64,000 bases of DNA, from IMG/VR virus record IMGVR_UViG_3300009008_000017, positions 1 through 64,000 of that record; one strand, written 5' to 3'. Within the stretch, counting starts at the first letter, position 1. Each line of letters begins with the position of its first letter. This stretch comes from a virus. The translations under genes and the position numbers were made by a program. Shown here piece by piece: positions 1 to 64,000 of this stretch. The notes under the pieces were generated by a model. That model saw only the letters and a list, made by a program, of their open reading frames with translations, was not told where the DNA came from and searched no databases.

Positions 1-2678
1 CTATTAATTTTTCCCATTTTGTACCAAAAGAACCCACAGATGGTATTCAACCAGTTAGTCTCGATCTAGAAGTTGATTCTACTAAGGTAAAAGCCCCCGG
101 TTACGACCTCTACCAACCAGGGGATTTTGGTAATGTTGCACAAGATCTTGAGTTTGTTTTTACGATCCTTAGATCCTCAGGGGAAGAAGGTGACAAGATC
201 GGCCCCCCAATTCCAGGGGTTTCTTTTTCAAAGCCCTATGACATGGACGAAGATCTAGATGCTTATTATATCGCTAGACATCCCGTAAAGATCACTGCTG
301 CAGCGACCTCTTATGACCAGACTTTAGTTACACTTTATAAATCGGCTACTTGCAATGCAGAGTCTGCTGCAGTATTCAGGAGGGTAATATCTCCTGACGG
401 TGAACCCAGCAGCTTTCAATTCGTAACCAATGTTGACTTTTCGGGAGAGAACGATACTTTAATTGACGAGAGCTATACAGTTTCCTTTGTCGATGGCAAC
501 CCAACATCAAATCCAGATGTACCTTTCGGAGTAATTGATAACACTTTTGCGTACCAATATCGGGTAATTCCTATCGGGCAGAGGAAGGCCCCGTCTTACG
601 TTTACAGAGATTCTTTCACGACGCCAATAACTCAAGCCAGTGTCTCTATCGGTGACAATTTTAGAATTCTTCCTGTTTTTGCTCGAGGTGTACACCCGAG
701 AAACGGAGCTGCAGACGTAATAGGTTACCAGCTCACAGATGATAATTTTTTATCACCAAGTGCCCCAATGGTGAAGTCAACTTCAGATCTAGCTATTGTC
801 TCTTACAGGGCACCTGATTCTGTTGGAGGAATAACAGTTGTTGTGTCGGGCAGAAAGAATAGCCAGACACCCGCTGCAATCGATTTTGTCAGAAGAGATT
901 TGTCGAAGAACGAACTAAGATTTACACTTATTAGCACTGTCACTAATTCAACACAAAACTCACGTCAAATGATCCCAGGCGGCCTCCGGGAAGGTGAACG
1001 ATTTACGCTAAGCTATGATGATACGAACGTAGTCGATGGGCACACTTACGAATATGCAGTTAGGACTTATACACGTTCAGGCATAACTCAGCTGTCAGAA
1101 GACAAGACTAATGCAACTTACTTTGATCCTAGGCTCCTCGGATCGGAAGACCTTAGCCTAGAAGTTACCTCATCTCCTTCGCTGGATGATAGCGGTAATG
1201 CAGTAATTGATTTCGATGTATTTGTTCCGCAAAATGTTATTTCTCTTCTCGAGTCCCTTCTGAATAATCGCATAGGTGATCGAGAATCTCCCTTTGCACA
1301 AGATATCATTAATCAAAGAAGAAACTTGTCGCCCCAGCCTGTACCTGTCATTAGGCGTCTCAATCTAGTGACAGGCGAAGAAGTCTCTTTTAAGCTAATG
1401 GGCAGTACAGCTAAAATGTTTGATCTAACTGATAGCGGCACCGCTAACACAACACAGAATAGGTTTTCTTATCGATTCACAGACGATTCGGTTTCACCTG
1501 GAGGCGAATATCAATATGAAGTCTTAGTTAATTTGCGTGACCCGCTTAGCGTGACTGATGAGATAACTTCTGTAGTTGAGAGAACTCGACAACCGTACTT
1601 GTTTCAATCTTGCAAGATACACAACCCGCTATTTGTCAAGAGGGGAATTCTTCCCCCGACAGAAAGAGGACAAAATAAAATTCTACAAAGAAATATCAAC
1701 ACAGGAAGAGATCGACTCTTGAATCTGCTAACACCGGCAGATACATGGGATCTGGGAAGAACTAGTTTACATAGCCTGGTGCCCAATTCTCCTCTCGTCA
1801 TCCCGGAGACGGGAACAGATATTAGTAGCCCGAAAGTTCAGACTACAAAAATAGGAGAAGCAACAGTAACCTGGAGCATCAAGGGAAGAAATTCTGATAT
1901 CGACCACTTTAGCGTCTTTGCAATCGATGCATATGAGGATAATGAAAGAAATATATTGACTAAAAAATCATTGGTTGCTAACATTCCTGCACAATTAGGG
2001 TACAATTTTATTGTGGCCAGCAAGATGCCCAGGCTCAAAGAGGAAGATCGACGACAATTTACTCTCCCGCTAAGCATGACAATTGATATTCTCGATCTCC
2101 AGCGCTCGGTCGACCGACACGAAGTTTCTGTGAGTAGATCTTACCAGATTGTTACTGTAAATTCAAAGGGCTCTATAAGCAACGTTAGTGAGACAGAAAA
2201 AACTGAGATCTGGAGTTCTAGACTGAAAAGATTCACCACAAATTCAGGTAGAGAACTAAAATTTGTGACGCCGCCTGCTAACGTTTTTGAAGGGAAAGAA
2301 GCTCCCGGGAACGGTATGTCAATTCAAGATCAAGCTAGAGAATTTGCTGAAGCAAGACCTCGTGAAGGCGGCAATAAAGGTATCAATAATAATATGGTCC
2401 AATTCGACAATTATGTCGCAGGACAAAATAACAACGGCATGAGGGACGGAGCTCCTTACGCCCAAGATAATCGCAATATCGATAACAGAAGACAAGATAA
2501 TAGAAATGCAAAGTTAGACCAGGATGCCCCTAGATTTGGGGCTAATTTACCCGGGATGAACCAGGCACCACCAGATCAGAATAAAAGAGGTGGTCCGCAA
2601 GTCTCACCCGGAGAGCTGGATAAGAATAGGAATGGCGGTCAAAAGGTTCAAGCAGGTAATTTCCGGTGGGGAGGCTAG
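1..2678 (+). CDS. Large virion protein with FnIII-like repeats (5' partial)
   Basis: The reading frame is open from base 3 through the left edge, so the gene begins upstream and at least 891 residues lie here; the ATG at 243 is internal. I do not recognise a named family. Several stretches look like fibronectin type III strands, for example AYQYRVIPIG, TYEYAVRTYTRSG and EYQYEVLVNL, each followed by a new beta-rich block, so it is probably a chain of beta-sandwich modules. The last ~130 residues are low complexity, rich in Asn, Gln, Arg, Asp and Gly, and probably disordered. It heads a run of structural genes and lies 9 bases before the next one. A baseplate or tail-fibre role is inferred from repeats and context only. 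Confidence 0.6.
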   Translation, partial: INFSHFVPKEPTDGIQPVSLDLEVDSTKVKAPGYDLYQPGDFGNVAQDLEFVFTILRSSGEEGDKIGPPIPGVSFSKPYDMDEDLDAYYIARHPVKITAAATSYDQTLVTLYKSATCNAESAAVFRRVISPDGEPSSFQFVTNVDFSGENDTLIDESYTVSFVDGNPTSNPDVPFGVIDNTFAYQYRVIPIGQRKAPSYVYRDSFTTPITQASVSIGDNFRILPVFARGVHPRNGAADVIGYQLTDDNFLSPSAPMVKSTSDLAIVSYRAPDSVGGITVVVSGRKNSQTPAAIDFVRRDLSKNELRFTLISTVTNSTQNSRQMIPGGLREGERFTLSYDDTNVVDGHTYEYAVRTYTRSGITQLSEDKTNATYFDPRLLGSEDLSLEVTSSPSLDDSGNAVIDFDVFVPQNVISLLESLLNNRIGDRESPFAQDIINQRRNLSPQPVPVIRRLNLVTGEEVSFKLMGSTAKMFDLTDSGTANTTQNRFSYRFTDDSVSPGGEYQYEVLVNLRDPLSVTDEITSVVERTRQPYLFQSCKIHNPLFVKRGILPPTERGQNKILQRNINTGRDRLLNLLTPADTWDLGRTSLHSLVPNSPLVIPETGTDISSPKVQTTKIGEATVTWSIKGRNSDIDHFSVFAIDAYEDNERNILTKKSLVANIPAQLGYNFIVASKMPRLKEEDRRQFTLPLSMTIDILDLQRSVDRHEVSVSRSYQIVTVNSKGSISNVSETEKTEIWSSRLKRFTTNSGRELKFVTPPANVFEGKEAPGNGMSIQDQAREFAEARPREGGNKGINNNMVQFDNYVAGQNNNGMRDGAPYAQDNRNIDNRRQDNRNAKLDQDAPRFGANLPGMNQAPPDQNKRGGPQVSPGELDKNRNGGQKVQAGNFRWGG

Positions 2679-2687
2679 GTAGCAAAA

Positions 2688-5600
2688 ATGGGTGGTAAAA
2701 ATAACGCGGGAGTTCCAAAAGGCATCGGCAAAGGCGGGCATGGAAACCCACCTGTAGTCACCAATAAGCAGACTCAAAATAACAATAAAGGCGGAAAAGG
2801 CGCCGGCAAAGGCGGAGGCAAAGGCGCAGGTAAAGGCGGCGCCGGCGGCCAGGATGGTGAAGATGCAAATAACGAAGTAGACGCCGACGCAATCGCCAAT
2901 AACATGGCCCGCTTTCAAGCCGGAATGCAAGCCCAGGCCATAACAGATAGAAGTGATATTGCAAGAGGCGCACTGGCTAACCAGACAACCCAGTCCTCGC
3001 TATCTTTTGCACCTGAATTACAGGAACCCATAGCAGTTGATAAGCAAGATGGCATAAGCTTGGTGGAGCTTGATGGAAGTGAGTTCCCTGTTCACGAACG
3101 AGGAATCTCCATTCGGAAGCCTGAATTAGTCGCTGTGTTTAATTTTGAGCCCGTATTTTCAGGAAACAGAGTCCACGGCAATCCCGGGAATGCTGAGCGC
3201 CTCTTGACTGATGCAGGAAAATTTGTCGATGCACAAGTGAACGCCAGAAAGATAAGAATAAGTGACATTGAGGTGCTTTTCAACGAGCTCTCTGAAGATC
3301 CTGAAAGTCCGTCGGGAAAAATCACGCAAAATATGATTGAAATCTTGGAGGGGAAGATCAGCGAAGTCAACCAGGACTTTGCAACGATAGACTCTGCTTC
3401 TAAGAGCGTGAGCATGTTCTTGGACGCCTTGAATTTAAAGAATCCAAGTGAATCTATAGCTAAAAAATTCCTGGAGATTAGGAAGGCCAGGTTTGAGAGA
3501 AACCCGCTTCTTCTTCCTGACAAATTTATAAGAGAGATGGATTTTCGAACTATCTTAAAGAAAAATCATGGTTTTACCGATGAGCAAATTAACGCCTTTT
3601 CGTCTACTAAGCTTTTTCTCTATTTTCTTTACGACATCAGATCTCTTCTTATGGGCCCGATTGAGAACCCAAATTATCCACTTCCCTACAGGGGAATAGG
3701 AAAGCTAGCGGATCGTCGACTCAATGACATTCCAGAGGGACGCGATGTATTCTTACCCAGGACACGCATTGGTGGCCATCCCAATTCTAAAACGCTTTTT
3801 GCAGTTCCTTTGATTGACGCTACAGACGGATATGGAAGAGGTGCATTTGGAAGCGGAATATGCTCCCTGAGTGTTGCCGGCTTGACCGACGAAGGCAACA
3901 AGACAAGCTTCCTGGGTCAAATCACTCAAAACAGAGATATTTCAAAGGTCGGCGTTCAGGCAACTACGAAAGAATTGTATAACGCTACACTTGAAGGGGT
4001 AGGGGCCGGCCTCATCGCGTCCACAATATGCACTGATCTAGCATTCTCTTCTGCGCTGGGTAATGATGAATTCGTCCAGGGCCTAAAGGCTTCATTCCCC
4101 GCCCGGTCTGTAACAACTCGCGTTGCTGATAGGATAGCGCCCGTCCTACCGTCAGTTGCGGGAACAATCCAGAACCAGGGCGGCGTTTCACTTCTAGCTT
4201 CTGACCGAACAACTTTGCTAGGAACGACGTTTTATGATGACCCGGGCGGTGAAGAAGGTACGATCGACGCATCAAAACCTGTAAAGATTTTTGATCCTAG
4301 CGAACCAGGGCCCGTTGTGAACGGAGCCCAAAAGATACGCACAAATACCCCGTATAATAAGTTCTTGAAACCTGTCATAAATGCTTCAAACCAAAACCAG
4401 GCTGACTCTGGGGATAAGACTCTCAAAGGGTTTTTAGATCAAGTTCCTGGAACGTTCAATTCCGCCGCTGCAGCAATGGATTACATGTACGCCACAGATG
4501 ATCCAATATTAAATCCGAGAGCATTATTAAAGAGAGTGCTAACAAACATTCGGAACAGAATACCGGACCTTAACATAACCGGTCCTCTTGACCCAGATAA
4601 AAGCTTAACTTTGGGTCCTGCGATCGACTTTTGCTTGTTGTCACAAGGGTTCAAGGACGCAACGATGAAAACCGAAATATCCATCCTGAACACCGGAATG
4701 GTCGGCTACAGCGGCCCCGGCAGTAGGGAATACCATGTGCATAAGACCAATGATCTTCTTACCATGTTCCTGATCTCCTTGTCAAGAACATACTCAGGAC
4801 AAGGAAAGTATTCCGGGGTTTTGCCTGTCGCAAACGAGCAGGAGACAGCGAATTTTTCTAGAATTAACATGTTGCTAGCAAAGTACATTCATCTTAATCT
4901 GTTCAACGCATTCCGCGCGCCAAAGCATGAGCTTGCTGTAGCATCTGGTGACCTTGCAATCGAAAACGGCAGACAGGTCCGAATCAACCCTAAATTAGAT
5001 TTCACTGAAAATATTAAAGCGTATCCTTCTCCGACTTTAGGCGTCACCAAGCCAGACTTTGAAGGAAAGTCCTTCTCACCGTCAAGAAACTCAGACGGCC
5101 TTAAATACACTAACTGGAAAGAGATACAGGCTAAGCTTAAGTACTATGAGGATAATGTAAACACACCTGGCGATGTGGATGACGGTGGCGTACGCCTCTA
5201 CAAGATACCGCTGGGCCAACTTGTTGTCCTTTATGGGCACCTTGCCCCCAACACCCGAGGAGCCCAGTATGGTGCCGGCAACGCCGCCCCGCCGGCTTTA
5301 CCATTTGGATCTCTCGTTGCCACCGATGCCAACAGCACCACACCAATCAGAAGATTCAAGGGGTTTGATGTTAAGTCGCGACTACAAAGAATTACAGGCG
5401 AAGCTTACGATAGATCCATATTCAAAGACATCATTGAAGACATGGATGTGCTCTTCGAGGCAGCCATTAGTAGGGGGCCTATAGTTGATGGAACTACGGG
5501 AAGAATGATATCGTCTGGCGTTGACCCGGCTTACTTAATTTCGCTTTTAATATCAATGTATGGGCACATAGTGTTTGATCTTTTGGGAATACACTTTATC

Positions 5601-7328
5601 CCCCAGGCTGCGCACTCAGGACGAGGAGATTCTCATACGGACGGCAGAAACTGGGCAATCCGCAGTACTTGGACAGGTGCAGAAGGTTCTCTTACAGAGG
5701 CCGGTGACTGCCTTGCAGTTATGTCTATTAGGAATATTGTAAAGACACGAGAGTTCATAAATGAGCTTATTGATTTCGTTGACAACAATGTTAGTCCGGA
5801 CCCAGGCAAGCCTTTCGGGATCTTTCTAAGACAGTTCGATAAGATCGTAGGACATAACCAGGCTGTTACCCTCGATAGCATCGATTTCTTCCGGGCCCTA
5901 GGAGATCAGCTACAGTCATCAGGTGAAAACTTTCTGTCGTCTTTCCTGGGATCAAATCAGCAGACTGGAAATGAAGACTCGCTTGAAAGGGTGAGAAATA
6001 TTCTACCTCTCGCAATTCAGCCTACACAGCTCGTGTCGATGAAAAGCCAGCTGAAAGCAATCGAAGCAAAATCAGGTCTTGATCGATACTTTGATGACTT
6101 TTTTGTCGGAAGATCACAAGAAAATTTCATGTATACACTTTTATCTGACACAGCACCAAACAGATTTTTACCGAGTGGCCAACAGCTAGATTTGTCCCCA
6201 GCTACTGGAGGCAACTTAGATATAGTAACAGTAGGCATTCCGCAAGGGTTCACTGAAAATATCTTGCAGACAAACTCAGTCGATGATCCCAATGGGTTCA
6301 ATGAAAGAAAAGTGGATGTGTACGTTTTTGTCAGGGATCATATTGTCGGCAGCGGCATTAACATTTATCCGGGAAAATGGACTTTTGATTTAGGACTCTT
6401 TTTCAATAAAGCCTCAGATCCTGTTGACACCAACTCGGAAACCCGTCCTGAGATGACAACCGAGCAGGGGATAGAATTCTATAACACCGTAACAGGGAGG
6501 CCGTTTCCAAGCGCCGAATTCGCCCTAAAGAACAACGTGACTCTCAGGCGAATAAAAATTGACAATCCCACTCCTGAGATTGTCAGTCGACCGGAAGATG
6601 TAGAGAAGCAGAAGATTTTTGACAATCACGTCTATGACCAGCTTGCAAAAGTCTACATAAAGATCACAACCGGGATGGAGGTCACAGAAGAAAGCTTTTT
6701 GCTAGATTCTTCACTCGAGCAAAAGGCTGCGCTAGAACCAGATCTTTCGACTCTTAGATCCCTTTTAAATACACATCTCTCGAAGCTTCTTGGTAGGGAA
6801 GTAACTTTTGACGACTATCTTGCAGGAAACAGGAAGTTTAGGGAGCTTCTTCAAAGGCTAGAGACAGGCAAAAAGACAACTCAGATTGTTGATGAAATAA
6901 GAGCCAGAGTAGAGGGGTCAACTCCTGAGCAAGATATGCTCTCTTCTGAGGACATGGTTGCTTTTTCAAGGATGATATCTCCCAAGAATCCCATAATTAC
7001 TCCCGGATTAATGAGAGAGAAAGTTGTATCCCCGAGGGTTTTTGAAAGAGTTTTCTGTCTTTTCATTGATCCCGACAAGGTAAGAGGAGTTGCGCCTAAA
7101 AATAGCGGAGCTATTGCAAATCAAGTTAGAGAAATGTACTCAGGTACGGCAGGTATAGATCCGGTCCGAGGAAACGGTGCAGCCCTTAAATACGATGAAG
7201 CTAGGCTCACTGGACCATTAAACAATATTCCAAGAGCAAGAGCTTATGAGGTTTTAGTTGTCCCGCACGGAACACCTGTTGTGGCAGAAAACGCTCCTGA
7301 GCTTCTCTCCGACTTTAGAGATTATTAA
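2688..7328 (+). CDS. Giant virion protein (1546 aa) with Gly/Lys-rich N-terminus
   Basis: At 1546 residues this is the longest gene in the window, and I do not recognise its family. Residues ~1-60 are a Gly/Lys/Asn-rich low-complexity segment built from GKGG and GKGAGKGG units, followed by an acidic linker. The rest looks globular, with mixed helix and strand and no membrane segment. It sits between two genes with FnIII-like modules, which suggests a baseplate or tail-tip component. Translation starts at ATG 2688, nine bases after the upstream stop. Its role is inferred from size and neighbours. Confidence 0.55.
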   Translation: MGGKNNAGVPKGIGKGGHGNPPVVTNKQTQNNNKGGKGAGKGGGKGAGKGGAGGQDGEDANNEVDADAIANNMARFQAGMQAQAITDRSDIARGALANQTTQSSLSFAPELQEPIAVDKQDGISLVELDGSEFPVHERGISIRKPELVAVFNFEPVFSGNRVHGNPGNAERLLTDAGKFVDAQVNARKIRISDIEVLFNELSEDPESPSGKITQNMIEILEGKISEVNQDFATIDSASKSVSMFLDALNLKNPSESIAKKFLEIRKARFERNPLLLPDKFIREMDFRTILKKNHGFTDEQINAFSSTKLFLYFLYDIRSLLMGPIENPNYPLPYRGIGKLADRRLNDIPEGRDVFLPRTRIGGHPNSKTLFAVPLIDATDGYGRGAFGSGICSLSVAGLTDEGNKTSFLGQITQNRDISKVGVQATTKELYNATLEGVGAGLIASTICTDLAFSSALGNDEFVQGLKASFPARSVTTRVADRIAPVLPSVAGTIQNQGGVSLLASDRTTLLGTTFYDDPGGEEGTIDASKPVKIFDPSEPGPVVNGAQKIRTNTPYNKFLKPVINASNQNQADSGDKTLKGFLDQVPGTFNSAAAAMDYMYATDDPILNPRALLKRVLTNIRNRIPDLNITGPLDPDKSLTLGPAIDFCLLSQGFKDATMKTEISILNTGMVGYSGPGSREYHVHKTNDLLTMFLISLSRTYSGQGKYSGVLPVANEQETANFSRINMLLAKYIHLNLFNAFRAPKHELAVASGDLAIENGRQVRINPKLDFTENIKAYPSPTLGVTKPDFEGKSFSPSRNSDGLKYTNWKEIQAKLKYYEDNVNTPGDVDDGGVRLYKIPLGQLVVLYGHLAPNTRGAQYGAGNAAPPALPFGSLVATDANSTTPIRRFKGFDVKSRLQRITGEAYDRSIFKDIIEDMDVLFEAAISRGPIVDGTTGRMISSGVDPAYLISLLISMYGHIVFDLLGIHFIPQAAHSGRGDSHTDGRNWAIRSTWTGAEGSLTEAGDCLAVMSIRNIVKTREFINELIDFVDNNVSPDPGKPFGIFLRQFDKIVGHNQAVTLDSIDFFRALGDQLQSSGENFLSSFLGSNQQTGNEDSLERVRNILPLAIQPTQLVSMKSQLKAIEAKSGLDRYFDDFFVGRSQENFMYTLLSDTAPNRFLPSGQQLDLSPATGGNLDIVTVGIPQGFTENILQTNSVDDPNGFNERKVDVYVFVRDHIVGSGINIYPGKWTFDLGLFFNKASDPVDTNSETRPEMTTEQGIEFYNTVTGRPFPSAEFALKNNVTLRRIKIDNPTPEIVSRPEDVEKQKIFDNHVYDQLAKVYIKITTGMEVTEESFLLDSSLEQKAALEPDLSTLRSLLNTHLSKLLGREVTFDDYLAGNRKFRELLQRLETGKKTTQIVDEIRARVEGSTPEQDMLSSEDMVAFSRMISPKNPIITPGLMREKVVSPRVFERVFCLFIDPDKVRGVAPKNSGAIANQVREMYSGTAGIDPVRGNGAALKYDEARLTGPLNNIPRARAYEVLVVPHGTPVVAENAPELLSDFRDY
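2787..2849 (+). repeat. Gly/Lys-coding tandem repeats
   Basis: Imperfect 9- to 12-base units of the type AAAGGCGGA and AAAGGCGCAGGT encode GKGG/GKGAG repeats near the N-terminus of the 1546-aa virion protein. The units differ at third positions, so the protein repeat appears to be the conserved element rather than the DNA. Confidence 0.75.
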
Positions 7329-7339
7329 GGAGCAGACTT

Positions 7340-9382
7340 ATGGCCAATGCAAACTTCGCAGAGATATCAGATGCTGCTCACATCTTTAAGATGGCCAGCC
7401 CTCTTGTTTTTGATAATTTAAGCACAGAGATACCCGTAGGTACCCAGCCTACCGAATTTGTTTATAATCACTATGTCTTCGATGAGTCTGTTGATGATGA
7501 TGCAAAAGCAGCAAAGTCCATTAAAGATCCAGATCCGAATGCTAAGCCAAGATTTGTAAGGCTTAGTTTTGGAATGCCTGCAGGAATTCCTGTCGACAAC
7601 AGGTACACTCTAGACGGCCTCAAAAAACACCTCCTGTACAATCCACCCATCCAGGATCCCCCGCCGTACGATCCCGATGCTATTGAGGCCGAAGTAGTTG
7701 AAGGGCGATTGCAAGTTTCTTCAAGAATGATCGCAAACGAGATAAGCCTCCAGGCTAAGCCTAATTTTGCAAAGTTAGATTTGCAAGACTTAAATGCTGA
7801 CACAAAGCTTTACAACCTTGTCAATACTTCTGCGCAAAAGAGAATTGCGCAAGAGAATCAAAGAGTACAAAATGATGTTGATGCGCTAAAAGAAAACTTT
7901 TTGTCTAGGAATTTCCAGAGCCAAACTGATCTGGTAAAGGTGCTAAAGCGACAAGTTCCAGCATCTGAAGATTTTATATCGAAAGCTATGCATAACCTCG
8001 CAGAGTTAAATGAGACTTACATAGACGAAGAGGAACAAAAGCAAATAGTGCAAGATAATTTCGAAGCTGTAAAGAGAGCTCGATTCACGCCTCAAATATC
8101 TATGAAGTTTATCTCAAGCCTCGTGTCGTCAGCAGTCACCGATCCGATAGGAACATATTCTGAAGAGCTAACGCCGCTCCAGGGCATAGCTTCGCAAGCT
8201 CAATCTCGAGCTATAAGCGAGTACATGCCACTAAGCCCGGGATCAGATAAGACTACTGCTAGCATCGCGGCCCCCAATCTAATCCAAAACCCACCCGACG
8301 CGGGCCCAAGAGCGGTCGCCAAGTGGCAACTGTATGCTTTGAAAATGTATTTCGCAGGATACATCATCCGAAAGAATGAGATCTTACCTGATAATTTTGT
8401 TGTTGAGAAAGAAGTGATAATGCTCAGCGCAGCACCACCCGGGACTTCACAGGCTAAGGAGTACATTGACTTTAAGGTTGCCTACGGTAGAAATTACACG
8501 TATACAGTTGAAGCTCTTTATGCTGCGACTTATCAAGTACCGTACGTGACAGATCAAGATGCCGGAAAAGGCGTAGACGATATAGCTACTGACTCAAATG
8601 CACTCCGTCAAGCTTTCTTTGTTTCTTCCCGGCGATCTAGGGCAGCATTCGTAGAGACGATAGAGAACATTCCACCTAAGCCACCGGAATCCATGCGAAT
8701 AATGTGGGATCAACAAAGCCAAGGGTCTTTGATAACATGGAATATGCCTGCTAATCCACAGCGAGACATAAAGCGCTTCCAGGTCTTGAGAAGATCTTCC
8801 ATCCAGGATCCGTTCGAATTGCAAATTGAGATTGATTTCGACCAGTCTGTTATCAAGTACCCGACGGTTGAAAGCGTTTCAAGAGAGCTTAAGATAAAAT
8901 CAAAGGCGCCAATCTTCCATTACATCGACAAGAATATCGACAAGGGAAAACCTTTCATTTATACACTAAGAAGCATAGATGCTCACGGGATGATATCGCA
9001 GTACTCCGAGCAAATATCAGTCAAATATAACCGGTTTACTAACAGGCTTGATGCAGCCCTCATTTCAACTCGAGGTGCATCAGCTCAATATCCTAATTTT
9101 AACCTTATTAGCAGAATGTTCAGCCCAACTATTAAAGATTCTAATCACACAAGAATGAAAATTTATTTTGATCCTGAATACTTAAGATTAACCAATGAGG
9201 CCCCGGGACAACAAGATCCGGAAGATGTGACACCAAAACTTTTTAATTTTGAGGGTGATGGAGGTCAAGAGCCTAGATCGAGATTTCAATTGCAAGTTCT
9301 AAATGTCGATTTACAGCAAAGTGAAACAATAGATATACTTATACCGTGCAGTAATTCTGCAAGACAAAAGTATAAACTGTAG
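7340..9382 (+). CDS. Virion protein with FnIII-like domain (680 aa)
   Basis: A clear Shine-Dalgarno AAGGAG precedes ATG 7340. Residues ~444-565 resemble a fibronectin type III module: PPKPPESMRIMWD, then LITWNMPANPQRDIKRFQVL, then PFIYTLRSIDAHG, which is the usual B-strand Trp, C-strand and F-strand Tyr pattern. The N-terminal half is helical and charged, with a coiled-coil-like stretch around residues 155-235. I do not recognise a named family. It lies 11 bases after the giant virion gene and 10 bases before the next structural gene, so it is probably part of the same baseplate or fibre assembly. Confidence 0.55.
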   Translation: MANANFAEISDAAHIFKMASPLVFDNLSTEIPVGTQPTEFVYNHYVFDESVDDDAKAAKSIKDPDPNAKPRFVRLSFGMPAGIPVDNRYTLDGLKKHLLYNPPIQDPPPYDPDAIEAEVVEGRLQVSSRMIANEISLQAKPNFAKLDLQDLNADTKLYNLVNTSAQKRIAQENQRVQNDVDALKENFLSRNFQSQTDLVKVLKRQVPASEDFISKAMHNLAELNETYIDEEEQKQIVQDNFEAVKRARFTPQISMKFISSLVSSAVTDPIGTYSEELTPLQGIASQAQSRAISEYMPLSPGSDKTTASIAAPNLIQNPPDAGPRAVAKWQLYALKMYFAGYIIRKNEILPDNFVVEKEVIMLSAAPPGTSQAKEYIDFKVAYGRNYTYTVEALYAATYQVPYVTDQDAGKGVDDIATDSNALRQAFFVSSRRSRAAFVETIENIPPKPPESMRIMWDQQSQGSLITWNMPANPQRDIKRFQVLRRSSIQDPFELQIEIDFDQSVIKYPTVESVSRELKIKSKAPIFHYIDKNIDKGKPFIYTLRSIDAHGMISQYSEQISVKYNRFTNRLDAALISTRGASAQYPNFNLISRMFSPTIKDSNHTRMKIYFDPEYLRLTNEAPGQQDPEDVTPKLFNFEGDGGQEPRSRFQLQVLNVDLQQSETIDILIPCSNSARQKYKL

Positions 9383-9392
9383 GAGAGACTAA

Positions 9393-10085
9393 ATGGGTTT
9401 TTTGCAGCAAGACACCAATAATATCATTTTAGATGCAGTCCTTACCAACGAGGGAAGACGACGACTCGCAGCCAACGATGGAAGCTTTCGAGTAGTTGCT
9501 TTCTCTCTCGGTGACGATGAAGTTGATTATAGTATTATTCAAAAATTTGGCAGAAATGTCGGAAGAGAAAAGATCGAGAAGAATACTCCGATTTTTGAGG
9601 CACTTACAAACGCTACTTTGGAAAGTAGAAGCAGGTTGATCACAATAGCAGACTCAAATAAAGTCTCTCTTGCAACTTATTCTCTTACAAATACGCCCCT
9701 GACCTTCAATAACGTAACAGGAACACCAGATAAGCGGCCAGATGTGCAAGCAACTCTACAAGCGCCAGATTCTTCAGACATACCCTCAGAGATACAGGAC
9801 TCTGTCCTGGTTGTCTCTGCTGATAGAAGATTTGTTCAAGTGTCCGATTTCACACCCTTCCAGACGGTTGATAATACAGATTATTATAATATTGTTGCAT
9901 CAAGTAGAGACGCAAGAACTAGCGTGTTTAGCATTCCATTCGCGCCCAAGACGCTTATTGACCAGGACTTCACTATCTACGGGAACAGCACTAACAAGAC
10001 GCAAATTAGCACGTTTGCGACAATTCAGGGAAGACAATCAGGGCTTTCCAAAACTTTCAATATAAAGCTGAACAAGACACAGTAA
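9393..10085 (+). CDS. Conserved T4-type virion structural protein (230 aa)
   Basis: The N-terminus reads MGFLQQDTNNIILDAVLTNE followed by GRRRLAANDGSFRVVAFSLGD and DEVDY. I recall this opening (an 'ILDAVLT..GR..LA..DGSF' block followed by acidic residues and a Tyr) from structural proteins of marine and other T4-like phages, but cannot give a functional name. The rest is a beta-rich, soluble 230-residue chain. ATG 9393 follows the Shine-Dalgarno AGGAGAG. The neighbours on both sides are virion proteins, so a baseplate- or fibre-associated role is likely. Confidence 0.5.
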   Translation: MGFLQQDTNNIILDAVLTNEGRRRLAANDGSFRVVAFSLGDDEVDYSIIQKFGRNVGREKIEKNTPIFEALTNATLESRSRLITIADSNKVSLATYSLTNTPLTFNNVTGTPDKRPDVQATLQAPDSSDIPSEIQDSVLVVSADRRFVQVSDFTPFQTVDNTDYYNIVASSRDARTSVFSIPFAPKTLIDQDFTIYGNSTNKTQISTFATIQGRQSGLSKTFNIKLNKTQ

Positions 10086-10100
10086 TTTTAAGAGGATCAA

Positions 10101-11417
10101 ATGAAAGCATTTAGTCAAAACGATATTCAGACAGCACAGTCATTTCTGACACAGCTGGTGGATGTGATCCAAGAGGATATTTCAGGCTCAACTACACGAA
10201 GAAAATATCAGGTTTTTGTTACAGGTGGAGTAGGCCCCGGAATTACTTCTTCTCTGTTTCAAACTGTATATGATCAAGATTTTACTTTGCAAACTGCAAA
10301 CCCAGTCCTAGATTTGACTGTTGGTCTTTTTCACACAGGTTCAACAGTTTATCTTGTTAAGACAGGTGAAGAATCCACCGGCCGCCTCCTCTTTCCTTCA
10401 TCTTCTGTTATGATGAGAGAAAAGGTTGACATTTACAAAGAGATGGCAAAATCCCTTTTAGGTGATGCTGATCGAGCTTTTTACGCTCCTTTTGAAAATC
10501 AAAACGCAGACAACTCAGCAGACAACGCGCGTACAGGAAACTCCACAGGAGCCTCCGCGGGAACTGCAGAGTTTCTCGGCGGTTACGGATCGAAAACGAG
10601 GATTGACGAAGCGATCTTCATGACCTTCAAGCGCCTTTTTGTTAGAGACGGAATGAAGAAAGAGACGTTTGCTTTCAAGATGTACACGACTGCTTCCTTG
10701 AATGGAACTGATTTCGTATCAGGGACTAATCTGAGCGTCACTTCTGAGCTTGGATCAACTATCTTTACGGATGCTAATTCCTCTGACACTGACTTGAACG
10801 CTCCAGTCGGAGGTAGAGTTGGTGAGATTGTCAATTCCTCCAACACAAACAGTAAGGTCGGATTGGTATTTTATGATCGAGGTATCGTGGTTCTTGATGC
10901 GCGCAAAGTCTTGTCTGGGGCGCAGCATGTCACAGGCGTAATTGCGTCAATGAACGCCAACAATCCAAACTCCGTCGGAACAGGGAAGTCTATTATCGGT
11001 GATCCCAAAGCCGGTAAGTCTGGTAACCCAGATGCAAGATTTATTCCCGACCTGTTCGTTTCTGCTTCCGTCGACGATATTGTTGATCACTTAGCTTCCT
11101 GCAGGTTTAGTAGCGGATCTCTTACGGCAGCAACTTTCCAAAATAAGACGAGTATTAATTCTACGCTTTATTTCGCAAGGGCAAACGCAGATGAATTCAA
11201 CTACTCATCAAACACAACGTTCTTAGATACTGACGGGAACATCAATGTGATCGATGCCGCTGCAAGGCAAGATGGATCGCAAAGATCTTTCGCATTTGTA
11301 ACCAAGGTAGGGCTTCACGATGCTGAAGGTAATCTATTGGCAGTGGCAAAACTTAGTCGCCCTGTTGAAAAGAACCCAGAGAAGGACATAACGTTTAGAG
11401 TCAGGCTTGACTTCTAA
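10101..11417 (+). CDS. Virion structural protein with shared C-terminal domain (438 aa)
   Basis: This soluble 438-residue protein starts at ATG 10101 after the Shine-Dalgarno AGAGGA. The C-terminal ~170 residues contain VGLVFYDRGIVVLDA, then ARANADEFNYSSN, and end in ITFRVRLDF. The next gene carries the same series of motifs and the same kind of ending, so the two share a homologous C-terminal domain, perhaps the part that docks to the baseplate. Similar endings occur in T4-like phage structural proteins that I recall from marine phages. Its precise role is unknown. Confidence 0.5.
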   Translation: MKAFSQNDIQTAQSFLTQLVDVIQEDISGSTTRRKYQVFVTGGVGPGITSSLFQTVYDQDFTLQTANPVLDLTVGLFHTGSTVYLVKTGEESTGRLLFPSSSVMMREKVDIYKEMAKSLLGDADRAFYAPFENQNADNSADNARTGNSTGASAGTAEFLGGYGSKTRIDEAIFMTFKRLFVRDGMKKETFAFKMYTTASLNGTDFVSGTNLSVTSELGSTIFTDANSSDTDLNAPVGGRVGEIVNSSNTNSKVGLVFYDRGIVVLDARKVLSGAQHVTGVIASMNANNPNSVGTGKSIIGDPKAGKSGNPDARFIPDLFVSASVDDIVDHLASCRFSSGSLTAATFQNKTSINSTLYFARANADEFNYSSNTTFLDTDGNINVIDAAARQDGSQRSFAFVTKVGLHDAEGNLLAVAKLSRPVEKNPEKDITFRVRLDF

Positions 11418-11437
11418 GGTCTGTCCCGGAGACCAAA

Positions 11438-13927
11438 ATGTCAGTCCTGAAAGTTGGACCTGAAAATTTTGAGCTGATAACTATCCAGGCTGCTCCCAAG
11501 AATGTCTTTAAATCTGGGACCCTTGGGATAACAGGATCTGCTCCCCTTTTCGCAAGAAAATCAGATATGCTCAAAGAGGTTGTGCCTTTAGCGCCTCTTT
11601 CGCGAAGCTTCTATACAGAAAATACATTTCAGGAAGCGTTCAATGACTATCGTGATAGATCATCTCAAGCCGTTAGAGATGCGACGCCAGCCCTCACTGG
11701 AAATTTTGAAGGAGCAGCATCGGCCCTATTAGAAAAAGTAAACTCACTTAGTAAGTCTCCGTCGCAGGATATTGAATCTAAGATCATAAGGTTCGAACCT
11801 TCATTTACATTCACAGCAGATACGGGTAGAAAATTAGCTATCACCAACGGATTGATGCCAACCTACCTCCCAAGATACCCCACCTCGCAGTTTGCTTATC
11901 ACAATTATCATACTCTGAATTTTTTCACGTCGTCTCAGGTGCCAAGCTCTGCTGTGCTCCTGTACCCTAATTCAGCATCTCAAGCAGATCCCAATCAAAT
12001 CTCAGGATCTTATGTGGTGTCTGATGCGTTTACGTTTGAATTCTACATAAAGCCAAGATGTTACTTAGAACAACCAGGATCAGTTAGGGCAGGAACAATC
12101 CTTCACTTGAGCTCTACATACGCTGTTTCTTTGATCCCTGGCTCCTCAAGAGACGGCAAAAGCACACCTGATGCCTTTAGATTACAGCTCCAGCTAAGCC
12201 ACAGTGCAGATACTGAGCCTCGAAGCGCCACACCAGGCGCCTACCCGAACGACCTAGTATTCCTCTCAGATGACAATGTTTTAAAGCGGGATCACTGGCA
12301 CCACGTTGCAATTAGATGGGGAGCCAGCAATGACGGAAAGCAAGGAAATTTTTATGTTGACAACGAGTCCGCCGGCAATTTTACCGTATCATTAGCTTCT
12401 ATAGCACCCGCACCCATGGTTCACAATCCAGGCGTATTGGCGGTCGGAAATTACTTTGTAGGGTCAAATTCAGGAAACAATAGGCAGACCAGGTTTTTCA
12501 CTGCCAGAAATGCTGGCCGCGAAGGCCTTGCAATAATGGACCCTGGATCAAATGCTGAAAATCCCGTATCTTACAACTTTAATCATCCTCTTACAGCTGA
12601 GCTTCACGAAGTAAGAATATTCGACACATTCAGGTCTGACCAGGACATTGTTGACGGAAGCAAGAGAGGGATCGATCGTACTGCCCCTGGCCTGAAGTTC
12701 TATCTTCCGCCCATGTTTACAGCGCACTCCCCCAGAAGAAAACAACTCGGAGGATTTGGAGGAGTTCTCCAGACACCTTTCTTCGGCTCCCCGGGAAGTA
12801 CTACAGATCCGTTTAATATCGCTTTGTCGTATGGTGTAGGTGGACATTATCTTAATTTAGAGAATTTTACGCAAGATTTTGCAACCCGCAACTTCCCCCG
12901 GGCGATGAACTTAACAGGTGCCCAAATTACTGCAACGACACAAGCAAAGAGCTGCAATACCTTCCTTTATTCCACGGCATCTGTCAGATACAGAAATCTT
13001 TTTATGCCTCCGTGTGACAACGGTAATTTTATGCCCAATTTTGATCTGATTCGCCAGATTGAGACAGGTTCATTACCTACCGTTAAGGTGAAAACAGGCT
13101 CTAATTATTACAAGTATCGAAATGATCTTGGGGATGTAGATCTTAGCTTGATAAACCTCAGAGATCAGCTACCGTCAAGCTCTTTTGTAAATTACATAGT
13201 CGATTACTCTCCTTTCAATAAGGATGGAGATGAAGAAGTTAATAGAGATCAAAACGGCGCGATTATAAGCGATCACATCGTTCACGTGGGTTCCGGATTT
13301 GAGAACCAAATTATGGGTCCAGGACCAGGTGACATGGGAATTGACCCAGGAGAGGTCCTCACAATCTTCCAGAGAACCCGAGATGACAGCTCTAATGAAA
13401 TTGTGATGTTCGATATTAGCAATCTGTTCTATGGGTCTAGAATTAAACCTGGAACCTTTAAGATAGTTGACACAAATCAAACCGGGTCATTTGGTGCCCA
13501 GGCTATGACTCTGAGAGATGACGGTCATGGCAATCTTTATCGTGCAGACGCCAAGACAAAACACGCAACTTGGAACTCTGTAGGGAATGTCTTTTACAAC
13601 GAAGGAATTGCAATCATTAAATCACCTAACATCCCTCTGTTTGGCAAGACTGATGTTGAGGTTGAATTTAGAGGAGAGAATGAGGTTCATGTTTCTAAGC
13701 TAGACATAGTTGCGCCTGCAGGCATGATCAACTCTTCTTCGAATCCAAATTATATAGTTGCATCTTCCTCTCTCGATGCCAATGACCAAAACTCTCAGTT
13801 TGTTGCAATTACAGGCATTAATTTTCACGATGACAATCTAAACGTTATAATGAAAACGAAGTTTGCGCAACCCGTAATCAAGCGAAGTAGCGACAAGATT
13901 CTTTTTAGAACCAAACTAGATTTCTAA
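11438..13927 (+). CDS. Virion protein with LamG/concanavalin-like lectin domain (829 aa)
   Basis: Residues ~195-330 match a laminin-G/concanavalin-like jelly roll: FTFEFYIKPR, TILHLSS, then KRDHWHHVAIRWG and GNFYVDNESAG, which is the classic 'W.HVA......YVDG' pattern of LamG-like glycan-binding domains. The C-terminal ~170 residues (VFYNEGIAII, then SSSNPNYI, ending ILFRTKLDF) are homologous to the end of the preceding gene. It is probably a surface or baseplate protein that binds a polysaccharide receptor; the fold is recognised and the ligand is inferred. Its stop overlaps the start of the next gene by one base (TAATG). Confidence 0.6.
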   Translation: MSVLKVGPENFELITIQAAPKNVFKSGTLGITGSAPLFARKSDMLKEVVPLAPLSRSFYTENTFQEAFNDYRDRSSQAVRDATPALTGNFEGAASALLEKVNSLSKSPSQDIESKIIRFEPSFTFTADTGRKLAITNGLMPTYLPRYPTSQFAYHNYHTLNFFTSSQVPSSAVLLYPNSASQADPNQISGSYVVSDAFTFEFYIKPRCYLEQPGSVRAGTILHLSSTYAVSLIPGSSRDGKSTPDAFRLQLQLSHSADTEPRSATPGAYPNDLVFLSDDNVLKRDHWHHVAIRWGASNDGKQGNFYVDNESAGNFTVSLASIAPAPMVHNPGVLAVGNYFVGSNSGNNRQTRFFTARNAGREGLAIMDPGSNAENPVSYNFNHPLTAELHEVRIFDTFRSDQDIVDGSKRGIDRTAPGLKFYLPPMFTAHSPRRKQLGGFGGVLQTPFFGSPGSTTDPFNIALSYGVGGHYLNLENFTQDFATRNFPRAMNLTGAQITATTQAKSCNTFLYSTASVRYRNLFMPPCDNGNFMPNFDLIRQIETGSLPTVKVKTGSNYYKYRNDLGDVDLSLINLRDQLPSSSFVNYIVDYSPFNKDGDEEVNRDQNGAIISDHIVHVGSGFENQIMGPGPGDMGIDPGEVLTIFQRTRDDSSNEIVMFDISNLFYGSRIKPGTFKIVDTNQTGSFGAQAMTLRDDGHGNLYRADAKTKHATWNSVGNVFYNEGIAIIKSPNIPLFGKTDVEVEFRGENEVHVSKLDIVAPAGMINSSSNPNYIVASSSLDANDQNSQFVAITGINFHDDNLNVIMKTKFAQPVIKRSSDKILFRTKLDF

Positions 13928-14481
13928 TGTCATTTACAATCGGGCTTGATATTTCCACCTCGTGCACGGGCATATGCGTCCTCAATAAAGATGGCCATCT
14001 CAAGATTCTTACACACTTAAAGTATCCTCCTAAGATGTCCCTGTGGGCTAAAGCAGATCTCACTAGAGAAACTTTAATGACGCTTAGAGAGCAATACAAT
14101 CTCGTGATATCCGACTTCTTTGTAGAGGAAAGTTTGCAAAAGTTTCGACCAGGACTTTCGTCAGCAAAGACTCTAACAACCCTTTCTAAGTTCAATGGGA
14201 TTGTGTGCTATCTGGGAAGAGAAGTTCTTGGATTAGACCCAGTGTCAATTAATGTTAATGCAGCAAGAAAGGCCGTCGGGCTAAAAATTCCAAGAGGATC
14301 TAATGCTAAAGATATCGTTCATAGCTGGGTATCCGAAGAGACTAGTTACGATTGGCCTACTAAGATTTTAAAGAGTGGACCTCGCAAGGGGAAGGAAGTA
14401 ATGATCAATGAGTGCTATGATATGGCTGATGCATATCTTATCGCTCGAGCAGGCCAGAATCTTGTAAATCAGGATACTTGA
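13927..14481 (+). CDS. RuvC-like Holliday junction resolvase
   Basis: The 184-residue protein has the RuvC/RNase H-fold acidic residues in order: Asp8 in IGLDISTSCTG, Glu67/68 in FFVEES, and Asp165 and Asp168 in CYDMADAYLIA. RuvC-family enzymes cleave four-way DNA junctions. In a T4-type phage this would resolve recombination intermediates and trim branched DNA before packaging, the role played in T4 by endonuclease VII, an unrelated protein. The start overlaps the preceding stop by one base. It opens a recombination and priming island of three genes placed inside structural genes. Confidence 0.8.
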   Translation: MSFTIGLDISTSCTGICVLNKDGHLKILTHLKYPPKMSLWAKADLTRETLMTLREQYNLVISDFFVEESLQKFRPGLSSAKTLTTLSKFNGIVCYLGREVLGLDPVSINVNAARKAVGLKIPRGSNAKDIVHSWVSEETSYDWPTKILKSGPRKGKEVMINECYDMADAYLIARAGQNLVNQDT

Positions 14482-14497
14482 ATCTTATAATTATTTG

Positions 14498-15466
14498 ATG
14501 AGCTTATCGACGACTGAAGAAAAGGTCTCCTTCGTAAGGAGCGTTTTCGGTAAAACCCGGCTGATGAATGACGGCATTAATGCACACGTCAGATGCCCTG
14601 AGTGCGGCAAGGGTGACAAGAAGAAATTTGTAATTAGGTTAGATAACGATTTATGCCACTGCTTTGTTTGTGGCCTTAAAGGGCGAACCCTAGCGCCCAT
14701 CCTCAAGAAGTACTTTCCAAAATATCACAGAGAGTATTGCGAGAAGTTTCTGGGAACTGATCTTGCATCTTCGCCGGATGATGTCGAGAAAGACTTAGAA
14801 GTCAGACTACCTGATGATTTCACTCTGCTTGTAGATCCTGCCATAAATCTAGGTGATCCCGATATCCGTGATGTTCTTGCTTATCTTAAGCGAAGAGGAA
14901 TGAAAAACCGGGACATGTGGTACTTTAAGTTCGGAGTCTCTGTTCACAACGGATTCAGGAGGCGCGCCATCTTTCCATCGTATGACGCGGAAGGAAAACT
15001 TAATTTCTATACAGGTCGAGACATTGACGGTGAAAGGTTTCCCAAGTACTTAAATGCGTCAGTTGACAAAAAGGAGATGGTCTTCAATGAACTGTTTATT
15101 GACTGGTCATCTGAGTTAACGATAGTGGAAGGGCCATTCGATTTAGTTAAATGCAATGATAATGCAACATGTCTTCTTGGGTCTTTTCTGGCCCGAGACT
15201 CGCTGTTATTCCAAAAGATTATTGAGCATAAGACGCCAGTACTCCTTGCCTTGGATCCTGATGCTAAGACAAAAACTATAAAAATAGCACGATCCTTGTT
15301 AGAATATGATGTGCCTGTTCGTATGCTCGATCACGGAGAGCATGACGATGTCGGTGACATGACGAAGCAAGAGTTCTCAAGGAGGAGGCAACATGCTAAA
15401 TCGTGGAACAACACACAAGGCCTGTTAGCAAAAATCCAAAATATGACACTAGGAAGCGTCCTTTAA
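14498..15466 (+). CDS. DNA primase (zinc finger plus TOPRIM)
   Basis: From ATG 14498 the protein has 322 residues; a TTG one codon earlier is less likely. A CHC2-type zinc-binding region is visible as CPEC at residues 33-36 and CHCFVC at 53-58, with a typical KGRT after it. A TOPRIM domain follows, with the glutamate in TIVEGPFDLVK and the acidic pair in LLALDPDA. This is the architecture of DnaG-type primases, including T4 gp61. It would make RNA primers for the phage lagging strand together with the DnaB-type helicase encoded at 57.4-58.9 kb, more than 40 kb away. No convincing Shine-Dalgarno is visible. Confidence 0.85.
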   Translation: MSLSTTEEKVSFVRSVFGKTRLMNDGINAHVRCPECGKGDKKKFVIRLDNDLCHCFVCGLKGRTLAPILKKYFPKYHREYCEKFLGTDLASSPDDVEKDLEVRLPDDFTLLVDPAINLGDPDIRDVLAYLKRRGMKNRDMWYFKFGVSVHNGFRRRAIFPSYDAEGKLNFYTGRDIDGERFPKYLNASVDKKEMVFNELFIDWSSELTIVEGPFDLVKCNDNATCLLGSFLARDSLLFQKIIEHKTPVLLALDPDAKTKTIKIARSLLEYDVPVRMLDHGEHDDVGDMTKQEFSRRRQHAKSWNNTQGLLAKIQNMTLGSVL

Positions 15467-15469
15467 TAT

Positions 15470-18400
15470 ATGACAATAAAAGTAGCACACATAGCTGATG
15501 TTCACTTTCGCAGCTTATCAAGGCACCAGGAGTACCGTCAGGTTTTCCAGGATTTTGTGCAGCAGTGTAGAGAGCTAAAACCTGATGTTATCTACGTCGG
15601 CGGTGACATCTATCACACAAAGACACAGGGGATCTCTCCTGAGCTGATCGATGAGCTTACACACTGGATGAGAACGCTGGCAGACACAGCACCTCTTCAC
15701 ATGATCCTCGGCAACCATGATGGAAATCTTGTAAATGCCGGTCGACAGGACGCTATTACGCCCATCTTTGATGCGCTTGATCACCCCAACGCTTTCCTCT
15801 ACAAGAAATCAGGCATCTATCCAACTGGAGTCCCAGGCTATAACTGGGCAGTCTTCTCATGCTTTGACGAAGAGGGGTGGAAAGACGTCAAGCCTGTTGA
15901 GGGCGAGATCAATATCGCTACTTTCCACGGCTGTGTGGTAGGATCAAAGACAGACCAGAACTGGGAGCTTGAGGGCGATGTACCCCTTAATTTCTTTGAC
16001 CCTTACGACTTTACGATGCTGGGAGATATTCACAAGTTCCAGATCCTAAACGAGGAAAAGACCGTTGCTTACCCAGGCTCTACAGTCCAGCAAAATTACG
16101 GAGAAGACCCAGATAAAGGATTTCTCTTTTGGGATATCAGGTCACCAGATGATTTCGATCTTACGTTCCATCGCCTAACTAATCCACACCCCTTTGTCAC
16201 AGTGGATTGGCAGGGTAATGTGCGTGACACGCTGCATGAGGCCAAGAAGTATAAGAAGGGTTCACGCTTCAGATTGCGAACCACTGAGAATATTCCCCAG
16301 CTTGAGATCAAACAGATTCACAACGAGTTGAAGGTGGCCAGGAATGCCAAAGAAGTCGTTTGGAAGTTTGATCAAGGGGTCGATGCAAATGACATTGTAG
16401 ACAGTGAATCTCTTATCAAAAAGGAAGACCTTCGCGATCCTAAAGTACAGATGAAGATCTTAGGTGAATACGCGACCATCACTAAGTTTGATGACGAGGA
16501 ATGGGAAGAGATTGGGAAGCTTGTCGATCGATACATTGCACTTGCCACGCAGGATGAGGATGTGGCGCGCAACGTGAAGTGGTCTATCAAGGAAATTGAG
16601 TTTGACAATGTCTTTTCATATGGCAAAGGTAACAAGATTAACTTTGAGAACTTAAACGGTATCACTGGTATTCTTGGCAAGAACCGAAGCGGTAAATCCT
16701 CTATCGTAGGTACGCTGGTTTACACCCTTTTCAACTCCACTGATCGAGGTTCCATCAAGAACCTTCACGTGATCAACAGCCGAAAAGGTCACTGTAGTGC
16801 AAAGATGCGTTTCTCAGCCAACAACAAGCGCTACGTTGTGGAGCGCCAAAGCGTACGCAAAGAAGACAAGAAAGGCCACGTCTCAGCTATTACATCCCTG
16901 AACTTCTACCGCGAGGATCCAATGGGTAACGTGATCGAGGATCTCAATGGTGAGCAGAGAACCCAGACTGAGAAGGTTATACGTAAGATGCTAGGAAACT
17001 CTGAGGATTTCTTGATCACATCCTTAGCGACTCAAGGAAGCATGAACCACTTTATCTCTCACGGTTCATCTCATCGGAAGACTATACTTTCCAAGTTTCT
17101 CGATCTTGATATCTTTGAGCGCATGGCTGAGTTTGTCAAGCATGACTCCGCATCGATCCGAGGCAAGATGAGCAACTATCCTGAGCGTGACTGGAATGCT
17201 TCAATTGTTGCCCTTAGGAATAAGCGCCGCAAGTACGATGCACAGATCGAGGAAATAGAGCATGAACTGGCATCCTTTCGAGAAGACCAGCAAAAGCTTC
17301 AGATACAGCTAAGTAACTTTACCGAGGCTGATCTCGTCGACGAGCGTGAGGTTGATGAACAGAAGGAAGAGCTTCGAAAGGCAAAAGAAAAGTTCGATGA
17401 TCTTACAGAGAAATGTGACCAATGCGTCGACGAGATTGAAAAGCTGAGCGAACAGGTTGAGGCCATCGAGGCAGTCAAGGAGCAGTTTCCTATTTCCGAG
17501 ATTCGTGAGCAGTACGAGAACCTCCAGGATCTGGAGCGCTCCCTCACTAATCTGGAGCACCAACGCGAGGTGGCGCGCCAACTCTACAAGAGCCAAGAAC
17601 GTTCAGTGAAAATTTTAGATGAGGTCCCTTGCGGCGACCAGTTCCCCACTTGCAAATTCATTAAAGACTCACATAAGAACAGCAGGCTTATCGCCAAGCA
17701 GAAAGAGATTATCGACGAGCAGTCATCTGAACTACGAGCGATTCGACGAGCAGTAAAGAAGTTGCAGGAGCAGAATCTTAAGGAGAAGATCGACAAGTAT
17801 GACACGCTTCTTACGAGGCTGTCTGATACGGAAGTAAAGGTATCCCGTAAGCAGTCTGAGTACGATCTTTTCTCACGTGACTTGGACGTGGCTGAGGATC
17901 ATATGCTTCGATGCAAAAAAGTCCTGGTGGAGATGAAGCTTCGTGTTAATACATCAAACCTAACTGAGGCAGCTCGTAGAGTTAAGGATATGCTGGGCGA
18001 CATTAACAGCCAGATTAAAAAGAAGGACGCGCAGCGCATTTCCGCAGCAGAAATGAAAGGAAATACCGATAGCCAGATTAAAAAGCTACAGACTGAACGT
18101 GATGACTTTGCTGAACTGAGAAAAACCTGGAAGATGTATGACTTTCTCATGAAGTCCTGGTCCAAGAAGGGTATTCCCACTCAGATTATTCGAACGCAGC
18201 TTCCTGTTATCAATACAGAGATCGAGAAGATCTTAAGTAGCGTCACAGACTTTACTGTTAAGCTTGAAGCTGATAACGACTCTAACGCTCTTGATATTTT
18301 CCTAGACTATGGTGACAGCAAGCGTATTATTGAGCTGGCTTCTGGTATGGAAAAGATGATATCTTCTCTAGCAATGCGGGTGGCCTTGCTAAATGTTTCA

Positions 18401-18613
18401 TCTCTTCCGAAGACAGATATGCTCATCATCGACGAAGGTTTTGGCACCCTTGATGAGACAAATGTTGAGGCATGTAACAGGCTTTTAACTTCCCTTAAGA
18501 AGTGGTTTAAGAATATTCTTGTGATCACTCACGTTGATTCTGTGAAAGATGTCGTCGATCAAGCGATTGAGATCGGAAACAAAGGTATAGATTCCTATGT
18601 CCACCTTGAATAG
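15470..18613 (+). CDS. Fused Mre11-Rad50 (SbcD-SbcC, gp47-gp46) nuclease-ATPase
   Basis: A single 1047-residue frame carries both subunits of the double-strand-end processing complex. Residues 1-~300 are the Mre11/SbcD phosphoesterase with metal ligands D10-x-H12, GGD46, GNHD84, H153 and GDIH188. Residues ~370 onward are the Rad50/SbcC ATPase: Walker A GKNRSGKS (403-410), a long coiled coil (~575-900), a hook with C721 and C728 (CX6C instead of the usual CXXC), the ABC signature ASGMEKM (~957) and Walker B MLIIDEG (~984-990). T4 encodes the two as separate genes 47 and 46. It presumably resects ends for UvsX-driven recombination-dependent replication. The frame is continuous with no sign of a joining frameshift. 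Confidence 0.9.
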   Translation: MTIKVAHIADVHFRSLSRHQEYRQVFQDFVQQCRELKPDVIYVGGDIYHTKTQGISPELIDELTHWMRTLADTAPLHMILGNHDGNLVNAGRQDAITPIFDALDHPNAFLYKKSGIYPTGVPGYNWAVFSCFDEEGWKDVKPVEGEINIATFHGCVVGSKTDQNWELEGDVPLNFFDPYDFTMLGDIHKFQILNEEKTVAYPGSTVQQNYGEDPDKGFLFWDIRSPDDFDLTFHRLTNPHPFVTVDWQGNVRDTLHEAKKYKKGSRFRLRTTENIPQLEIKQIHNELKVARNAKEVVWKFDQGVDANDIVDSESLIKKEDLRDPKVQMKILGEYATITKFDDEEWEEIGKLVDRYIALATQDEDVARNVKWSIKEIEFDNVFSYGKGNKINFENLNGITGILGKNRSGKSSIVGTLVYTLFNSTDRGSIKNLHVINSRKGHCSAKMRFSANNKRYVVERQSVRKEDKKGHVSAITSLNFYREDPMGNVIEDLNGEQRTQTEKVIRKMLGNSEDFLITSLATQGSMNHFISHGSSHRKTILSKFLDLDIFERMAEFVKHDSASIRGKMSNYPERDWNASIVALRNKRRKYDAQIEEIEHELASFREDQQKLQIQLSNFTEADLVDEREVDEQKEELRKAKEKFDDLTEKCDQCVDEIEKLSEQVEAIEAVKEQFPISEIREQYENLQDLERSLTNLEHQREVARQLYKSQERSVKILDEVPCGDQFPTCKFIKDSHKNSRLIAKQKEIIDEQSSELRAIRRAVKKLQEQNLKEKIDKYDTLLTRLSDTEVKVSRKQSEYDLFSRDLDVAEDHMLRCKKVLVEMKLRVNTSNLTEAARRVKDMLGDINSQIKKKDAQRISAAEMKGNTDSQIKKLQTERDDFAELRKTWKMYDFLMKSWSKKGIPTQIIRTQLPVINTEIEKILSSVTDFTVKLEADNDSNALDIFLDYGDSKRIIELASGMEKMISSLAMRVALLNVSSLPKTDMLIIDEGFGTLDETNVEACNRLLTSLKKWFKNILVITHVDSVKDVVDQAIEIGNKGIDSYVHLE

Positions 18614-18884
18614 AGAAATAACATATCATGAAGACGGCTTTGTAATAAGTAAAGAGCCTGACAATTCAACCCAACCCCTAGACTGTCCCGTATGCGGATA
18701 TTTCATGCTAACCGACACAGATTCTCATGCCTGGAACGAATACAGCTGCTGTCACGAATGCACTATCACATGGGCAGAAGGCCCAAATAAGAAAAAATGG
18801 AAATCAGGCTGGCGACCCGACCCAGAAGTGATCAGCGCAGAAGTGAAAAGACGCAGCAAGATCGTTCCTCGGTTAAAATTGTGA
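18597..18884 (+). CDS. Small zinc-ribbon protein, unknown function
   Basis: This 95-residue protein overlaps the 3' end of the Mre11-Rad50 gene by 17 bases. A CPVC pair near residue 30 and a CCHEC cluster near residue 51 form a probable four-cysteine zinc ribbon; the tail is Trp- and Lys-rich. Translational coupling to the nuclease gene is likely from the overlap. I cannot assign a function; DNA or RNA binding is only a guess from the fold. Confidence 0.6.
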   Translation: MSTLNREITYHEDGFVISKEPDNSTQPLDCPVCGYFMLTDTDSHAWNEYSCCHECTITWAEGPNKKKWKSGWRPDPEVISAEVKRRSKIVPRLKL

Positions 18885-18927
18885 TTATGCGTGATAGTTA
18901 ATAACGTTCCATTGTGAGGTAATTAGT

Positions 18928-19353
18928 ATGCTTTCATCCGAAGACGTAAATGCGATTGGTCAACTAACCAATACAACCTTTGGTTACTCATCCACAGGTG
19001 AGACCACCTATCAAGTCCCGGCAGGTCGTTCAATCACTTGTAAACTAAGTGGTGAATCCGGCGAAGACCAACTTATAGTTAAGTTCGTCACTGTCATCAC
19101 TTTGCACGAATCTGAAAGAAACCTTTTAGATCCCAAGAATCCGGCAGCGCAGCAAGCAGAGCTCGAATCTATCAAGATGATAAAAGACTACACTGACAAT
19201 CTTAAGAAGTCTTATAAGGATTCGATGGATAAAAGCTTAAAGCTAAAAGAAGTTAGTAGCACAGACAGTATTGAGCTGGTAAACTACAATATTTTTAGCC
19301 CGGTGAGACAAGTATATTACAGACGAAACACGGTCTATAACGTGAGCATCTAA
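18928..19353 (+). CDS. Unknown protein next to terminase (possible small terminase)
   Basis: This 141-residue protein overlaps the large terminase start by one base (TAATGG). The N-terminal half is beta-rich (TTYQVPAGRSITCKL). The C-terminal half has a charged helix of the form ELESIKMIKDYTDNLKKSYK that could be a coiled coil. I see no similarity to T4 gp16. The position makes a small terminase or other packaging accessory possible, but nothing in the sequence proves it. A Shine-Dalgarno-like GAGGT lies upstream of ATG 18928. Confidence 0.55.
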   Translation: MLSSEDVNAIGQLTNTTFGYSSTGETTYQVPAGRSITCKLSGESGEDQLIVKFVTVITLHESERNLLDPKNPAAQQAELESIKMIKDYTDNLKKSYKDSMDKSLKLKEVSSTDSIELVNYNIFSPVRQVYYRRNTVYNVSI

Positions 19354-20957
19354 TGGCTTCTAAGCCAGGAAAACAAGCTCAAGTAAAAGAGATCATCCAG
19401 TGCGGAAAAGACTCTCTTTACTTCATGCAAAAATATGTAAAGATCCAGCATCCCACTAGAGGTTTGATCTCATTTGACACGTTTCCATTTCAAGATGACT
19501 GTGTCACGCATTTTAACGATAATCGATTTAATGTTATTCTCAAGTCCCGACAGCTAGGGCTCTCCACCCTGGTCGCGGCCTACGCATTATGGATGGGGAT
19601 CTTCCAGCGAGACAAGAACATACTGGTTATTGCGACAAAGCTTTCAGTCGCTCAAAACTTCATTAGAAAAGTCAAGGTAATGCTGAGGTCACTACCTCCG
19701 TGGCTTGTATTACCTGAAGTTACCGCTGATAACAAGCAGACAATAGAGTTTAGTCACGGCTCAGTTATCAAGGCTATTCCAACCTCCGATGATGCAGGTC
19801 GTTCTGAAGCGCTGTCGCTTCTCATTATAGATGAGGCCGCATTCGTTAAGAACTTTGATACGCTGTGGATGGGTTTATATCCTACCTTATCCACAGGTGG
19901 TCGAGCCATTGTTCTCTCTACTCCAAATGGCGTGGGCGGTCAATATCATAAGCTCTACACAGAAGCAATGTTAGGTGAGAATGAGTTTAACTCAATTAAC
20001 TTACCCTGGAGCGTGCATCCAGAGAGAGATGAAGAGTGGTTCCAGAGAGAAACTCGCAACATGTCAAAGAGGCAGATTGCCCAAGAGCTTCTGTGTGACT
20101 TTGTGGCATCAGGTGAGACATTTCTTCAATCTGATCATCTTGAGTGGATTAGGGAGAATATTCGAGAGCCAAGAGAAAGAAAATTTGAAGACAGGAATTT
20201 GTGGGTCTGGGAGAACCCATTGTCTGCTCACAAGTATGTAATGTCTGCAGACGTCTCTCGAGGAGATGCAAAGGATTATTCCACATGCCACGTCATCGAT
20301 GTTACGACATCGGAAATTGTCGCTGAATACAAAGGTAAAATACCACCAGATAGATTTGGGGAAATGCTAGATGATCTAGGGCGTCAGTACAACAATGCTT
20401 TACTAGCCCCTGAAAACAACACCTTTGGCTACACTACTGTTATGAAACTAAAAGAGCTTAATTACCCTAATCTTTACTATCAAAAAGCCCGCGGTGTTTA
20501 CCTGGGAAGCTACACACCCCAGTCTGAGAAAGAAGTGGGTGGATTTTCCACGCAAGGACAGTCTCGAGTTCAAATTATTTCTAAGCTCGAAGAGATGATT
20601 CGTAACAAGATGCTTAAGACATACTCACAGCGCCTTTATGATGAGCTTAAAACCTTTGTCTGGAAAGGGCAAAAACCCCAGGCAATGAAAGGCCAGCACG
20701 ATGATCTCGTGATGAGCTTAGCGATTGGAACCTGGCTTTTCGATATATACGGAGGCGGTGGCGGATCGTCTAATTCTGACCTTAACGAAGCAATGATCGC
20801 AGCAATGTCTACGGAGTCTCGTCCTGCCTCTGATCTTTCTCAAGATAGAAGAGCACCGTTCCCTACCAACCCATTCAAACCTGTCCAGCAAGAATCGTGG
20901 GAAAAGGGTAATAAAGGGTTTGACCCTAAGAGAGATTATGACTGGTTGCTTAAATAG
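19353..20957 (+). CDS. Terminase large subunit (gp17-like)
   Basis: This 534-residue DNA-packaging motor starts at ATG 19353. The ATPase domain shows a degenerate Walker A SRQLGLST (65-72), normal for terminases, and Walker B LLIIDEAAF with D160-E161, followed by the coupling motif IVLSTPNG. The C-terminal RNase H-fold nuclease is marked by MSADVSRGDAKDYST and, near the end, HDDLVMSLAIG. It would cut concatemers and pump DNA through the portal encoded by the next gene. Family assignment is firm. Confidence 0.93.
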   Translation: MASKPGKQAQVKEIIQCGKDSLYFMQKYVKIQHPTRGLISFDTFPFQDDCVTHFNDNRFNVILKSRQLGLSTLVAAYALWMGIFQRDKNILVIATKLSVAQNFIRKVKVMLRSLPPWLVLPEVTADNKQTIEFSHGSVIKAIPTSDDAGRSEALSLLIIDEAAFVKNFDTLWMGLYPTLSTGGRAIVLSTPNGVGGQYHKLYTEAMLGENEFNSINLPWSVHPERDEEWFQRETRNMSKRQIAQELLCDFVASGETFLQSDHLEWIRENIREPRERKFEDRNLWVWENPLSAHKYVMSADVSRGDAKDYSTCHVIDVTTSEIVAEYKGKIPPDRFGEMLDDLGRQYNNALLAPENNTFGYTTVMKLKELNYPNLYYQKARGVYLGSYTPQSEKEVGGFSTQGQSRVQIISKLEEMIRNKMLKTYSQRLYDELKTFVWKGQKPQAMKGQHDDLVMSLAIGTWLFDIYGGGGGSSNSDLNEAMIAAMSTESRPASDLSQDRRAPFPTNPFKPVQQESWEKGNKGFDPKRDYDWLLK

Positions 20958-20980
20958 CTTTACAAAACCCACAAAAGATT

Positions 20981-20990
20981 ATATTTATTT
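20981..20990 (+). promoter_or_regulatory. Putative late promoter before the portal gene
   Basis: ATATTTATTT lies 50 bases before the portal start in a 73-base gap. It matches the AT-rich box found before many of the head and tail genes in this window. Activity is inferred. Confidence 0.45.
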
Positions 20991-21030
20991 GACGTAGTGC
21001 TCACTACCTCTAATGTAGGAGCGGCAAAGA

Positions 21031-22926
21031 ATGGCCGAAAACGATAATTTCTTTAATAGGCTCACCAGGCTCTTTAGATCTGGCCCACTTGTTAAGAGAA
21101 AAGTTAAAGCAGCGAGAGCTCCCAACATGGGAACTCTTCTCCAGCAGTTTCAAAAATCTCAAAGTCACGTTTACGCAAACGCGATCAGCGCATACGGGAT
21201 GTACGATCGCATGTCCCGATATGCCGACTTCCAGGAAATGGAAGCAACTCCTGAGATTGCATCTGCTCTCGACATCTATGCAGATGAGTCCGTATCACAA
21301 GATGAGGTCGGACGCTGCTTGCACATCTATTCAGAGAATGATAAGATTAGAAGGGTTTTAGAGGAGCTTTTTTATGACAACCTCAACATCGACTTCAATC
21401 TTAATCCATGGGCAAGAAATCTTTGTAAGTACGGGGACTTCTTTCTCTTTCTAGACATATCTCCAGAATACGGTGTCCTGAACGGGATTCCGATCCCTGT
21501 TAATGAGATCGAACGCGAAGAAGGCTTTGATCCTGATGATCCGATGGCAGTGCGATTCCGGTGGGTAACTCAAGGAAATAAGATTCTTGAGAACTGGCAG
21601 ATCGCCCACTTTAGGCTTTTAGGTAACGATGCATTTCTCCCCTATGGCTCTTCTGTTATCGAACCAGCACGAAGGATTTGGCGACAGCTTATCCTCATTG
21701 AAGATGCAATGCTTGTTTATCGCGTGATTCGTTCACCGGAACGACGGGTTTTTAAAATCGATGTCGGAAACGTTCCACCAGAAGAAGTTCAAAACTACAT
21801 GCAGCAGGCGAAGTCTGCGCTTAGAAGCTCGCAAGTTGTAGACAAAACTACGGGACGTGTCGATCTTCGCTACAACCCGCTTTCAGTTGATGAAGATTAT
21901 TTCCTTCCCGTCCGCGGCCAAGCAGATGGTACTGCTATCGATACACTTGCAGGCGGGCAGAACACCACAGCTATTGAGGATGTTGAGTACATCCAAAAGA
22001 AACTTTTTGCGGCACTTAAGGTTCCAAAGGCTTACTTGGGCTACGACGAAATGCTTAGCTCTAAAGCAACATTGGCCCAAGAAGATATTCGTTTCTCTAG
22101 GACGATCAACAAGGTCCAAAGGGTCATGATATCAGAGCTTAACAAGATCGCAGCTGTTCATCTTTATGCTAACGGCTTTGACGGAGAAGATCTTGTAGAC
22201 TTCACTCTTAAGCTTTCAAATCCATCAACCATAGCACAACAACAAAAGCTTGAGCTCTTTAGAACAAAGTTCGAAATCGCCGGCCAATCACCTGAAGGTA
22301 TGCTTTCTAGAGACTTCTTGAGAAAACGTGTTCTCGGTCTTACAAACGAAGAAATCAAGATGATTGAAGAGCAAAAAGAAGAAGATAAGATGCGTGATCT
22401 GGAGGTTGAAGCTATTACGCTTCCTGAGACTGAAGGTGAAGCTGCATCCCCTGCAGGCATTGACTTAGGCGAGGAAGAACCTGCCCCACCCGAAGAAGAA
22501 GATCTTGAGACAGCACAAGAGAAAAAGGGTGATGACTTACTTTTAGGGACTGATGATGTTCCCCAAGAGGAAGCAGAAGAAAAGCCGGCAAAATCCGAAA
22601 AGCCTGTAAAAGCAAGCTCAAATGTAAAGGGGCCCAACAAGCCACGATCAGCTAACAAAGCGTTTGATGGAAGAGTTTATCAACTGAGGCCGCAAGGTTC
22701 CCCGGGATACACAAGCTCTAAGAAAGAAAGATACATTAATAACAGTCTTGGTGACAAGGAAGCTATTAGCCCAGACTTAAGTGTTAGGTTCGAAAGTCAA
22801 GTGAATAGACAAAACCAGATGTCTGCACAGCTCAAACAGACTTTAAAAAGCCTTGAGAAAAGCATAGGTAATATAGGAAAGTCCTCTGCTTTGCTCGTTG
22901 AGGGAGATAATGATGACGAGACATAA
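21031..22926 (+). CDS. Portal protein (gp20-like)
   Basis: This 631-residue protein fits the T4 gp20 portal family: MEATPEIASALDIYADES near the N-terminus, ARNLCKYGDFFLFLD, and IQKKLFAALKVPKAYLGYDE with SSKATLAQEDIRFSRTI in the stem/wing region. The C-terminal ~170 residues are low complexity and very acidic (Glu/Pro rich), then basic, longer than in T4. It forms the dodecameric vertex through which terminase loads DNA. A good Shine-Dalgarno (TAGGAGCGG) precedes ATG 21031, and a putative late promoter lies 41 bases upstream. Confidence 0.92.
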   Translation: MAENDNFFNRLTRLFRSGPLVKRKVKAARAPNMGTLLQQFQKSQSHVYANAISAYGMYDRMSRYADFQEMEATPEIASALDIYADESVSQDEVGRCLHIYSENDKIRRVLEELFYDNLNIDFNLNPWARNLCKYGDFFLFLDISPEYGVLNGIPIPVNEIEREEGFDPDDPMAVRFRWVTQGNKILENWQIAHFRLLGNDAFLPYGSSVIEPARRIWRQLILIEDAMLVYRVIRSPERRVFKIDVGNVPPEEVQNYMQQAKSALRSSQVVDKTTGRVDLRYNPLSVDEDYFLPVRGQADGTAIDTLAGGQNTTAIEDVEYIQKKLFAALKVPKAYLGYDEMLSSKATLAQEDIRFSRTINKVQRVMISELNKIAAVHLYANGFDGEDLVDFTLKLSNPSTIAQQQKLELFRTKFEIAGQSPEGMLSRDFLRKRVLGLTNEEIKMIEEQKEEDKMRDLEVEAITLPETEGEAASPAGIDLGEEEPAPPEEEDLETAQEKKGDDLLLGTDDVPQEEAEEKPAKSEKPVKASSNVKGPNKPRSANKAFDGRVYQLRPQGSPGYTSSKKERYINNSLGDKEAISPDLSVRFESQVNRQNQMSAQLKQTLKSLEKSIGNIGKSSALLVEGDNDDET

Positions 22927-23746
22927 TAAAAAAAGAAACTCTGGCCTTCTTTACGAGTTTTTAGTAAGAAAGATTTCTCGATCTTTAGTGGAGGGCGACA
23001 ATAGTAGCGCCAACATTTCTAAGAATATTCTAAAAAAATATTTTTCTACTGGGACCGAAGTTCACAAAGAGTACAGGCTTATCAATGCTCTTGTTAATGT
23101 TCCCGTAGGAAGTGAGGCTGTTGCACAAGCAGTTTTACAGGAAGCAAGAAATGCATCACGCAGGTTCGACTCTAAGATGCTGAGGACTGAGAAAGATAAT
23201 TTGATAAGAGAGATAAATCATGAATTTGGGCCTGAGGCAGTCTATGCTGAATCAGTTCCAGACTATAAGTCATATGCTACGGCTTCTACTCTTGTGAAGT
23301 ACTGGAGAGAAGAAAAGGAACTTGATCTTAGTACAGTCGTTAGATACGAAAAAGTTCTTATCGAATCTTTGGCACGCCCCCTTGAAGAAAAAATAATAGA
23401 GGAAGCAGATCCTCAAGTTGACAATCTCGTAGTCAAAGTTGCGACTGATAAGATGCAAAGAAAATATGAGACAAGACTGAATAAAACGCAATCAGATCTT
23501 ATCAATCTTTACGCAGTTGAAAACAAGCACGATGCCACGAGAGAGATGATTGAGGGCATCGTAGAAAGCACGCTGGCAAATTTAAAAGCTTACGGTGCAT
23601 CCCAAAATGAAAGTTTTGCAAGCAAGGTTCAAAGCGTATCTGAAAGCATTAGAAGCCTCAATATCGAAGAAGTCAATGATACCCTTATTGCTAAAACCCT
23701 GGAGATCGTTGAGCTAAATGAAGAATTACAGGGAGCTATAAAATGA
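22913..23746 (+). CDS. Conserved head-module protein, unknown
   Basis: I place the start at ATG 22913, six bases after AGGGAG, rather than at the TTG 15 bases earlier; it overlaps the portal end by 14 bases. The protein (~277 aa) opens with MTRHNKKRNSGLLYEFLVRK and is otherwise helical and charged, with no membrane segment or metal site. I recall similar openings in T4-like phage head modules but no assigned function. It lies between portal and prohead protease, where T4 has prohead core genes 67 and 68, so a prohead core role is plausible but unproven. Confidence 0.6.
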   Translation: MTRHNKKRNSGLLYEFLVRKISRSLVEGDNSSANISKNILKKYFSTGTEVHKEYRLINALVNVPVGSEAVAQAVLQEARNASRRFDSKMLRTEKDNLIREINHEFGPEAVYAESVPDYKSYATASTLVKYWREEKELDLSTVVRYEKVLIESLARPLEEKIIEEADPQVDNLVVKVATDKMQRKYETRLNKTQSDLINLYAVENKHDATREMIEGIVESTLANLKAYGASQNESFASKVQSVSESIRSLNIEEVNDTLIAKTLEIVELNEELQGAIK

Positions 23747-24366
23747 AATTATTGACCGAGTGCATGACATTTGAATATGATTCGAATCTTATTAAAGAGC
23801 AGGCGCAAACTGAGGATGGTAGATTTCTTATGAAGGGAGTTTTGCAGAAAGCAAATACTCTTAACCAGAATGGGCGAGTTTATCCCCTTGATATTCTCCG
23901 GAGAGAGGTGCAGAACTACCAGCGATTTATCGATGAAGGTAGAGCTCTTGGCGAACTAGATCACCCGGATACTTCTGTTGTTGAACTAAAGAATGTTTCT
24001 CATGTAATTCGAGAAGCACATATGGATGGCGACATCTGCTACGGAACTCTTGAGGTCCTAGATACACCGAACGGGCAAATATTAAAGAGCTTGGTTGAGA
24101 GTGGTATCAAGATAGGCATTTCTTCTCGCGGCGTAGGCTCTACGCGAAGCGAAGGCGGCCACCAAGTTGTTCAAGATGATTTCCAATTAATTTGCTGGGA
24201 TATCGTGTCAGAGCCTTCAACACCAGGTGCCTTCGTAATGAAGGAAGGTAGAGACCTAACACCGGATGAGATCGCCCAGGTTCAAGCTTATTTTGGTCCA
24301 GGAGACAAGATCAACCGGATCATGAATTCAATTTTAGAATGGAATGGAGACGCAAATGCCTCTTGA
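23743..24366 (+). CDS. Prohead core protease (gp21-like)
   Basis: This 207-residue serine protease of the T4 gp21/herpesvirus-assemblin type has the nucleophile region IGISSRGVGS and the catalytic His in ALGELDHPDTSVV, in the usual order (His before Ser). It would cleave scaffold, capsid and core proteins during head maturation, typically after a Leu/Ile-x-Glu motif. It overlaps the preceding gene by four bases (ATGA). Candidate substrates in the window are the scaffold at 26607 and the capsid protein at 28060. Confidence 0.88.
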   Translation: MKLLTECMTFEYDSNLIKEQAQTEDGRFLMKGVLQKANTLNQNGRVYPLDILRREVQNYQRFIDEGRALGELDHPDTSVVELKNVSHVIREAHMDGDICYGTLEVLDTPNGQILKSLVESGIKIGISSRGVGSTRSEGGHQVVQDDFQLICWDIVSEPSTPGAFVMKEGRDLTPDEIAQVQAYFGPGDKINRIMNSILEWNGDANAS

Positions 24367-24811
24367 TTACCCAAACTGGGGCGCAGGTGATGTCCCATCT
24401 TACCAACTCTCAGGTGTGCCATTTGTTACATCATCAAATGGTGCTGAAGTGAGCACAACCCCAGTCAAGGTACAATTACCTGGCGTCTCAAGATTTCTAG
24501 TTATTAAAGAAACCGCAGGCCAGGATCTGAGAGTAGGCTTTTCCGTTGCTGGTGTCAACGGCACCGGAGGCGTTTCTGGCTCGGTTCCTACGAATCCAGC
24601 TGGTGGTGAGTCTGCTGCTGACAGAAGAAACTATTTTGTCGTAGAAGCTAATACTACTTCTCCCCGACTAGAGATTAGATGCAAGACCCTTTACTTCCGT
24701 CGCGACGGTTCCTCCGACGCCGGATTTTCCATCATCGCAGGAATCACACCAATAGGTACCAGCCAGTTCCCGCCTCTGACAGGATCCAGCGGATATGACG
24801 GGATCGGATAA
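24356..24811 (+). CDS. Probable head-associated structural protein
   Basis: I choose ATG 24356, which has GGAG six bases upstream; an in-frame ATG at 24344 lacks one. The 151-residue chain is beta-rich and Gly/Ser/Thr-rich, with LPGVSRFLVIKETAG, LRVGFSVAGVNG and ending FPPLTGSSGYDGIG. I recall small proteins of this look in head modules of T4-like phages, but no precise role. It overlaps the protease stop and the next gene's start. Confidence 0.55.
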   Translation: MPLDYPNWGAGDVPSYQLSGVPFVTSSNGAEVSTTPVKVQLPGVSRFLVIKETAGQDLRVGFSVAGVNGTGGVSGSVPTNPAGGESAADRRNYFVVEANTTSPRLEIRCKTLYFRRDGSSDAGFSIIAGITPIGTSQFPPLTGSSGYDGIG

Positions 24812-25227
24812 TGAAATTGACCCGAGCTAAGCTTAAAGATCTTATAAAAGAATGCATTGTTGAAGTGCTAGCTGAAGGGCTTGGTGGAGCAACCTTGACC
24901 GAGGCTTCTGTGAAAGCAAAGCCGGCCAGAAATCATAAGAAAACACACACGCATACTCGGCGCAAGGCTTTGGATTCTATAAAATTCGACCAGCGAGTAA
25001 ATGAGGCTGCATCATCAATGACCGCAGATCCCGTAATGCAATCTATCTTTTCAGATACAGCAAAAACAACCCTTCAAGACCAGCTCCAGCACACGCATAA
25101 TTCTCCTTCCATCCCCCCGGGCGCTGATGCTGCAACACGTGCTGCAGCCCTTTCCACGCCCGAGGATCTTTTTGAAGGATCTTCTAATTGGGCTACCCTG
25201 GCATTTAATGACGGCATCAACAAATAA
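24811..25227 (+). CDS. Small prohead protein with candidate capsid-targeting N-terminus
   Basis: This 138-residue protein starts at ATG 24811, overlapping the previous stop. Its first 22 residues form a basic amphipathic helix (MKLTRAKLKDLIKE onward) ending in VLAEG, which fits the L-x-E cleavage consensus of T4-type gp21 proteases followed by a small residue. T4 delivers internal proteins into the head by such a short N-terminal sequence that gp21 then removes. The rest is polar and His/Thr-rich. Function is unknown; a head-internal protein is my inference. Confidence 0.5.
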   Translation: MKLTRAKLKDLIKECIVEVLAEGLGGATLTEASVKAKPARNHKKTHTHTRRKALDSIKFDQRVNEAASSMTADPVMQSIFSDTAKTTLQDQLQHTHNSPSIPPGADAATRAAALSTPEDLFEGSSNWATLAFNDGINK

Positions 25228-25247
25228 TTTCAAGTTTGTTTTGAGAG

Positions 25248-25256
25248 TATATTTAC
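25248..25256 (+). promoter_or_regulatory. Putative late promoter
   Basis: TATATTTAC lies 27 bases before ATG 25275 in the short gap after the preceding gene. It matches the AT-rich box seen before other structural genes here. Confidence 0.5.
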
Positions 25257-25274
25257 TACCGTTAGGAGAATCCT

Positions 25275-25772
25275 ATGGCACGCAATAAATTTTCTCACAA
25301 TAGCATGGGGAACCTTATAGAGGTTCGAAACCCTTCTAATCCCGGTCTTCCCGGAAATAGAAATGACGCTACGCTTAAAGAAGCTTTCGGATCTTCTCCG
25401 ATCTATTCTCCTGGTGCAGACAATACTGTTAAGAAGCAGTTTGAAAATCTAGTAATGCAAGGTGTCCTTGTAGGGGAGGGCCGCAAAGGATCTGGTTTTG
25501 GATTTTCCATTTTTAATAGAGACTTTGTCGATGCTCCTGAAGTTGAGGGAGTTGAGAAAGATAACAGTGGAGCCGCCGTGGCAAGTCCATACGTTCCTAA
25601 TGTTGCATCACCAAACTCTTCGGGACAAGTTGAAAAAGTTGTTGTTCCAAACCGACCTGCAGGCGGAGATTTTGTAGGTGACAGCTTAAGAGATCCAAAA
25701 AGCACCTCGGCAGATATTTCTAACGTGAAGATAGGTTCTTATGGTCTTGGCGTAAGCTCAAACCAGAGTTAA
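25275..25772 (+). CDS. Unknown head-module protein (165 aa)
   Basis: Starts at ATG 25275 with AGGAGA seven bases upstream, behind a putative late promoter. The sequence is Gly/Ser/Asn/Pro-rich, with little predicted regular structure and no recognised motif. It is flanked by prohead genes and probably cotranscribed with the next three genes. It could be a minor head or core protein, but no function can be assigned. Confidence 0.55.
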   Translation: MARNKFSHNSMGNLIEVRNPSNPGLPGNRNDATLKEAFGSSPIYSPGADNTVKKQFENLVMQGVLVGEGRKGSGFGFSIFNRDFVDAPEVEGVEKDNSGAAVASPYVPNVASPNSSGQVEKVVVPNRPAGGDFVGDSLRDPKSTSADISNVKIGSYGLGVSSNQS

Positions 25773-25781
25773 TATTTTTTA

Positions 25782-26345
25782 ATGTCAGCACTTTATGAAG
25801 CATACGTAAGCTTTCCGCGCTATGACGCACGAAGCGGGCTTGGTTATGGTGCTGCAGATTCTGCTGTAAAACCAGGCCTATCAGTCGGAAAACCGATGTC
25901 AATGCCTGGGCTCTATCCCTACAAAGAGCCTCCCACAGACGTCGATGACGACGGAGAAGACCTTCCCGCCAAGGACAAAAAGAAGGTAATTAATAAAGTG
26001 GGTGGCATTACTCGTATTAACGATCCTTTTTCTAGTAACTGGGTAGATAGAGGCGCTTTTGTTAACTGGGCAACTCGCCTTGATTTATACGAAGCAAGAA
26101 ACGCAGTAGACTTAGAGGACGTTGTAAGAGGACTCGAGGGAAGTAGTTCAACAGGTGGCATGAGTCAATTTGTTGCTATGGGAAATGGGGCGGGAATTTA
26201 TAAGACCCGGTATGGAAAAACAATAGGAATGGATATAGGCGGCAGGCCACAATCATATTCTGCGACAAAGACAACAAAGAAGATACCTCCATCTTTATCA
26301 GACTTTATCAAAGACTATCTAAGGGATGAAGATGAAGAGATCTAA
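25782..26345 (+). CDS. Unknown head-module protein (187 aa)
   Basis: ATG 25782 follows the previous stop by nine bases without a strong Shine-Dalgarno. The chain begins MSALYEAYVSFPRYDARSGL, has an acidic/basic switch near residue 50 (DVDDDGEDLPAKDKKK) and ends in an acidic tail. No recognised domain. Its last 14 bases overlap the small bS21-like gene, suggesting coupled translation. Unknown function. Confidence 0.55.
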   Translation: MSALYEAYVSFPRYDARSGLGYGAADSAVKPGLSVGKPMSMPGLYPYKEPPTDVDDDGEDLPAKDKKKVINKVGGITRINDPFSSNWVDRGAFVNWATRLDLYEARNAVDLEDVVRGLEGSSSTGGMSQFVAMGNGAGIYKTRYGKTIGMDIGGRPQSYSATKTTKKIPPSLSDFIKDYLRDEDEEI

Positions 26346-26559
26346 GAAGTTTCCCGCAGAATATGGTGTCGTTGTAAGGTCTAGACCAAGAGAAAGTACC
26401 GACAAATTAATTGCCCGTTTTAAGAGGATGTATAAGCGCTCTGGGTTACAAACTGAAGTAAGAGAAACGTATATGCAGCGCTTTATGTCAAGATCAGAGA
26501 AAAAGAGAATGAAAAAAAATAGAGCAAAGAGAAGGGCTCTGAAAAACAGCAAAGGGTGA
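26332..26559 (+). CDS. bS21-like ribosomal protein
   Basis: This is a very basic 75-residue protein. AGGG six bases upstream favours ATG 26332 over the ATG two codons earlier. The pattern is that of bacterial ribosomal protein S21: VVRSRPRESTDKLIARFKR, MYKRSGLQTEVR, then a Lys/Arg-rich helix SRSEKKRMKKNRAKRRA. In E. coli S21 the corresponding parts are ALRRFKRSCEKAG, then VRRREFYEKPTTERKRAKA. Cellular bS21 sits near the 3' end of 16S rRNA and aids initiation. Phage-encoded bS21 is known from pelagiphages and huge phages. Here it lies between prohead genes, so it is likely made late. The alternative is a basic prohead core protein that resembles S21 by composition. Confidence 0.72.
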   Translation: MKRSKKFPAEYGVVVRSRPRESTDKLIARFKRMYKRSGLQTEVRETYMQRFMSRSEKKRMKKNRAKRRALKNSKG

Positions 26560-26576
26560 TTTTTTCTTCGAATAAT

Positions 26577-26586
26577 CATATTTAAC
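26577..26586 (+). promoter_or_regulatory. Putative late promoter before scaffold
   Basis: CATATTTAAC lies in the 38-base gap before the scaffold gene, 30 bases from ATG 26607, and matches the recurrent AT-rich box. Confidence 0.5.
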
Positions 26587-26606
26587 AGTGTAGATGGGTG
26601 AGGACT

Positions 26607-28028
26607 ATGACCAGTAATCTCTATGAAGAAGCCATTGCAGATGCTCGAAAGTTACGTGAGATAGCTGAGCAAAATGCTAAAAATGCGATCATTGAATCGA
26701 TAACACCAAAAATTCGTGACTTAATAGAATCCCAAATAATTGGGGACGAAGTGGATTTTGACGAATCTGATATCATAGAAGAAACAGCTGCTCAGGCTTC
26801 TCAAGATGATGATCAAGAATTCGATATGACTCCCGAAGCTGCGCAAGAGCTCAGGACCATGCTTGAAAACGATTCGCCTGAAGAGCAGGACGCTCCACCC
26901 GATCCCAATAGCGAAGAAGCTTCAATAGTTTCTTCTGCCGCTTATATCAAAGAATGCAATGAGTACATCGAGACAGTCCGCGAAGTACTCGAAAAAGTCA
27001 GGGGAACTAACCCGGCTGAACTTAATGAACAGGACTTACAAAAATATTTGGCTCTGGTCGCAATATCAGACCGAGCAGTTAATAAATTATCCGAAATGAT
27101 GGCAACCGCCGAAGGTATGCAAATCTTCGAAGGTGTCATCCAGAACTCTCAAGATCAGATTCACAACTTTAAAAAGGAGATAAAAGAAATGAAGAGATCA
27201 CTAAGGGACCTATTGTCCGAGGAAGTTATAACCATAGAGCTGGATCTCGGTGAGGATGCCGTAGTGGATTCTGAAGAAATCTCAGTTAAGGTTAAAGAAG
27301 AAGAGCCCCCACTTATCGACGCCGAAGCCGGCGAAGACGAAGAAGAGGGCGACGAAGATGTCGATGTCGAAGAAGTCGATGTCGATGTCGATGTCGATGT
27401 CGAAGAAGACAAAGTCAAAGTCGGAGAGCTTGAAGAGATGATCCTTGAGCTTGAAGAGGAAGAGGAAGAGGAAGAAGACATGGAAGAAGATGACATGATG
27501 GAAGGCCTCGACGACGACACTGTTCTTGAAATTGACGAAAACATGCTGCGCGAGGAGCTCGCTAAGATTATGCAAGAAAGCGAAGAGTCCGCAGAAGAAG
27601 TTATTGAAGAAGCCTCGGAAGAGGAAGAAGTATTAGAAGAAACGGCCGAGTCAGTCGCCACCGAGCAAAATGACGAACTCCAAGCCGAGATAGAGAGCTA
27701 TCAGAGCGCAGTTGCTGACCTCCAGTCACAACTCGCCGAGATGAGCTTGTTTAACGCGAAGCTGCTCTACACCAATAAGCTGCTAATGAATAGCGATCTC
27801 AGCCAGACCCAACGGGCACAGGCCATAGAAACGCTCGATGACGCCGCAAGCTTGCGAGAGGTGAAGCTTCTATTTAAGACTCTTACAGAGTCATTTAGTA
27901 AGCGCGCAGAGGATAAAACATCTTCTCGCAATATCGGCGGCGCAAGTCGTCCAACCAAGTCTGCATCAATGAACTTGAATGAGTCCACCGAGGCTAATCG
28001 ATGGGCATTGCTGGCAGGCATAAAGTAA
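26607..28028 (+). CDS. Prohead scaffold protein (gp22-like)
   Basis: I prefer ATG 26607, with GGTGAGG just upstream, over the GTG three codons earlier. The 473-residue protein is strongly acidic and almost entirely helical, with a central run of alternating Asp-Val and Glu clusters (residues ~250-325) and a C-terminal coiled coil (~350-420). Its position directly before the major capsid gene and after the protease module is that of T4 gp22. The scaffold forms the prohead core and is degraded by the gp21 protease. Assignment rests on composition, helical character and synteny rather than conserved residues. Confidence 0.75.
   Translation: MTSNLYEEAIADARKLREIAEQNAKNAIIESITPKIRDLIESQIIGDEVDFDESDIIEETAAQASQDDDQEFDMTPEAAQELRTMLENDSPEEQDAPPDPNSEEASIVSSAAYIKECNEYIETVREVLEKVRGTNPAELNEQDLQKYLALVAISDRAVNKLSEMMATAEGMQIFEGVIQNSQDQIHNFKKEIKEMKRSLRDLLSEEVITIELDLGEDAVVDSEEISVKVKEEEPPLIDAEAGEDEEEGDEDVDVEEVDVDVDVDVEEDKVKVGELEEMILELEEEEEEEEDMEEDDMMEGLDDDTVLEIDENMLREELAKIMQESEESAEEVIEEASEEEEVLEETAESVATEQNDELQAEIESYQSAVADLQSQLAEMSLFNAKLLYTNKLLMNSDLSQTQRAQAIETLDDAASLREVKLLFKTLTESFSKRAEDKTSSRNIGGASRPTKSASMNLNESTEANRWALLAGIK
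27357..27401 (+). repeat. GTCGAT hexamer tandem repeat in scaffold gene
   Basis: Near-perfect tandem GTCGAT/GATGTC hexamers, at least four consecutive perfect copies from 27375, encode alternating Asp-Val in the acidic tract of the scaffold. The DNA-level perfection suggests recent slippage expansion. Confidence 0.8.
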
Positions 28029-28059
28029 AGAAAACTTTAAAATCTAAGGGAGATTTATA

Positions 28060-29976
28060 ATGTCTAAGTTTTCACTCGAAACGCTAGCCGAAGGAATTCG
28101 GTCGCGTCACATGGGTGAGGAGAACTCCCGCTTGGTCGAAAAGTGGTCTCGCACCGGTCTGCTCCGCGGCCTGGAATCAACAAAGCGCGAAAACATGGCG
28201 CGCCTTCTTGAGAACCAGACTGCAGAGCTTCTTCGTGAGCAAAGCACAATCGGCACAGGCGGCGGAGCTGGCACCGCTTCTGGTGACCTTCGCGGTTTCT
28301 CCAATATCGCCTTTCCAATCGTTCGTCGTGTATTCGGCGGACTTGTCGCAAATGAGCTGGTATCCATCCAGCCCATGAGCTTGCCTTCTGGCCTGCTCTT
28401 TTATCTTGACTACACCTACGGTTCTAACGTTGGTGGTGACGCATCTCTCACAACGGGCGATGCAGGAACCTACGACAAAGAAACGTATCAGCGTGGTCAA
28501 TCCATCTATAACAACCCAACTGGCAAGGGCGTACGCTCTGGTTCATTGGCAACAGGCGGTCAGTATGACTTGGTCGGTGCAACTTACTCTAAGGTGCACA
28601 GCTCCTCGATCTCACCAACCGTTATGTTTGCTGGTGCACACGGTGCAAACTCATCCTTGACATCCGGTTCGTTGTGCCATGCCACAGGTTCAGATGCTAA
28701 GTTGCTCCAATTCGATCCTCAAGTTCTTGACTTGATCGAAAACGATCCCGGTCTTGACGGTGATGGACGCTTCTGCATCGTCATTGTGGACGTCACTGAT
28801 GCACCCTTTAACAATGTCGATCTTACGAACGCCAAGGACATTTCCTTGTTCTCAGCAGTTCCTGAGGTTCGTACAGGTGTTAAAGAGCTTGGTGCTAGCT
28901 TCCAGGGCGGCAAAGGTATTCTTAACCTCCGTCGCTTGAACCAGCTTGGTACGTTTGCGAACAACAAGTTTACCGCAGATCCCATGGTAACAAGAAGCAC
29001 ATCAAATGCTGCTCTCTTGACAGTTATGTCTGGTAACTTCAGCGGTAAAATTGATGCCGGTGATGCTGCTACAGCATACCTCTCAGCATCATATGCCATT
29101 GGCCCAACATTGAATGTAGAAGACGGTTCTGGTTCTACCCTTACCATTCCTTCATTCGAATCTGATTTCGGTACTACACCTTCACCAGTGATCCCTGAAA
29201 TCGACATTAAGGTTGAGTCCATCGCAGTTACAGCTGCTACACGCAAGCTGAGAGCTCGTTGGTCGCCAGAATTGGCACAGGACCTTAACGCATACCACAG
29301 CCTTGACGCTGAGGTTGAGTTGACACAGATCCTTTCTGAGCAAGTTGCTCTTGAAATCGATCGTGAAATCCTGAATGACCTGCTTAGCGAAGCCCAGGGC
29401 GCAAACCTTTACTGGTCACGTGCTCCAGGCAAGTTCCTGAACAAGGAAACAGGCGCCGAAGTTAAGTTGAATGACAGCTTATCTGCAGGTCCTCGTTTCA
29501 CAGGCACAGTTCGCGAATGGTACGAGACCCTGGTCGAGTCCGTTATCGATGTTGCTAACACCATCCACCGCAAGACACTCCGTGGTTCCGCGAACTTCGT
29601 GGTCACCTCTCCGGATGTCTGCACAATGTTCGAAGCTTCAGTGATGTATCGCCCAAGCCTCAGCATTGACAGCGAAGGTCAGGTTTCCTCCCCATTCAGC
29701 CTCGGTGCTGAAAAGGTTGGTACCTTGAGCAACCGCTTTACGGTCTACAAGGACCCATACTTCCCTCGCAACAAGATTCTTGTTGGTTATAAGGGTGGTA
29801 GCTACCTTGAGACAGGATACGTTTATGCTCCGTATGTTCCGCTGATCGTCACACCAACGATCTTCGCGCCAGAAGACTTCACCCCTCGTAAGGGCGTGAT
29901 GACTCGCTACGGCAAGAAGATGGTTCGCGCTGACTTCTACGGTACCGTTACGGTTGCTGACTTGAACGTCATCTAA
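28060..29976 (+). CDS. Major capsid protein (gp23-like)
   Basis: This 638-residue protein has the gp23-type pattern: a helical N-terminal delta region, then FPIVRRVFGGLVANELVSIQ with PMSLPSGLLFYLDYTYG, and C-terminal SSPFSLGAEKVGTLSNRF followed by ILVGYKGGSYLETGYVYAPY. T4 gp23 is 521 aa, so about 110 residues are extra, probably within residues ~110-330. A likely protease site is LLRE/Q around residue 63, matching the T4 gp23 cleavage position. A clear GGGAG precedes ATG 28060. An intrinsic terminator follows. Codon use is richer in C-ending codons than in neighbours, as expected for a highly expressed gene. Confidence 0.92.
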   Translation: MSKFSLETLAEGIRSRHMGEENSRLVEKWSRTGLLRGLESTKRENMARLLENQTAELLREQSTIGTGGGAGTASGDLRGFSNIAFPIVRRVFGGLVANELVSIQPMSLPSGLLFYLDYTYGSNVGGDASLTTGDAGTYDKETYQRGQSIYNNPTGKGVRSGSLATGGQYDLVGATYSKVHSSSISPTVMFAGAHGANSSLTSGSLCHATGSDAKLLQFDPQVLDLIENDPGLDGDGRFCIVIVDVTDAPFNNVDLTNAKDISLFSAVPEVRTGVKELGASFQGGKGILNLRRLNQLGTFANNKFTADPMVTRSTSNAALLTVMSGNFSGKIDAGDAATAYLSASYAIGPTLNVEDGSGSTLTIPSFESDFGTTPSPVIPEIDIKVESIAVTAATRKLRARWSPELAQDLNAYHSLDAEVELTQILSEQVALEIDREILNDLLSEAQGANLYWSRAPGKFLNKETGAEVKLNDSLSAGPRFTGTVREWYETLVESVIDVANTIHRKTLRGSANFVVTSPDVCTMFEASVMYRPSLSIDSEGQVSSPFSLGAEKVGTLSNRFTVYKDPYFPRNKILVGYKGGSYLETGYVYAPYVPLIVTPTIFAPEDFTPRKGVMTRYGKKMVRADFYGTVTVADLNVI

Positions 29977-30004
29977 GCGACAATAGAAACTTCGGTTTCA
30001 TGAA

Positions 30005-30034
30005 GGGGAGTCCGAAAGGGCTCCCCTTTTTTTT
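30005..30034 (+). terminator. Intrinsic terminator after major capsid gene
   Basis: A 9-bp stem (GGGGAGTCC with GGGCTCCCC, one T-G pair) closed by a GAAA tetraloop is followed by eight T residues. It lies 28 bases after the capsid stop. Confidence 0.92.
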
Positions 30035-30068
30035 GTCTCTTTATTTCCTTAAGATTCCAGCACGGGAA

Positions 30069-30167
30069 CATATCTAATAGTAGGCCCGTCACATTGCATA
30101 AGGGTGAACTCGCCACCGTGCCGGAATCATGCGAACAAAATAAAGGAGAAAATTATGCCAAAGGTTA
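30069..30167 (+). repeat. 99-bp direct repeat, copy 1 (promoter-leader cassette)
   Basis: Identical over 99 bases to 30612-30710. It begins with CATATCTAATAG, close to the late-promoter box of this phage, runs through a ~75-base leader and the Shine-Dalgarno AAAGGAG, and includes the first 13 bases of the gene (ATGCCAAAGGTTA). The leader can fold: TTGCAT (30094-30099) with ATGCGAA (30129-30135) enclosing GGTG/CACC. Confidence 0.95.
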
Positions 30168-30523
30168 TTATTTCTGATGATAAAGGTCTGAACCAAACCG
30201 CAGGTTCGGGGCTGGAGTCTAGGAGCGCTCACTATAGTAGCTACGGGACTACTACAGCTTTAGCAACAGGTTCTTTCCCGCTTCTTCCTGCGGGAATAGT
30301 AAACACTGTTGACAGCACTAACAACGCACATGGTGTTAGATTGCCCAACGCTGCAGGAGCAGGTCAGATCATGATCGTTAGAAATGTAGACAGTGCTCAG
30401 GACTGCGTTATTAGAAATCAAGCTGAGACAGGTGCCATCCTTGTCACGCTCGGCGAAGGTAAGACTGCTCTTTTCGTAAGTACAGCTTCTGGAAATAACT
30501 GGTCTGGAAGTCAGCTCGACTAA
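30155..30523 (+). CDS. Small capsid-associated protein, cassette 1 (122 aa)
   Basis: ATG 30155 lies six bases after AAAGGAG. The N-terminus MPKVIISDDKGLNQTAGSG is shared with the next cassette (MPKVTYSDSKGLVQTSGAG), while the remainder differs. It is a beta-rich, Gly/Thr/Ala-rich soluble protein with LPNAAGAGQIMIVRNVD and a final NNWSGSQLD. The location directly behind the capsid gene, a strong ribosome site, a leader with late-promoter box and its own terminator all fit an abundant head decoration protein. The function is inferred from context; I do not recognise the fold. Confidence 0.6.
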   Translation: MPKVIISDDKGLNQTAGSGLESRSAHYSSYGTTTALATGSFPLLPAGIVNTVDSTNNAHGVRLPNAAGAGQIMIVRNVDSAQDCVIRNQAETGAILVTLGEGKTALFVSTASGNNWSGSQLD

Positions 30524-30551
30524 AAGAAAACTCAAAAGTGTTATTGCAATC

Positions 30552-30577
30552 AAGGTGCTCAATCGAGCACCTTTTTT
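30552..30577 (+). terminator. Intrinsic terminator after cassette 1
   Basis: Perfect 9-bp stem AAGGTGCTC/GAGCACCTT with loop AATC, followed by a T run. Confidence 0.92.
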
Positions 30578-30611
30578 GTTTGAATATTTTCTTCTTTTTT
30601 AAGATCTTCCC

Positions 30612-30710
30612 CATATCTAATAGTAGGCCCGTCACATTGCATAAGGGTGAACTCGCCACCGTGCCGGAATCATGCGAACAAAATAAAGGAGAAAATTATG
30701 CCAAAGGTTA
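30612..30710 (+). repeat. 99-bp direct repeat, copy 2 (promoter-leader cassette)
   Basis: Identical to 30069-30167, 543 bases downstream. It again supplies promoter-like box, leader, Shine-Dalgarno and the first four codons to a different small gene. Base-perfect identity in a non-coding leader implies recent duplication, gene conversion or strong constraint. Confidence 0.95.
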
Positions 30711-31144
30711 CGTATTCAGATTCGAAGGGGCTCGTCCAGACGTCAGGTGCTGGGATGGCTCTAACCGGCTTCATGCATGGTCAAAAATGCCCACAGAAGT
30801 CGGTAACAAGCACAGACACGCTTACTGTTGAAGACAGTGGCAAGTTAATTACCCTGACGGGATCAGCATTTACTTTGTCGCTGCCCAGTGTCTCAGCGGC
30901 AAAAGGATGCCACTATACGATCGTTGCTGGTCAAGCTGCGAATTATGTCCTTTCTGAGCTCGTCGGAACTGACGACAACGTTTTGACGATGGTAAGCGTA
31001 AATGCGTCTGCTACTGAAAGAGATCACGCTTTTACCACAGCTACTCTGAGTGGCGGAGCTATCGGAGACAGGTTTTACGCCGTCTCTAACGGAACTTGGT
31101 GGGTCATCACGGCCTTCGCCAATGCTGCCGTAGCCGCCGCATAA
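30698..31144 (+). CDS. Small capsid-associated protein, cassette 2 (148 aa)
   Basis: ATG 30698 uses the same leader and ribosome site as cassette 1. Residues 1-20 are clearly related to cassette 1; the body (LTLSLPSVSAAKGCHYTIV, GDRFYAVSNGTWWVI, Ala-rich end) differs and is beta-rich. The pattern suggests a common N-terminal anchor joined to different exposed domains, as expected of head decoration proteins. No family is recognised. It is followed by an inverted repeat and a strong terminator. Confidence 0.6.
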   Translation: MPKVTYSDSKGLVQTSGAGMALTGFMHGQKCPQKSVTSTDTLTVEDSGKLITLTGSAFTLSLPSVSAAKGCHYTIVAGQAANYVLSELVGTDDNVLTMVSVNASATERDHAFTTATLSGGAIGDRFYAVSNGTWWVITAFANAAVAAA

Positions 31145-31153
31145 TATAGTGGT

Positions 31154-31178
31154 TGACAGCTAAGACTTAGTACTGTCA
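31154..31178 (+). other. Nested inverted repeat before terminator
   Basis: TGACAG - CTAAGACTTAG - TA - CTGTCA: an inner 5-bp palindrome with a single central base, flanked by a 6-bp outer inverted repeat. It lies between the cassette 2 stop and the terminator. It could be an operator or an RNA processing hairpin. Confidence 0.6.
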
Positions 31179-31190
31179 CACTAGAAGAGA

Positions 31191-31222
31191 AAGGCGCCCC
31201 CAAGTGGGGCGCCTTTTTTTTT
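31191..31222 (+). terminator. Intrinsic terminator after cassette 2
   Basis: Perfect 10-bp stem AAGGCGCCCC/GGGGCGCCTT with loop CAAGT and a nine-T run. Confidence 0.94.
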
Positions 31223-31258
31223 GTTCGTTTTTTCGTCTAGACCTAAGTCTCGTGACTT

Positions 31259-31269
31259 CATACTTATAC
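31259..31269 (+). promoter_or_regulatory. Putative late promoter before neck genes
   Basis: CATACTTATAC, one substitution from the CATATTTAT box, lies 34 bases before the first neck gene and directly after a strong terminator, so a promoter is needed here. Confidence 0.5.
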
Positions 31270-31292
31270 TGTGAGAGTTTCTGGAGAGCCTT

Positions 31293-32465
31293 GTGGCAAC
31301 ATTCGCTAATACAACTAACCCAACACCATTCGGTGCTTTTGATAGTGACTCAGAGTTTCAATCTGAAGCAGACAAGATGGTTACTTTTGTTAAGAGGAAG
31401 CTCGGAGATGACATTCTGTCTGTCGAGTTGACCAAAAAGCAGATCTGGGCTTGTTTCGAAGAATCTTTCTTCCAGTACGGGCAGATTGTTAATGAATACC
31501 AAGCTAGGTCACAATTATCGACTTTTTTAGGGACTTCAACTGGAAGCATGTCGGGATCTGAGCAAAAGTTCCCGCATGAGACACTGCAGTTCTTAGAGAG
31601 GATGGCAGAGCCCTATGCCTTTGAAGCAGGTGTAGGAGGCTCGTACGACTCAGTCTCAGGATCGATTCAGCTAATCAAAGGCCAGCAAGATTATGACATT
31701 TACGATAAGCTACAAGATGATTCTGGAAATTTGTTGTATTCTTCGTCTCTCAATACCTACAGTTCCAAAATGAAGATTCAAGAAGTTTTCCACTTCAATC
31801 CCCAAGCAGCATATCGATTCTTCGATACAACCTCAGCTATCAATTACCTTAATAATGAATTTTCTTTTGAGTCTTTCACCCCGGAAACTATCTTTTATGT
31901 TCTCCCTGTTTTTGAAGATATCTTGAGGGCAGGGCAAATGGATGTTTCCCACCGTGTACGAAGATCTAATTATTCTTTTAAGGTGATCGGAACCAAGATA
32001 AGAATCTACCCAACGCCTTCAGGAGATCAGACTAATCGAAAACTATGGATAAGAGTGGCATTTGCACCTGACCCCCTTAACCCCTCTTACGGGGATGATA
32101 CAATATACGGTGTATCCAATTTATCCAATGTTCCCTTTGGAGATCTTACTTATTCTAACGTAAATTCAATAGGTCGTCAATGGGTAAGGCAGTATGCACT
32201 TTCTCTTTCTACAGAGCTTCTGGGCCTGGTAAGATCTAAGTTCAAATCTTTACCAATACCAAATGCAGATATCCAGCTTGATGGAGATAATCTGATATCA
32301 CAGGGAAGAGAAGATAAGAAAGAGCTGGTTACAAAGCTCCGTGAGATGCTTGATTCTCTGACGTATGATAAGATTATTGAGATGAACGCTATCAAGGCCG
32401 AGAATATACAGAAACAACTTAGAACCATTCCGATACCTAACGGTAATGCAATTACAATGGGTTAG
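31293..32465 (+). CDS. Neck protein (gp13-like)
   Basis: GTG 31293 follows GGAGAG with good spacing. The 390-residue protein contains KRKLGDDILSVELTKKQIWA, YDIYDKL and a C-terminal helix-rich segment. Position after the capsid module and before sheath genes, and the general pattern of T4-like neck proteins, suggest the gp13 role of closing the filled head and providing the tail-docking site. T4 gp13 is shorter (309 aa). Assignment is by context and overall resemblance; catalytic motifs do not apply. Confidence 0.55.
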   Translation: MATFANTTNPTPFGAFDSDSEFQSEADKMVTFVKRKLGDDILSVELTKKQIWACFEESFFQYGQIVNEYQARSQLSTFLGTSTGSMSGSEQKFPHETLQFLERMAEPYAFEAGVGGSYDSVSGSIQLIKGQQDYDIYDKLQDDSGNLLYSSSLNTYSSKMKIQEVFHFNPQAAYRFFDTTSAINYLNNEFSFESFTPETIFYVLPVFEDILRAGQMDVSHRVRRSNYSFKVIGTKIRIYPTPSGDQTNRKLWIRVAFAPDPLNPSYGDDTIYGVSNLSNVPFGDLTYSNVNSIGRQWVRQYALSLSTELLGLVRSKFKSLPIPNADIQLDGDNLISQGREDKKELVTKLREMLDSLTYDKIIEMNAIKAENIQKQLRTIPIPNGNAITMG

Positions 32466-32475
32466 GGAGAGATAG

Positions 32476-33138
32476 TTGGGACGCCTTTTTATAACGCCAA
32501 GAGAGATTGATCTTGTAAATGATCTAACCAAAGAGATCATCAAGGATGTAGTCGGTCAAAAGATTTACTACTACTCTATATCTGCAGCCAAAACCAAGAT
32601 CAGCACGCTTTATGATGAAGCACCAGAAAAGATTTTTGAGACCCCCTTGGAGTTGGACTGCTTAGTAGATTACCAAGAACCAACTTTCAAAACTGACAAG
32701 TACGGACCAGAAAAGACCCAAAATATTGAGGTGTTTATCCAGTCTAGAGATTTACTGGATAAGGAAATTAATATTCTCGTAGGAGACTTTTTCACTTACG
32801 GGACAGTCATATTTGAAATAACGTCAGTGACGACAACAAGAAATCTTTTTGGTCAGATTGAGCACAGTGACGGAATTAAGCTTATTGGCAAGCAAAGCCG
32901 CAAGCAGGTTTTCTTCACTAAGGTGCTTGGACCAACAGATGAGGAATACTCAGATCCTGATGCTGTGCAAGATACATTTGTCCAGCAACGTGGGTTTAAA
33001 GATAATGAGCTTGGGCCTACGGGTGATGTTCGATCATTGAGAGAAAAAGGTGTCCTTGCTGATCCTATCACAGGTCCTAAGCAGGTCTCTGAAAAGGGTG
33101 ACCCGCAGGATGTGGGATCTGCTTTCTATGACGAGTAA
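32476..33138 (+). CDS. Neck/head-completion protein (gp14-like)
   Basis: TTG 32476 is preceded by GGGAGAG; no ATG is close by. The protein has 220 residues (T4 gp14, 256), beginning with ITPREIDLVNDLTKEIIKD, then beta-rich with QNIEVFIQSRDLLDKE and ILVGDFFTYG, and a polar C-terminal tail. It follows the gp13-like gene by ten bases, as gene 14 follows 13 in T4. Function is inferred mainly from that order. Confidence 0.5.
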   Translation: MGRLFITPREIDLVNDLTKEIIKDVVGQKIYYYSISAAKTKISTLYDEAPEKIFETPLELDCLVDYQEPTFKTDKYGPEKTQNIEVFIQSRDLLDKEINILVGDFFTYGTVIFEITSVTTTRNLFGQIEHSDGIKLIGKQSRKQVFFTKVLGPTDEEYSDPDAVQDTFVQQRGFKDNELGPTGDVRSLREKGVLADPITGPKQVSEKGDPQDVGSAFYDE

Positions 33139-33143
33139 ATAAA

Positions 33144-34355
33144 ATGACTGTAAGACAATCAATTACGAATCCATCTCTCAATCCTGCGAATAAGCAGGAT
33201 AGAATTAATTCTGGGCTAGAGGGACAAAACATTCCTGATGATTTTTATCTTCCTCCGTGCGGCCTAGAGGATATCGATCGAGCGCTCTTTGATCTCTTTG
33301 ACAAAGAAATACAGTTTGCTATTACACAAAATAATGAAACTAGAAAAGTACCAGTAGTCTTCGCGACGGGAGAAAGATTCGCTCTTATTAAGCGGAATGA
33401 GCCAATCAGAGATGAAAACGAGGCTCTGATTTTACCCCTCATATCCATACGCAGAACTGGCATCGACCAGGCTGCAGGCTTTGAAAGGCTTGCAGACACG
33501 GGTGACCTGGTTATTAAAAGAAGATTAAGCAAAAGAGATCCCATTTATCAAAACCTAGTAAATCCAAAAAATATTAGAAACCAAGATAATGTGAGATCCG
33601 AGGAGCATAATGCAAATGCTACCAATCCTATCTCCGCTAAGCCGGGCACTGTTAATTCTCGACGCCTCCCTGTAAAAACAGCCTCAGGAGGGCCAGTTCT
33701 TTCTAATTCTCTTGATTCTCATCACATCTATGAGATCATTACCATACCTTTTCCTCATTTCATTAACGTGAGTTACGAGGTGACATTCTGGACATCTTAC
33801 ACTCTACATATGAATAACATGATTGAGAAGCTCGTGGGATCTTACACGGGCAACAGAAATCAATTTAAGATAACTTCCGATAAGGGGTACTGGTTCGTAG
33901 CGTACCCAGACAATACAGTCACAAATCAAGATAACTTTGATGACTTCACCAACGATGAAAGAATTGTAAGGTATAGCTTTAACATGCAGGTACCAGCTTA
34001 CATCGTCGCATCAGAAAACTCAGGCGATATGCGACCATTCAGGAAGTTTGTATCTGCTCCTGATCTCGCATTCGAGGTATTCACAGCAAATGCGCCAATC
34101 GTCCAACATCCTCCTGGATTACCCGATCCTACGGGCGATATCGATCAATTTATTTTAAGCGATGTCAACAATATAAACTCTGCCGGAGATATCGTTGAGA
34201 ATGATCGATTATCGTACTTAAAAGCCCAGGCTAGAATAAGAAATCCTTTCACTGACGAGGATGAAATTGAGTATTTAAAAGTGCTCACTCAGAACCAAAG
34301 ACAGGGCGAGACAGTTGTCAGCGCCCGGATAGTTACCAAGATCGAAGATCTGTAA
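33144..34355 (+). CDS. Tail completion / sheath stabiliser (gp15-like)
   Basis: This 403-residue protein starts at ATG 33144, five bases after the previous stop. The central region HHIYEIITIPFPHFINVSYE and TFWTSYTLHMNNMIEKL, then DKGYWFVAYPDN, resembles the family of T4-like proximal tail sheath stabilisers (gp15), which cap the tail and join it to the neck. Position directly before the sheath genes agrees. It is longer than T4 gp15 (272 aa), with a disordered insertion around residues 150-185. Confidence 0.58.
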   Translation: MTVRQSITNPSLNPANKQDRINSGLEGQNIPDDFYLPPCGLEDIDRALFDLFDKEIQFAITQNNETRKVPVVFATGERFALIKRNEPIRDENEALILPLISIRRTGIDQAAGFERLADTGDLVIKRRLSKRDPIYQNLVNPKNIRNQDNVRSEEHNANATNPISAKPGTVNSRRLPVKTASGGPVLSNSLDSHHIYEIITIPFPHFINVSYEVTFWTSYTLHMNNMIEKLVGSYTGNRNQFKITSDKGYWFVAYPDNTVTNQDNFDDFTNDERIVRYSFNMQVPAYIVASENSGDMRPFRKFVSAPDLAFEVFTANAPIVQHPPGLPDPTGDIDQFILSDVNNINSAGDIVENDRLSYLKAQARIRNPFTDEDEIEYLKVLTQNQRQGETVVSARIVTKIEDL

Positions 34356-34377
34356 GGTGATATTTGGCAGAAAGAAG

Positions 34378-34388
34378 CATATTTATAG
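34378..34388 (+). promoter_or_regulatory. Putative late promoter before sheath gene 1
   Basis: CATATTTATAG lies 44 bases before the first sheath ATG, in a 66-base gap. It is one of the best copies of the recurrent box. Confidence 0.55.
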
Positions 34389-34421
34389 GCGTGCATAAGA
34401 GTCCTGTAGGAGACTGAACAT

Positions 34422-37400
34422 ATGGCTGAACAGACTTTTAGATCTCCCGGATTCTTTGAGCAAGAGGTTGACTTAACACAGAGAGTTCAATCACCAACGG
34501 GAACTCCGGCAGGAGTAGTTGGTACTGCTCAGAGAGGTCCGGCATTTGTTCCTGTGACCGTCGGGTCTTTTGTAGATTTCCAGACTAAGTTTGGTAATCT
34601 TGATTCCAAAAGATTCGGCCCGTACGCAGTTAACGAATTTCTCAAGAATAGAGATGCTGTTACGTACGTGCGCGTTCTCGGCGCCGGCGCAAATGATGAG
34701 ACAGAAGAAATTAATACTACCCGTGTGCAAGGAAGCGTGAAAAATGCAGGCTTCAAGATCACACCAATTACAACAGATAAAAGGCTCGGTCTTTCTACGA
34801 CACATATCCTTGCTGCTAAACACCACATTTCTGCATCAGAACAATATGGATTCCCAATTTTCACACATAACGATTCATATAATTCATCTGCAGATGCCAA
34901 TCTGGTAAGAGCAGTTATCTTCACTACAACAGACTCCAGAGTTGGTGTGTTGAGTGCATCTTTCGATGGCACCGACATGAGCGCTGCTTTTTGTAAGTCA
35001 GGCGGAGATGCTCTTGCAACGATCGGAACGTCAGGAGACTTAAAAGACAAGTTCAAGTTGTTTATCTCCTCATCTGATACTTCATTTGCAACAACCGACG
35101 GTCAACCGGGCATGAGGATTCTTACTGCTTCTCTTGATCCGAGGAACAAGAATTACATTAGAAATATTCTAAATACAGATCCTGCTCAATTCTCAACTCA
35201 AAAGCATCTTCTTTATGCTGCATTTGATGTTGAATACTGCCTGGCATCAATTTCTTCTGATGCTAATTCGGTAGGAATGCTTTCAGGATCAGCCGTGGTC
35301 TCTAATGACAATGCGGCAGGTGAAAGCTTCTTGACGGCGTTTGGTAGATACGACACCAGATACAACACGCCAAAAACAACAGATTTTATCTCCCAGCCTT
35401 TCGGCACAACAGAGTATCCTCTCTTTAGTTTTGAAACTATTGACGACGGTGCCTTTGCTGCAGGCAAATATAAGATTTCTATAGCAAACATTCGCGGGTC
35501 CCTTGACGAGAATAATCCGTACGGAACCTTCACAGTCCAGGTCCGAGCTTACAGTGACAATGACAAGTCGAAGGAAGTCTTGGAAGAATACCCACAATGC
35601 GATCTTAATCCTAATTCCGAGAAGTTTATAGGGAGAATGATCGGGGATAAAAAAGCATTCTTTAACTTTGATGCTGAGCTTGAATCAGAGAGAAAAGTAA
35701 CTGTATCGGGCAAATACCCTAATATGTCAAACGTCGTTCGAGTCGTACTCAGCGACGATGTTGTCAACGGAAATGTCCCAGCAGAAGCCTTACCTTTTGG
35801 TTTCAAGGGAATCCCAGCCCTTAAGACGAATGATAAGCTTGATGACTTTACCTCGCAGGCTGAAGTCGGATATCGCCTTGGAGGAAGAATTGGCAACGCT
35901 GCAACAGCCCTTCTCCAGGCATCGATTCTGCCGCCTGTCCCTTACACGTTTAAGTCGACAAACGGAGCAGTTAAAGACGGATCCGTTTTCTTCGTCGGCC
36001 AACAGGGAACCCAAGAAACAGTAGACAATAGAATCTACTGGGGTGCTAAAACAACTATGCTTGCAGCAGACAAGAGCGTCCAAAGTTCAGGTATTACGAA
36101 CTCTGCCCTTAAGTCAAATGCAGGAACTTCTGTGAACCTAGGTTTAAAAGATCAAGCCAAGTTCCTCGGCATTTCGAAAATGGATGTGTTGCTGACAGGA
36201 TCCCAGATCATTCCTGCCAAGGCAGGCGATCGCAAGACATTCAATAACAATAAGTTTACCCTCGCCCGCGTCGCACTTTCCCGACAGGCAGGACTTTCCG
36301 ATACAGGGGCTTACACAGATACTGAGATCACAGGAACTATCGGTTCCAACATGCTTGAAGCAGCATACATTCGTGATGCCTATGTTGATCCCACCACTTA
36401 CACAGTTTCTGACGGAACAAGGCTTAACAGAATTACATTCGCAACCCTGCTAAACCAGACGTCTTCTGTAACGTTTAATAAGTTCACGGATTACATGAAG
36501 TTTACTAACGTTTTCCACGGCGGATTCGATGGCCTTAACATCTTAGATAAGAACGCTACCAGAATGAACGATAAGTCGATTTCCCTTGATACGGGTGGTG
36601 GCGCTAATTCATCATTTACGTCTCCTGGCATGGCATCGAATATGGCAGGAGCAGGCAAAGATAACAATGCCGTTCGATCTTATAGAGCTGCCATCGACGT
36701 AATGACAGATAGGTTTGCTTCTAATATTAATATTCTGTCTATTCCAGGCGTGAGAGAAACATTTGTAACAGATCATGCAATAGACAAGGTCAAGGATTTT
36801 GGGCAAGCCCTCTACTTGATGGATATACCTGAATATGATAGCGACGGAAACAGGCTGTACGATGATTCAACAAATCGCCCAAGCGTTTCCAAGACCATCG
36901 CGAATTTCGAGGCACGTACTATTGATAGCAATACAACGGCAACGTATTTTCCAGGTGTGATTATCACGGATGATAGCAACGGATCAAGCGTTAATGTTCC
37001 TCCCTCTATAGCAGCCTTAGCTGCTCTAGGATTTAATGATCGGGTAAGCTTCCCGTGGTTCGCACCTGCAGGATTCAATCGAGGATCACTTGATTTTGTC
37101 CAGAATGTGGATGTTCGACTCTCTGCGGGAGACAGGGATTCGCTTTATGATGCACGAATTAATCCTATTGCTACTTTCCCACAGCAAGGATTCGTGATCT
37201 TTGGGCAAAAAACCCTGCAGATGGCAAAATCTGCGCTGGATAGAGTTAACGTAAGAAGAATGCTTCTTGAGGTTAAACGAATAGTTTCGCAAGTGGCAAA
37301 TGGATTTGTTTTTGAACAGAACACTCCTGCACTAAGAGCTAAATTTATTGCTGATGTATCACCTTTGCTTGCAGTAGTTCAGGCACAGAGTGGGATTGAG

Positions 37401-37553
37401 CAATTCAAAGTTGTAATGGATGACTCTAACAACACCGCTGACGATATTGAGTCTAATAGGCTGAATGGACGCATTGTGATTGTCCCGACAAGAAGTATTG
37501 AGTTTATATCAATTGACTTCGTCATAACAAATGCCGGCGTAAGCTTTGAGTAG
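34422..37553 (+). CDS. Tail sheath protein, paralogue 1 (1043 aa)
   Basis: The N-terminus RSPGFFEQEVDLTQR, GTPAGVVGTAQRGPAFVP and FLKNRDAVTYVRVLGAG, and the C-terminus RVNVRRMLLEVKRIVS, GRIVIVPTRSIEFISIDFV, are the conserved inner domains of contractile sheath proteins (T4 gp18). These ends make the linking arms of the sheath lattice. T4 gp18 has 659 residues, so about 380 extra residues form enlarged outer domains. Shine-Dalgarno TAGGAGA precedes ATG 34422. It is followed at 37590 by a second full-length sheath gene. Confidence 0.93.
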   Translation: MAEQTFRSPGFFEQEVDLTQRVQSPTGTPAGVVGTAQRGPAFVPVTVGSFVDFQTKFGNLDSKRFGPYAVNEFLKNRDAVTYVRVLGAGANDETEEINTTRVQGSVKNAGFKITPITTDKRLGLSTTHILAAKHHISASEQYGFPIFTHNDSYNSSADANLVRAVIFTTTDSRVGVLSASFDGTDMSAAFCKSGGDALATIGTSGDLKDKFKLFISSSDTSFATTDGQPGMRILTASLDPRNKNYIRNILNTDPAQFSTQKHLLYAAFDVEYCLASISSDANSVGMLSGSAVVSNDNAAGESFLTAFGRYDTRYNTPKTTDFISQPFGTTEYPLFSFETIDDGAFAAGKYKISIANIRGSLDENNPYGTFTVQVRAYSDNDKSKEVLEEYPQCDLNPNSEKFIGRMIGDKKAFFNFDAELESERKVTVSGKYPNMSNVVRVVLSDDVVNGNVPAEALPFGFKGIPALKTNDKLDDFTSQAEVGYRLGGRIGNAATALLQASILPPVPYTFKSTNGAVKDGSVFFVGQQGTQETVDNRIYWGAKTTMLAADKSVQSSGITNSALKSNAGTSVNLGLKDQAKFLGISKMDVLLTGSQIIPAKAGDRKTFNNNKFTLARVALSRQAGLSDTGAYTDTEITGTIGSNMLEAAYIRDAYVDPTTYTVSDGTRLNRITFATLLNQTSSVTFNKFTDYMKFTNVFHGGFDGLNILDKNATRMNDKSISLDTGGGANSSFTSPGMASNMAGAGKDNNAVRSYRAAIDVMTDRFASNINILSIPGVRETFVTDHAIDKVKDFGQALYLMDIPEYDSDGNRLYDDSTNRPSVSKTIANFEARTIDSNTTATYFPGVIITDDSNGSSVNVPPSIAALAALGFNDRVSFPWFAPAGFNRGSLDFVQNVDVRLSAGDRDSLYDARINPIATFPQQGFVIFGQKTLQMAKSALDRVNVRRMLLEVKRIVSQVANGFVFEQNTPALRAKFIADVSPLLAVVQAQSGIEQFKVVMDDSNNTADDIESNRLNGRIVIVPTRSIEFISIDFVITNAGVSFE

Positions 37554-37589
37554 AGCATAGTTAGAAATGATGATTTGGAGATTTAGATA

Positions 37590-40500
37590 ATGGCCGAACG
37601 TACTTTTAAAAGCCCAGGCGTAAGAGCTTTTGAGATCGATAGGTCTGGGCCTACCCCAACCGGTCCAACGGGCGTTCCAGCAGGCGTAATAGGCACTGCT
37701 AAAGAAGGCCCAGCTTTCGTACCGATCACAGTTGCCGACTTCTCCGAATTTGAATCTAAGTTTGGATTTGTAGGCGGCGATGAGTTCGGACCTATCGCTG
37801 CACAAGAATGGCTCAGAAATGCTGGGTCCCTTTCTTATGTGCGAGTACTTGGAGCCGGCAACGCGAAGAAAAGGTCTTCAAGCGATGGAACGGTTACGAA
37901 CGCAGGATTTATCGTAGGCCAGAGATTACCTTTGGATTCTGGGCTTTTAGGAGACAATCCAGAAGCAAACACCGGCGGAGAAGGAGAAGGAAGAACTTAC
38001 TTCCTCGGATGCTACATGTCGCAATCCGCAGGATCAACAATCTTCTCCGATGCCGGAATAGGATCTGCTCAAAATCTTGGTACCACAGTCGCAGCTTCAG
38101 TCCTTCGTGGTGTGCTAATGGCAGCATCAGGTGTCAACCTAAGGCTTTCATGCTCAAATGGTACGATGGGCCAGGGAAACACACCAACATCAACAATGAC
38201 ATCATCAATGTCAGGCCAGGGCAACCCATCCGCTGGTTTCTTAACGGGTACAATTAACTTTTCTAACGGGTCCCCTAAGTTTACCATGCTTTTGCCTGGC
38301 CACAAAGGAAAAGATTATCCTCGAGTTCTTACAGCATCTTTAAATCCTGATGACAAAGATTACTTTGCAAACATCTTCAATAAAGATCCCCAACAAGTTC
38401 AGAAGCACGGCTACGTTCTTTACTCGCATTATGATGTATATCCAGAATATGCCGTCGTGACAGGTTCGGGAATCTTGGCAACAGGATCAAGCGTTGTGAA
38501 CGGCGCAGTGTCAGGCTTATACTCAGGAAGCTCTGATGCTGTTTTCCTCCTTACAGGAACTCAAGGGAGAAACAACGGATCTGCCGCGGCGCCAAACTTC
38601 GAAGGATTCCGTGAGAGATTCCAGGCCGCTAAGACGCCATTCATTATCTCACAAGAATTTGGTGGAACCGCCAAGGATCTCTTCCGAGTGCATCTCTTAA
38701 GCGATGGTGTCATGAAGGGCAAATCTTCAGACTCAGTGGGTGCGAACACTAAATACAAGGTTTCTATTGAGAACGTAGGTAAATCTTCAGATGAACTTAA
38801 CAAGTTCGGTACGTTCGATCTTGTCTTAAGAGACTTTTACGACAACGATGAGAATACATTCGTTTATGAGGCCTTCCGCGGCCTTAACCTTGATCCTGCA
38901 TCGACCAATTACATCGGACGTCGAATTGGCGATACCGACATGTTCTACGATTTTGATCAGGCACAGGGATCCCAAAAGCTTGTGATTGACGGAAAGTATG
39001 CTAACGTTTCTTCGCGCATAAGAGTTGAAATAGCATCTGATGTTGACAACGGTGAAATCGATCCTGAATCTCTGCCCCTAGGGTTTAGAGGTCTAGATCA
39101 CCTTGTAACCTCTGGATCAAATGTTCTTAGCGCACCTCCAAACGCAAACTTCAGCCTACAGAGAGACCCAAGCATGACGCTCAAATCAGTTGTGCAACCT
39201 CCTGTACCGCTTAGAGAGAACATCGCGATGGGTCTCGCGCCTAAGAAGGTGCCTAATAAGTCGCTTTACTGGGGCGTCCAATTCACGAAGAAAACCCTCT
39301 TAAATGAGCCCAACAAGAGCAGCGTTATTGATCCAAGCATAGTCAGCTTTACGAAATTCTTCACTGATCACGCCGTATCTGACTTCAATGTATTGACAGG
39401 TTCTAATGCAGGTCAGGCTGATGAAAGCGGCGCAATTCTAGATTGTGATAGGTTTAATAACAACAAGTTTACTTTAGAAAACCTGCAGGTCGGTACGGGA
39501 TCTGATGGTCTTGCATTAACCACGGACGCAGCTCTTGTTAACAGCTGGTCATACGCACGCGATGGAAACATCACTACGAATGCTGATGCCAAGACCCGAA
39601 GGTTTGAGGTAAACGATACAACAAGCCCGGCGGTTCGAAGGCTCTCTAAGTTTACGATGCCATTCCAGGGTGGATTTGATGGATTTAACATCTTTAATAA
39701 AAACACCGCCTTGATGAACAACAACGCCGTTAAAGGTGAGATGGATGATTCTAACAGAGGTGGAATCAACGGCCCGACAGTTGCAGCCTTTAAGAAGGCT
39801 CTGGAAGTCATGGGTGAGAAGGCTGATGTTGAGATACAGCTCTTGGCTGTTCCTGGCATTAGAGAGGCTACCGTCACAAATGATGCTATAACGACTGTAG
39901 AGGACAGATTTGATGCACTCTACATCATGGATATCGGCGAGCGTGATAACGTAAACGCAGTGGTTACTTCCTCTGTGCAAAATGTCAATGTTTCAAATAC
40001 CGTAGCATCATTCAACGACAGAGCCTTGGATTCATCCTTTGCTGCAGCATATTTCCCAGATGTTAATATGAACATCCAGGTGAAGACACTGAATCAATCA
40101 ACGAAGACTGTAGTAGCAAATTCTGCAACAGTTCGGGTTCCGCCGTCAGTTGCAGTTTTAGGTGCTTTCTCGTTCAACGATGCAGTGGCGTTCCCGTGGT
40201 TCGCTCCTGCTGGATTTGCCCGAGGATCTATGAACGCTCTATCTACTGCAGTAAGCCTAAATCAAACCAATATGGACGATTTGTACGATAAGGATATCAA
40301 CCCTATCGTTTCGTTCCCTAATAGTTCTGGCCCGGTAGTTTACGGACAGAAAACTCTGCAATCTGCAGCGTCTGCTCTTGACAGAGTCAACGTAAGAAGG
40401 CTCTTGATCGACGTAAGGCGCTCAGTTAAGCAAGTTGCACAGCAACTTATCTTCGAGCCTAATAGAGAATCAACCCTTCAAAGATTCACTGCTTTGGTAA

Positions 40501-40694
40501 CTCCAATCTTGAAGAGAGTTCAGGAAAACCAAGGTGTTGATCGATTTAGAGTTGTTATTGATTCTAGCACAACTACGCAGGCAGACATTGAAAACAATAC
40601 AGTTCGAGGGAAGATCTTCTTGCAGCCTACACGAACAGCAGAATTCATCTCGCTTGATTTCGTGGTAACAAATTCAGGAGTTGATGGACTTTAA
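37590..40694 (+). CDS. Tail sheath protein, paralogue 2 (1034 aa)
   Basis: Clearly paralogous to the gene before it at both ends: KSPGVRAFEIDRSGP, PAGVIGTAKEGPAFVP, SLSYVRVLGAG, then RVNVRRLLIDVRRSVK and IFLQPTRTAEFISLDFVVT. The middle is more diverged but collinear. Both copies keep intact frames and the conserved lattice-forming ends, so both could assemble. Ribosome site TTGGAG precedes ATG 37590. The 36-base gap has only a weak promoter-like box (CATAGTTAG). Confidence 0.92.
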   Translation: MAERTFKSPGVRAFEIDRSGPTPTGPTGVPAGVIGTAKEGPAFVPITVADFSEFESKFGFVGGDEFGPIAAQEWLRNAGSLSYVRVLGAGNAKKRSSSDGTVTNAGFIVGQRLPLDSGLLGDNPEANTGGEGEGRTYFLGCYMSQSAGSTIFSDAGIGSAQNLGTTVAASVLRGVLMAASGVNLRLSCSNGTMGQGNTPTSTMTSSMSGQGNPSAGFLTGTINFSNGSPKFTMLLPGHKGKDYPRVLTASLNPDDKDYFANIFNKDPQQVQKHGYVLYSHYDVYPEYAVVTGSGILATGSSVVNGAVSGLYSGSSDAVFLLTGTQGRNNGSAAAPNFEGFRERFQAAKTPFIISQEFGGTAKDLFRVHLLSDGVMKGKSSDSVGANTKYKVSIENVGKSSDELNKFGTFDLVLRDFYDNDENTFVYEAFRGLNLDPASTNYIGRRIGDTDMFYDFDQAQGSQKLVIDGKYANVSSRIRVEIASDVDNGEIDPESLPLGFRGLDHLVTSGSNVLSAPPNANFSLQRDPSMTLKSVVQPPVPLRENIAMGLAPKKVPNKSLYWGVQFTKKTLLNEPNKSSVIDPSIVSFTKFFTDHAVSDFNVLTGSNAGQADESGAILDCDRFNNNKFTLENLQVGTGSDGLALTTDAALVNSWSYARDGNITTNADAKTRRFEVNDTTSPAVRRLSKFTMPFQGGFDGFNIFNKNTALMNNNAVKGEMDDSNRGGINGPTVAAFKKALEVMGEKADVEIQLLAVPGIREATVTNDAITTVEDRFDALYIMDIGERDNVNAVVTSSVQNVNVSNTVASFNDRALDSSFAAAYFPDVNMNIQVKTLNQSTKTVVANSATVRVPPSVAVLGAFSFNDAVAFPWFAPAGFARGSMNALSTAVSLNQTNMDDLYDKDINPIVSFPNSSGPVVYGQKTLQSAASALDRVNVRRLLIDVRRSVKQVAQQLIFEPNRESTLQRFTALVTPILKRVQENQGVDRFRVVIDSSTTTQADIENNTVRGKIFLQPTRTAEFISLDFVVTNSGVDGL

Positions 40695-40715
40695 GGGACG
40701 TTTTTGTTCGATGCA

Positions 40716-40727
40716 TATATTTATAAC
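40716..40727 (+). promoter_or_regulatory. Putative late promoter before tail tube
   Basis: TATATTTATAAC lies 33 bases before the tail tube ATG and matches the recurrent box. Its complement contains TATAAATA, the T4 late-promoter sequence, but no minus-strand gene is present. Confidence 0.55.
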
Positions 40728-40748
40728 GTGTCACCCTAGGAGATTGTA

Positions 40749-41237
40749 ATGGCTGAGACCCTTTCTGTTGCTGAGATGCTTCCAAATAAATTTGAACCTA
40801 AGCGCCAGTTTAGGTGGGTATTTGCAATTGAAGGCATTGATGCCTTCTTGATGAAGTCAGCCGCAAGACCTACAATTTCCACTGAGTCTGTAACGCTTCC
40901 TTTTATTAATCACACTCGCTATCTTGCTGGTCGAACAACATTCGGCGACATGTCCGTGACGCTTTACGATCCAATCGCACCTTCCGGTGCGCAGCAGGTC
41001 ATGGAGTGGATTAGAACTCATTTTGAATCTGTTTCTGGCCGAGCAGGCTACGCAGATTTTTACAAGCGTGATTGCCAGATCAAGATGCTTGACCCAATTG
41101 GAACAGTTGTTGAGCTTTGGGACGTCAAAGGCGCGTTTATCACAAACGCTGAGTATGGATCTTTGAGCTATGACACTAACGATGCCGCAGAGATTTCCAT
41201 GACTCTTCGCTTTGACAACTGCGTGCTTCAATACTGA
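40749..41237 (+). CDS. Tail tube protein (gp19-like)
   Basis: At 162 residues it is the typical length for T4 gp19. The sequence has the tube-protein pattern FEPKRQFRWVFAIEGIDAFL, RPTISTESVTLPFINHTRYL and GTVVELWDVKGAFITNAEYG. It forms the rigid inner tube ejected through the host envelope. Shine-Dalgarno TAGGAGA precedes ATG 40749. Confidence 0.93.
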   Translation: MAETLSVAEMLPNKFEPKRQFRWVFAIEGIDAFLMKSAARPTISTESVTLPFINHTRYLAGRTTFGDMSVTLYDPIAPSGAQQVMEWIRTHFESVSGRAGYADFYKRDCQIKMLDPIGTVVELWDVKGAFITNAEYGSLSYDTNDAAEISMTLRFDNCVLQY

Positions 41238-41276
41238 TACTATCACCCTAAGATAAAGCTCTTTTAGTTCTGGTCA

Positions 41277-41287
41277 TGCTATTTAAC
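41277..41287 (+). promoter_or_regulatory. Putative late promoter
   Basis: TGCTATTTAAC, a variant of the recurrent box, lies 53 bases before ATG 41330 in a 92-base gap. It runs into the inverted repeat at 41286-41302. Confidence 0.4.
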
Positions 41288-41302
41288 AGATAATCTATCT
41301 GT
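41286..41302 (+). other. Perfect inverted repeat in 5' leader
   Basis: ACAGATA-ATC-TATCTGT, seven perfect pairs around three bases, overlaps the downstream edge of the putative late promoter. It has no T run after it, so it is not an intrinsic terminator. Confidence 0.6.
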
Positions 41303-41329
41303 AATACAATTCCTATACGAGGAGCTTTC

Positions 41330-42169
41330 ATGTCTAGAAATGACGTATTTAGCGCTGCAAGCGCATCAGACCCCAGAGTGGCGGAAACATTAGAGCAGGC
41401 ACAGCAGGATCTTGGATTCGATATCCCGATCGAGACTGTCCCTTTGCCTTCGCTAGGCAAGGCATATCCTCCGGATCACCCGCTGCATCTTAAAAACTCA
41501 GTTGACATTCGAGCGATGACAGCGAGAGAAGAAGATATCTTAACATCCAGAGCCTTTATTAAAAATGGTACTGTAATTACTAATCTGATTCGATCTTGCT
41601 TAACAGATAAGTCAATAGATCCGAGAACGCTCCTGTCAGGTGATCGAAACGCAATTCTTGTTGCCATTAGGATTACTGGCTACGGCGCAGATTATCATAC
41701 TAATGTTACTTGCCCTGTATGCGGAACAGCTCAAGTGCATTCTTGCGCTCTGTCCGACTTGCCAATCAGGTCGCTTGAGTCAGACCCAGTTACTCCCGGG
41801 AGAAATGAGTTTGAAGTTGTCCTCCCGGTGTCAGGTAAGAAAGTGACCCTATCTTTCCCGACAGGCTTGGACGAGGAAGAAGCACTAACTATCTCGGAGA
41901 GAAAACGAAAACAGGGGATCGTAGTAGATAATCTCGTTACAGAGAGGCTCTTTAGAGCTATTACTTCCATCCAGGGTAATACAGACAAGTCTTACATCAG
42001 CAAGTTTATCCGCAACATGCCCGCTAGGGATTCCTTAGAAATCAGGAGGTTCCTAGAGAAAAGCGAGCCTACCGTTAACATGGTGACACTCTTCGCATGC
42101 GAAGCTTGTGAGCTGCAGGAGGAAATGCCCCTACCCATGGGGGCAAACTTTTTTTGGCCTGAAACCTGA
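41330..42169 (+). CDS. gp26-like baseplate hub / tail assembly chaperone protein
   Basis: This 279-residue protein of the T4 gp26-like baseplate family has PLPSLGKAYPPDHPLH, IRAMTAREEDILTSRAF and LSGDRNAILVAIRITGYG. A CPVC and a CEACE motif suggest one bound zinc. It sits between tail tube and tape measure, the place of tail assembly chaperones (lambda G and GT) in other tailed phages. Its final codons read through a seven-T run and stop at 42169, while an overlapping +1 frame carries the next gene. AGGAGC precedes ATG 41330. Confidence 0.8.
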   Translation: MSRNDVFSAASASDPRVAETLEQAQQDLGFDIPIETVPLPSLGKAYPPDHPLHLKNSVDIRAMTAREEDILTSRAFIKNGTVITNLIRSCLTDKSIDPRTLLSGDRNAILVAIRITGYGADYHTNVTCPVCGTAQVHSCALSDLPIRSLESDPVTPGRNEFEVVLPVSGKKVTLSFPTGLDEEEALTISERKRKQGIVVDNLVTERLFRAITSIQGNTDKSYISKFIRNMPARDSLEIRRFLEKSEPTVNMVTLFACEACELQEEMPLPMGANFFWPET

Positions 42170-42419
42170 GGATCGTGAGCTTTTCTTAGAACAGGCATTT
42201 TTGCTTATGTACTATGGGGGCTTCACGTATTCTGAGGCATATAAGATTCCTACTCGTTACCGCGTTTGGTTCATAGATAGAATCAATAAAGAGTTTAAAA
42301 AAGCCGCAGGGACGGGAAATGAGTCATCCCGTGCATCACACAATAATGATCCAGGAAGCAGAGCTATGAGGGGTATGTCGCGACAAACAGGCCCGTCTAG
42401 GACAAGAAGATTCACTTAG
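42108..42419 (+). CDS. gp51-like downstream partner, probably expressed by frameshift
   Basis: In the +1 frame relative to the gp26-like gene, the conserved part is GLKPEDRELFLEQAFLLMYY, then GFTYSEAYKIPTRYRVWFID, resembling the small protein encoded after gp26 in T4-like phages (gp51 type). It ends with a polar, basic tail. The only start codon is GTG 42108, without a ribosome site and inside the upstream gene. The first recognisable residues come directly after the T7 run at 42149-42155. I infer a frameshift fusion of about 362 residues as the main product, in the manner of tail chaperone G/GT pairs. Confidence 0.6.
   Translation: MSCRRKCPYPWGQTFFGLKPEDRELFLEQAFLLMYYGGFTYSEAYKIPTRYRVWFIDRINKEFKKAAGTGNESSRASHNNDPGSRAMRGMSRQTGPSRTRRFT
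42126..42155 (+). promoter_or_regulatory. Candidate programmed frameshift signal
   Basis: A 6-bp hairpin (TGCCCC with GGGGCA, 8-base loop) is followed after three bases by seven T residues read as TTT TTT T. A +1 or -2 slip on Phe codons re-pairs perfectly and enters the downstream frame. AGGAGG lies at 42117-42122. Confidence 0.5.
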
Positions 42420-42421
42420 CG

Positions 42422-42432
42422 CATATTTAATC
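42422..42432 (+). promoter_or_regulatory. Putative late promoter before tape measure
   Basis: CATATTTAATC lies 30 bases before ATG 42452 and matches the recurrent box. Confidence 0.5.
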
Positions 42433-42451
42433 TTGACTCCCGAGAACCTCT

Positions 42452-44614
42452 ATGGCCACCAAAGAACAAATAGAATTACAAAAGCAGCTCATCAGACTGG
42501 CTGAAGAATATGAGACTATTCTGCAGCGCATCCAAAGCGGAGAGATAAAAGGCAGAGTAGAAATAGAGGATGCTTACAAGCGTTTTTCTAAGCTCCAGAG
42601 AAAGGCGCAAGATGAGAGCAAGACTGATTACTCAAAGTTTCTCAAAGAAAATCCCAGGGTAAGAGACTCCTTTAACGAACTCAGCAAAGCGCAACAAAAA
42701 GCAACCGCGACATCGGATTCCTTGGGCAGAGGAATGAAAGGCCTAATGACCCAATTCGGCCCGGCAGGTCTTGGCATGGTCCTGGGCGGATCTGCTCTAG
42801 GGCTCACAAAACTCACTGGTGTTCTTAGAAAGGTCTCCGAGGGCTTTGACGGACTGTCCAAGCCTATCTTGATGTCTCGTGAGGCGATCACAAACGAGTT
42901 CGGGCAAGCTATAAACGACCAGGGTGAGTTGATGACTAACTTCGCCGGCGACGCCGCGAGGTCTCAAGAAAACCTTATGAATGAGCTTGCAAAGACCCCG
43001 CGGGGCCTTGCAGCAGCTGACCCTTACATGCGCAGCTTCTCTCAGAACTTTGCCAAAGCCCAGCAAGAACTTGTGCAACGGACCGCGAAGATGCGCCATG
43101 CCGTTGGCACTGAGATGGAGTTTTTGCAAGCCGCCTTTCGGTCTGACGCTAGCGTCAAGCAGATAGATGAACTGCGATTAGCTTTGGGTATGCAGGAAGA
43201 AGACCTGGCCTCAGTTGCAGCGCAGGCGCAGATAGGCGGAACTACTCTAGTCAGGCAAATGGCAGTCTCTGCAGAAGCAACTGACAAGATGAGTAAAAGG
43301 TATGGTGTGAATTTTGGGCTTGTCAGAAAAGCTACAAACGCTCTTCGAAAAGACTTCGGCACTTTCGGTACTTTTAGCGAGCAGCAGCTGGCAAAAGTTG
43401 CAGCCCAAGCAGTTAAGCTAGGCGTCTCTCTTGACGGCATCAAGAAGCTGACGATTCACGATAGCTTTGATACTGCAGCAGAGAAAGCCGCGATGCTCGG
43501 CCAGTCCTTCGGTATGAATATCGACGCTTTTGACCTCTTTATGGAAGAAGATCCCGCTGAGCGCCTTCGAATGATCCAAGAGGCTGCTGAGCAAGCCGGG
43601 GTCGATGTCGCAAACATGTCACGTGTCGAGATGAAACACCTAGCTGATCTTACCGGCATGGACGTCAAGGATACCATGAAAGCCCTGAGCGATTCCGGCC
43701 AGAACCTTCGAAGCCAGCTGGGTGTTGCAGAAGAAGGCAAGGTTGCGGCAGAAGATCGAGTGGCACAAAATAATCGAATGATAAGTGTCCAGGCTCGTTT
43801 AGCTGATATTATGGAGAAGGTTGCGCCTAATATCGCAACAATAGGTACTGATACCGGCGCAGACATTGCCAAGGGCCAGCTTGAACTACTTGCTGCCCAA
43901 GGAAATACTTTCCAGAAAATGGGCAATGCACAAATCAACGCCGCGGCAGCCCTTACTAAAGCATCCGGAAAATTAATTACTTTAAATCCTCTCATTCAAG
44001 AGCTGGCGAAAAATATGGGTGATTTCGCGTCTCGAAAGCTTGTGGGAGAGGGAACCAAGGCGATCACCGGCGGCCTCGCCGCAACGGATGACATGCTCAA
44101 AAAGGTCCAGGCCCAGCGGGAAGCCGGCGGAGGTCTTAGGGACGAAGCGTTCTTGAAGTCCCTGGGAGATAAGAAGCAACAGGCCTTTGCCCTCCAGATC
44201 ATTAAGGTGTTTGACACAATAGGGAACCAGGCCATCCAGACTGCAAAAAAAGCTGCAGATGCAATGTCTGCGAAAAAACCCCTTGCAGGTACAGCGGAAA
44301 ACCCGAGTCACGTCACCCTACCTACACCACTTCCCGTAAAGATAGAACCCGGAACTATCCAACAACCTCAGGCTGCAGCACGTCAAACTGCCACCGCGAA
44401 TGTTCCAGTAACCGCAGACGGAGGAAAATTAAAGGCAGGAACACCCCAAGTTTCAAGCCCCATACCTATTGACTTAACTGTGAATCTCCTCGCCAGTAAT
44501 GACGTGCTTGCTACAGCCACTGCAAATGGAACCCCTGATGGGCAAGCTGCTCCCATAGGAACCCAACTAAACAACGGTAACCGTGCTGCGAAGGCGGTGG
44601 GCGTTAGCGCTTGA
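42452..44614 (+). CDS. Tape measure protein
   Basis: This 720-residue, Ala-rich, mostly helical protein has an N-terminal coiled coil, a hydrophobic Gly/Ala stretch at residues ~92-115 (FGPAGLGMVLGGSALGLTKL) and a Pro/Thr/Ala-rich C-terminus. It lies directly after the chaperone-like pair, the standard place of the tape measure. It would set the tail length and exit with the DNA; T4 gp29 (590 aa) is the functional counterpart. If helical throughout, its length implies a tail of roughly 110 nm (inference). Assignment is by architecture and position. Confidence 0.75.
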   Translation: MATKEQIELQKQLIRLAEEYETILQRIQSGEIKGRVEIEDAYKRFSKLQRKAQDESKTDYSKFLKENPRVRDSFNELSKAQQKATATSDSLGRGMKGLMTQFGPAGLGMVLGGSALGLTKLTGVLRKVSEGFDGLSKPILMSREAITNEFGQAINDQGELMTNFAGDAARSQENLMNELAKTPRGLAAADPYMRSFSQNFAKAQQELVQRTAKMRHAVGTEMEFLQAAFRSDASVKQIDELRLALGMQEEDLASVAAQAQIGGTTLVRQMAVSAEATDKMSKRYGVNFGLVRKATNALRKDFGTFGTFSEQQLAKVAAQAVKLGVSLDGIKKLTIHDSFDTAAEKAAMLGQSFGMNIDAFDLFMEEDPAERLRMIQEAAEQAGVDVANMSRVEMKHLADLTGMDVKDTMKALSDSGQNLRSQLGVAEEGKVAAEDRVAQNNRMISVQARLADIMEKVAPNIATIGTDTGADIAKGQLELLAAQGNTFQKMGNAQINAAAALTKASGKLITLNPLIQELAKNMGDFASRKLVGEGTKAITGGLAATDDMLKKVQAQREAGGGLRDEAFLKSLGDKKQQAFALQIIKVFDTIGNQAIQTAKKAADAMSAKKPLAGTAENPSHVTLPTPLPVKIEPGTIQQPQAAARQTATANVPVTADGGKLKAGTPQVSSPIPIDLTVNLLASNDVLATATANGTPDGQAAPIGTQLNNGNRAAKAVGVSA

Positions 44615-44627
44615 TAGGGAGTAGAAG

Positions 44628-44849
44628 TTGTCCAAGAAGATACCTATAAAGGCGCAGCAGTGGAGTCCTGCTCACGATGAGATCATGAACTCTCCAGAGA
44701 TTACGAGAATCTTACGAGAACTACCTGAAGAGAGCAGGGCTCAAGTTGAGAAGCACCTTCGAGATTATGTATCTGTCCTCGGCGGCGTGATCACGACTAT
44801 GAGCAACTTCAAAACCGCGGCCCAGCAGCAGGAGGACAAAGATGGCTGA
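44628..44849 (+). CDS. Small helical tail-module protein
   Basis: This 73-residue protein starts at TTG 44628 after AGGGAG. It is helical and charged, with RILRELPEESRAQVEKHLRD, no membrane segment and no recognised family. Its end overlaps the next gene start by eight bases and contains that gene's ribosome site AGGAGG. Probably a minor tail or assembly protein. Confidence 0.55.
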   Translation: MSKKIPIKAQQWSPAHDEIMNSPEITRILRELPEESRAQVEKHLRDYVSVLGGVITTMSNFKTAAQQQEDKDG

Positions 44850-47800
44850 TGATACAAAAAAGGTCCTTATACCCAAGGATAGAAATGGTGATGACCAGCT
44901 GGGTAATGACTTCACAGCTGCCAATGCCAACTATGCCGCGCTGCCGGGCTTTGGGAACGCAGGCCAAGATGATCTGCCACTAGAATCTCCCCAGCCTCTA
45001 GACAACGTACAGCAGGTAAGCTTAGGTTCTGCAAGGCAAAAGGTTTTAGATGACACCAGAATTAATCCTCGTCAACCTGGCGTAACTGATACGCTTGATT
45101 CGACATCACAGTTTCTACCAGATGAGCTTGCGCACTCCACAGTGGACAGACCGAGCACGCTTACGTTGGGCAGCATGTTCAACAAGGGCTTGCCTGGAAT
45201 TAGGAAGTCACCCGCTGTCCCACGAGCCGGCGATGCACTAAGAGATATCAGCACTGATTCGCAGTCTTTGGATCCGCAAAACGCGCCACAGGGTCGAACA
45301 GTGGCCGGAACTCCGGGGCCCGCATACGGCAACCCCGATGAACAATCCGGCGCCGGCCCAGTTGTGCAGCGCACAGTATCAGCAGTGCTCACTAGAAATC
45401 GCTTTGCTGGCATGCACAAAAGAGTTTATGCTCCGGCCAACTCAAACCCCGATGATCAAGTCGTTGGCTCTTTTCAATCTCAGGTAGGAGCTTACGATTC
45501 TGAGGCTCCCACGAATGAGCCGACTCAAGCAGGATATGCCTTCACCCTTGAGGATCTTAAGGGCACAGCCGCTCAATTAATCAGTCAAGCTGCAGGGTTT
45601 TCTACCCAGAGCAGAGAGACAAATCAAGATCAGCGATATGCTAGTGAAGGTGTCGCAGTCTCTTCTGTTCGCCCTAGGAATCTCCAGGAGGGCGATATTA
45701 CCAATGATGCCTTCATCAAGTCTAAAGCATCCACGGGAGAGTTTGATGAGCCCAATGACGGAGAGCCAATAGAAACTTTCGGACAGCTTAACACCCCAGA
45801 TTCACCTTACGCTGGAATGAATCCAGTCCAGATGAAAAGTCTTGCAGATGCTATTATTGCTGCGACAGTGCTGGCTTTGGATACGGGTGCAGAGAGATCT
45901 TTTATAGATCTGCTCACTTCTAATGCAAGTCAAGGATCTGCCCCGGGTAGCCGACCCTACACTAAGGGCAAGTTCATCGAGAATAATACATGGGGCAAAC
46001 CCGCTCTTAGGTCTGACTTAGGGTTCGCACACACTTCTTTCCCTTATGACAAGGCAATTGATGCGGGTAAGTCTTTAGTCTTTGGAATTGAGGACACTGC
46101 GATAGCTACGTCTGACATTGGTGAAAGAGCTAATCTTACTGGAAACGCCCGGGCGACCAGGGGTAATATAGCTAATAATCCCGGATTTTATGTTGTTTTC
46201 TGCAGGGCGGTCTTAAGAGACTCGCAGAATCTTCGGCAGAAGTTTGCAGAATTAGGATCCATAGCCTCGGGCGCCTCGCAGGAATCATTAGTCGCATCAG
46301 CAACGCTAGTTGAATCTTTTAGATCTTCAAAACTAGTTGCTTGCATGAACGTCTTGGCGATGACGGGAGATTCTATTTTATCCCGGGCCCAAAGCCCATA
46401 CAAAGTTGACCAAATAAAGTCCTCAGGGGACCCAGCGTTCTCTGCATTTGGTAGACCCTTAGAAGTGGGCAAAATACATTACAGGCCTTCTTCTCACGCT
46501 ATGAAAAGCAGAGATAGCGAAATTGAACCAGGTGTAAGCCCAGCTTCTATGCGTCTTGCCTGGAGGAATGCTTCTGTCCCCAGCATGTACTTGCTACCTG
46601 CAGAGATCGAGTATGGGAGTGTCCAGAACGCCCTTTCTACTCTTAGTAATGATTCACCAGCAGGTGCACACATCAGCATGGAGGGTATTACGAAAGCTGA
46701 GTCTAACGGCCGCCTGCCACAAGAGTTTGTCGAAAATCACGAGCGAACCCTCGACGCTGAATACGTTCCCTTCTATTTTCACGACCTTCGCACAGGAGAG
46801 ATAATAGCTTTTCACGCTTTCTTAGACAACCTAAGCGATAGTTTCTCAGCACGCTATAACGGTCAAAAAGCAATTGGTAGAGCAGAGGAAGTCCAGATTT
46901 ATGACTCAACTTCAAGAGATATCGGATTTTCTTTCTACGTTGCTGCAACATCCCGTGAAGATTTTAATGAGATGTGGTTTAAGATCAATAAGCTCGTAAC
47001 GATGCTCTACCCACAATACACGCAGGGAAGAGGTACAGGAGATCAATCTTTCCAGCCAAAGAGAAATCCCATTGATTTCCTGGCAGGGCTTTCCGGTGAA
47101 AACTTCATTATGCCGTTCTCGCAAGTCCAATCGGCATCTCCAATGATCCGCCTCCGGATTGGCGATGTTGTGAAAACTAACTTTTCTAAGTTTAACCTGT
47201 CTCGCCTGTTTGGGCTAGGGACTGAGCAGTTTTCTCCTGTCCCGGGTGCTTCGATAGCAAACGCAGCTACTCTGAATATCATGCGACTTCTTTTCCAAGG
47301 ATTGGGACTTTTGCACAATAATCGAGGCTCTTCAGCTGGGGCTCAAGCCGGATCAAGCGCAGTTCTTTCATCACCAGCAACTTCAATTAACTTCTTAGAG
47401 ATAATGAGGCTTCTTCGGCAAAGAGCACGCCAAAAACCTGAGGGTGTAGGTACGTTCTGGAGCAGAAGAAGCGGACTTAAAATAGGGGATGTAGTGAGAA
47501 TTAGCTTTCCAAGCGTGAGGACTCTTAATAGAGTTGACGGTTCCGGAAAGCTGTTTATTCCTTTTAAAGATGTGTATGCTAAGATTGTAACTGATCCCGT
47601 CAATAAAGATGGCGAGCTTTCGATTGATCCGAACGGAGATGTCTTCTACAAGGTGCAAGTTGCATCTTCAGCAGACATGGCCCGACTTGGAATTTATGAC
47701 GTCGGTGGCGACGCGACGTACTTGATGAATCATCATGATGCATCGCTGATACCCATGGGCCTATTCAAGGAGTTCGCGGCTGTTAATGTCGTGAGAATTG

Positions 47801-48255
47801 TAGCAGGCACCGGTGCTTACCTCGCAGGCGCTTTCTCAAGCCAGCTCTTTCTCTCTAACTTTAATAATGCAGTTGCTAGATCGTTCGATCAATCCAGCGG
47901 CAAGGGTCTTCCTGGATTTATCACACAGATGTCATTTGACTGGATTGGGAACGATGTAACGTGGGAAGTTGATCAAGGAGCAAGAGCGCCCAAGCTCGCA
48001 AAGATAACGTGCCGATTTAAACCTGTTCACGACATTGCTCCTGGTATTGATCACTTGGGCTATAACAGAGCACCAGTATACCCAGTAGGCGATGTGATGA
48101 ACGATATCGTCGGAACCTCAGGTGATATACTAGATTCCCAGCTAGCTCAAGCAGCTGGTGATGCTATCGCGCATGGGACGTCAGTCGGGGTTAACGGAGC
48201 CACTGATGGCTTAACCAAGGATATCTTGGGAATGAAGCTCGGAGATGAGTCATGA
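44842..48255 (+). CDS. Large baseplate protein (1137 aa)
   Basis: AGGAGG lies just before ATG 44842. The first ~300 residues are polar and low complexity. The segment at ~665-725, FLDNLSDSFSARYNGQKAIG then YDSTSRDIGFSFYVAATSRE and INKLVTMLYPQY, resembles a family of baseplate proteins next to the hub in T4-like and other marine myoviruses, followed by a barrel-like region with GDVVRISF. It is followed by a LysM-like protein and a hub protein in overlapping frames, so it is likely a tube-initiator, cap or hub component. Exact T4 equivalence (gp48 or gp54) is not established. Confidence 0.6.
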   Translation: MADDTKKVLIPKDRNGDDQLGNDFTAANANYAALPGFGNAGQDDLPLESPQPLDNVQQVSLGSARQKVLDDTRINPRQPGVTDTLDSTSQFLPDELAHSTVDRPSTLTLGSMFNKGLPGIRKSPAVPRAGDALRDISTDSQSLDPQNAPQGRTVAGTPGPAYGNPDEQSGAGPVVQRTVSAVLTRNRFAGMHKRVYAPANSNPDDQVVGSFQSQVGAYDSEAPTNEPTQAGYAFTLEDLKGTAAQLISQAAGFSTQSRETNQDQRYASEGVAVSSVRPRNLQEGDITNDAFIKSKASTGEFDEPNDGEPIETFGQLNTPDSPYAGMNPVQMKSLADAIIAATVLALDTGAERSFIDLLTSNASQGSAPGSRPYTKGKFIENNTWGKPALRSDLGFAHTSFPYDKAIDAGKSLVFGIEDTAIATSDIGERANLTGNARATRGNIANNPGFYVVFCRAVLRDSQNLRQKFAELGSIASGASQESLVASATLVESFRSSKLVACMNVLAMTGDSILSRAQSPYKVDQIKSSGDPAFSAFGRPLEVGKIHYRPSSHAMKSRDSEIEPGVSPASMRLAWRNASVPSMYLLPAEIEYGSVQNALSTLSNDSPAGAHISMEGITKAESNGRLPQEFVENHERTLDAEYVPFYFHDLRTGEIIAFHAFLDNLSDSFSARYNGQKAIGRAEEVQIYDSTSRDIGFSFYVAATSREDFNEMWFKINKLVTMLYPQYTQGRGTGDQSFQPKRNPIDFLAGLSGENFIMPFSQVQSASPMIRLRIGDVVKTNFSKFNLSRLFGLGTEQFSPVPGASIANAATLNIMRLLFQGLGLLHNNRGSSAGAQAGSSAVLSSPATSINFLEIMRLLRQRARQKPEGVGTFWSRRSGLKIGDVVRISFPSVRTLNRVDGSGKLFIPFKDVYAKIVTDPVNKDGELSIDPNGDVFYKVQVASSADMARLGIYDVGGDATYLMNHHDASLIPMGLFKEFAAVNVVRIVAGTGAYLAGAFSSQLFLSNFNNAVARSFDQSSGKGLPGFITQMSFDWIGNDVTWEVDQGARAPKLAKITCRFKPVHDIAPGIDHLGYNRAPVYPVGDVMNDIVGTSGDILDSQLAQAAGDAIAHGTSVGVNGATDGLTKDILGMKLGDES

Positions 48256-48548
48256 CAATTTCTCGATACTCTAGAGACGATATCATTAGCAGGGGAAAAG
48301 CTTACGGTTCTGCAGAGGGTGTCATGAGAATACGCGAAGCAGTTCGCCAGAACCGTCTTGCAGTGTCAGAAACTGTTCTTGAGCAAGCTTCGAGGCTGGA
48401 TGTCATGGCCGGCCAAAAATATGGAGATGCCTCTCTGTGGTGGGTCATCGCAGCAGCCAGTAATATAGGCTGGGGCTTGCAAGTTCCTGCGGGAACAAGA
48501 GTCTTAATCCCTAGCAGTATTGAGCAAATTGCGGAAATCGTGGAATGA
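48252..48548 (+). CDS. LysM-like baseplate protein (gp53/gpX type)
   Basis: This 98-residue protein overlaps its neighbours by four bases on each side (ATGA). The C-terminal half, RLDVMAGQKYGDASLWWVIA then VPAGTRVLIPS, is a LysM-type fold as in P2 gpX and the T4 wedge protein gp53. In contractile tails this small protein links the central hub to the wedges. Domain recognition is good; exact position in the baseplate is inferred. Confidence 0.75.
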   Translation: MTISRYSRDDIISRGKAYGSAEGVMRIREAVRQNRLAVSETVLEQASRLDVMAGQKYGDASLWWVIAAASNIGWGLQVPAGTRVLIPSSIEQIAEIVE

Positions 48549-51418
48549 GCCGACTCAAAAACAGAAGGCTCCGAGTTGCTGCCAACGAAATTCGTAAAGG
48601 ATCCGGTATAGGCGGAATGTCCCGTGCCCTCGGAGGGAAACTTAGCCCCGTCTCCCAGTATCAAGAGGATTTAAACCAGAACATTCTTCGGCTATCAAGA
48701 GAGATCTTAGAGAATCTTGATGGAGCCCTCTTGGGGAAAGACATAAAGGTCAAGGCAGACAAGTTGTTTTCCGCCCCGGGCCAGGCCGAAGCCATAAAAA
48801 AAGGAGAGCAAAGAGCGTTTACTGCAGATAATCCCTTTAAGAGTAACTTTAATCTTTACAATGAGAATAAGGATGACTCTAGCGGAGAAGTCGCTAGCAA
48901 TTTCCAATGCTCTGATTTTGCTCCAAAAATTAGTGTGAATGTAAAGGAGCTTGGAAGCACGGGAAAAGAGAGCGAACCTGAGTATACAGTCACAGGCCTG
49001 TCATCCCAGGCAATAAAACCTCAGGATGCCCGACTCAGCGTTTTAACTGCTAAGCATTTCGAGTTTTGTCCTACGAATGCCCTGACTTCTGAAATAGAAG
49101 TTTTTGCCAATGCGATTCCAACACATGAGCTGTCGAGATGTGTGCCCTATCTGGATGTAACTTTCTTTACTGCTGCTCCCCCTACGAAGGATAAAAAACC
49201 GTTCTCCCTCAGCTTAGCCAAGGCTCTCGTAGGGGATAGCGACGTCTCAAATGAGTCAGGTACCAAGCAGCTGGCACAGTCTTATAAGGGGCCACAGGGT
49301 GAGGAGATGACCCAGTTCGGAATGGAGCTTTTCACTCTTCCTCAAACTGTTACTCCGCTCAACAGGAAAGGTCGTACAGTTCCTATACTTGACCCATTCC
49401 GCCCTCTAATGTCAATTACAAGTTTTGATGTTTCAGTTGTACCTGCTGCAGGCTTAATGGAGAAAAAGAAGGCAAAGCTTTCTATTACACTTCACGACAG
49501 ATCTCGTCTGCATGAAGTAGCAGAATTCGTTAGACCTCAAAACTATGCGGGATTAGAGCTACTGATTGAGTACGGGTGGTCTCACCCAGATTCTAGTGGC
49601 CGCAACGCTTACGGTGAGTTTCTTAACGCGATGAGAAAGAAAGAGAAATACAGGCTTTATAACTCATCCTTCTCCCTGCAGAATAACGGTGAGGTTAGCA
49701 TAACTCTTGAGCTGATAGCATTAGGTGTAATTCACACAGAGGATACTTCTATTCTCAATAATAACACGATGAAACCTATTGGACAAGCTGTTGGTAATAT
49801 CCGCGCCAAAGTTCAAGCTCAATTAAAGAAGCTGGCCAAGGGTAAAGTAAGAAAAGATATCAAGCCCCTGATATCTCTCGATGAAGGTCTTCTTAGCAAT
49901 GCGACTGTATACACTGAGGACAACCCTATTTTTGATAAACCCTTTAGTAAAAAATCTATAGGTAAAATTGCAGGTGCCACCAGCGATGACGTTGATGCCC
50001 TTGTTAAAAATCTAGAAAGCCTTAAACAATCCAGGAATCAGTTTAATACGCAGAAGAAAGTCTTAATTGAAGGTATTAAAACAACTTTGTTTAACGAAAC
50101 TGACGATCCGTTTTATCCAGAGAAACCAGATAAATTTGGCGGCGCAATTCGCCGAACAAAGGCGGCCAAGGGAGATGAGGGAAGCAGGCCTGAATACATT
50201 ACTCTTGGAAAGCTTTTCTCTTTCTTTGTAGGGCGTCCCCTTGCTTCCACTAATAACTTCTCAGAAGTCCAGTTGTTTTTCTACGCATTTAGCACAGAAA
50301 GTGGATTTCAAGGAGAAGCTGTTAAAGATAATCCTCTATCGAACTACACGATCGACCAGTTTCTTATAAAGAAAGAAGATGTAGTTCAGGTATTAGATAG
50401 AATGATGCAGAACTTAGGTACTGCAGAGATCCCGATAGAAACCTTTATGAACTACATCATAAAGACATTTGTCGTGTATCCTTTTGCACCACTCACTAAG
50501 CCCGACATGGTCGACGACGAAGTAGTGCAGGCAACTCTCGTAAAAAATGGACAGAGAAGCAACATCAGTGCTGACGCTAAAGATCCAATCCGAGAAAAGT
50601 ATAAAGCAGCTACGGAAGGATTTAGGCCCCCAAAGATCCAGGTTATGTTCGACGCTATGCCTCTTGATCCTACCAGTTCTCCCTCTAGATCAGCGGCAAA
50701 TGAAGCCACAGTTTTGAGGGTGCACATATTTGACAATCACACAGGGCGACATGCCACAATTGTTAATGGACTCAAAGCTGGAAGTGATACTTTAGATCTT
50801 TTAAAGCAAGCAAACAAAGCGCACTCAAGTGCGCTAAGATCAGGAGAAGCTGCAAAATCCGATCCCGCACAAGCTAAAAATAAATTCATGAGAGATCTGG
50901 AAGCTGCAGGCGTAAAGCTAAAGGCGATCAAGACTGGAGGCGTCCTCGATGGGTATATGTTGGATACCAGCTTTGAAAAACTTAAGAAAGTTATAAAGCG
51001 CGGTTTCCCTTCTTTGACCTACGGGGCTGATGGCTCTGTGATCACGTCGGCGCGCTTTAGCTCCTTGCAGAGTAGCGGGTACAAAAACACGATGATGAAA
51101 AGAGCAGGAAGAAACACTGAGATGACAGCTAGGGGTACACAGCCAAATGGCCTACCCCTTCAAATTCAACCTGCAGACGCTAGCATCTCCATGCTAGGGT
51201 GCCCAATAATCAGATATGCGCAACACTTTTTCGTGGATTTTGGAACAGGGACTTCAATGGACGACCTCTACTTCGTAAAGACCATAAATCACAAGATCTC
51301 CCCTGGAACATTTACAACTTCTTTAACTCTAGCGAACAGAGACGGCGATGCAGCATTCCAGAGCATGTTCAACCTTCTTAACAAGTCAATCGAGATGATC
51401 AAGGGGGCAGGTGGCTGA
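48545..51418 (+). CDS. Baseplate hub protein (957 aa)
   Basis: ATG 48545 overlaps the previous stop. Around residues 300-400 the motif LLIEYGWSHPDS with YNSSFSLQNNGEVSITLELI is typical of hub proteins of large myoviruses. The C-terminus ISMLGCPIIRYAQHFFVDFG followed by DLYFVKTINHKISPG resembles the gp27/gpD hub family end. It would form the central trimer that joins tube and spike. No lysozyme domain is visible, unlike T4 gp5. It is the last tail gene in the block. Confidence 0.68.
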   Translation: MSRLKNRRLRVAANEIRKGSGIGGMSRALGGKLSPVSQYQEDLNQNILRLSREILENLDGALLGKDIKVKADKLFSAPGQAEAIKKGEQRAFTADNPFKSNFNLYNENKDDSSGEVASNFQCSDFAPKISVNVKELGSTGKESEPEYTVTGLSSQAIKPQDARLSVLTAKHFEFCPTNALTSEIEVFANAIPTHELSRCVPYLDVTFFTAAPPTKDKKPFSLSLAKALVGDSDVSNESGTKQLAQSYKGPQGEEMTQFGMELFTLPQTVTPLNRKGRTVPILDPFRPLMSITSFDVSVVPAAGLMEKKKAKLSITLHDRSRLHEVAEFVRPQNYAGLELLIEYGWSHPDSSGRNAYGEFLNAMRKKEKYRLYNSSFSLQNNGEVSITLELIALGVIHTEDTSILNNNTMKPIGQAVGNIRAKVQAQLKKLAKGKVRKDIKPLISLDEGLLSNATVYTEDNPIFDKPFSKKSIGKIAGATSDDVDALVKNLESLKQSRNQFNTQKKVLIEGIKTTLFNETDDPFYPEKPDKFGGAIRRTKAAKGDEGSRPEYITLGKLFSFFVGRPLASTNNFSEVQLFFYAFSTESGFQGEAVKDNPLSNYTIDQFLIKKEDVVQVLDRMMQNLGTAEIPIETFMNYIIKTFVVYPFAPLTKPDMVDDEVVQATLVKNGQRSNISADAKDPIREKYKAATEGFRPPKIQVMFDAMPLDPTSSPSRSAANEATVLRVHIFDNHTGRHATIVNGLKAGSDTLDLLKQANKAHSSALRSGEAAKSDPAQAKNKFMRDLEAAGVKLKAIKTGGVLDGYMLDTSFEKLKKVIKRGFPSLTYGADGSVITSARFSSLQSSGYKNTMMKRAGRNTEMTARGTQPNGLPLQIQPADASISMLGCPIIRYAQHFFVDFGTGTSMDDLYFVKTINHKISPGTFTTSLTLANRDGDAAFQSMFNLLNKSIEMIKGAGG

Positions 51419-51471
51419 GTTATTGAAACTGCATCCGGCCTAGTAAGAGTGTAAATCTTGAGCTGAGTCCA

Positions 51472-51477
51472 TATAAT
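51472..51477 (+). promoter_or_regulatory. Possible -10 box before polymerase gene
   Basis: TATAAT (within CATATAATAG) lies only six bases before GTG 51483. No good -35 is present at 16-18 bases (best TGTAAA, three of six). It is either a -10 giving a nearly leaderless transcript or another form of the late box. Confidence 0.35.
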
Positions 51478-51482
51478 AGCGT

Positions 51483-52673
51483 GTGAAAGTTTGCATCAAC
51501 CAGAGTATCCTAGGATCCGAACAGCACCTAGTAACTGATTTTAAGTCAGGTGCATCTTGGGTTAATGAGCCACCCGAAGATGCACTTACGGTGGGATTCA
51601 GTGACAGCGAAGAGCTTCAAGTAATATCACGCCTTTCAGGAATCTCAATACCCCGCCACCCCGACCCTAAGTTTGCAGGCCCTTTTAAGACATTTGGAAT
51701 TAAAAATATACTCTGGTCGCAAGCTTTGCCTAGGAGTGTGTACAAGAAGTACTTTCAGAATATCCAGGATGCTATCAGATTGAACGCGGACTCTGATCAA
51801 TACGATTACTTTAAAGAGAGGGTTTCAAGGCAACAGAAGCTAATCTCGTCATTGCAGCCTGCCCACATCGATGAAAAGATCTTTGCTCGAAGGTACGGAG
51901 ATCCTGCTACTGTTAATAAGTCGGTCTTGACTTCCTTCATGCCTATGAAGGGTGTGACTAAGAAAGTAGGCTACAATCTTACCGGCACCAACACAGGACG
52001 ACTCACGATATCAGAAGGCCCCCAGATTCTTACGCTTAAGGCGGAGATGAGGGATATCTTGACCTCTCGCTATGAAGGGGGAAAGATCATGCAGTTCGAT
52101 TACGTAAGCCTGGAGCCTCGCGTTGCACTCATCCTCTCCGGCCAGGATCCTATCAAAGATATCTACACTGACCTCTGCGACAAAGTTCTGGACAGCCAGC
52201 ACGGTCGACAAACTGCAAAGTTGCTGACCATTGCCACGCTGTATGGCATGGGTGTTCGCCGGGTCAAAGAGTTGATCGGGGTGAGCAAGCACACAGCGCT
52301 GGATGTTCTCAAGAATCTGGAGATCTTCTTCGGGGTGGGTGAGGTAAAAGCTCACTTGGAGGAAGAAGCAAAGTCTGGTTTTATCAAGAATCACTTTGGT
52401 AGAAACATCCGAGTTCGCAATAATGCGTCACACGTGCTCTACAACAACTATATACAATCCTCAGCGATGGATGCAGCACTCGAAGGCTTTTATCAGATTG
52501 TGCAAGGTGTAGAGAAGGAAGGCCACAAGTGTGTTCCGCTCTTTCTTTTGCATGATGCGATTATTTTTGACTGCCACCCTGAGTGCTTTGACAAGCTTGA
52601 GGATATAATGGCACCAGGGCAACAAATACCTGCTTTTAAATCGCGGCTCTACATGGGCGCGGAGGAACTATAA
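51483..52673 (+). CDS. Compact family A DNA polymerase (polymerase domain only)
   Basis: This 396-residue protein has the Pol I polymerase motifs in order: TGRLTISEGPQI (171-182), motif A QFDYVSLEPR with D206, motif B RQTAKLLTIATLYG with R242, K246 and Y254, NNYIQSSAMD (321-330), and motif C LLHDAIIFD with H357-D358. There is no N-terminal 3'-5' or 5'-3' exonuclease domain. Position 250, equivalent to E. coli Phe762, is Ile, and motif C has Ala where Glu follows Asp in most relatives. GTG 51483 starts the chain with no clear ribosome site. It probably replicates phage DNA with the adjacent SSB, helicase and FEN nuclease. Confidence 0.85.
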   Translation: MKVCINQSILGSEQHLVTDFKSGASWVNEPPEDALTVGFSDSEELQVISRLSGISIPRHPDPKFAGPFKTFGIKNILWSQALPRSVYKKYFQNIQDAIRLNADSDQYDYFKERVSRQQKLISSLQPAHIDEKIFARRYGDPATVNKSVLTSFMPMKGVTKKVGYNLTGTNTGRLTISEGPQILTLKAEMRDILTSRYEGGKIMQFDYVSLEPRVALILSGQDPIKDIYTDLCDKVLDSQHGRQTAKLLTIATLYGMGVRRVKELIGVSKHTALDVLKNLEIFFGVGEVKAHLEEEAKSGFIKNHFGRNIRVRNNASHVLYNNYIQSSAMDAALEGFYQIVQGVEKEGHKCVPLFLLHDAIIFDCHPECFDKLEDIMAPGQQIPAFKSRLYMGAEEL

Positions 52674-53275
52674 TGGATTTAGATATCGAAAAGATGCAAG
52701 CTGATTATGAGAAGTTTAAAGCTCTCACTGGAAAGACAGGCAAGCGGGCTAAACAGCTTAATGCACTGATCGATAAGCTTGGAGAACGCCTTGTGATGGC
52801 TCCCTCTTCAGAGCGCAACGAGTATTTTAACTCTTTCCCTGGGGGTCTGCTAGATCATGCACTTAAGATCCTGGAGGCTAGCTACAAGGTTGCTAAGGGA
52901 TGTGGCATCGAGGTGTCCAACGAGTCTGTGATCTTGTGTTCTTTGTTTTGTCTGATTGGGAAGGTAGGGGATGATAATCAAGATCTTTATCTACCCCAAG
53001 ACAACAAGTGGCGAAAGGACAACCTTGGTGAGAACTACAAGTTCAATGATAAACTTCGCCACATGCGAACCACACACCGAAGCCTCTACTTGCTTCAAAA
53101 GTTTGGTGTTGGGTTAAACTACGATGAGTGGATGGCTATTCTGCTTGCTGATGGTTTGACAGACGACACGCGCCTTTACTCTATGAGAGAGCCCTCACTA
53201 GCGCTCGTAATTTCCTCGGCAAACAAGCTTGTTCAGGCACGTTCTCGAGAAGATAGTATTCCAGTTCCGTTTTAA
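52673..53275 (+). CDS. HD-domain-like protein with degenerate active site
   Basis: This 200-residue protein starts at ATG 52673, overlapping the polymerase stop. It has the frame of a phage HD-type hydrolase family I recall: YFNSFPGGLLDHALKIL, then SLFCLIGKVGDD where relatives have FHDLGK, then THRSLYLLQKFG and EWMAILLADG. The His-Asp pair is replaced by Cys93-Leu94 here, and only His62 and the His130/135 region remain, so metal-dependent phosphohydrolase activity is doubtful. A structural or regulatory role in replication is possible. Confidence 0.6.
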   Translation: MDLDIEKMQADYEKFKALTGKTGKRAKQLNALIDKLGERLVMAPSSERNEYFNSFPGGLLDHALKILEASYKVAKGCGIEVSNESVILCSLFCLIGKVGDDNQDLYLPQDNKWRKDNLGENYKFNDKLRHMRTTHRSLYLLQKFGVGLNYDEWMAILLADGLTDDTRLYSMREPSLALVISSANKLVQARSREDSIPVPF

Positions 53276-53291
53276 GTCAATACTTATCTAC

Positions 53292-53957
53292 ATGGCTAAA
53301 GTAGTAAAGAGATTTAGACCGAAATACGTGAAGCGTCTGAGAGACCGCCCGTCAGGCATAGGACAGACGGGTGCTAGCGCAACTTCAGATCGTCAAAATC
53401 CACCAGACATTCATCGTCTAGGTTGGGCCCCAAGGCCCTTTCCAAGATCGGGAATGACAGGCGAGCCTAATAGTTCGATTATGGGCAGAATGGGATCTGG
53501 CACACTCTCAGCATACACTGATACTGATCGAGAAGAGTTTGAAGATCAGTCTGGCATGCCTGGAAAAGGCGGGAACTATAAGAGTGATATGACAAGACAG
53601 TATATTAGCAAACTAAAGGCGCGCCCAGTAATTGGATTACCTGTAGGCCCTATCGGAGAATCAGAGCTTCGCGAAGTAATACGAGGAATGATAGCCGATC
53701 TCAACGAAGACCCCATGGGAAGAGAAGCTTTCAATTATGAGATGCTTAGAAGCCAAGAAGAAGACGACGAAGAAGAGGACGACGAAGATGATCTTGATGA
53801 GTTCTCTGGGGCAGGTGCAGTCGCGGGATTTACACTACCTTTAGGCGCTTCCAATCACCCGTCTACCCTGAAATCTCGAGGAGATTTTACTGCCAAAATG
53901 TACGGCGGAGAGCGTGTGAGAACTATTAAATTACAGCGAATGAAATTGACTGATTAA
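53292..53957 (+). CDS. Unknown protein with basic N-terminus and acidic tract
   Basis: I choose ATG 53292 (221 aa); an upstream GTG-type start inside the previous gene would add 21 residues without a ribosome site. The first ~20 residues are very basic (MAKVVKRFRPKYVKRLRDRP); the middle has ESELREVIRGMIADLNED, similar in spacing to the N-terminal helix of the small prohead protein at 24811; then a run of Asp/Glu (~155-172). No known domain. It could be a head or core protein misplaced in the replication block, or a nucleic-acid-binding protein. Confidence 0.5.
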   Translation: MAKVVKRFRPKYVKRLRDRPSGIGQTGASATSDRQNPPDIHRLGWAPRPFPRSGMTGEPNSSIMGRMGSGTLSAYTDTDREEFEDQSGMPGKGGNYKSDMTRQYISKLKARPVIGLPVGPIGESELREVIRGMIADLNEDPMGREAFNYEMLRSQEEDDEEEDDEDDLDEFSGAGAVAGFTLPLGASNHPSTLKSRGDFTAKMYGGERVRTIKLQRMKLTD

Positions 53958-53960
53958 TCA

Positions 53961-53989
53961 TTGAACATCCTTGCATGCTAGGTTAGAAT
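53961..53989 (+). promoter_or_regulatory. Sigma70-like promoter before SSB gene
   Basis: TTGAAC (53961-53966), a 17-bp spacer and TAGAAT (53984-53989): four of six and five of six matches to host vegetative promoters at ideal spacing. Transcription would begin about 25 bases before ATG 54022. It probably serves early or middle expression. Confidence 0.65.
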
Positions 53990-54021
53990 ACACCTGACCA
54001 TCAAGCTACAAGGAGAAAAAG

Positions 54022-54828
54022 ATGGCTATTGATTTTGATGCGATTCGTCGCAAGGTTGCTCAACTTTCTGGCAACGGACGTCGAGGCTCTGCCTTTTGGC
54101 GCCCAGAAGAGGGTGAGCACACCGTTCGGATTGTGCCCTTCACCGATAACGACGGGCAACCTTTTAAAGAGCGTTGGTTCTACTACAATGTAGGTGAGAA
54201 CCGCGGCATTCTGGCACCGAAGCAGTTCGGCAAGCCCGATCCCATTCAGGAGCTGATCAACAAGCTTCGTGATGAAGGCTCGCCCGAGTCGGCTGAGCTC
54301 TGCAAGCGCCTCTATCCCAAGATGCGTGCATACGCTCCGGTTGTTGTCCGCGGCGAAGAAGACAAGGGCACCCAGCTCTGGTCGTTCGGCAAGATGGTCT
54401 ACCAGGACATCCTCAACATTATGCTTGACCCCGACTACGGTGATATCACGGATCCTCTAGAAGGTCGTGACATCAAGGTGACCCTGTCCAAGCAGCCTGG
54501 TCAAAACTGGGCCAAGACGTCAGTCATGCCTCGAGGTAAAGCAACTAAGCTTTCCGGTGACGACGACAAGATTAAAACGTGGACTTCTACCATTCCTAAC
54601 TTGGATGAGATCTATTCTCTTGAGTCGTATGAAGAGATTGAAAAGAAAGTCAATGACTGGCTTAACGGCTCTTCAGCGGCAGACGACGACGGCATGACCG
54701 GCGGGTCCTCCACCAAGACTACAACTACAAGTGCTCCCACTACTGAAAGCACTACCAAAACCACCACTGAGTCGAAGTCATACACTTCACTCGATGACGC
54801 GTTCGCTGATCTACTCGGCGACGACTAG
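54022..54828 (+). CDS. Single-stranded DNA-binding protein (gp32-like)
   Basis: This 268-residue protein begins with a basic cooperativity-type segment (FDAIRRKVAQLSGNGRRG), then an OB-fold core with FWRPEEGEHTVRIVPF, RWFYYNVGENRGILAPKQFG and LWSFGKMVYQDILNIM. It ends in a Ser/Thr-rich linker and an acidic tip LDDAFADLLGDD, as in T4 gp32, where the tip recruits other replication proteins. The zinc-binding Cys/His cluster of T4 gp32 is absent. AAGGAG precedes ATG 54022, and a sigma70-like promoter lies upstream. Confidence 0.88.
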   Translation: MAIDFDAIRRKVAQLSGNGRRGSAFWRPEEGEHTVRIVPFTDNDGQPFKERWFYYNVGENRGILAPKQFGKPDPIQELINKLRDEGSPESAELCKRLYPKMRAYAPVVVRGEEDKGTQLWSFGKMVYQDILNIMLDPDYGDITDPLEGRDIKVTLSKQPGQNWAKTSVMPRGKATKLSGDDDKIKTWTSTIPNLDEIYSLESYEEIEKKVNDWLNGSSAADDDGMTGGSSTKTTTTSAPTTESTTKTTTESKSYTSLDDAFADLLGDD

Positions 54829-54836
54829 GAGAAGAG

Positions 54837-56024
54837 ATGGCAAAGAAAGCCGCAGGAAGAAAGTCAAAAGGTTCTGACGACTTCACAGCGGATCTCATCA
54901 AGTCACTGAATAAAGATCACGGAAGCAGAATTGCTTACAATCTCAGTGTTGATGAGTCGCCAACTCACGTGAAGGCTTGGGTGTCGACAGGCATCCGACA
55001 GCTGGATTACATTGTTGCTAATCGTAAGGGAGGCGGACTTCCTTGTGGCAGGATCGTAGAAATCTTCGGCCCTCCTTCGATCGGTAAATCACATATCGCC
55101 CTACAAATCGCCCGCAATACGCAGGCGATGGGCGGTGTTGTGGTTTATATCGACACAGAAAACGGCACCTCAGTGGAAAACCTGGGGCTGCTAGGTATCG
55201 ATGTTTCCAAGCGTTTCGTCTTCATTGAAACTGCTTGCACTGAAGAAGTATTTGCTGTTGCTGAGTCCACAATCGCCAAGGCAAGGGGCTTAAATAAAAA
55301 AGTTCCTATCACCATTGTGTGGGATTCAGTCGCTGCATCTTCTCCCAAAGCGGAGCTTGTAGGTGACTATGATAAGGACTCCATAGGTCTGCAAGCTCGC
55401 GCCATCTCGAAGGGTATGCGCAAGATCACACAGGTGATTGGAAACACGAACACGCTCTTTATCGCTTTGAACCAGACGAGAACGAAGATCGGTGTAATGT
55501 ATGGAGATCCTACAACTACACCGGGTGGTATGGCACTTCCTTTTCACTCGTCTGTACGAATTAAGCTCGGTGCCGGCTCCCCTATCAAAAACAAAGACGG
55601 CGATGTTGTCGGTATTAACGTGTCAGCAAAATCTATCAAGAACAAGGTAGCGCCACCGTTCAGGACTTGCCAGTTTGAGATCCACTTCGGCGTGGGTGTC
55701 AAAGAGCATGAGCAAGTCACCGATTTACTGCGATCTTCTGAAGATGTAACTGTAGATGGAAAGACATACTCAGTTGAAGGTTCAGGTGCCTGGAAGACGC
55801 TGGCGGTCTCTGATGAAAAGACCGGAGAAGTCTTAGTAGAGAAGAAGTTCACCAAGAGCGGCATGGAAGATCTACTTAAGAGCCCTGAATATAGCCCACA
55901 TATTGAGTTGATGCTGGAACACATCTTGGTAAAGAAGTTTCAGGGCAATCCTGACTTTGATACCGACTCTTACGAGGAAGTTCGAGCAGTTGCAATGGAT
56001 TTGGCGGAGAATGATCTAAGTTGA
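54837..56024 (+). CDS. RecA/UvsX recombinase
   Basis: This 395-residue protein carries the RecA core: GGGLPCGRIVEIFGPPSIGK with Walker A GPPSIGKS (78-85), IDTENG, Walker B-like ITIVWDSVAA, and loop regions around LFIALNQTRTKIG and TTTPGGMALPFHSS. It would catalyse strand exchange on SSB-coated DNA made by the Mre11-Rad50 protein. Starts at ATG 54837, nine bases after the SSB gene stop, with GGAGAAG as ribosome site. The end overlaps the dUTPase start (TTGA). Confidence 0.93.
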   Translation: MAKKAAGRKSKGSDDFTADLIKSLNKDHGSRIAYNLSVDESPTHVKAWVSTGIRQLDYIVANRKGGGLPCGRIVEIFGPPSIGKSHIALQIARNTQAMGGVVVYIDTENGTSVENLGLLGIDVSKRFVFIETACTEEVFAVAESTIAKARGLNKKVPITIVWDSVAASSPKAELVGDYDKDSIGLQARAISKGMRKITQVIGNTNTLFIALNQTRTKIGVMYGDPTTTPGGMALPFHSSVRIKLGAGSPIKNKDGDVVGINVSAKSIKNKVAPPFRTCQFEIHFGVGVKEHEQVTDLLRSSEDVTVDGKTYSVEGSGAWKTLAVSDEKTGEVLVEKKFTKSGMEDLLKSPEYSPHIELMLEHILVKKFQGNPDFDTDSYEEVRAVAMDLAENDLS

Positions 56025-56485
56025 GCCTATACATCAAAGTAAAAAAGACACATCCGGACGCAGTAATCCCGCGCCAAAAAGTTGGTGATGTGGGGTGGGA
56101 CCTTACCGCAGTCGAAGATGGAACCATTCAGCCTGGAAAAGTTGCAGTAGCACCCACAGGCTTGATGTTAGCTGAGAATCCTTTTGCTAACGATATTCAC
56201 AACCAGATCTTGCTTAAGATCGAGGGTCGAAGCGGCCTAGCTAGCAAGCACTGTGTTTTCCCAGTAGGAGGCATAATCGACCCCAGCTACCGCGGAGAGA
56301 TGGGTGTGATGCTCTACAATGGTGGAGATACTCCTTACGAGTTCAAGAAGGGTGACAGAGTTGCTCAGATTGTCGTTTATGAGGTCCATGCAAAAACTAT
56401 GAGCAATAAAACATGCTTCATGGAAGCAGACACTGTACGCACATCTGAGCGAGGTAGTAAAGGTTTTGGCTCCTCTGGAAGATAG
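56021..56485 (+). CDS. dut: dUTPase (trimeric type)
   Basis: All five trimeric dUTPase motifs are visible in 154 residues: GDVGWDLTA, EGRSGLASKH, GGIIDPSYRGEM, GDRVAQIVV and the flexible C-terminal SERGSKGFGSSGR. It hydrolyses dUTP to dUMP, lowering uracil incorporation and feeding dTMP synthesis. The start is TTG 56021, overlapping the recombinase stop (TTGA). Its end overlaps the next gene by 20 bases. Confidence 0.93.
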   Translation: MSLYIKVKKTHPDAVIPRQKVGDVGWDLTAVEDGTIQPGKVAVAPTGLMLAENPFANDIHNQILLKIEGRSGLASKHCVFPVGGIIDPSYRGEMGVMLYNGGDTPYEFKKGDRVAQIVVYEVHAKTMSNKTCFMEADTVRTSERGSKGFGSSGR

Positions 56486-57422
56486 ACCTGTCCTCATCTT
56501 CGACGCGATGAACCTGTTTCTACGTGTCTATTCGGCAAACCCGTCGATTAGCAAGCACGGTCATCACGTCGGAGGTGTGGTCGGTTTCTTAAAGTCGATG
56601 CGCAACATCATAGATCGCTTTAGCCCTAGGCAGATCTATGTTGTGTGGGAAGGCGGAGGTTCTTCTAGGAGAAGATCCATCTACCCGGAATATAAGAAGG
56701 GTAAAAAGCCAGCTCGAATGAACAAGTTTTATGAGCAGGACATTCCCGACACTCAGCAGAATCGAAATAAGCAGATTGCTAGCTTAATTAGCATGATGAA
56801 AAAGATGCCCATCTGCCAGCTCTACGTCGGTGACTGTGAGGGCGACGACGTCATTGGTTATCTCTGCAAGTATAAATTACGTGATCTGCCCAAGGTGATA
56901 GTGTCCTCAGATCAGGATTATTACCAGCTCTTAAATGATAATACAAGAATCTTTCGCCTGGGGCGCAAAGAGATCGTAACTCGCGATCACATTCCTGATC
57001 TTTTAGGTGTGAGCGCTAATAACTACTGTGTTGCTAAAGCGGCAGTCGGTGACAGCTCCGACAACATCGCCGGGATCAAAGGTGCCGGCTACAAGACAAT
57101 GGCTAAAAGATTTTCTTTCCTTGCTGACGATGAAGAAGCTGACATACAAAAAATATTTGAGTATGCTTCTGCACACGCAGAGGGAAAAATTAAAATCTAC
57201 CGAGAGATAGCGGACAACTTTGACATCTTGGAACGTAACTGGCGCCTGACATATTTAGATTCGCGAAATTTAGCGGCGGGCCAAGTGAATCAAATCGAAC
57301 AAATCGTAGATACATTTGAACCAAAGAGGAATAAGATCGGGATGATGAGAGATCTGATTGCTGAAGGCATCCAAAACTTTGACGTCGAATCGCTTTTCCT
57401 TAGCTTTACTTACCTAGATTAA
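56466..57422 (+). CDS. 5'-3' exonuclease / flap endonuclease (T4 RNase H-like)
   Basis: This 318-residue FEN/PIN nuclease has acidic metal ligands in LIFDAMN (D13), YVGDCEGDDVIGY and VSSDQDYYQLL, and a helix-hairpin-helix VGDSSDNIAGIKGAGYKTM. It would remove RNA primers and flaps on the lagging strand, a job the adjacent polymerase cannot do because it lacks an exonuclease domain. The start is most likely TTG 56466 inside the dUTPase end; the first in-frame ATG falls within the catalytic motif. Confidence 0.9.
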   Translation: MAPLEDRPVLIFDAMNLFLRVYSANPSISKHGHHVGGVVGFLKSMRNIIDRFSPRQIYVVWEGGGSSRRRSIYPEYKKGKKPARMNKFYEQDIPDTQQNRNKQIASLISMMKKMPICQLYVGDCEGDDVIGYLCKYKLRDLPKVIVSSDQDYYQLLNDNTRIFRLGRKEIVTRDHIPDLLGVSANNYCVAKAAVGDSSDNIAGIKGAGYKTMAKRFSFLADDEEADIQKIFEYASAHAEGKIKIYREIADNFDILERNWRLTYLDSRNLAAGQVNQIEQIVDTFEPKRNKIGMMRDLIAEGIQNFDVESLFLSFTYLD

Positions 57423-57432
57423 GAGGTTCTAC

Positions 57433-58857
57433 GTGACACAAGAGTCCGGCATATCATTCGCGTCTTATGGAAAAGACTTCCAAGAAAAAATCGTTCAAGG
57501 ACTCCTTACAGACAGCATGTGGGCAGAACAAATGGCTGAGGTTATCGACACTCAGTTCTTTGACCTGAAGTATCTCAGGTTCCTGGCAGATCGATACTTC
57601 ACTTACCACCAGAAATACAAGGATTTTCCAACTCTTCCGCTTCTTGTCTCTATCATTCGTGACGACCTGAAGACGGGTAATGATACAATCCTCCGCGACC
57701 AGATCGTTGAGTATCTCCAGCGCATCCGCCACAATCCCAACATGGGAGATTTGGAATATGTCAAGGATAAAGCACTCGACTTCTGTCGCAAGCAAGCTTT
57801 CCGAGGCGCCCTGGAAGAAGCTGTTGATCTTATTCAGGTTGACAAGTTCGACTCGGTGATGGATCTGATGAGAAACGCCCTGTCAGTTGGTACCACACCC
57901 TCCGTTGGCCACGATTTCTTTGAAGATATGGAAGCTCGCTTCGTTCGAGTTAGTCGATCACCCATTCCAACGGGCATTGACAAGATTGATGCAAAAGATA
58001 TCCTCAACGGTGGTCTAGGCAAAGGCGAGATCGGTGTCATCACAGCACCTACAGGAGTTGGCAAGTCACACATGCTGGTAAATCTTGGATGCTCAGCTTT
58101 AAAAGCAGGATTTAACGTAATACACTATACCTTTGAGCTTACCGAGACAGGTACAGGCCTTCGTTACGATTCCAATCTTTGCCAGATCCCTAGCAACGAA
58201 GTTCAGGATCGCAAGGATGAAGTTATCGAATACTACAAGGAAAAAGGTGATCAGCTCGGAAAACTGATGATCAAGGAGTATCCTACGGGAACTGCTACCG
58301 TACAAACCCTCAGAGCGCATATAGAAAAATTAAGCTTAAAAGGATTTATTCCGCAAGTGCTGATTATCGATTACGCAGACATTATGAGATCATCCCGACA
58401 GTATGATTCAATGAGGCATGAGCTAAAGAAGGTGTATGAGGATCTCCGAAATTTAGCAATGGAAAAGAACATGCCCATCTGGACAGCGTCCCAATCTAAT
58501 AGAGACTCAGCTAACTCTGATATCGTGGGATTGGAAAACATGTCAGAATCTTACGGAAAAGCACAAGTTGCCGATGTTGTGATCTCCATATCTCGGAAGC
58601 CCGCAGAGAAATCCGAGGGTTTCGGGCGCCTGTATATTGCTAAGAACCGAGCAGGTCGGGACGGAATCGTGTTTCCTGTAAAACTCAATACAGCAATGAG
58701 CAGGTTCAGCATACTAGAAAATTCAGAAGAAATGTCCTTTATGGACGCAAAGAAAAAGAATGAAGGTGACCTGAAACATCTCTTGCAACAAAAGTGGAAA
58801 CAAGTAAGCAAAGTTGAAGTAAAAGATAATAAGGTAAAGGAAGAAGGTAAGACGTAG
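57433..58857 (+). CDS. Replicative DNA helicase (DnaB/gp41-like)
   Basis: A 474-residue hexameric helicase. The N-terminal helical domain (1-~150) is followed by the RecA-fold motor: Walker A APTGVGKS (205-212), FELTETGTGLRYDSN with the H1a glutamate, Walker B VLIIDYADIM (~313-322), and a Gln/Asn motif near TASQSNRDSAN. It would unwind the fork and load the primase encoded at 14.5 kb. The start is GTG 57433, 11 bases after the nuclease stop, with AGAGGT upstream. Confidence 0.9.
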   Translation: MTQESGISFASYGKDFQEKIVQGLLTDSMWAEQMAEVIDTQFFDLKYLRFLADRYFTYHQKYKDFPTLPLLVSIIRDDLKTGNDTILRDQIVEYLQRIRHNPNMGDLEYVKDKALDFCRKQAFRGALEEAVDLIQVDKFDSVMDLMRNALSVGTTPSVGHDFFEDMEARFVRVSRSPIPTGIDKIDAKDILNGGLGKGEIGVITAPTGVGKSHMLVNLGCSALKAGFNVIHYTFELTETGTGLRYDSNLCQIPSNEVQDRKDEVIEYYKEKGDQLGKLMIKEYPTGTATVQTLRAHIEKLSLKGFIPQVLIIDYADIMRSSRQYDSMRHELKKVYEDLRNLAMEKNMPIWTASQSNRDSANSDIVGLENMSESYGKAQVADVVISISRKPAEKSEGFGRLYIAKNRAGRDGIVFPVKLNTAMSRFSILENSEEMSFMDAKKKNEGDLKHLLQQKWKQVSKVEVKDNKVKEEGKT

Positions 58858-58860
58858 AAG

Positions 58861-61329
58861 ATGGCAACCTATGATGACGTTTTCTCGGAGAGTTTAGAAT
58901 ATTTTGATGGCGACGAGCTGGCAGCCTCAGTATTCGCCACCAAGTACGCATTGCAAGATACCGAAGGTAATTTCCTAGAATCAAACCCTGATCAGATGCA
59001 CCGCAGGCTCGCACGTGAGTTCGCTCGCGTTGAGGCTAAGTATGATAATCCCATGACTGAAGAGGAGGTTTACAACCTTCTAAAGGGCTTTAAGTATGTA
59101 GTCCCACAAGGATCACCAATGTCAGGTATTGGCAACTCTCACCAGATCCAGTCTCTATCTAACTGCTTTGTAGTCGATAACCCACAAGATTCGTACGGGG
59201 GCATTCTTAAGACTGATCAAGAGCAAGTTCAGATTATGAAACGACGCGGAGGCGTAGGGTTCGATATCTCTACCATCCGTCCGCAGGGGCTGAGAACATC
59301 TAATGCTGCTAAGACAACTGACGGCATCGGTGTTTTTATGGAGCGCTTTTCTAACTCCTGTCGTGAGGTGGCGCAAGGCGGTCGCAGAGGTGCACTCATG
59401 CTCACCATCTCAGTTCATCACCCTGATATTGAGACATTCATCAACATCAAGCGCGATCTGTCCAAAGTGACAGGGGCTAATATTTCAATTCGACTGACTG
59501 ATGAGTTTATGCAAGCTGTCGAGAACGACGCTGATTACGAGTTGCGCTTCCCGGTAGAACCCGAAGAAGAAAGAGTTGTAACTCAGCAAGCTTCTGCATC
59601 TAATATTTGGGATCAGATCATCGAGTCAGCACACGGGTCAGCAGAGCCAGGTTTGCTCTTCTGGGATAATGTTCTCAATTATACACCTGCGCAGATCTAC
59701 AAGGACCAGGGATTTCACACCATTAGCACCAATCCGTGCAGTGAGATCACGCTGTCAGCTTACGATAGCTGCAGACTTCTTCTCCTCAACCTGACTTCTT
59801 TTGTTGAAAATCCCTTCCAGGATAGCGCTCGTTTCGATTACGAGCTTTTTAGCGAATGCACCCAGAAGGCACAAAGATTAATGGACGATCTTATTGATCT
59901 TGAGATTGAGTGCGTTGATCGAATTATTAAAAAGATCAAGAAAGATCCGGAGTCAAAGGATGCAAAGCGTGTTGAGCTTGAACTCTGGCAGAAGATCCGC
60001 AAGGCAGCCCTCGACGGCCGCCGAACCGGCCTCGGTGTGACAGGCTTGGGTGATACCCTCGCGATGCTCAATCTCAACTACGGTTCTCCCGATAGCATTC
60101 AAGAGACAGAGGACATCTACCGCACGCTTTCCATCGCTGCTTACAAGAGCTCATGTCAGCTTGCAGCTGAACGAGGTGCCTTCCCTGTCTACAGCTACGA
60201 GCAAGAGGAGGGGCACCCCTTTATGGAGCGCCTCTTTAAAGCCTACCCACAGTTACGACATTTACACCGAGAGCACGGAAGGCGTAACATTGCCTTAACC
60301 ACCACTGCTCCGTGCGGAAGCGTTTCTACGTTAACGCAGACAACGTCAGGTATCGAACCTGCATTCATGCTCAAGTACACGAGGCGCAAGAAGATCAATC
60401 CGAATGATCCTGATGCTCAAGTTGATTTCGTGGACGATCTCGGTGATAAGTGGCAGGAGTTTGATGTCTATCACCACAACTTCAAGAAGTGGATGGACGT
60501 CACTGGTAAAGCTGAGATCAATGATAGCCCATACGCAGGATCGACCGCCAACGAGATCGTATGGGAGTCAGCAGTAGATATCCAGGCTGCAGCACAGCTC
60601 TGGGTGTGCCATGCGATCAGCAAGACGATCAATCTACCCGGGGATGTTTCTGTTGACGATGTTAAGAAAGTGTATTGGCGTGGGTGGAAGAAGGGCCTGA
60701 AGGGAGTCACAGTATATCGCGACGGTTCCCGCTCAGGTGTATTAGTATCTGATGATGCTGCAGCAAAAAACCAAGACGGTTTTTATGAGACTCCTGCCCC
60801 AAAACGCCCAGAAACTTTGACATGTGAGATTCATCACGCCTCTATCAGGGGTGAGAAATGGACCATTGTCATGGGATTGATGGACGGAAAGCCATACGAG
60901 ATCTTTGGGGGAATGGCTAACAAGATTGAGATTCCTCGATACTATAAGAAGGGAACACTCACTAAGCGCCCACGAAAGACAAAGAACTCTATTTATGATC
61001 TTCGTTTCGGTCATGAAGGAGATGAGTTTTGCATCAAGGACGTGGTTGAAGTATTTGATAATCCAAACTACTCAGCATTCACTCGAACTATCTCACTGGC
61101 TTTGCGCCACGGAGCTCCTGTTTCCTTTATGGTCGAGCAGCTCCAGAAAGACAAAGAAGCAGATATGTTCTCTTTTTCTCGAGTCATCGCTCGAGTTCTC
61201 AAGAACTACATCAAAGATGGAACTAAAGCCTCTGAAAAGACGTGCGAAAATTGTGGAGCTGAAGGGACATTAATCTATCAAGAAGGTTGTGTTACTTGCC
61301 TAAGCTGCGGCACTGGCAAGTGCGGTTAA
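58861..61329 (+). CDS. nrdJ: Class II (B12-dependent) ribonucleotide reductase
   Basis: This 822-residue single-chain reductase has SLSNCFVVDNPQDS, KRRGGVGFDISTIRPQG, TNPCSEITLSAYDSC (active-site Cys and Glu), TTAPCGSVSTLTQTTSGIEP, and a C-terminal cysteine tail CENCGAEGTLIYQEGCVTCL, typical of NrdJ. No beta subunit or glycyl-radical motif is present, as expected for the adenosylcobalamin class. It converts ribonucleotides to deoxyribonucleotides and would draw on host B12. ATG 58861 follows the helicase stop by three bases. Confidence 0.9.
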   Translation: MATYDDVFSESLEYFDGDELAASVFATKYALQDTEGNFLESNPDQMHRRLAREFARVEAKYDNPMTEEEVYNLLKGFKYVVPQGSPMSGIGNSHQIQSLSNCFVVDNPQDSYGGILKTDQEQVQIMKRRGGVGFDISTIRPQGLRTSNAAKTTDGIGVFMERFSNSCREVAQGGRRGALMLTISVHHPDIETFINIKRDLSKVTGANISIRLTDEFMQAVENDADYELRFPVEPEEERVVTQQASASNIWDQIIESAHGSAEPGLLFWDNVLNYTPAQIYKDQGFHTISTNPCSEITLSAYDSCRLLLLNLTSFVENPFQDSARFDYELFSECTQKAQRLMDDLIDLEIECVDRIIKKIKKDPESKDAKRVELELWQKIRKAALDGRRTGLGVTGLGDTLAMLNLNYGSPDSIQETEDIYRTLSIAAYKSSCQLAAERGAFPVYSYEQEEGHPFMERLFKAYPQLRHLHREHGRRNIALTTTAPCGSVSTLTQTTSGIEPAFMLKYTRRKKINPNDPDAQVDFVDDLGDKWQEFDVYHHNFKKWMDVTGKAEINDSPYAGSTANEIVWESAVDIQAAAQLWVCHAISKTINLPGDVSVDDVKKVYWRGWKKGLKGVTVYRDGSRSGVLVSDDAAAKNQDGFYETPAPKRPETLTCEIHHASIRGEKWTIVMGLMDGKPYEIFGGMANKIEIPRYYKKGTLTKRPRKTKNSIYDLRFGHEGDEFCIKDVVEVFDNPNYSAFTRTISLALRHGAPVSFMVEQLQKDKEADMFSFSRVIARVLKNYIKDGTKASEKTCENCGAEGTLIYQEGCVTCLSCGTGKCG

Positions 61330-61349
61330 TTTAATTAAAAGAGGTAAAA

Positions 61350-61952
61350 TTGAAGAAGCAGGTTAAAGTTGATGGACGAATTAGCGAAGTAAAGCTAATG
61401 AACAATCCTATTGTGGTTCGGGTTAATAAATTTAATGAAGATGGTGCTAAGAAGTTCACGCAGGATATGGCGTCAGCTCATAACTCTGGTCAAAGCATCA
61501 TTCCTATCGTGATCGACTCCTACGGAGGTCAAGTTTACTCTTTGATGTCAATGATCTCAGACATCAAGTGTGCAGACTTACCTGTTGCTACCATAGTGGA
61601 AGGTAAGGCTATGTCTTGCGGAGCTGTTCTTTTCACGTTTGGAGAAGACGGTCATCGATACATGGCACCTGATGCTACGGTGATGATTCACGACGTGAGC
61701 AGCGGCGGTTTTGGCAAAGTGGAGGAACTTAAAGCTGATGCAGCCGAAGCCGATCGATTAGACCAAAAGATCTTCTCGATGATGTCACAAAACTGCGGTA
61801 AGAAAGACGACTACTTCAAGAAGATCGTCCATAAGAAAGGTCACGCCGACTGGTTCCTGGATGCTGATGAGTGCAAGAAACATAACATCTGCAATCACAT
61901 TCGTGTTCCGTCATTTACGGTTAGCATCGACGTGAATATGGAACTTGACTAG
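61350..61952 (+). CDS. ClpP-like serine protease
   Basis: This 200-residue protein has the ClpP fold markers: PIVIDSYGGQVYSLMSM, nucleophile Ser89 in VEGKAMSCGAVL, His114 in VMIHDVSSGG, and Asp167 in ADWFLDADECKKHNI, aligned with the ClpP catalytic Asp region. It starts at TTG 61350 after AGAGGT. Cellular ClpP works with an unfoldase; none is seen here, so it may use host ClpX/ClpA or act alone. It lies between the ribonucleotide reductase and lysis genes rather than in the head module, so a head-maturation role is less likely. Confidence 0.82.
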   Translation: MKKQVKVDGRISEVKLMNNPIVVRVNKFNEDGAKKFTQDMASAHNSGQSIIPIVIDSYGGQVYSLMSMISDIKCADLPVATIVEGKAMSCGAVLFTFGEDGHRYMAPDATVMIHDVSSGGFGKVEELKADAAEADRLDQKIFSMMSQNCGKKDDYFKKIVHKKGHADWFLDADECKKHNICNHIRVPSFTVSIDVNMELD

Positions 61953-62574
61953 CAAGCGACTAGTACTCATTGGATTTTTTCTTTTGGGGTGCGAACCAGA
62001 AGAGCACGTAGTTGATTATCCGGATCACGGCGCTCACCCCATCAAGGTTACGAGCATAGAAGAAGGTATCCAGGCTTTCTCTCTAGACGATGACTTTGTG
62101 CTAGGAAAGCTATCAGACAATCAGCTTGTTAACGTTGTCACGATTATGGATGTTGCTAAAAAGCAAAAATTTGATGAGTTTACGCTGCTGGCTATTGCAT
62201 TCCGAGAATCATCTTTCAAGACGGGACTAATATCCAGACAGGGAGATGTAGGAGTCTTCCAGATCAACGGTCGCTGGTGGTGGAAGAAACTAGGATACAC
62301 AAGTCGGGCAGACTTTACTGCAAAAAACCAAGACGTAGCTACCAGCGCAAGAAACGCGATCATTATTATAAAAAAATTTAAGAGATTCAAGACCTGTCGA
62401 GGAGATAAGGTTTTTGCCTGCTATAACGGCGGGCCAGGATGGCAACTCTCCAAGAACGTTGAAAAGATCAAAGCTTACCAGAAACGTGTTATTCGTGCCC
62501 GATACTTAATTTCGCGCCACATGAAGCGTTGGAAGCAGGAGATCAAAGGTGAGCGATCCCAACCATCCCCGTAA
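61945..62574 (+). CDS. Lipoprotein-type lytic transglycosylase
   Basis: A 209-residue protein starting at TTG 61945, overlapping the protease gene. The N-terminus has Lys/Arg, a hydrophobic run LVLIGFFLLG and Cys16 in LLGC, a lipobox for signal peptidase II. The rest is a lysozyme-like SLT domain: catalytic Glu88 in AIAFRESSFKTG, GDVGVFQING and ACYNGGPGWQL. It would cleave peptidoglycan, either for host lysis or for envelope modification. Lipid anchoring is unusual for an endolysin and suggests a Gram-negative-type host envelope (inference). Confidence 0.78.
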   Translation: MTSKRLVLIGFFLLGCEPEEHVVDYPDHGAHPIKVTSIEEGIQAFSLDDDFVLGKLSDNQLVNVVTIMDVAKKQKFDEFTLLAIAFRESSFKTGLISRQGDVGVFQINGRWWWKKLGYTSRADFTAKNQDVATSARNAIIIIKKFKRFKTCRGDKVFACYNGGPGWQLSKNVEKIKAYQKRVIRARYLISRHMKRWKQEIKGERSQPSP

Positions 62575-62836
62575 GTTCGGTGGGGGAAAGTTTCGTATCC
62601 ACCATGTTGTGGATGACTGGGATCTTGGGTTCTATGATGGAAGCGCAGTCAAGCTCATTCTCGAGGCAAAATTTGGCGAGCAAGAGATACAAGATATAGA
62701 AAAAGCGATAGAGTATCTTAGGCACCAAATTAGGTCGAGGGGTGAAGAGATTGAACGAGCAAATGAGGAACAGACTGCGACTTGGCGCCCTGGCTGTGGT
62801 AATTACATCGTTAGTGATACCGAATCCGACGATTGA
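62549..62836 (+). CDS. Small acidic/basic protein, unknown
   Basis: This 95-residue protein starts at GTG 62549 with CAGGAG upstream, overlapping the transglycosylase end by 26 bases. It has WDLGFYDGSAVKLILEAKFG and a charged helix DIEKAIEYLRHQIRSRGEEI. I do not recognise the family. A second frame at 62751 overlaps its last third. Confidence 0.5.
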   Translation: MSDPNHPRKFGGGKFRIHHVVDDWDLGFYDGSAVKLILEAKFGEQEIQDIEKAIEYLRHQIRSRGEEIERANEEQTATWRPGCGNYIVSDTESDD

Positions 62837-62906
62837 CGCCCTCTCTCGCATAGCCCTTATCGGACTTTTTGCCGACTGGGCATATCAGCTATATAAACGT
62901 TCATAA
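62751..62906 (+). CDS. Small membrane protein, candidate holin or spanin-like
   Basis: Read from TTG 62751 (GAGGGGTGAAGAG upstream) this gives 51 residues; an ATG at 62763 would give 47. It has a basic start (MRNRLRLG), a hydrophobic segment ALAVVITSLVIP, a short polar turn and a second hydrophobic segment ALSRIALIGLFADWAYQLY, with a basic end. Two short membrane passes next to a peptidoglycan-cleaving enzyme suggest a holin. It overlaps the 95-aa gene in another frame, so it could be fortuitous. Confidence 0.5.
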   Translation: MNEQMRNRLRLGALAVVITSLVIPNPTIDALSRIALIGLFADWAYQLYKRS

Positions 62907-62913
62907 AACTTAG

Positions 62914-62919
62914 TATAAT
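62914..62919 (+). promoter_or_regulatory. Possible -10 box
   Basis: TATAAT lies 20 bases before ATG 62939 in the short gap, but no -35 element is recognisable at 15-18 bases (sequence there is ATATAA). Confidence 0.3.
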
Positions 62920-62938
62920 ACGTCATTGGAGCTTTGAA

Positions 62939-63175
62939 ATGGCAAAGAAGATTTATCGTCTTGATGATGAAGTGGTCGCAGAAGTGGCCCGTTCCCTACA
63001 GCGCGCCCTGCTTACAGGCACTGACATTGTTGATCACATTCGCGCTATTGAACTTAACGTTGCTCGAGGGTCAAACATGATCGTATTAAGCCCAGAGTAT
63101 CTTGAAAGAACCCAGACAAATGACCAACGCATGGTCGACGAAGCTGAAGAATTATCTTTCGAGGGTGAAAAATAA
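62939..63175 (+). CDS. Unknown small protein (78 aa)
   Basis: ATG 62939 follows TGGAGC with normal spacing. The chain is helical at the N-terminus (DEVVAEVARSLQRALLTGTD) and acidic at the end, with a short central strand MIVLSPEYL. No recognised family. It is followed after one base by the MazG-like gene, whose ribosome site lies inside its last codons, so the two are probably coupled. Confidence 0.55.
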   Translation: MAKKIYRLDDEVVAEVARSLQRALLTGTDIVDHIRAIELNVARGSNMIVLSPEYLERTQTNDQRMVDEAEELSFEGEK

Positions 63176-63176
63176 A

Positions 63177-63545
63177 TTGGATCGTCTTGAGCAGATATTC
63201 TGGCTGCAAGAATCATTTATGAAGGTGCTCTCCGACAACAAGGAGAAGCTTCCAGAATGGCCTGTGGATCCTTCTGACAAGAAAGCCCAGCAGTTTATAA
63301 GGGATATTATCCATCGAGGCACAGAGGAGGCTTTCGAAGCTCTCCTCCACCTTAAGAACTGGAAGCCTCATAAGCACACCGAGGTCAAAGAGTTTGACAG
63401 AGATGCTTTTCTCGAGGAAATGGTAGATGATTTCACCTATAAGCTCGAAGCTCTTATTCTAATGGGGTTTACACCCGAAGACTTCTTTAAGTCATTCTGC
63501 TTGAAAAACGGCAAGAATGTTAATCGTGTAAGAGGTGATTATTAA
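63177..63545 (+). CDS. MazG / dimeric dUTPase-like all-alpha NTP pyrophosphatase
   Basis: I place the start at TTG 63177, eight bases after GAGGGTGA, giving 122 residues. The all-alpha pyrophosphatase pattern is present: FIRDIIHRGTEEAFEALLHL with the E..E metal helix, then FLEEMVDDFTYKLEALIL with E..D, and the C-terminal KNGKNVNRVRGDY, close to the KN..N..R...GY ending of dimeric dUTPases. It probably hydrolyses dUTP or another nucleoside triphosphate. The window also has a trimeric dUTPase, so a different substrate is likely. Confidence 0.7.
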   Translation: MDRLEQIFWLQESFMKVLSDNKEKLPEWPVDPSDKKAQQFIRDIIHRGTEEAFEALLHLKNWKPHKHTEVKEFDRDAFLEEMVDDFTYKLEALILMGFTPEDFFKSFCLKNGKNVNRVRGDY

Positions 63546-63554
63546 GTCTTAAGT

Positions 63555-63565
63555 GATATTTAGTA
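63555..63565 (+). promoter_or_regulatory. Putative late promoter at right end
   Basis: GATATTTAGTA, one change from the recurrent box core, lies 26 bases before ATG 63581, marking a return to structural genes. Confidence 0.45.
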
Positions 63566-63580
63566 TTGCGAGAGACTATA

Positions 63581-64000
63581 ATGCCCCTTACTCGAATCCG
63601 AACAGACGATCTACTGTCAGGTTCTGTAGCTAACGGAACTTTAAATGCGACTGCGATCACCGGACAAGCTGCTGCAACGTCAGCAGATGACGCTGACTTA
63701 GTCCTAATATACGACAACGGCGCTTCTGCTCTTAAAAAGATGACGCGTGCTAATTTTACCGCAGGCCTCTCAACCACGCTTTCCGGTGCATATGACGCAG
63801 GCAGATTTATCACTGCTTCTAATGGCGCCGTTGATATTCAAGTTTCAAGTAATACAAACGCTCCAACTGAACTGCTCAGGCTTGTAGTATCAGGTAATGT
63901 AAGCGGCACCGACTCCGGGCCAAGATTATCTTTCCATGTACCGTACTCAGACACCGCTTACATAGGTGCAGCGATTGACGGAATTAAAAGTCAGACGTCA
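63581..64000 (+). CDS. Probable tail fibre or virion protein (3' partial)
   Basis: From ATG 63581 the frame stays open for 140 codons to the window edge. It begins MPLTRIRTDDLLSGSVANG and is rich in Gly, Ser, Thr, Ala and Asn, with FITASNGAVDIQVSSN and RLSFHVPYSDTAYIGAAID. Composition and the opening 'TRI.TDDL..GSV' are typical of phage fibre-like structural proteins. A late-promoter box precedes it. The C-terminal part is outside the window. Confidence 0.6.
   Translation, partial: MPLTRIRTDDLLSGSVANGTLNATAITGQAAATSADDADLVLIYDNGASALKKMTRANFTAGLSTTLSGAYDAGRFITASNGAVDIQVSSNTNAPTELLRLVVSGNVSGTDSGPRLSFHVPYSDTAYIGAAIDGIKSQTS

Follow-up and report, generated by a model that had tools for sequence, protein, structure and literature searches.

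A diverged bS21-type ribosomal protein gene at an optional site in the head operon of a marine T4-like phage

We showed that a marine T4-like phage, represented by IMG/VR record IMGVR_UViG_3300009008_000017, carries among the genes of its head a short gene whose product, judged by sequence comparison, is a diverged homologue of ribosomal protein bS21 (hereafter S21) from a family that is clearly bS21. The window, i.e. the whole 64,000-base stretch analysed here (64 kb), is part of this virus record of 98,085 bases. We assign a probability of roughly 0.7 to the reading that this diverged phage bS21 is synthesised along with the capsid proteins, becomes part of host 30S subunits and supports or biases late translation initiation. 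Comparison with related phages points to an optional gene, which would have been gained and lost at one fixed place or, alternatively, would have diverged past detection. The relevant features of the window are as follows:

21031..22926, + strand, T4-type portal gp20 (PF07230, 1.2e-76)
23743..24366, + strand, T4-type prohead protease (PF03420, 6.4e-25; phrog_207, 1.3e-52)
25782..26345, + strand, gene for a 187-aa protein upstream of S21, with a 14-base overlap between its 3' end and the S21 start
26321..26325, + strand, AAGGG ribosome site of the S21 gene, within the 3' end of the upstream gene
26332..26559, + strand, gene for the bS21-like protein (75 aa, pI 11.65; alternative start ATG 26326)
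26607..28028, + strand, presumed scaffold (gp22-like) gene directly 3' of S21, named from position and pI 4.05
28060..29976, + strand, major capsid protein gp23 (PF07068, 6.5e-75)
30002..30029, + strand, terminator-like hairpin just 3' of the capsid gene (12-pair stem plus T run; consensus match only)

In the window sequence the S21 ORF begins with the ATG at 26332 and its stop codon ends at 26559, where the sequence-only reading had placed a protein of 75 aa, and the two motifs named in that reading (RFKRMYKRSG and VRETYMQRF) are both present in the product. An alternative in-frame ATG at 26326 would give an S21 of 77 aa; the start at 26332 is favoured, because the AAGGG site (predicted duplex with the anti-Shine-Dalgarno sequence, -5.1 kcal/mol) is better spaced for it. 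The embedding of the gene among head genes was likewise confirmed: the portal and protease genes lie upstream, with four other ORFs between the latter and S21, gp23 lies downstream, and this placement is common to relatives. With a terminase gene also detected in the window (tblastn), S21 lies near protease, portal, terminase and capsid genes, the neighbourhood by which a late phage bS21 is recognised.

The product of 26607..28028 is presumed to be a scaffold from its position and acidity. Its ORF can be aligned with the ORFs at the same place in the related loci L006, L007, L011 and L013 and in Microcystis phage Mel-JY01, while searches of the product with Pfam and PHROG profiles gave no confirming match, and a profile comparison with the scaffolding protein of pelagiphage HTVC008M returned a probability of 0.3%. 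The likelier start of this gene is the ATG at 26607 (predicted Shine-Dalgarno (SD) pairing of -7.1 kcal/mol) rather than the GTG at 26598 (-2.9 kcal/mol), and the gap between S21 and the scaffold gene is therefore 47 bases; the 38 bases reported earlier apply if the GTG is used.

The homology to bS21, as initially proposed, is supported by the Pfam match, by profiles of the family occupying the same place in the head operon (the slot) and by a profile search of the PDB. The window S21 matched PF01165 with 25.5 bits (1.1e-5, model positions 2-54 of 55) and TIGR00030 (NCBIfam S21p) with 21.6 bits (1.4e-4); the homology is significant, as the earlier reading expected of a profile search, but the single sequence stays below both curated cut-offs (27 and 28.95 bits, respectively), which are annotation thresholds and no biological feature. 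It also matched the S21 family phrog_21469 of PHROG (1.3e-3), and its best single-sequence match in the PDB was E. coli bS21 (0.0075). Five records with S21 at the slot were searched against PF01165: those of L007, L008 and L013 gave 56.6-58 bits, and the other two, near-copies of the window, 24.8 bits. The viral relatives L007-L014, which have a scaffold-like gene downstream and gp23 too where the contig extends that far, are 37-45% identical to the window S21 (six aligned), and the octapeptide KKNRAKRR stands in register between the window S21 and the slot proteins, 14 of 15 of which matched PF01165 at E 0.01. Searched against the PDB, a 10-row profile found bS21 at 8.7e-11, and with the 15-row slot profile rows 1-28 of 30 were bS21 (best 8.2e-13). 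The bS21 of F. johnsoniae (7jil) was the weakest of these 28 rows and ranked seventh with the 10-row profile.

A profile made without the window's subclade scored the window S21 at 28.5 bits, whereas 2000 shuffled versions of it reached at most 11.5 bits, and the match is therefore not compositional. When 1645 stop-to-stop frames from the 98-kb record were scanned, that of S21 scored 22.7 bits and the runner-up 6.8. No match was obtained by tblastn of the window S21 against 50,697 phage records; annotated phage S21 genes were reached with the sister protein L007 as query. The dN/dS of the S21 gene was low, about 0.12 against L004 and 0.135 against L006 (the latter value is rough, because dS = 1.18), similar to that of gp23 (0.12 and 0.165, respectively).

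Like cellular bS21 proteins (E. coli, plastid and others), the window S21 is basic and contains the same 55-aa domain. Proteins of the window subclade differ from them in an N-terminal extension of about 12 aa and in an inter-helix turn longer by 1-2 residues, and the C terminus of the window S21 is shorter than that of E. coli bS21. The KP[ST] turn, which is common in bS21 but not established as essential, is absent from the window S21 and from L004/L006; it was present in all 25 fetched bacterial loci, a sample biased by the KP-containing search peptide. The altered turn is probably what lies behind the sub-threshold score of the window S21. Since KP[ST] is gone and the turn holds 1-2 extra residues, binding to the 30S subunit should not be taken for granted. 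The slot S21s of L089, L090, L091 and L092 have longer basic N-terminal extensions, with KS replacing KP, so that the turn has changed across the clade of the window's phage.

The AlphaFold model of the window S21 consists of three helices (mean pLDDT 71). Foldseek with this model listed no bS21 among its 7 rows, and VIA-align, run with 8 chains, returned a single row, chloroplast bS21c (Z 4.3, 64 residues, rmsd 6.8), a level of match which, according to the program's warning, can be mere common arrangement. With the model of the sister protein L013, the top 8 Foldseek rows were small ribosome chains (E 0.004-0.07, none under 0.001); 8rd8_NV, 8fmw_U, 4ybb_AU and 5mmj_u are named as bS21 in the PDB profile search, and 6ypu_v, 8g7q_u, 8ekc_u and 9fco_U are unnamed there. 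At the level of predicted structures, the window S21 model is weaker than that of its sister.

Five near relatives (L002-L006) have the same gene order around S21, including an orthologue of the 187-aa gene at the matching place. Window positions 19353-32465 (13,113 bases) are 100% identical to part of IMG/VR contig G001 (235,681 bases). Two further short segments of G001, 186666-186775 and 148301-148328, match DNA from the head region at 72% and 93% identity. Contig G001 also carries a tmRNA gene at 34087-34408 (L023 14087-14408; RF00023, 137.8 bits; tag ANDDFDIYAIAA), so that this type of phage has another gene linked to translation besides S21, as well as tRNA-Met(cat) (L022 5198-5274) and tRNA-Ser(gga) (L030 12131-12218). 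The 98-kb record that contains the window yielded no tmRNA, and no tRNA was detected in the window or the remainder of that record.

A search with L013 as query fetched 26 loci, 8 of which were contigs already seen. A scaffold-like and/or capsid gene followed S21 in 12 of them, three had the protease upstream and no detected scaffold, four had Hsp20 with or without CobS, recalling the surroundings of the HTVC008M gene, and the remaining seven had none of the sought neighbour genes. In LR756508, S21 (40.4 bits to PF01165) lies immediately 5' of a scaffold-like ORF, and no protease match was found within the 16 kb fetched. Genomes of the GTDB scanned with the 10-row profile yielded 83 pattern stretches and no confirmed relative; scanned with L007 they gave 25 loci, mostly of Omnitrophota, from which no host is deduced because exact peptides such as ERQYYTKP had been used to retrieve them.

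The distribution of the gene was examined among the relatives of the capsid gene, namely the best 80 of at least 599 pattern matches. In 53 of these loci the sequence 5' of the capsid gene is longer than 2400 bases, and these were evaluable; in the other 27 it is at most 2400 bases long. S21 was present at the slot in 16 of the 53 and was not found there in 37, four rounds of profile searching having added none. All 10 evaluable loci with capsid identity of at least 77% have S21 (several are near-copies), and the capsid proteins of the 37 relatives without it are 64-72% identical. When 28 records of the 80 loci were scanned whole with the slot profile, S21 was found in six, each time at the known slot, and nowhere on the other 22 (19 of them evaluable at the slot), all of which may be fragments. 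The record of Flavobacterium phage immuto, which has a related capsid gene, gave no PF01165 match.

A capsid tree was built from 59 rows, five of which, including the window's own (= L084), were dropped for identical capsids. The resulting 54 rows comprise 16 with S21, one of them (L148) being not evaluable and retained because it shows an S21, a choice that gives the S21 side one extra row. On this tree the presence of S21 requires at least 7 changes, three of which well-supported branches make unavoidable, compared with 14 for shuffled labels; in the group to which the window's phage belongs (support 84/93), 12 of 15 rows have the gene. Since S21 is optional in relatives, it does not appear to be a fixed part of head assembly.

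Late timing of S21 is suggested by the gene order and by the terminator-like hairpin after the capsid gene. Production together with the capsid proteins is likewise suggested, because 44 of the 45 large ORFs of the window lie on one strand, S21 starts inside the previous ORF and the hairpin follows the capsid gene. Weak terminator-like sites occur within the head region at 21729 and 25387; in total, 19 terminator-like sites were counted against 13.7 at shuffle level, and 26 sigma-70-like sites against 21.4 in shuffled sequence, i.e. near shuffle level. Late promoters of the T4 type have the consensus TATAAATA. No such sequence was found on the + strand of the window, and two were found on the - strand against 1.4 expected; a looser form gave 4 sites, all on the - strand, against 8.25 expected. 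Downstream of the capsid gene, ORFs 30104-30523 and 30647-31144 share the N-terminus MNSPPCRNHANKIKEKIMPK and are flanked by terminator-like hairpins at 30002, 30552 and 31184; this pair is a duplicated small-gene cassette.

The suggestion that many late mRNAs of this phage have TTG/GTG starts or poor ribosome sites found little support. Among the 45 non-overlapping ORFs of at least 100 aa in the window, 39 start with ATG, 3 with GTG and 3 with TTG, counts that lean to ATG since the start rule prefers an ATG within 25 codons. Predicted SD pairing of -4.5 kcal/mol or stronger was found for 27 of the 45 genes, compared with 3 of 45 for a control stretch, with a sharp dip for 9-base stretches beginning 12-15 bases before the start. 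Pairing was strong for the capsid gene (-8.4 kcal/mol) and the scaffold-like gene (-7.1 kcal/mol), and 18 genes fell short of the threshold, including terminase (-2.0 kcal/mol) and the 187-aa gene (-2.4 kcal/mol). These data do not support S21 as an aid to mRNAs whose ribosome sites are poor, and the protein does not look like a device for weak sites, because most genes of the phage have strong SDs. Among relatives, SDs are no weaker where S21 is present: the mean fraction of genes with a strong SD was 0.74 in 12 loci with S21 and 0.65 in 33 without (Mann-Whitney p 0.066, uncorrected for kinship). This comparison covers 45 of the 53 evaluable loci; L083, L087, L088 and L092 were omitted because of duplicate capsid proteins, and L114, L121, L146 and L154 under no stated rule, the first three being near-copies on the tree.

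Late incorporation into host 30S subunits is the likeliest function of S21. The protein would be produced together with the capsid proteins, dock on host 30S subunits at the exchangeable bS21 site near the 3' end of 16S rRNA, displace the host bS21, and keep or bias initiation while structural proteins are being made in a late burst. The idea of ribosome replacement by phage S21 has already been published (PMC6375957, PMC9723584). The bS21 of HTVC008M enters E. coli 70S ribosomes (Mizuno 2019, PMC6375957), and E. coli ribosomes containing it show in vitro translation at about 5% of the control (PMC6375957). Since the ribosomes with viral bS21 were almost inactive, a preference for phage mRNA is unproven even for this model case. 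Authors working on Francisella describe effects of bS21 composition on gene expression and suggest that bS21 may act on subsets of mRNAs (PMC9578407). Many phages carry bS21 genes, but the accessible literature on phage bS21 yielded no test of its role during infection.

Phage S21 genes beside capsid genes have already been described, and the window is a further example. HTVC008M is likewise a marine myovirus with T4-like head genes and a phage bS21; its bS21 is encoded some 16 kb away from the capsid gene, flanked by the genes for CobS and Hsp20, whereas S21 lies inside the head operon here, and the HTVC008M protein scores 65.7 bits to PF01165 compared with 25.5 for the window S21. In Microcystis phage Mel-JY01 (PP395634.1), a gene annotated as RpsU comes second after the protease gene; its strand agrees with the window, as does the order, with protease, one small gene and S21 followed by genes toward the capsid gene. 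In contrast to the window S21, this RpsU lies above the Pfam cut-off (44.9 bits to PF01165) and retains a KPS turn; in addition, two extra genes separate it from the gene at the scaffold position, and none does so in the window. According to Chen 2022 (PMC9723584), lake phages infecting Bacteroidetes have bS21 within a few genes of terminase, portal, protease and capsid genes, as observed here, and transcribe it with structural genes. In the five clades of that study, however, bS21 lies on the strand opposite to the head genes, whereas the window S21 is on the same strand and overlaps the preceding gene; the hosts of those phages usually lack SDs, whereas the window phage uses them. The lake-phage proteins keep an aromatic residue at Tyr54 (PMC9723584). 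In pelagimyophages, S21 is one of the core genes and belongs to no specific cluster (PMC7029224).

The position of S21 would also fit an internal prohead or virion protein, a small bS21-derived basic core or DNA-binding part that assembles along with the acidic scaffold and may be cut by the protease. A scaffold-like gene comes directly after S21 in relatives of the window, in members of the L007 group and in LR756508, a very basic protein (pI 11.65) is encoded beside a very acidic one (pI 4.05), the KP turn has been lost, and Chen 2022 (PMC9723584) raises virion packaging alongside ribosome replacement. We nevertheless consider this reading unlikely, as the slot shows no S21 in the 37 evaluable relatives mentioned above (among the best 80 of at least 599), the 22 S21-less records, possibly fragments, carry none elsewhere, and immuto lacks a PF01165 match. 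T4-type prohead proteases cleave at [LI]xE. No such site occurs in S21, against 1 to 25 in each of 9 other proteins scanned, which is weak evidence because S21 is short; the stricter [LI]xE[AGS] is absent both from S21 and from one neighbour, a 155-aa protein. A combination of the two roles, in which S21 would be captured in the prohead via the acidic scaffold, injected and loaded onto the ribosomes of the next host, seems very doubtful; if true, the virion would carry a ribosome part ahead of any phage translation.

S21 might instead be a bS21 mimic that binds ribosomes, poisons host initiation and shuts off host translation. The reduction of E. coli in vitro translation by viral bS21 and the missing bS21 turn residues in the window copy are consistent with such an inhibitor, but its gene would then be expressed from the head operon, when the phage presumably needs active ribosomes, and the published inhibition may, according to its authors, reflect host mismatch (PMC6375957); this makes the proposal quite improbable. 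That S21 is no bS21 at all, but a Lys/Arg-rich protein matching by composition, could be argued from its scores below the curated cut-offs and from the Foldseek list without bS21. This is hardly credible in view of the gap between the true and shuffled scores, the return of bS21 by the slot profile and the in-register KKNRAKRR common to it and proteins of the slot, among which three come from records above the Pfam cut-off; the shuffles and the PDB search with the slot profile largely refute it.

To conclude, a phage bS21 incorporated late into host 30S subunits remains the preferred reading of S21. The S21-bearing phages analysed here do not have weaker SDs than their S21-less kin, which weakens one proposed rationale for such proteins. 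Models of bS21 takeover in SD-using hosts therefore need another benefit, such as supply of an exchangeable protein, resistance to shut-off or selectivity in the mRNA path. The accessible literature on phage S21, prohead and scaffold contained no description of this exact optional slot. The lineage offers a natural comparison, in which close relatives share the same head operon with or without S21 at a fixed site.
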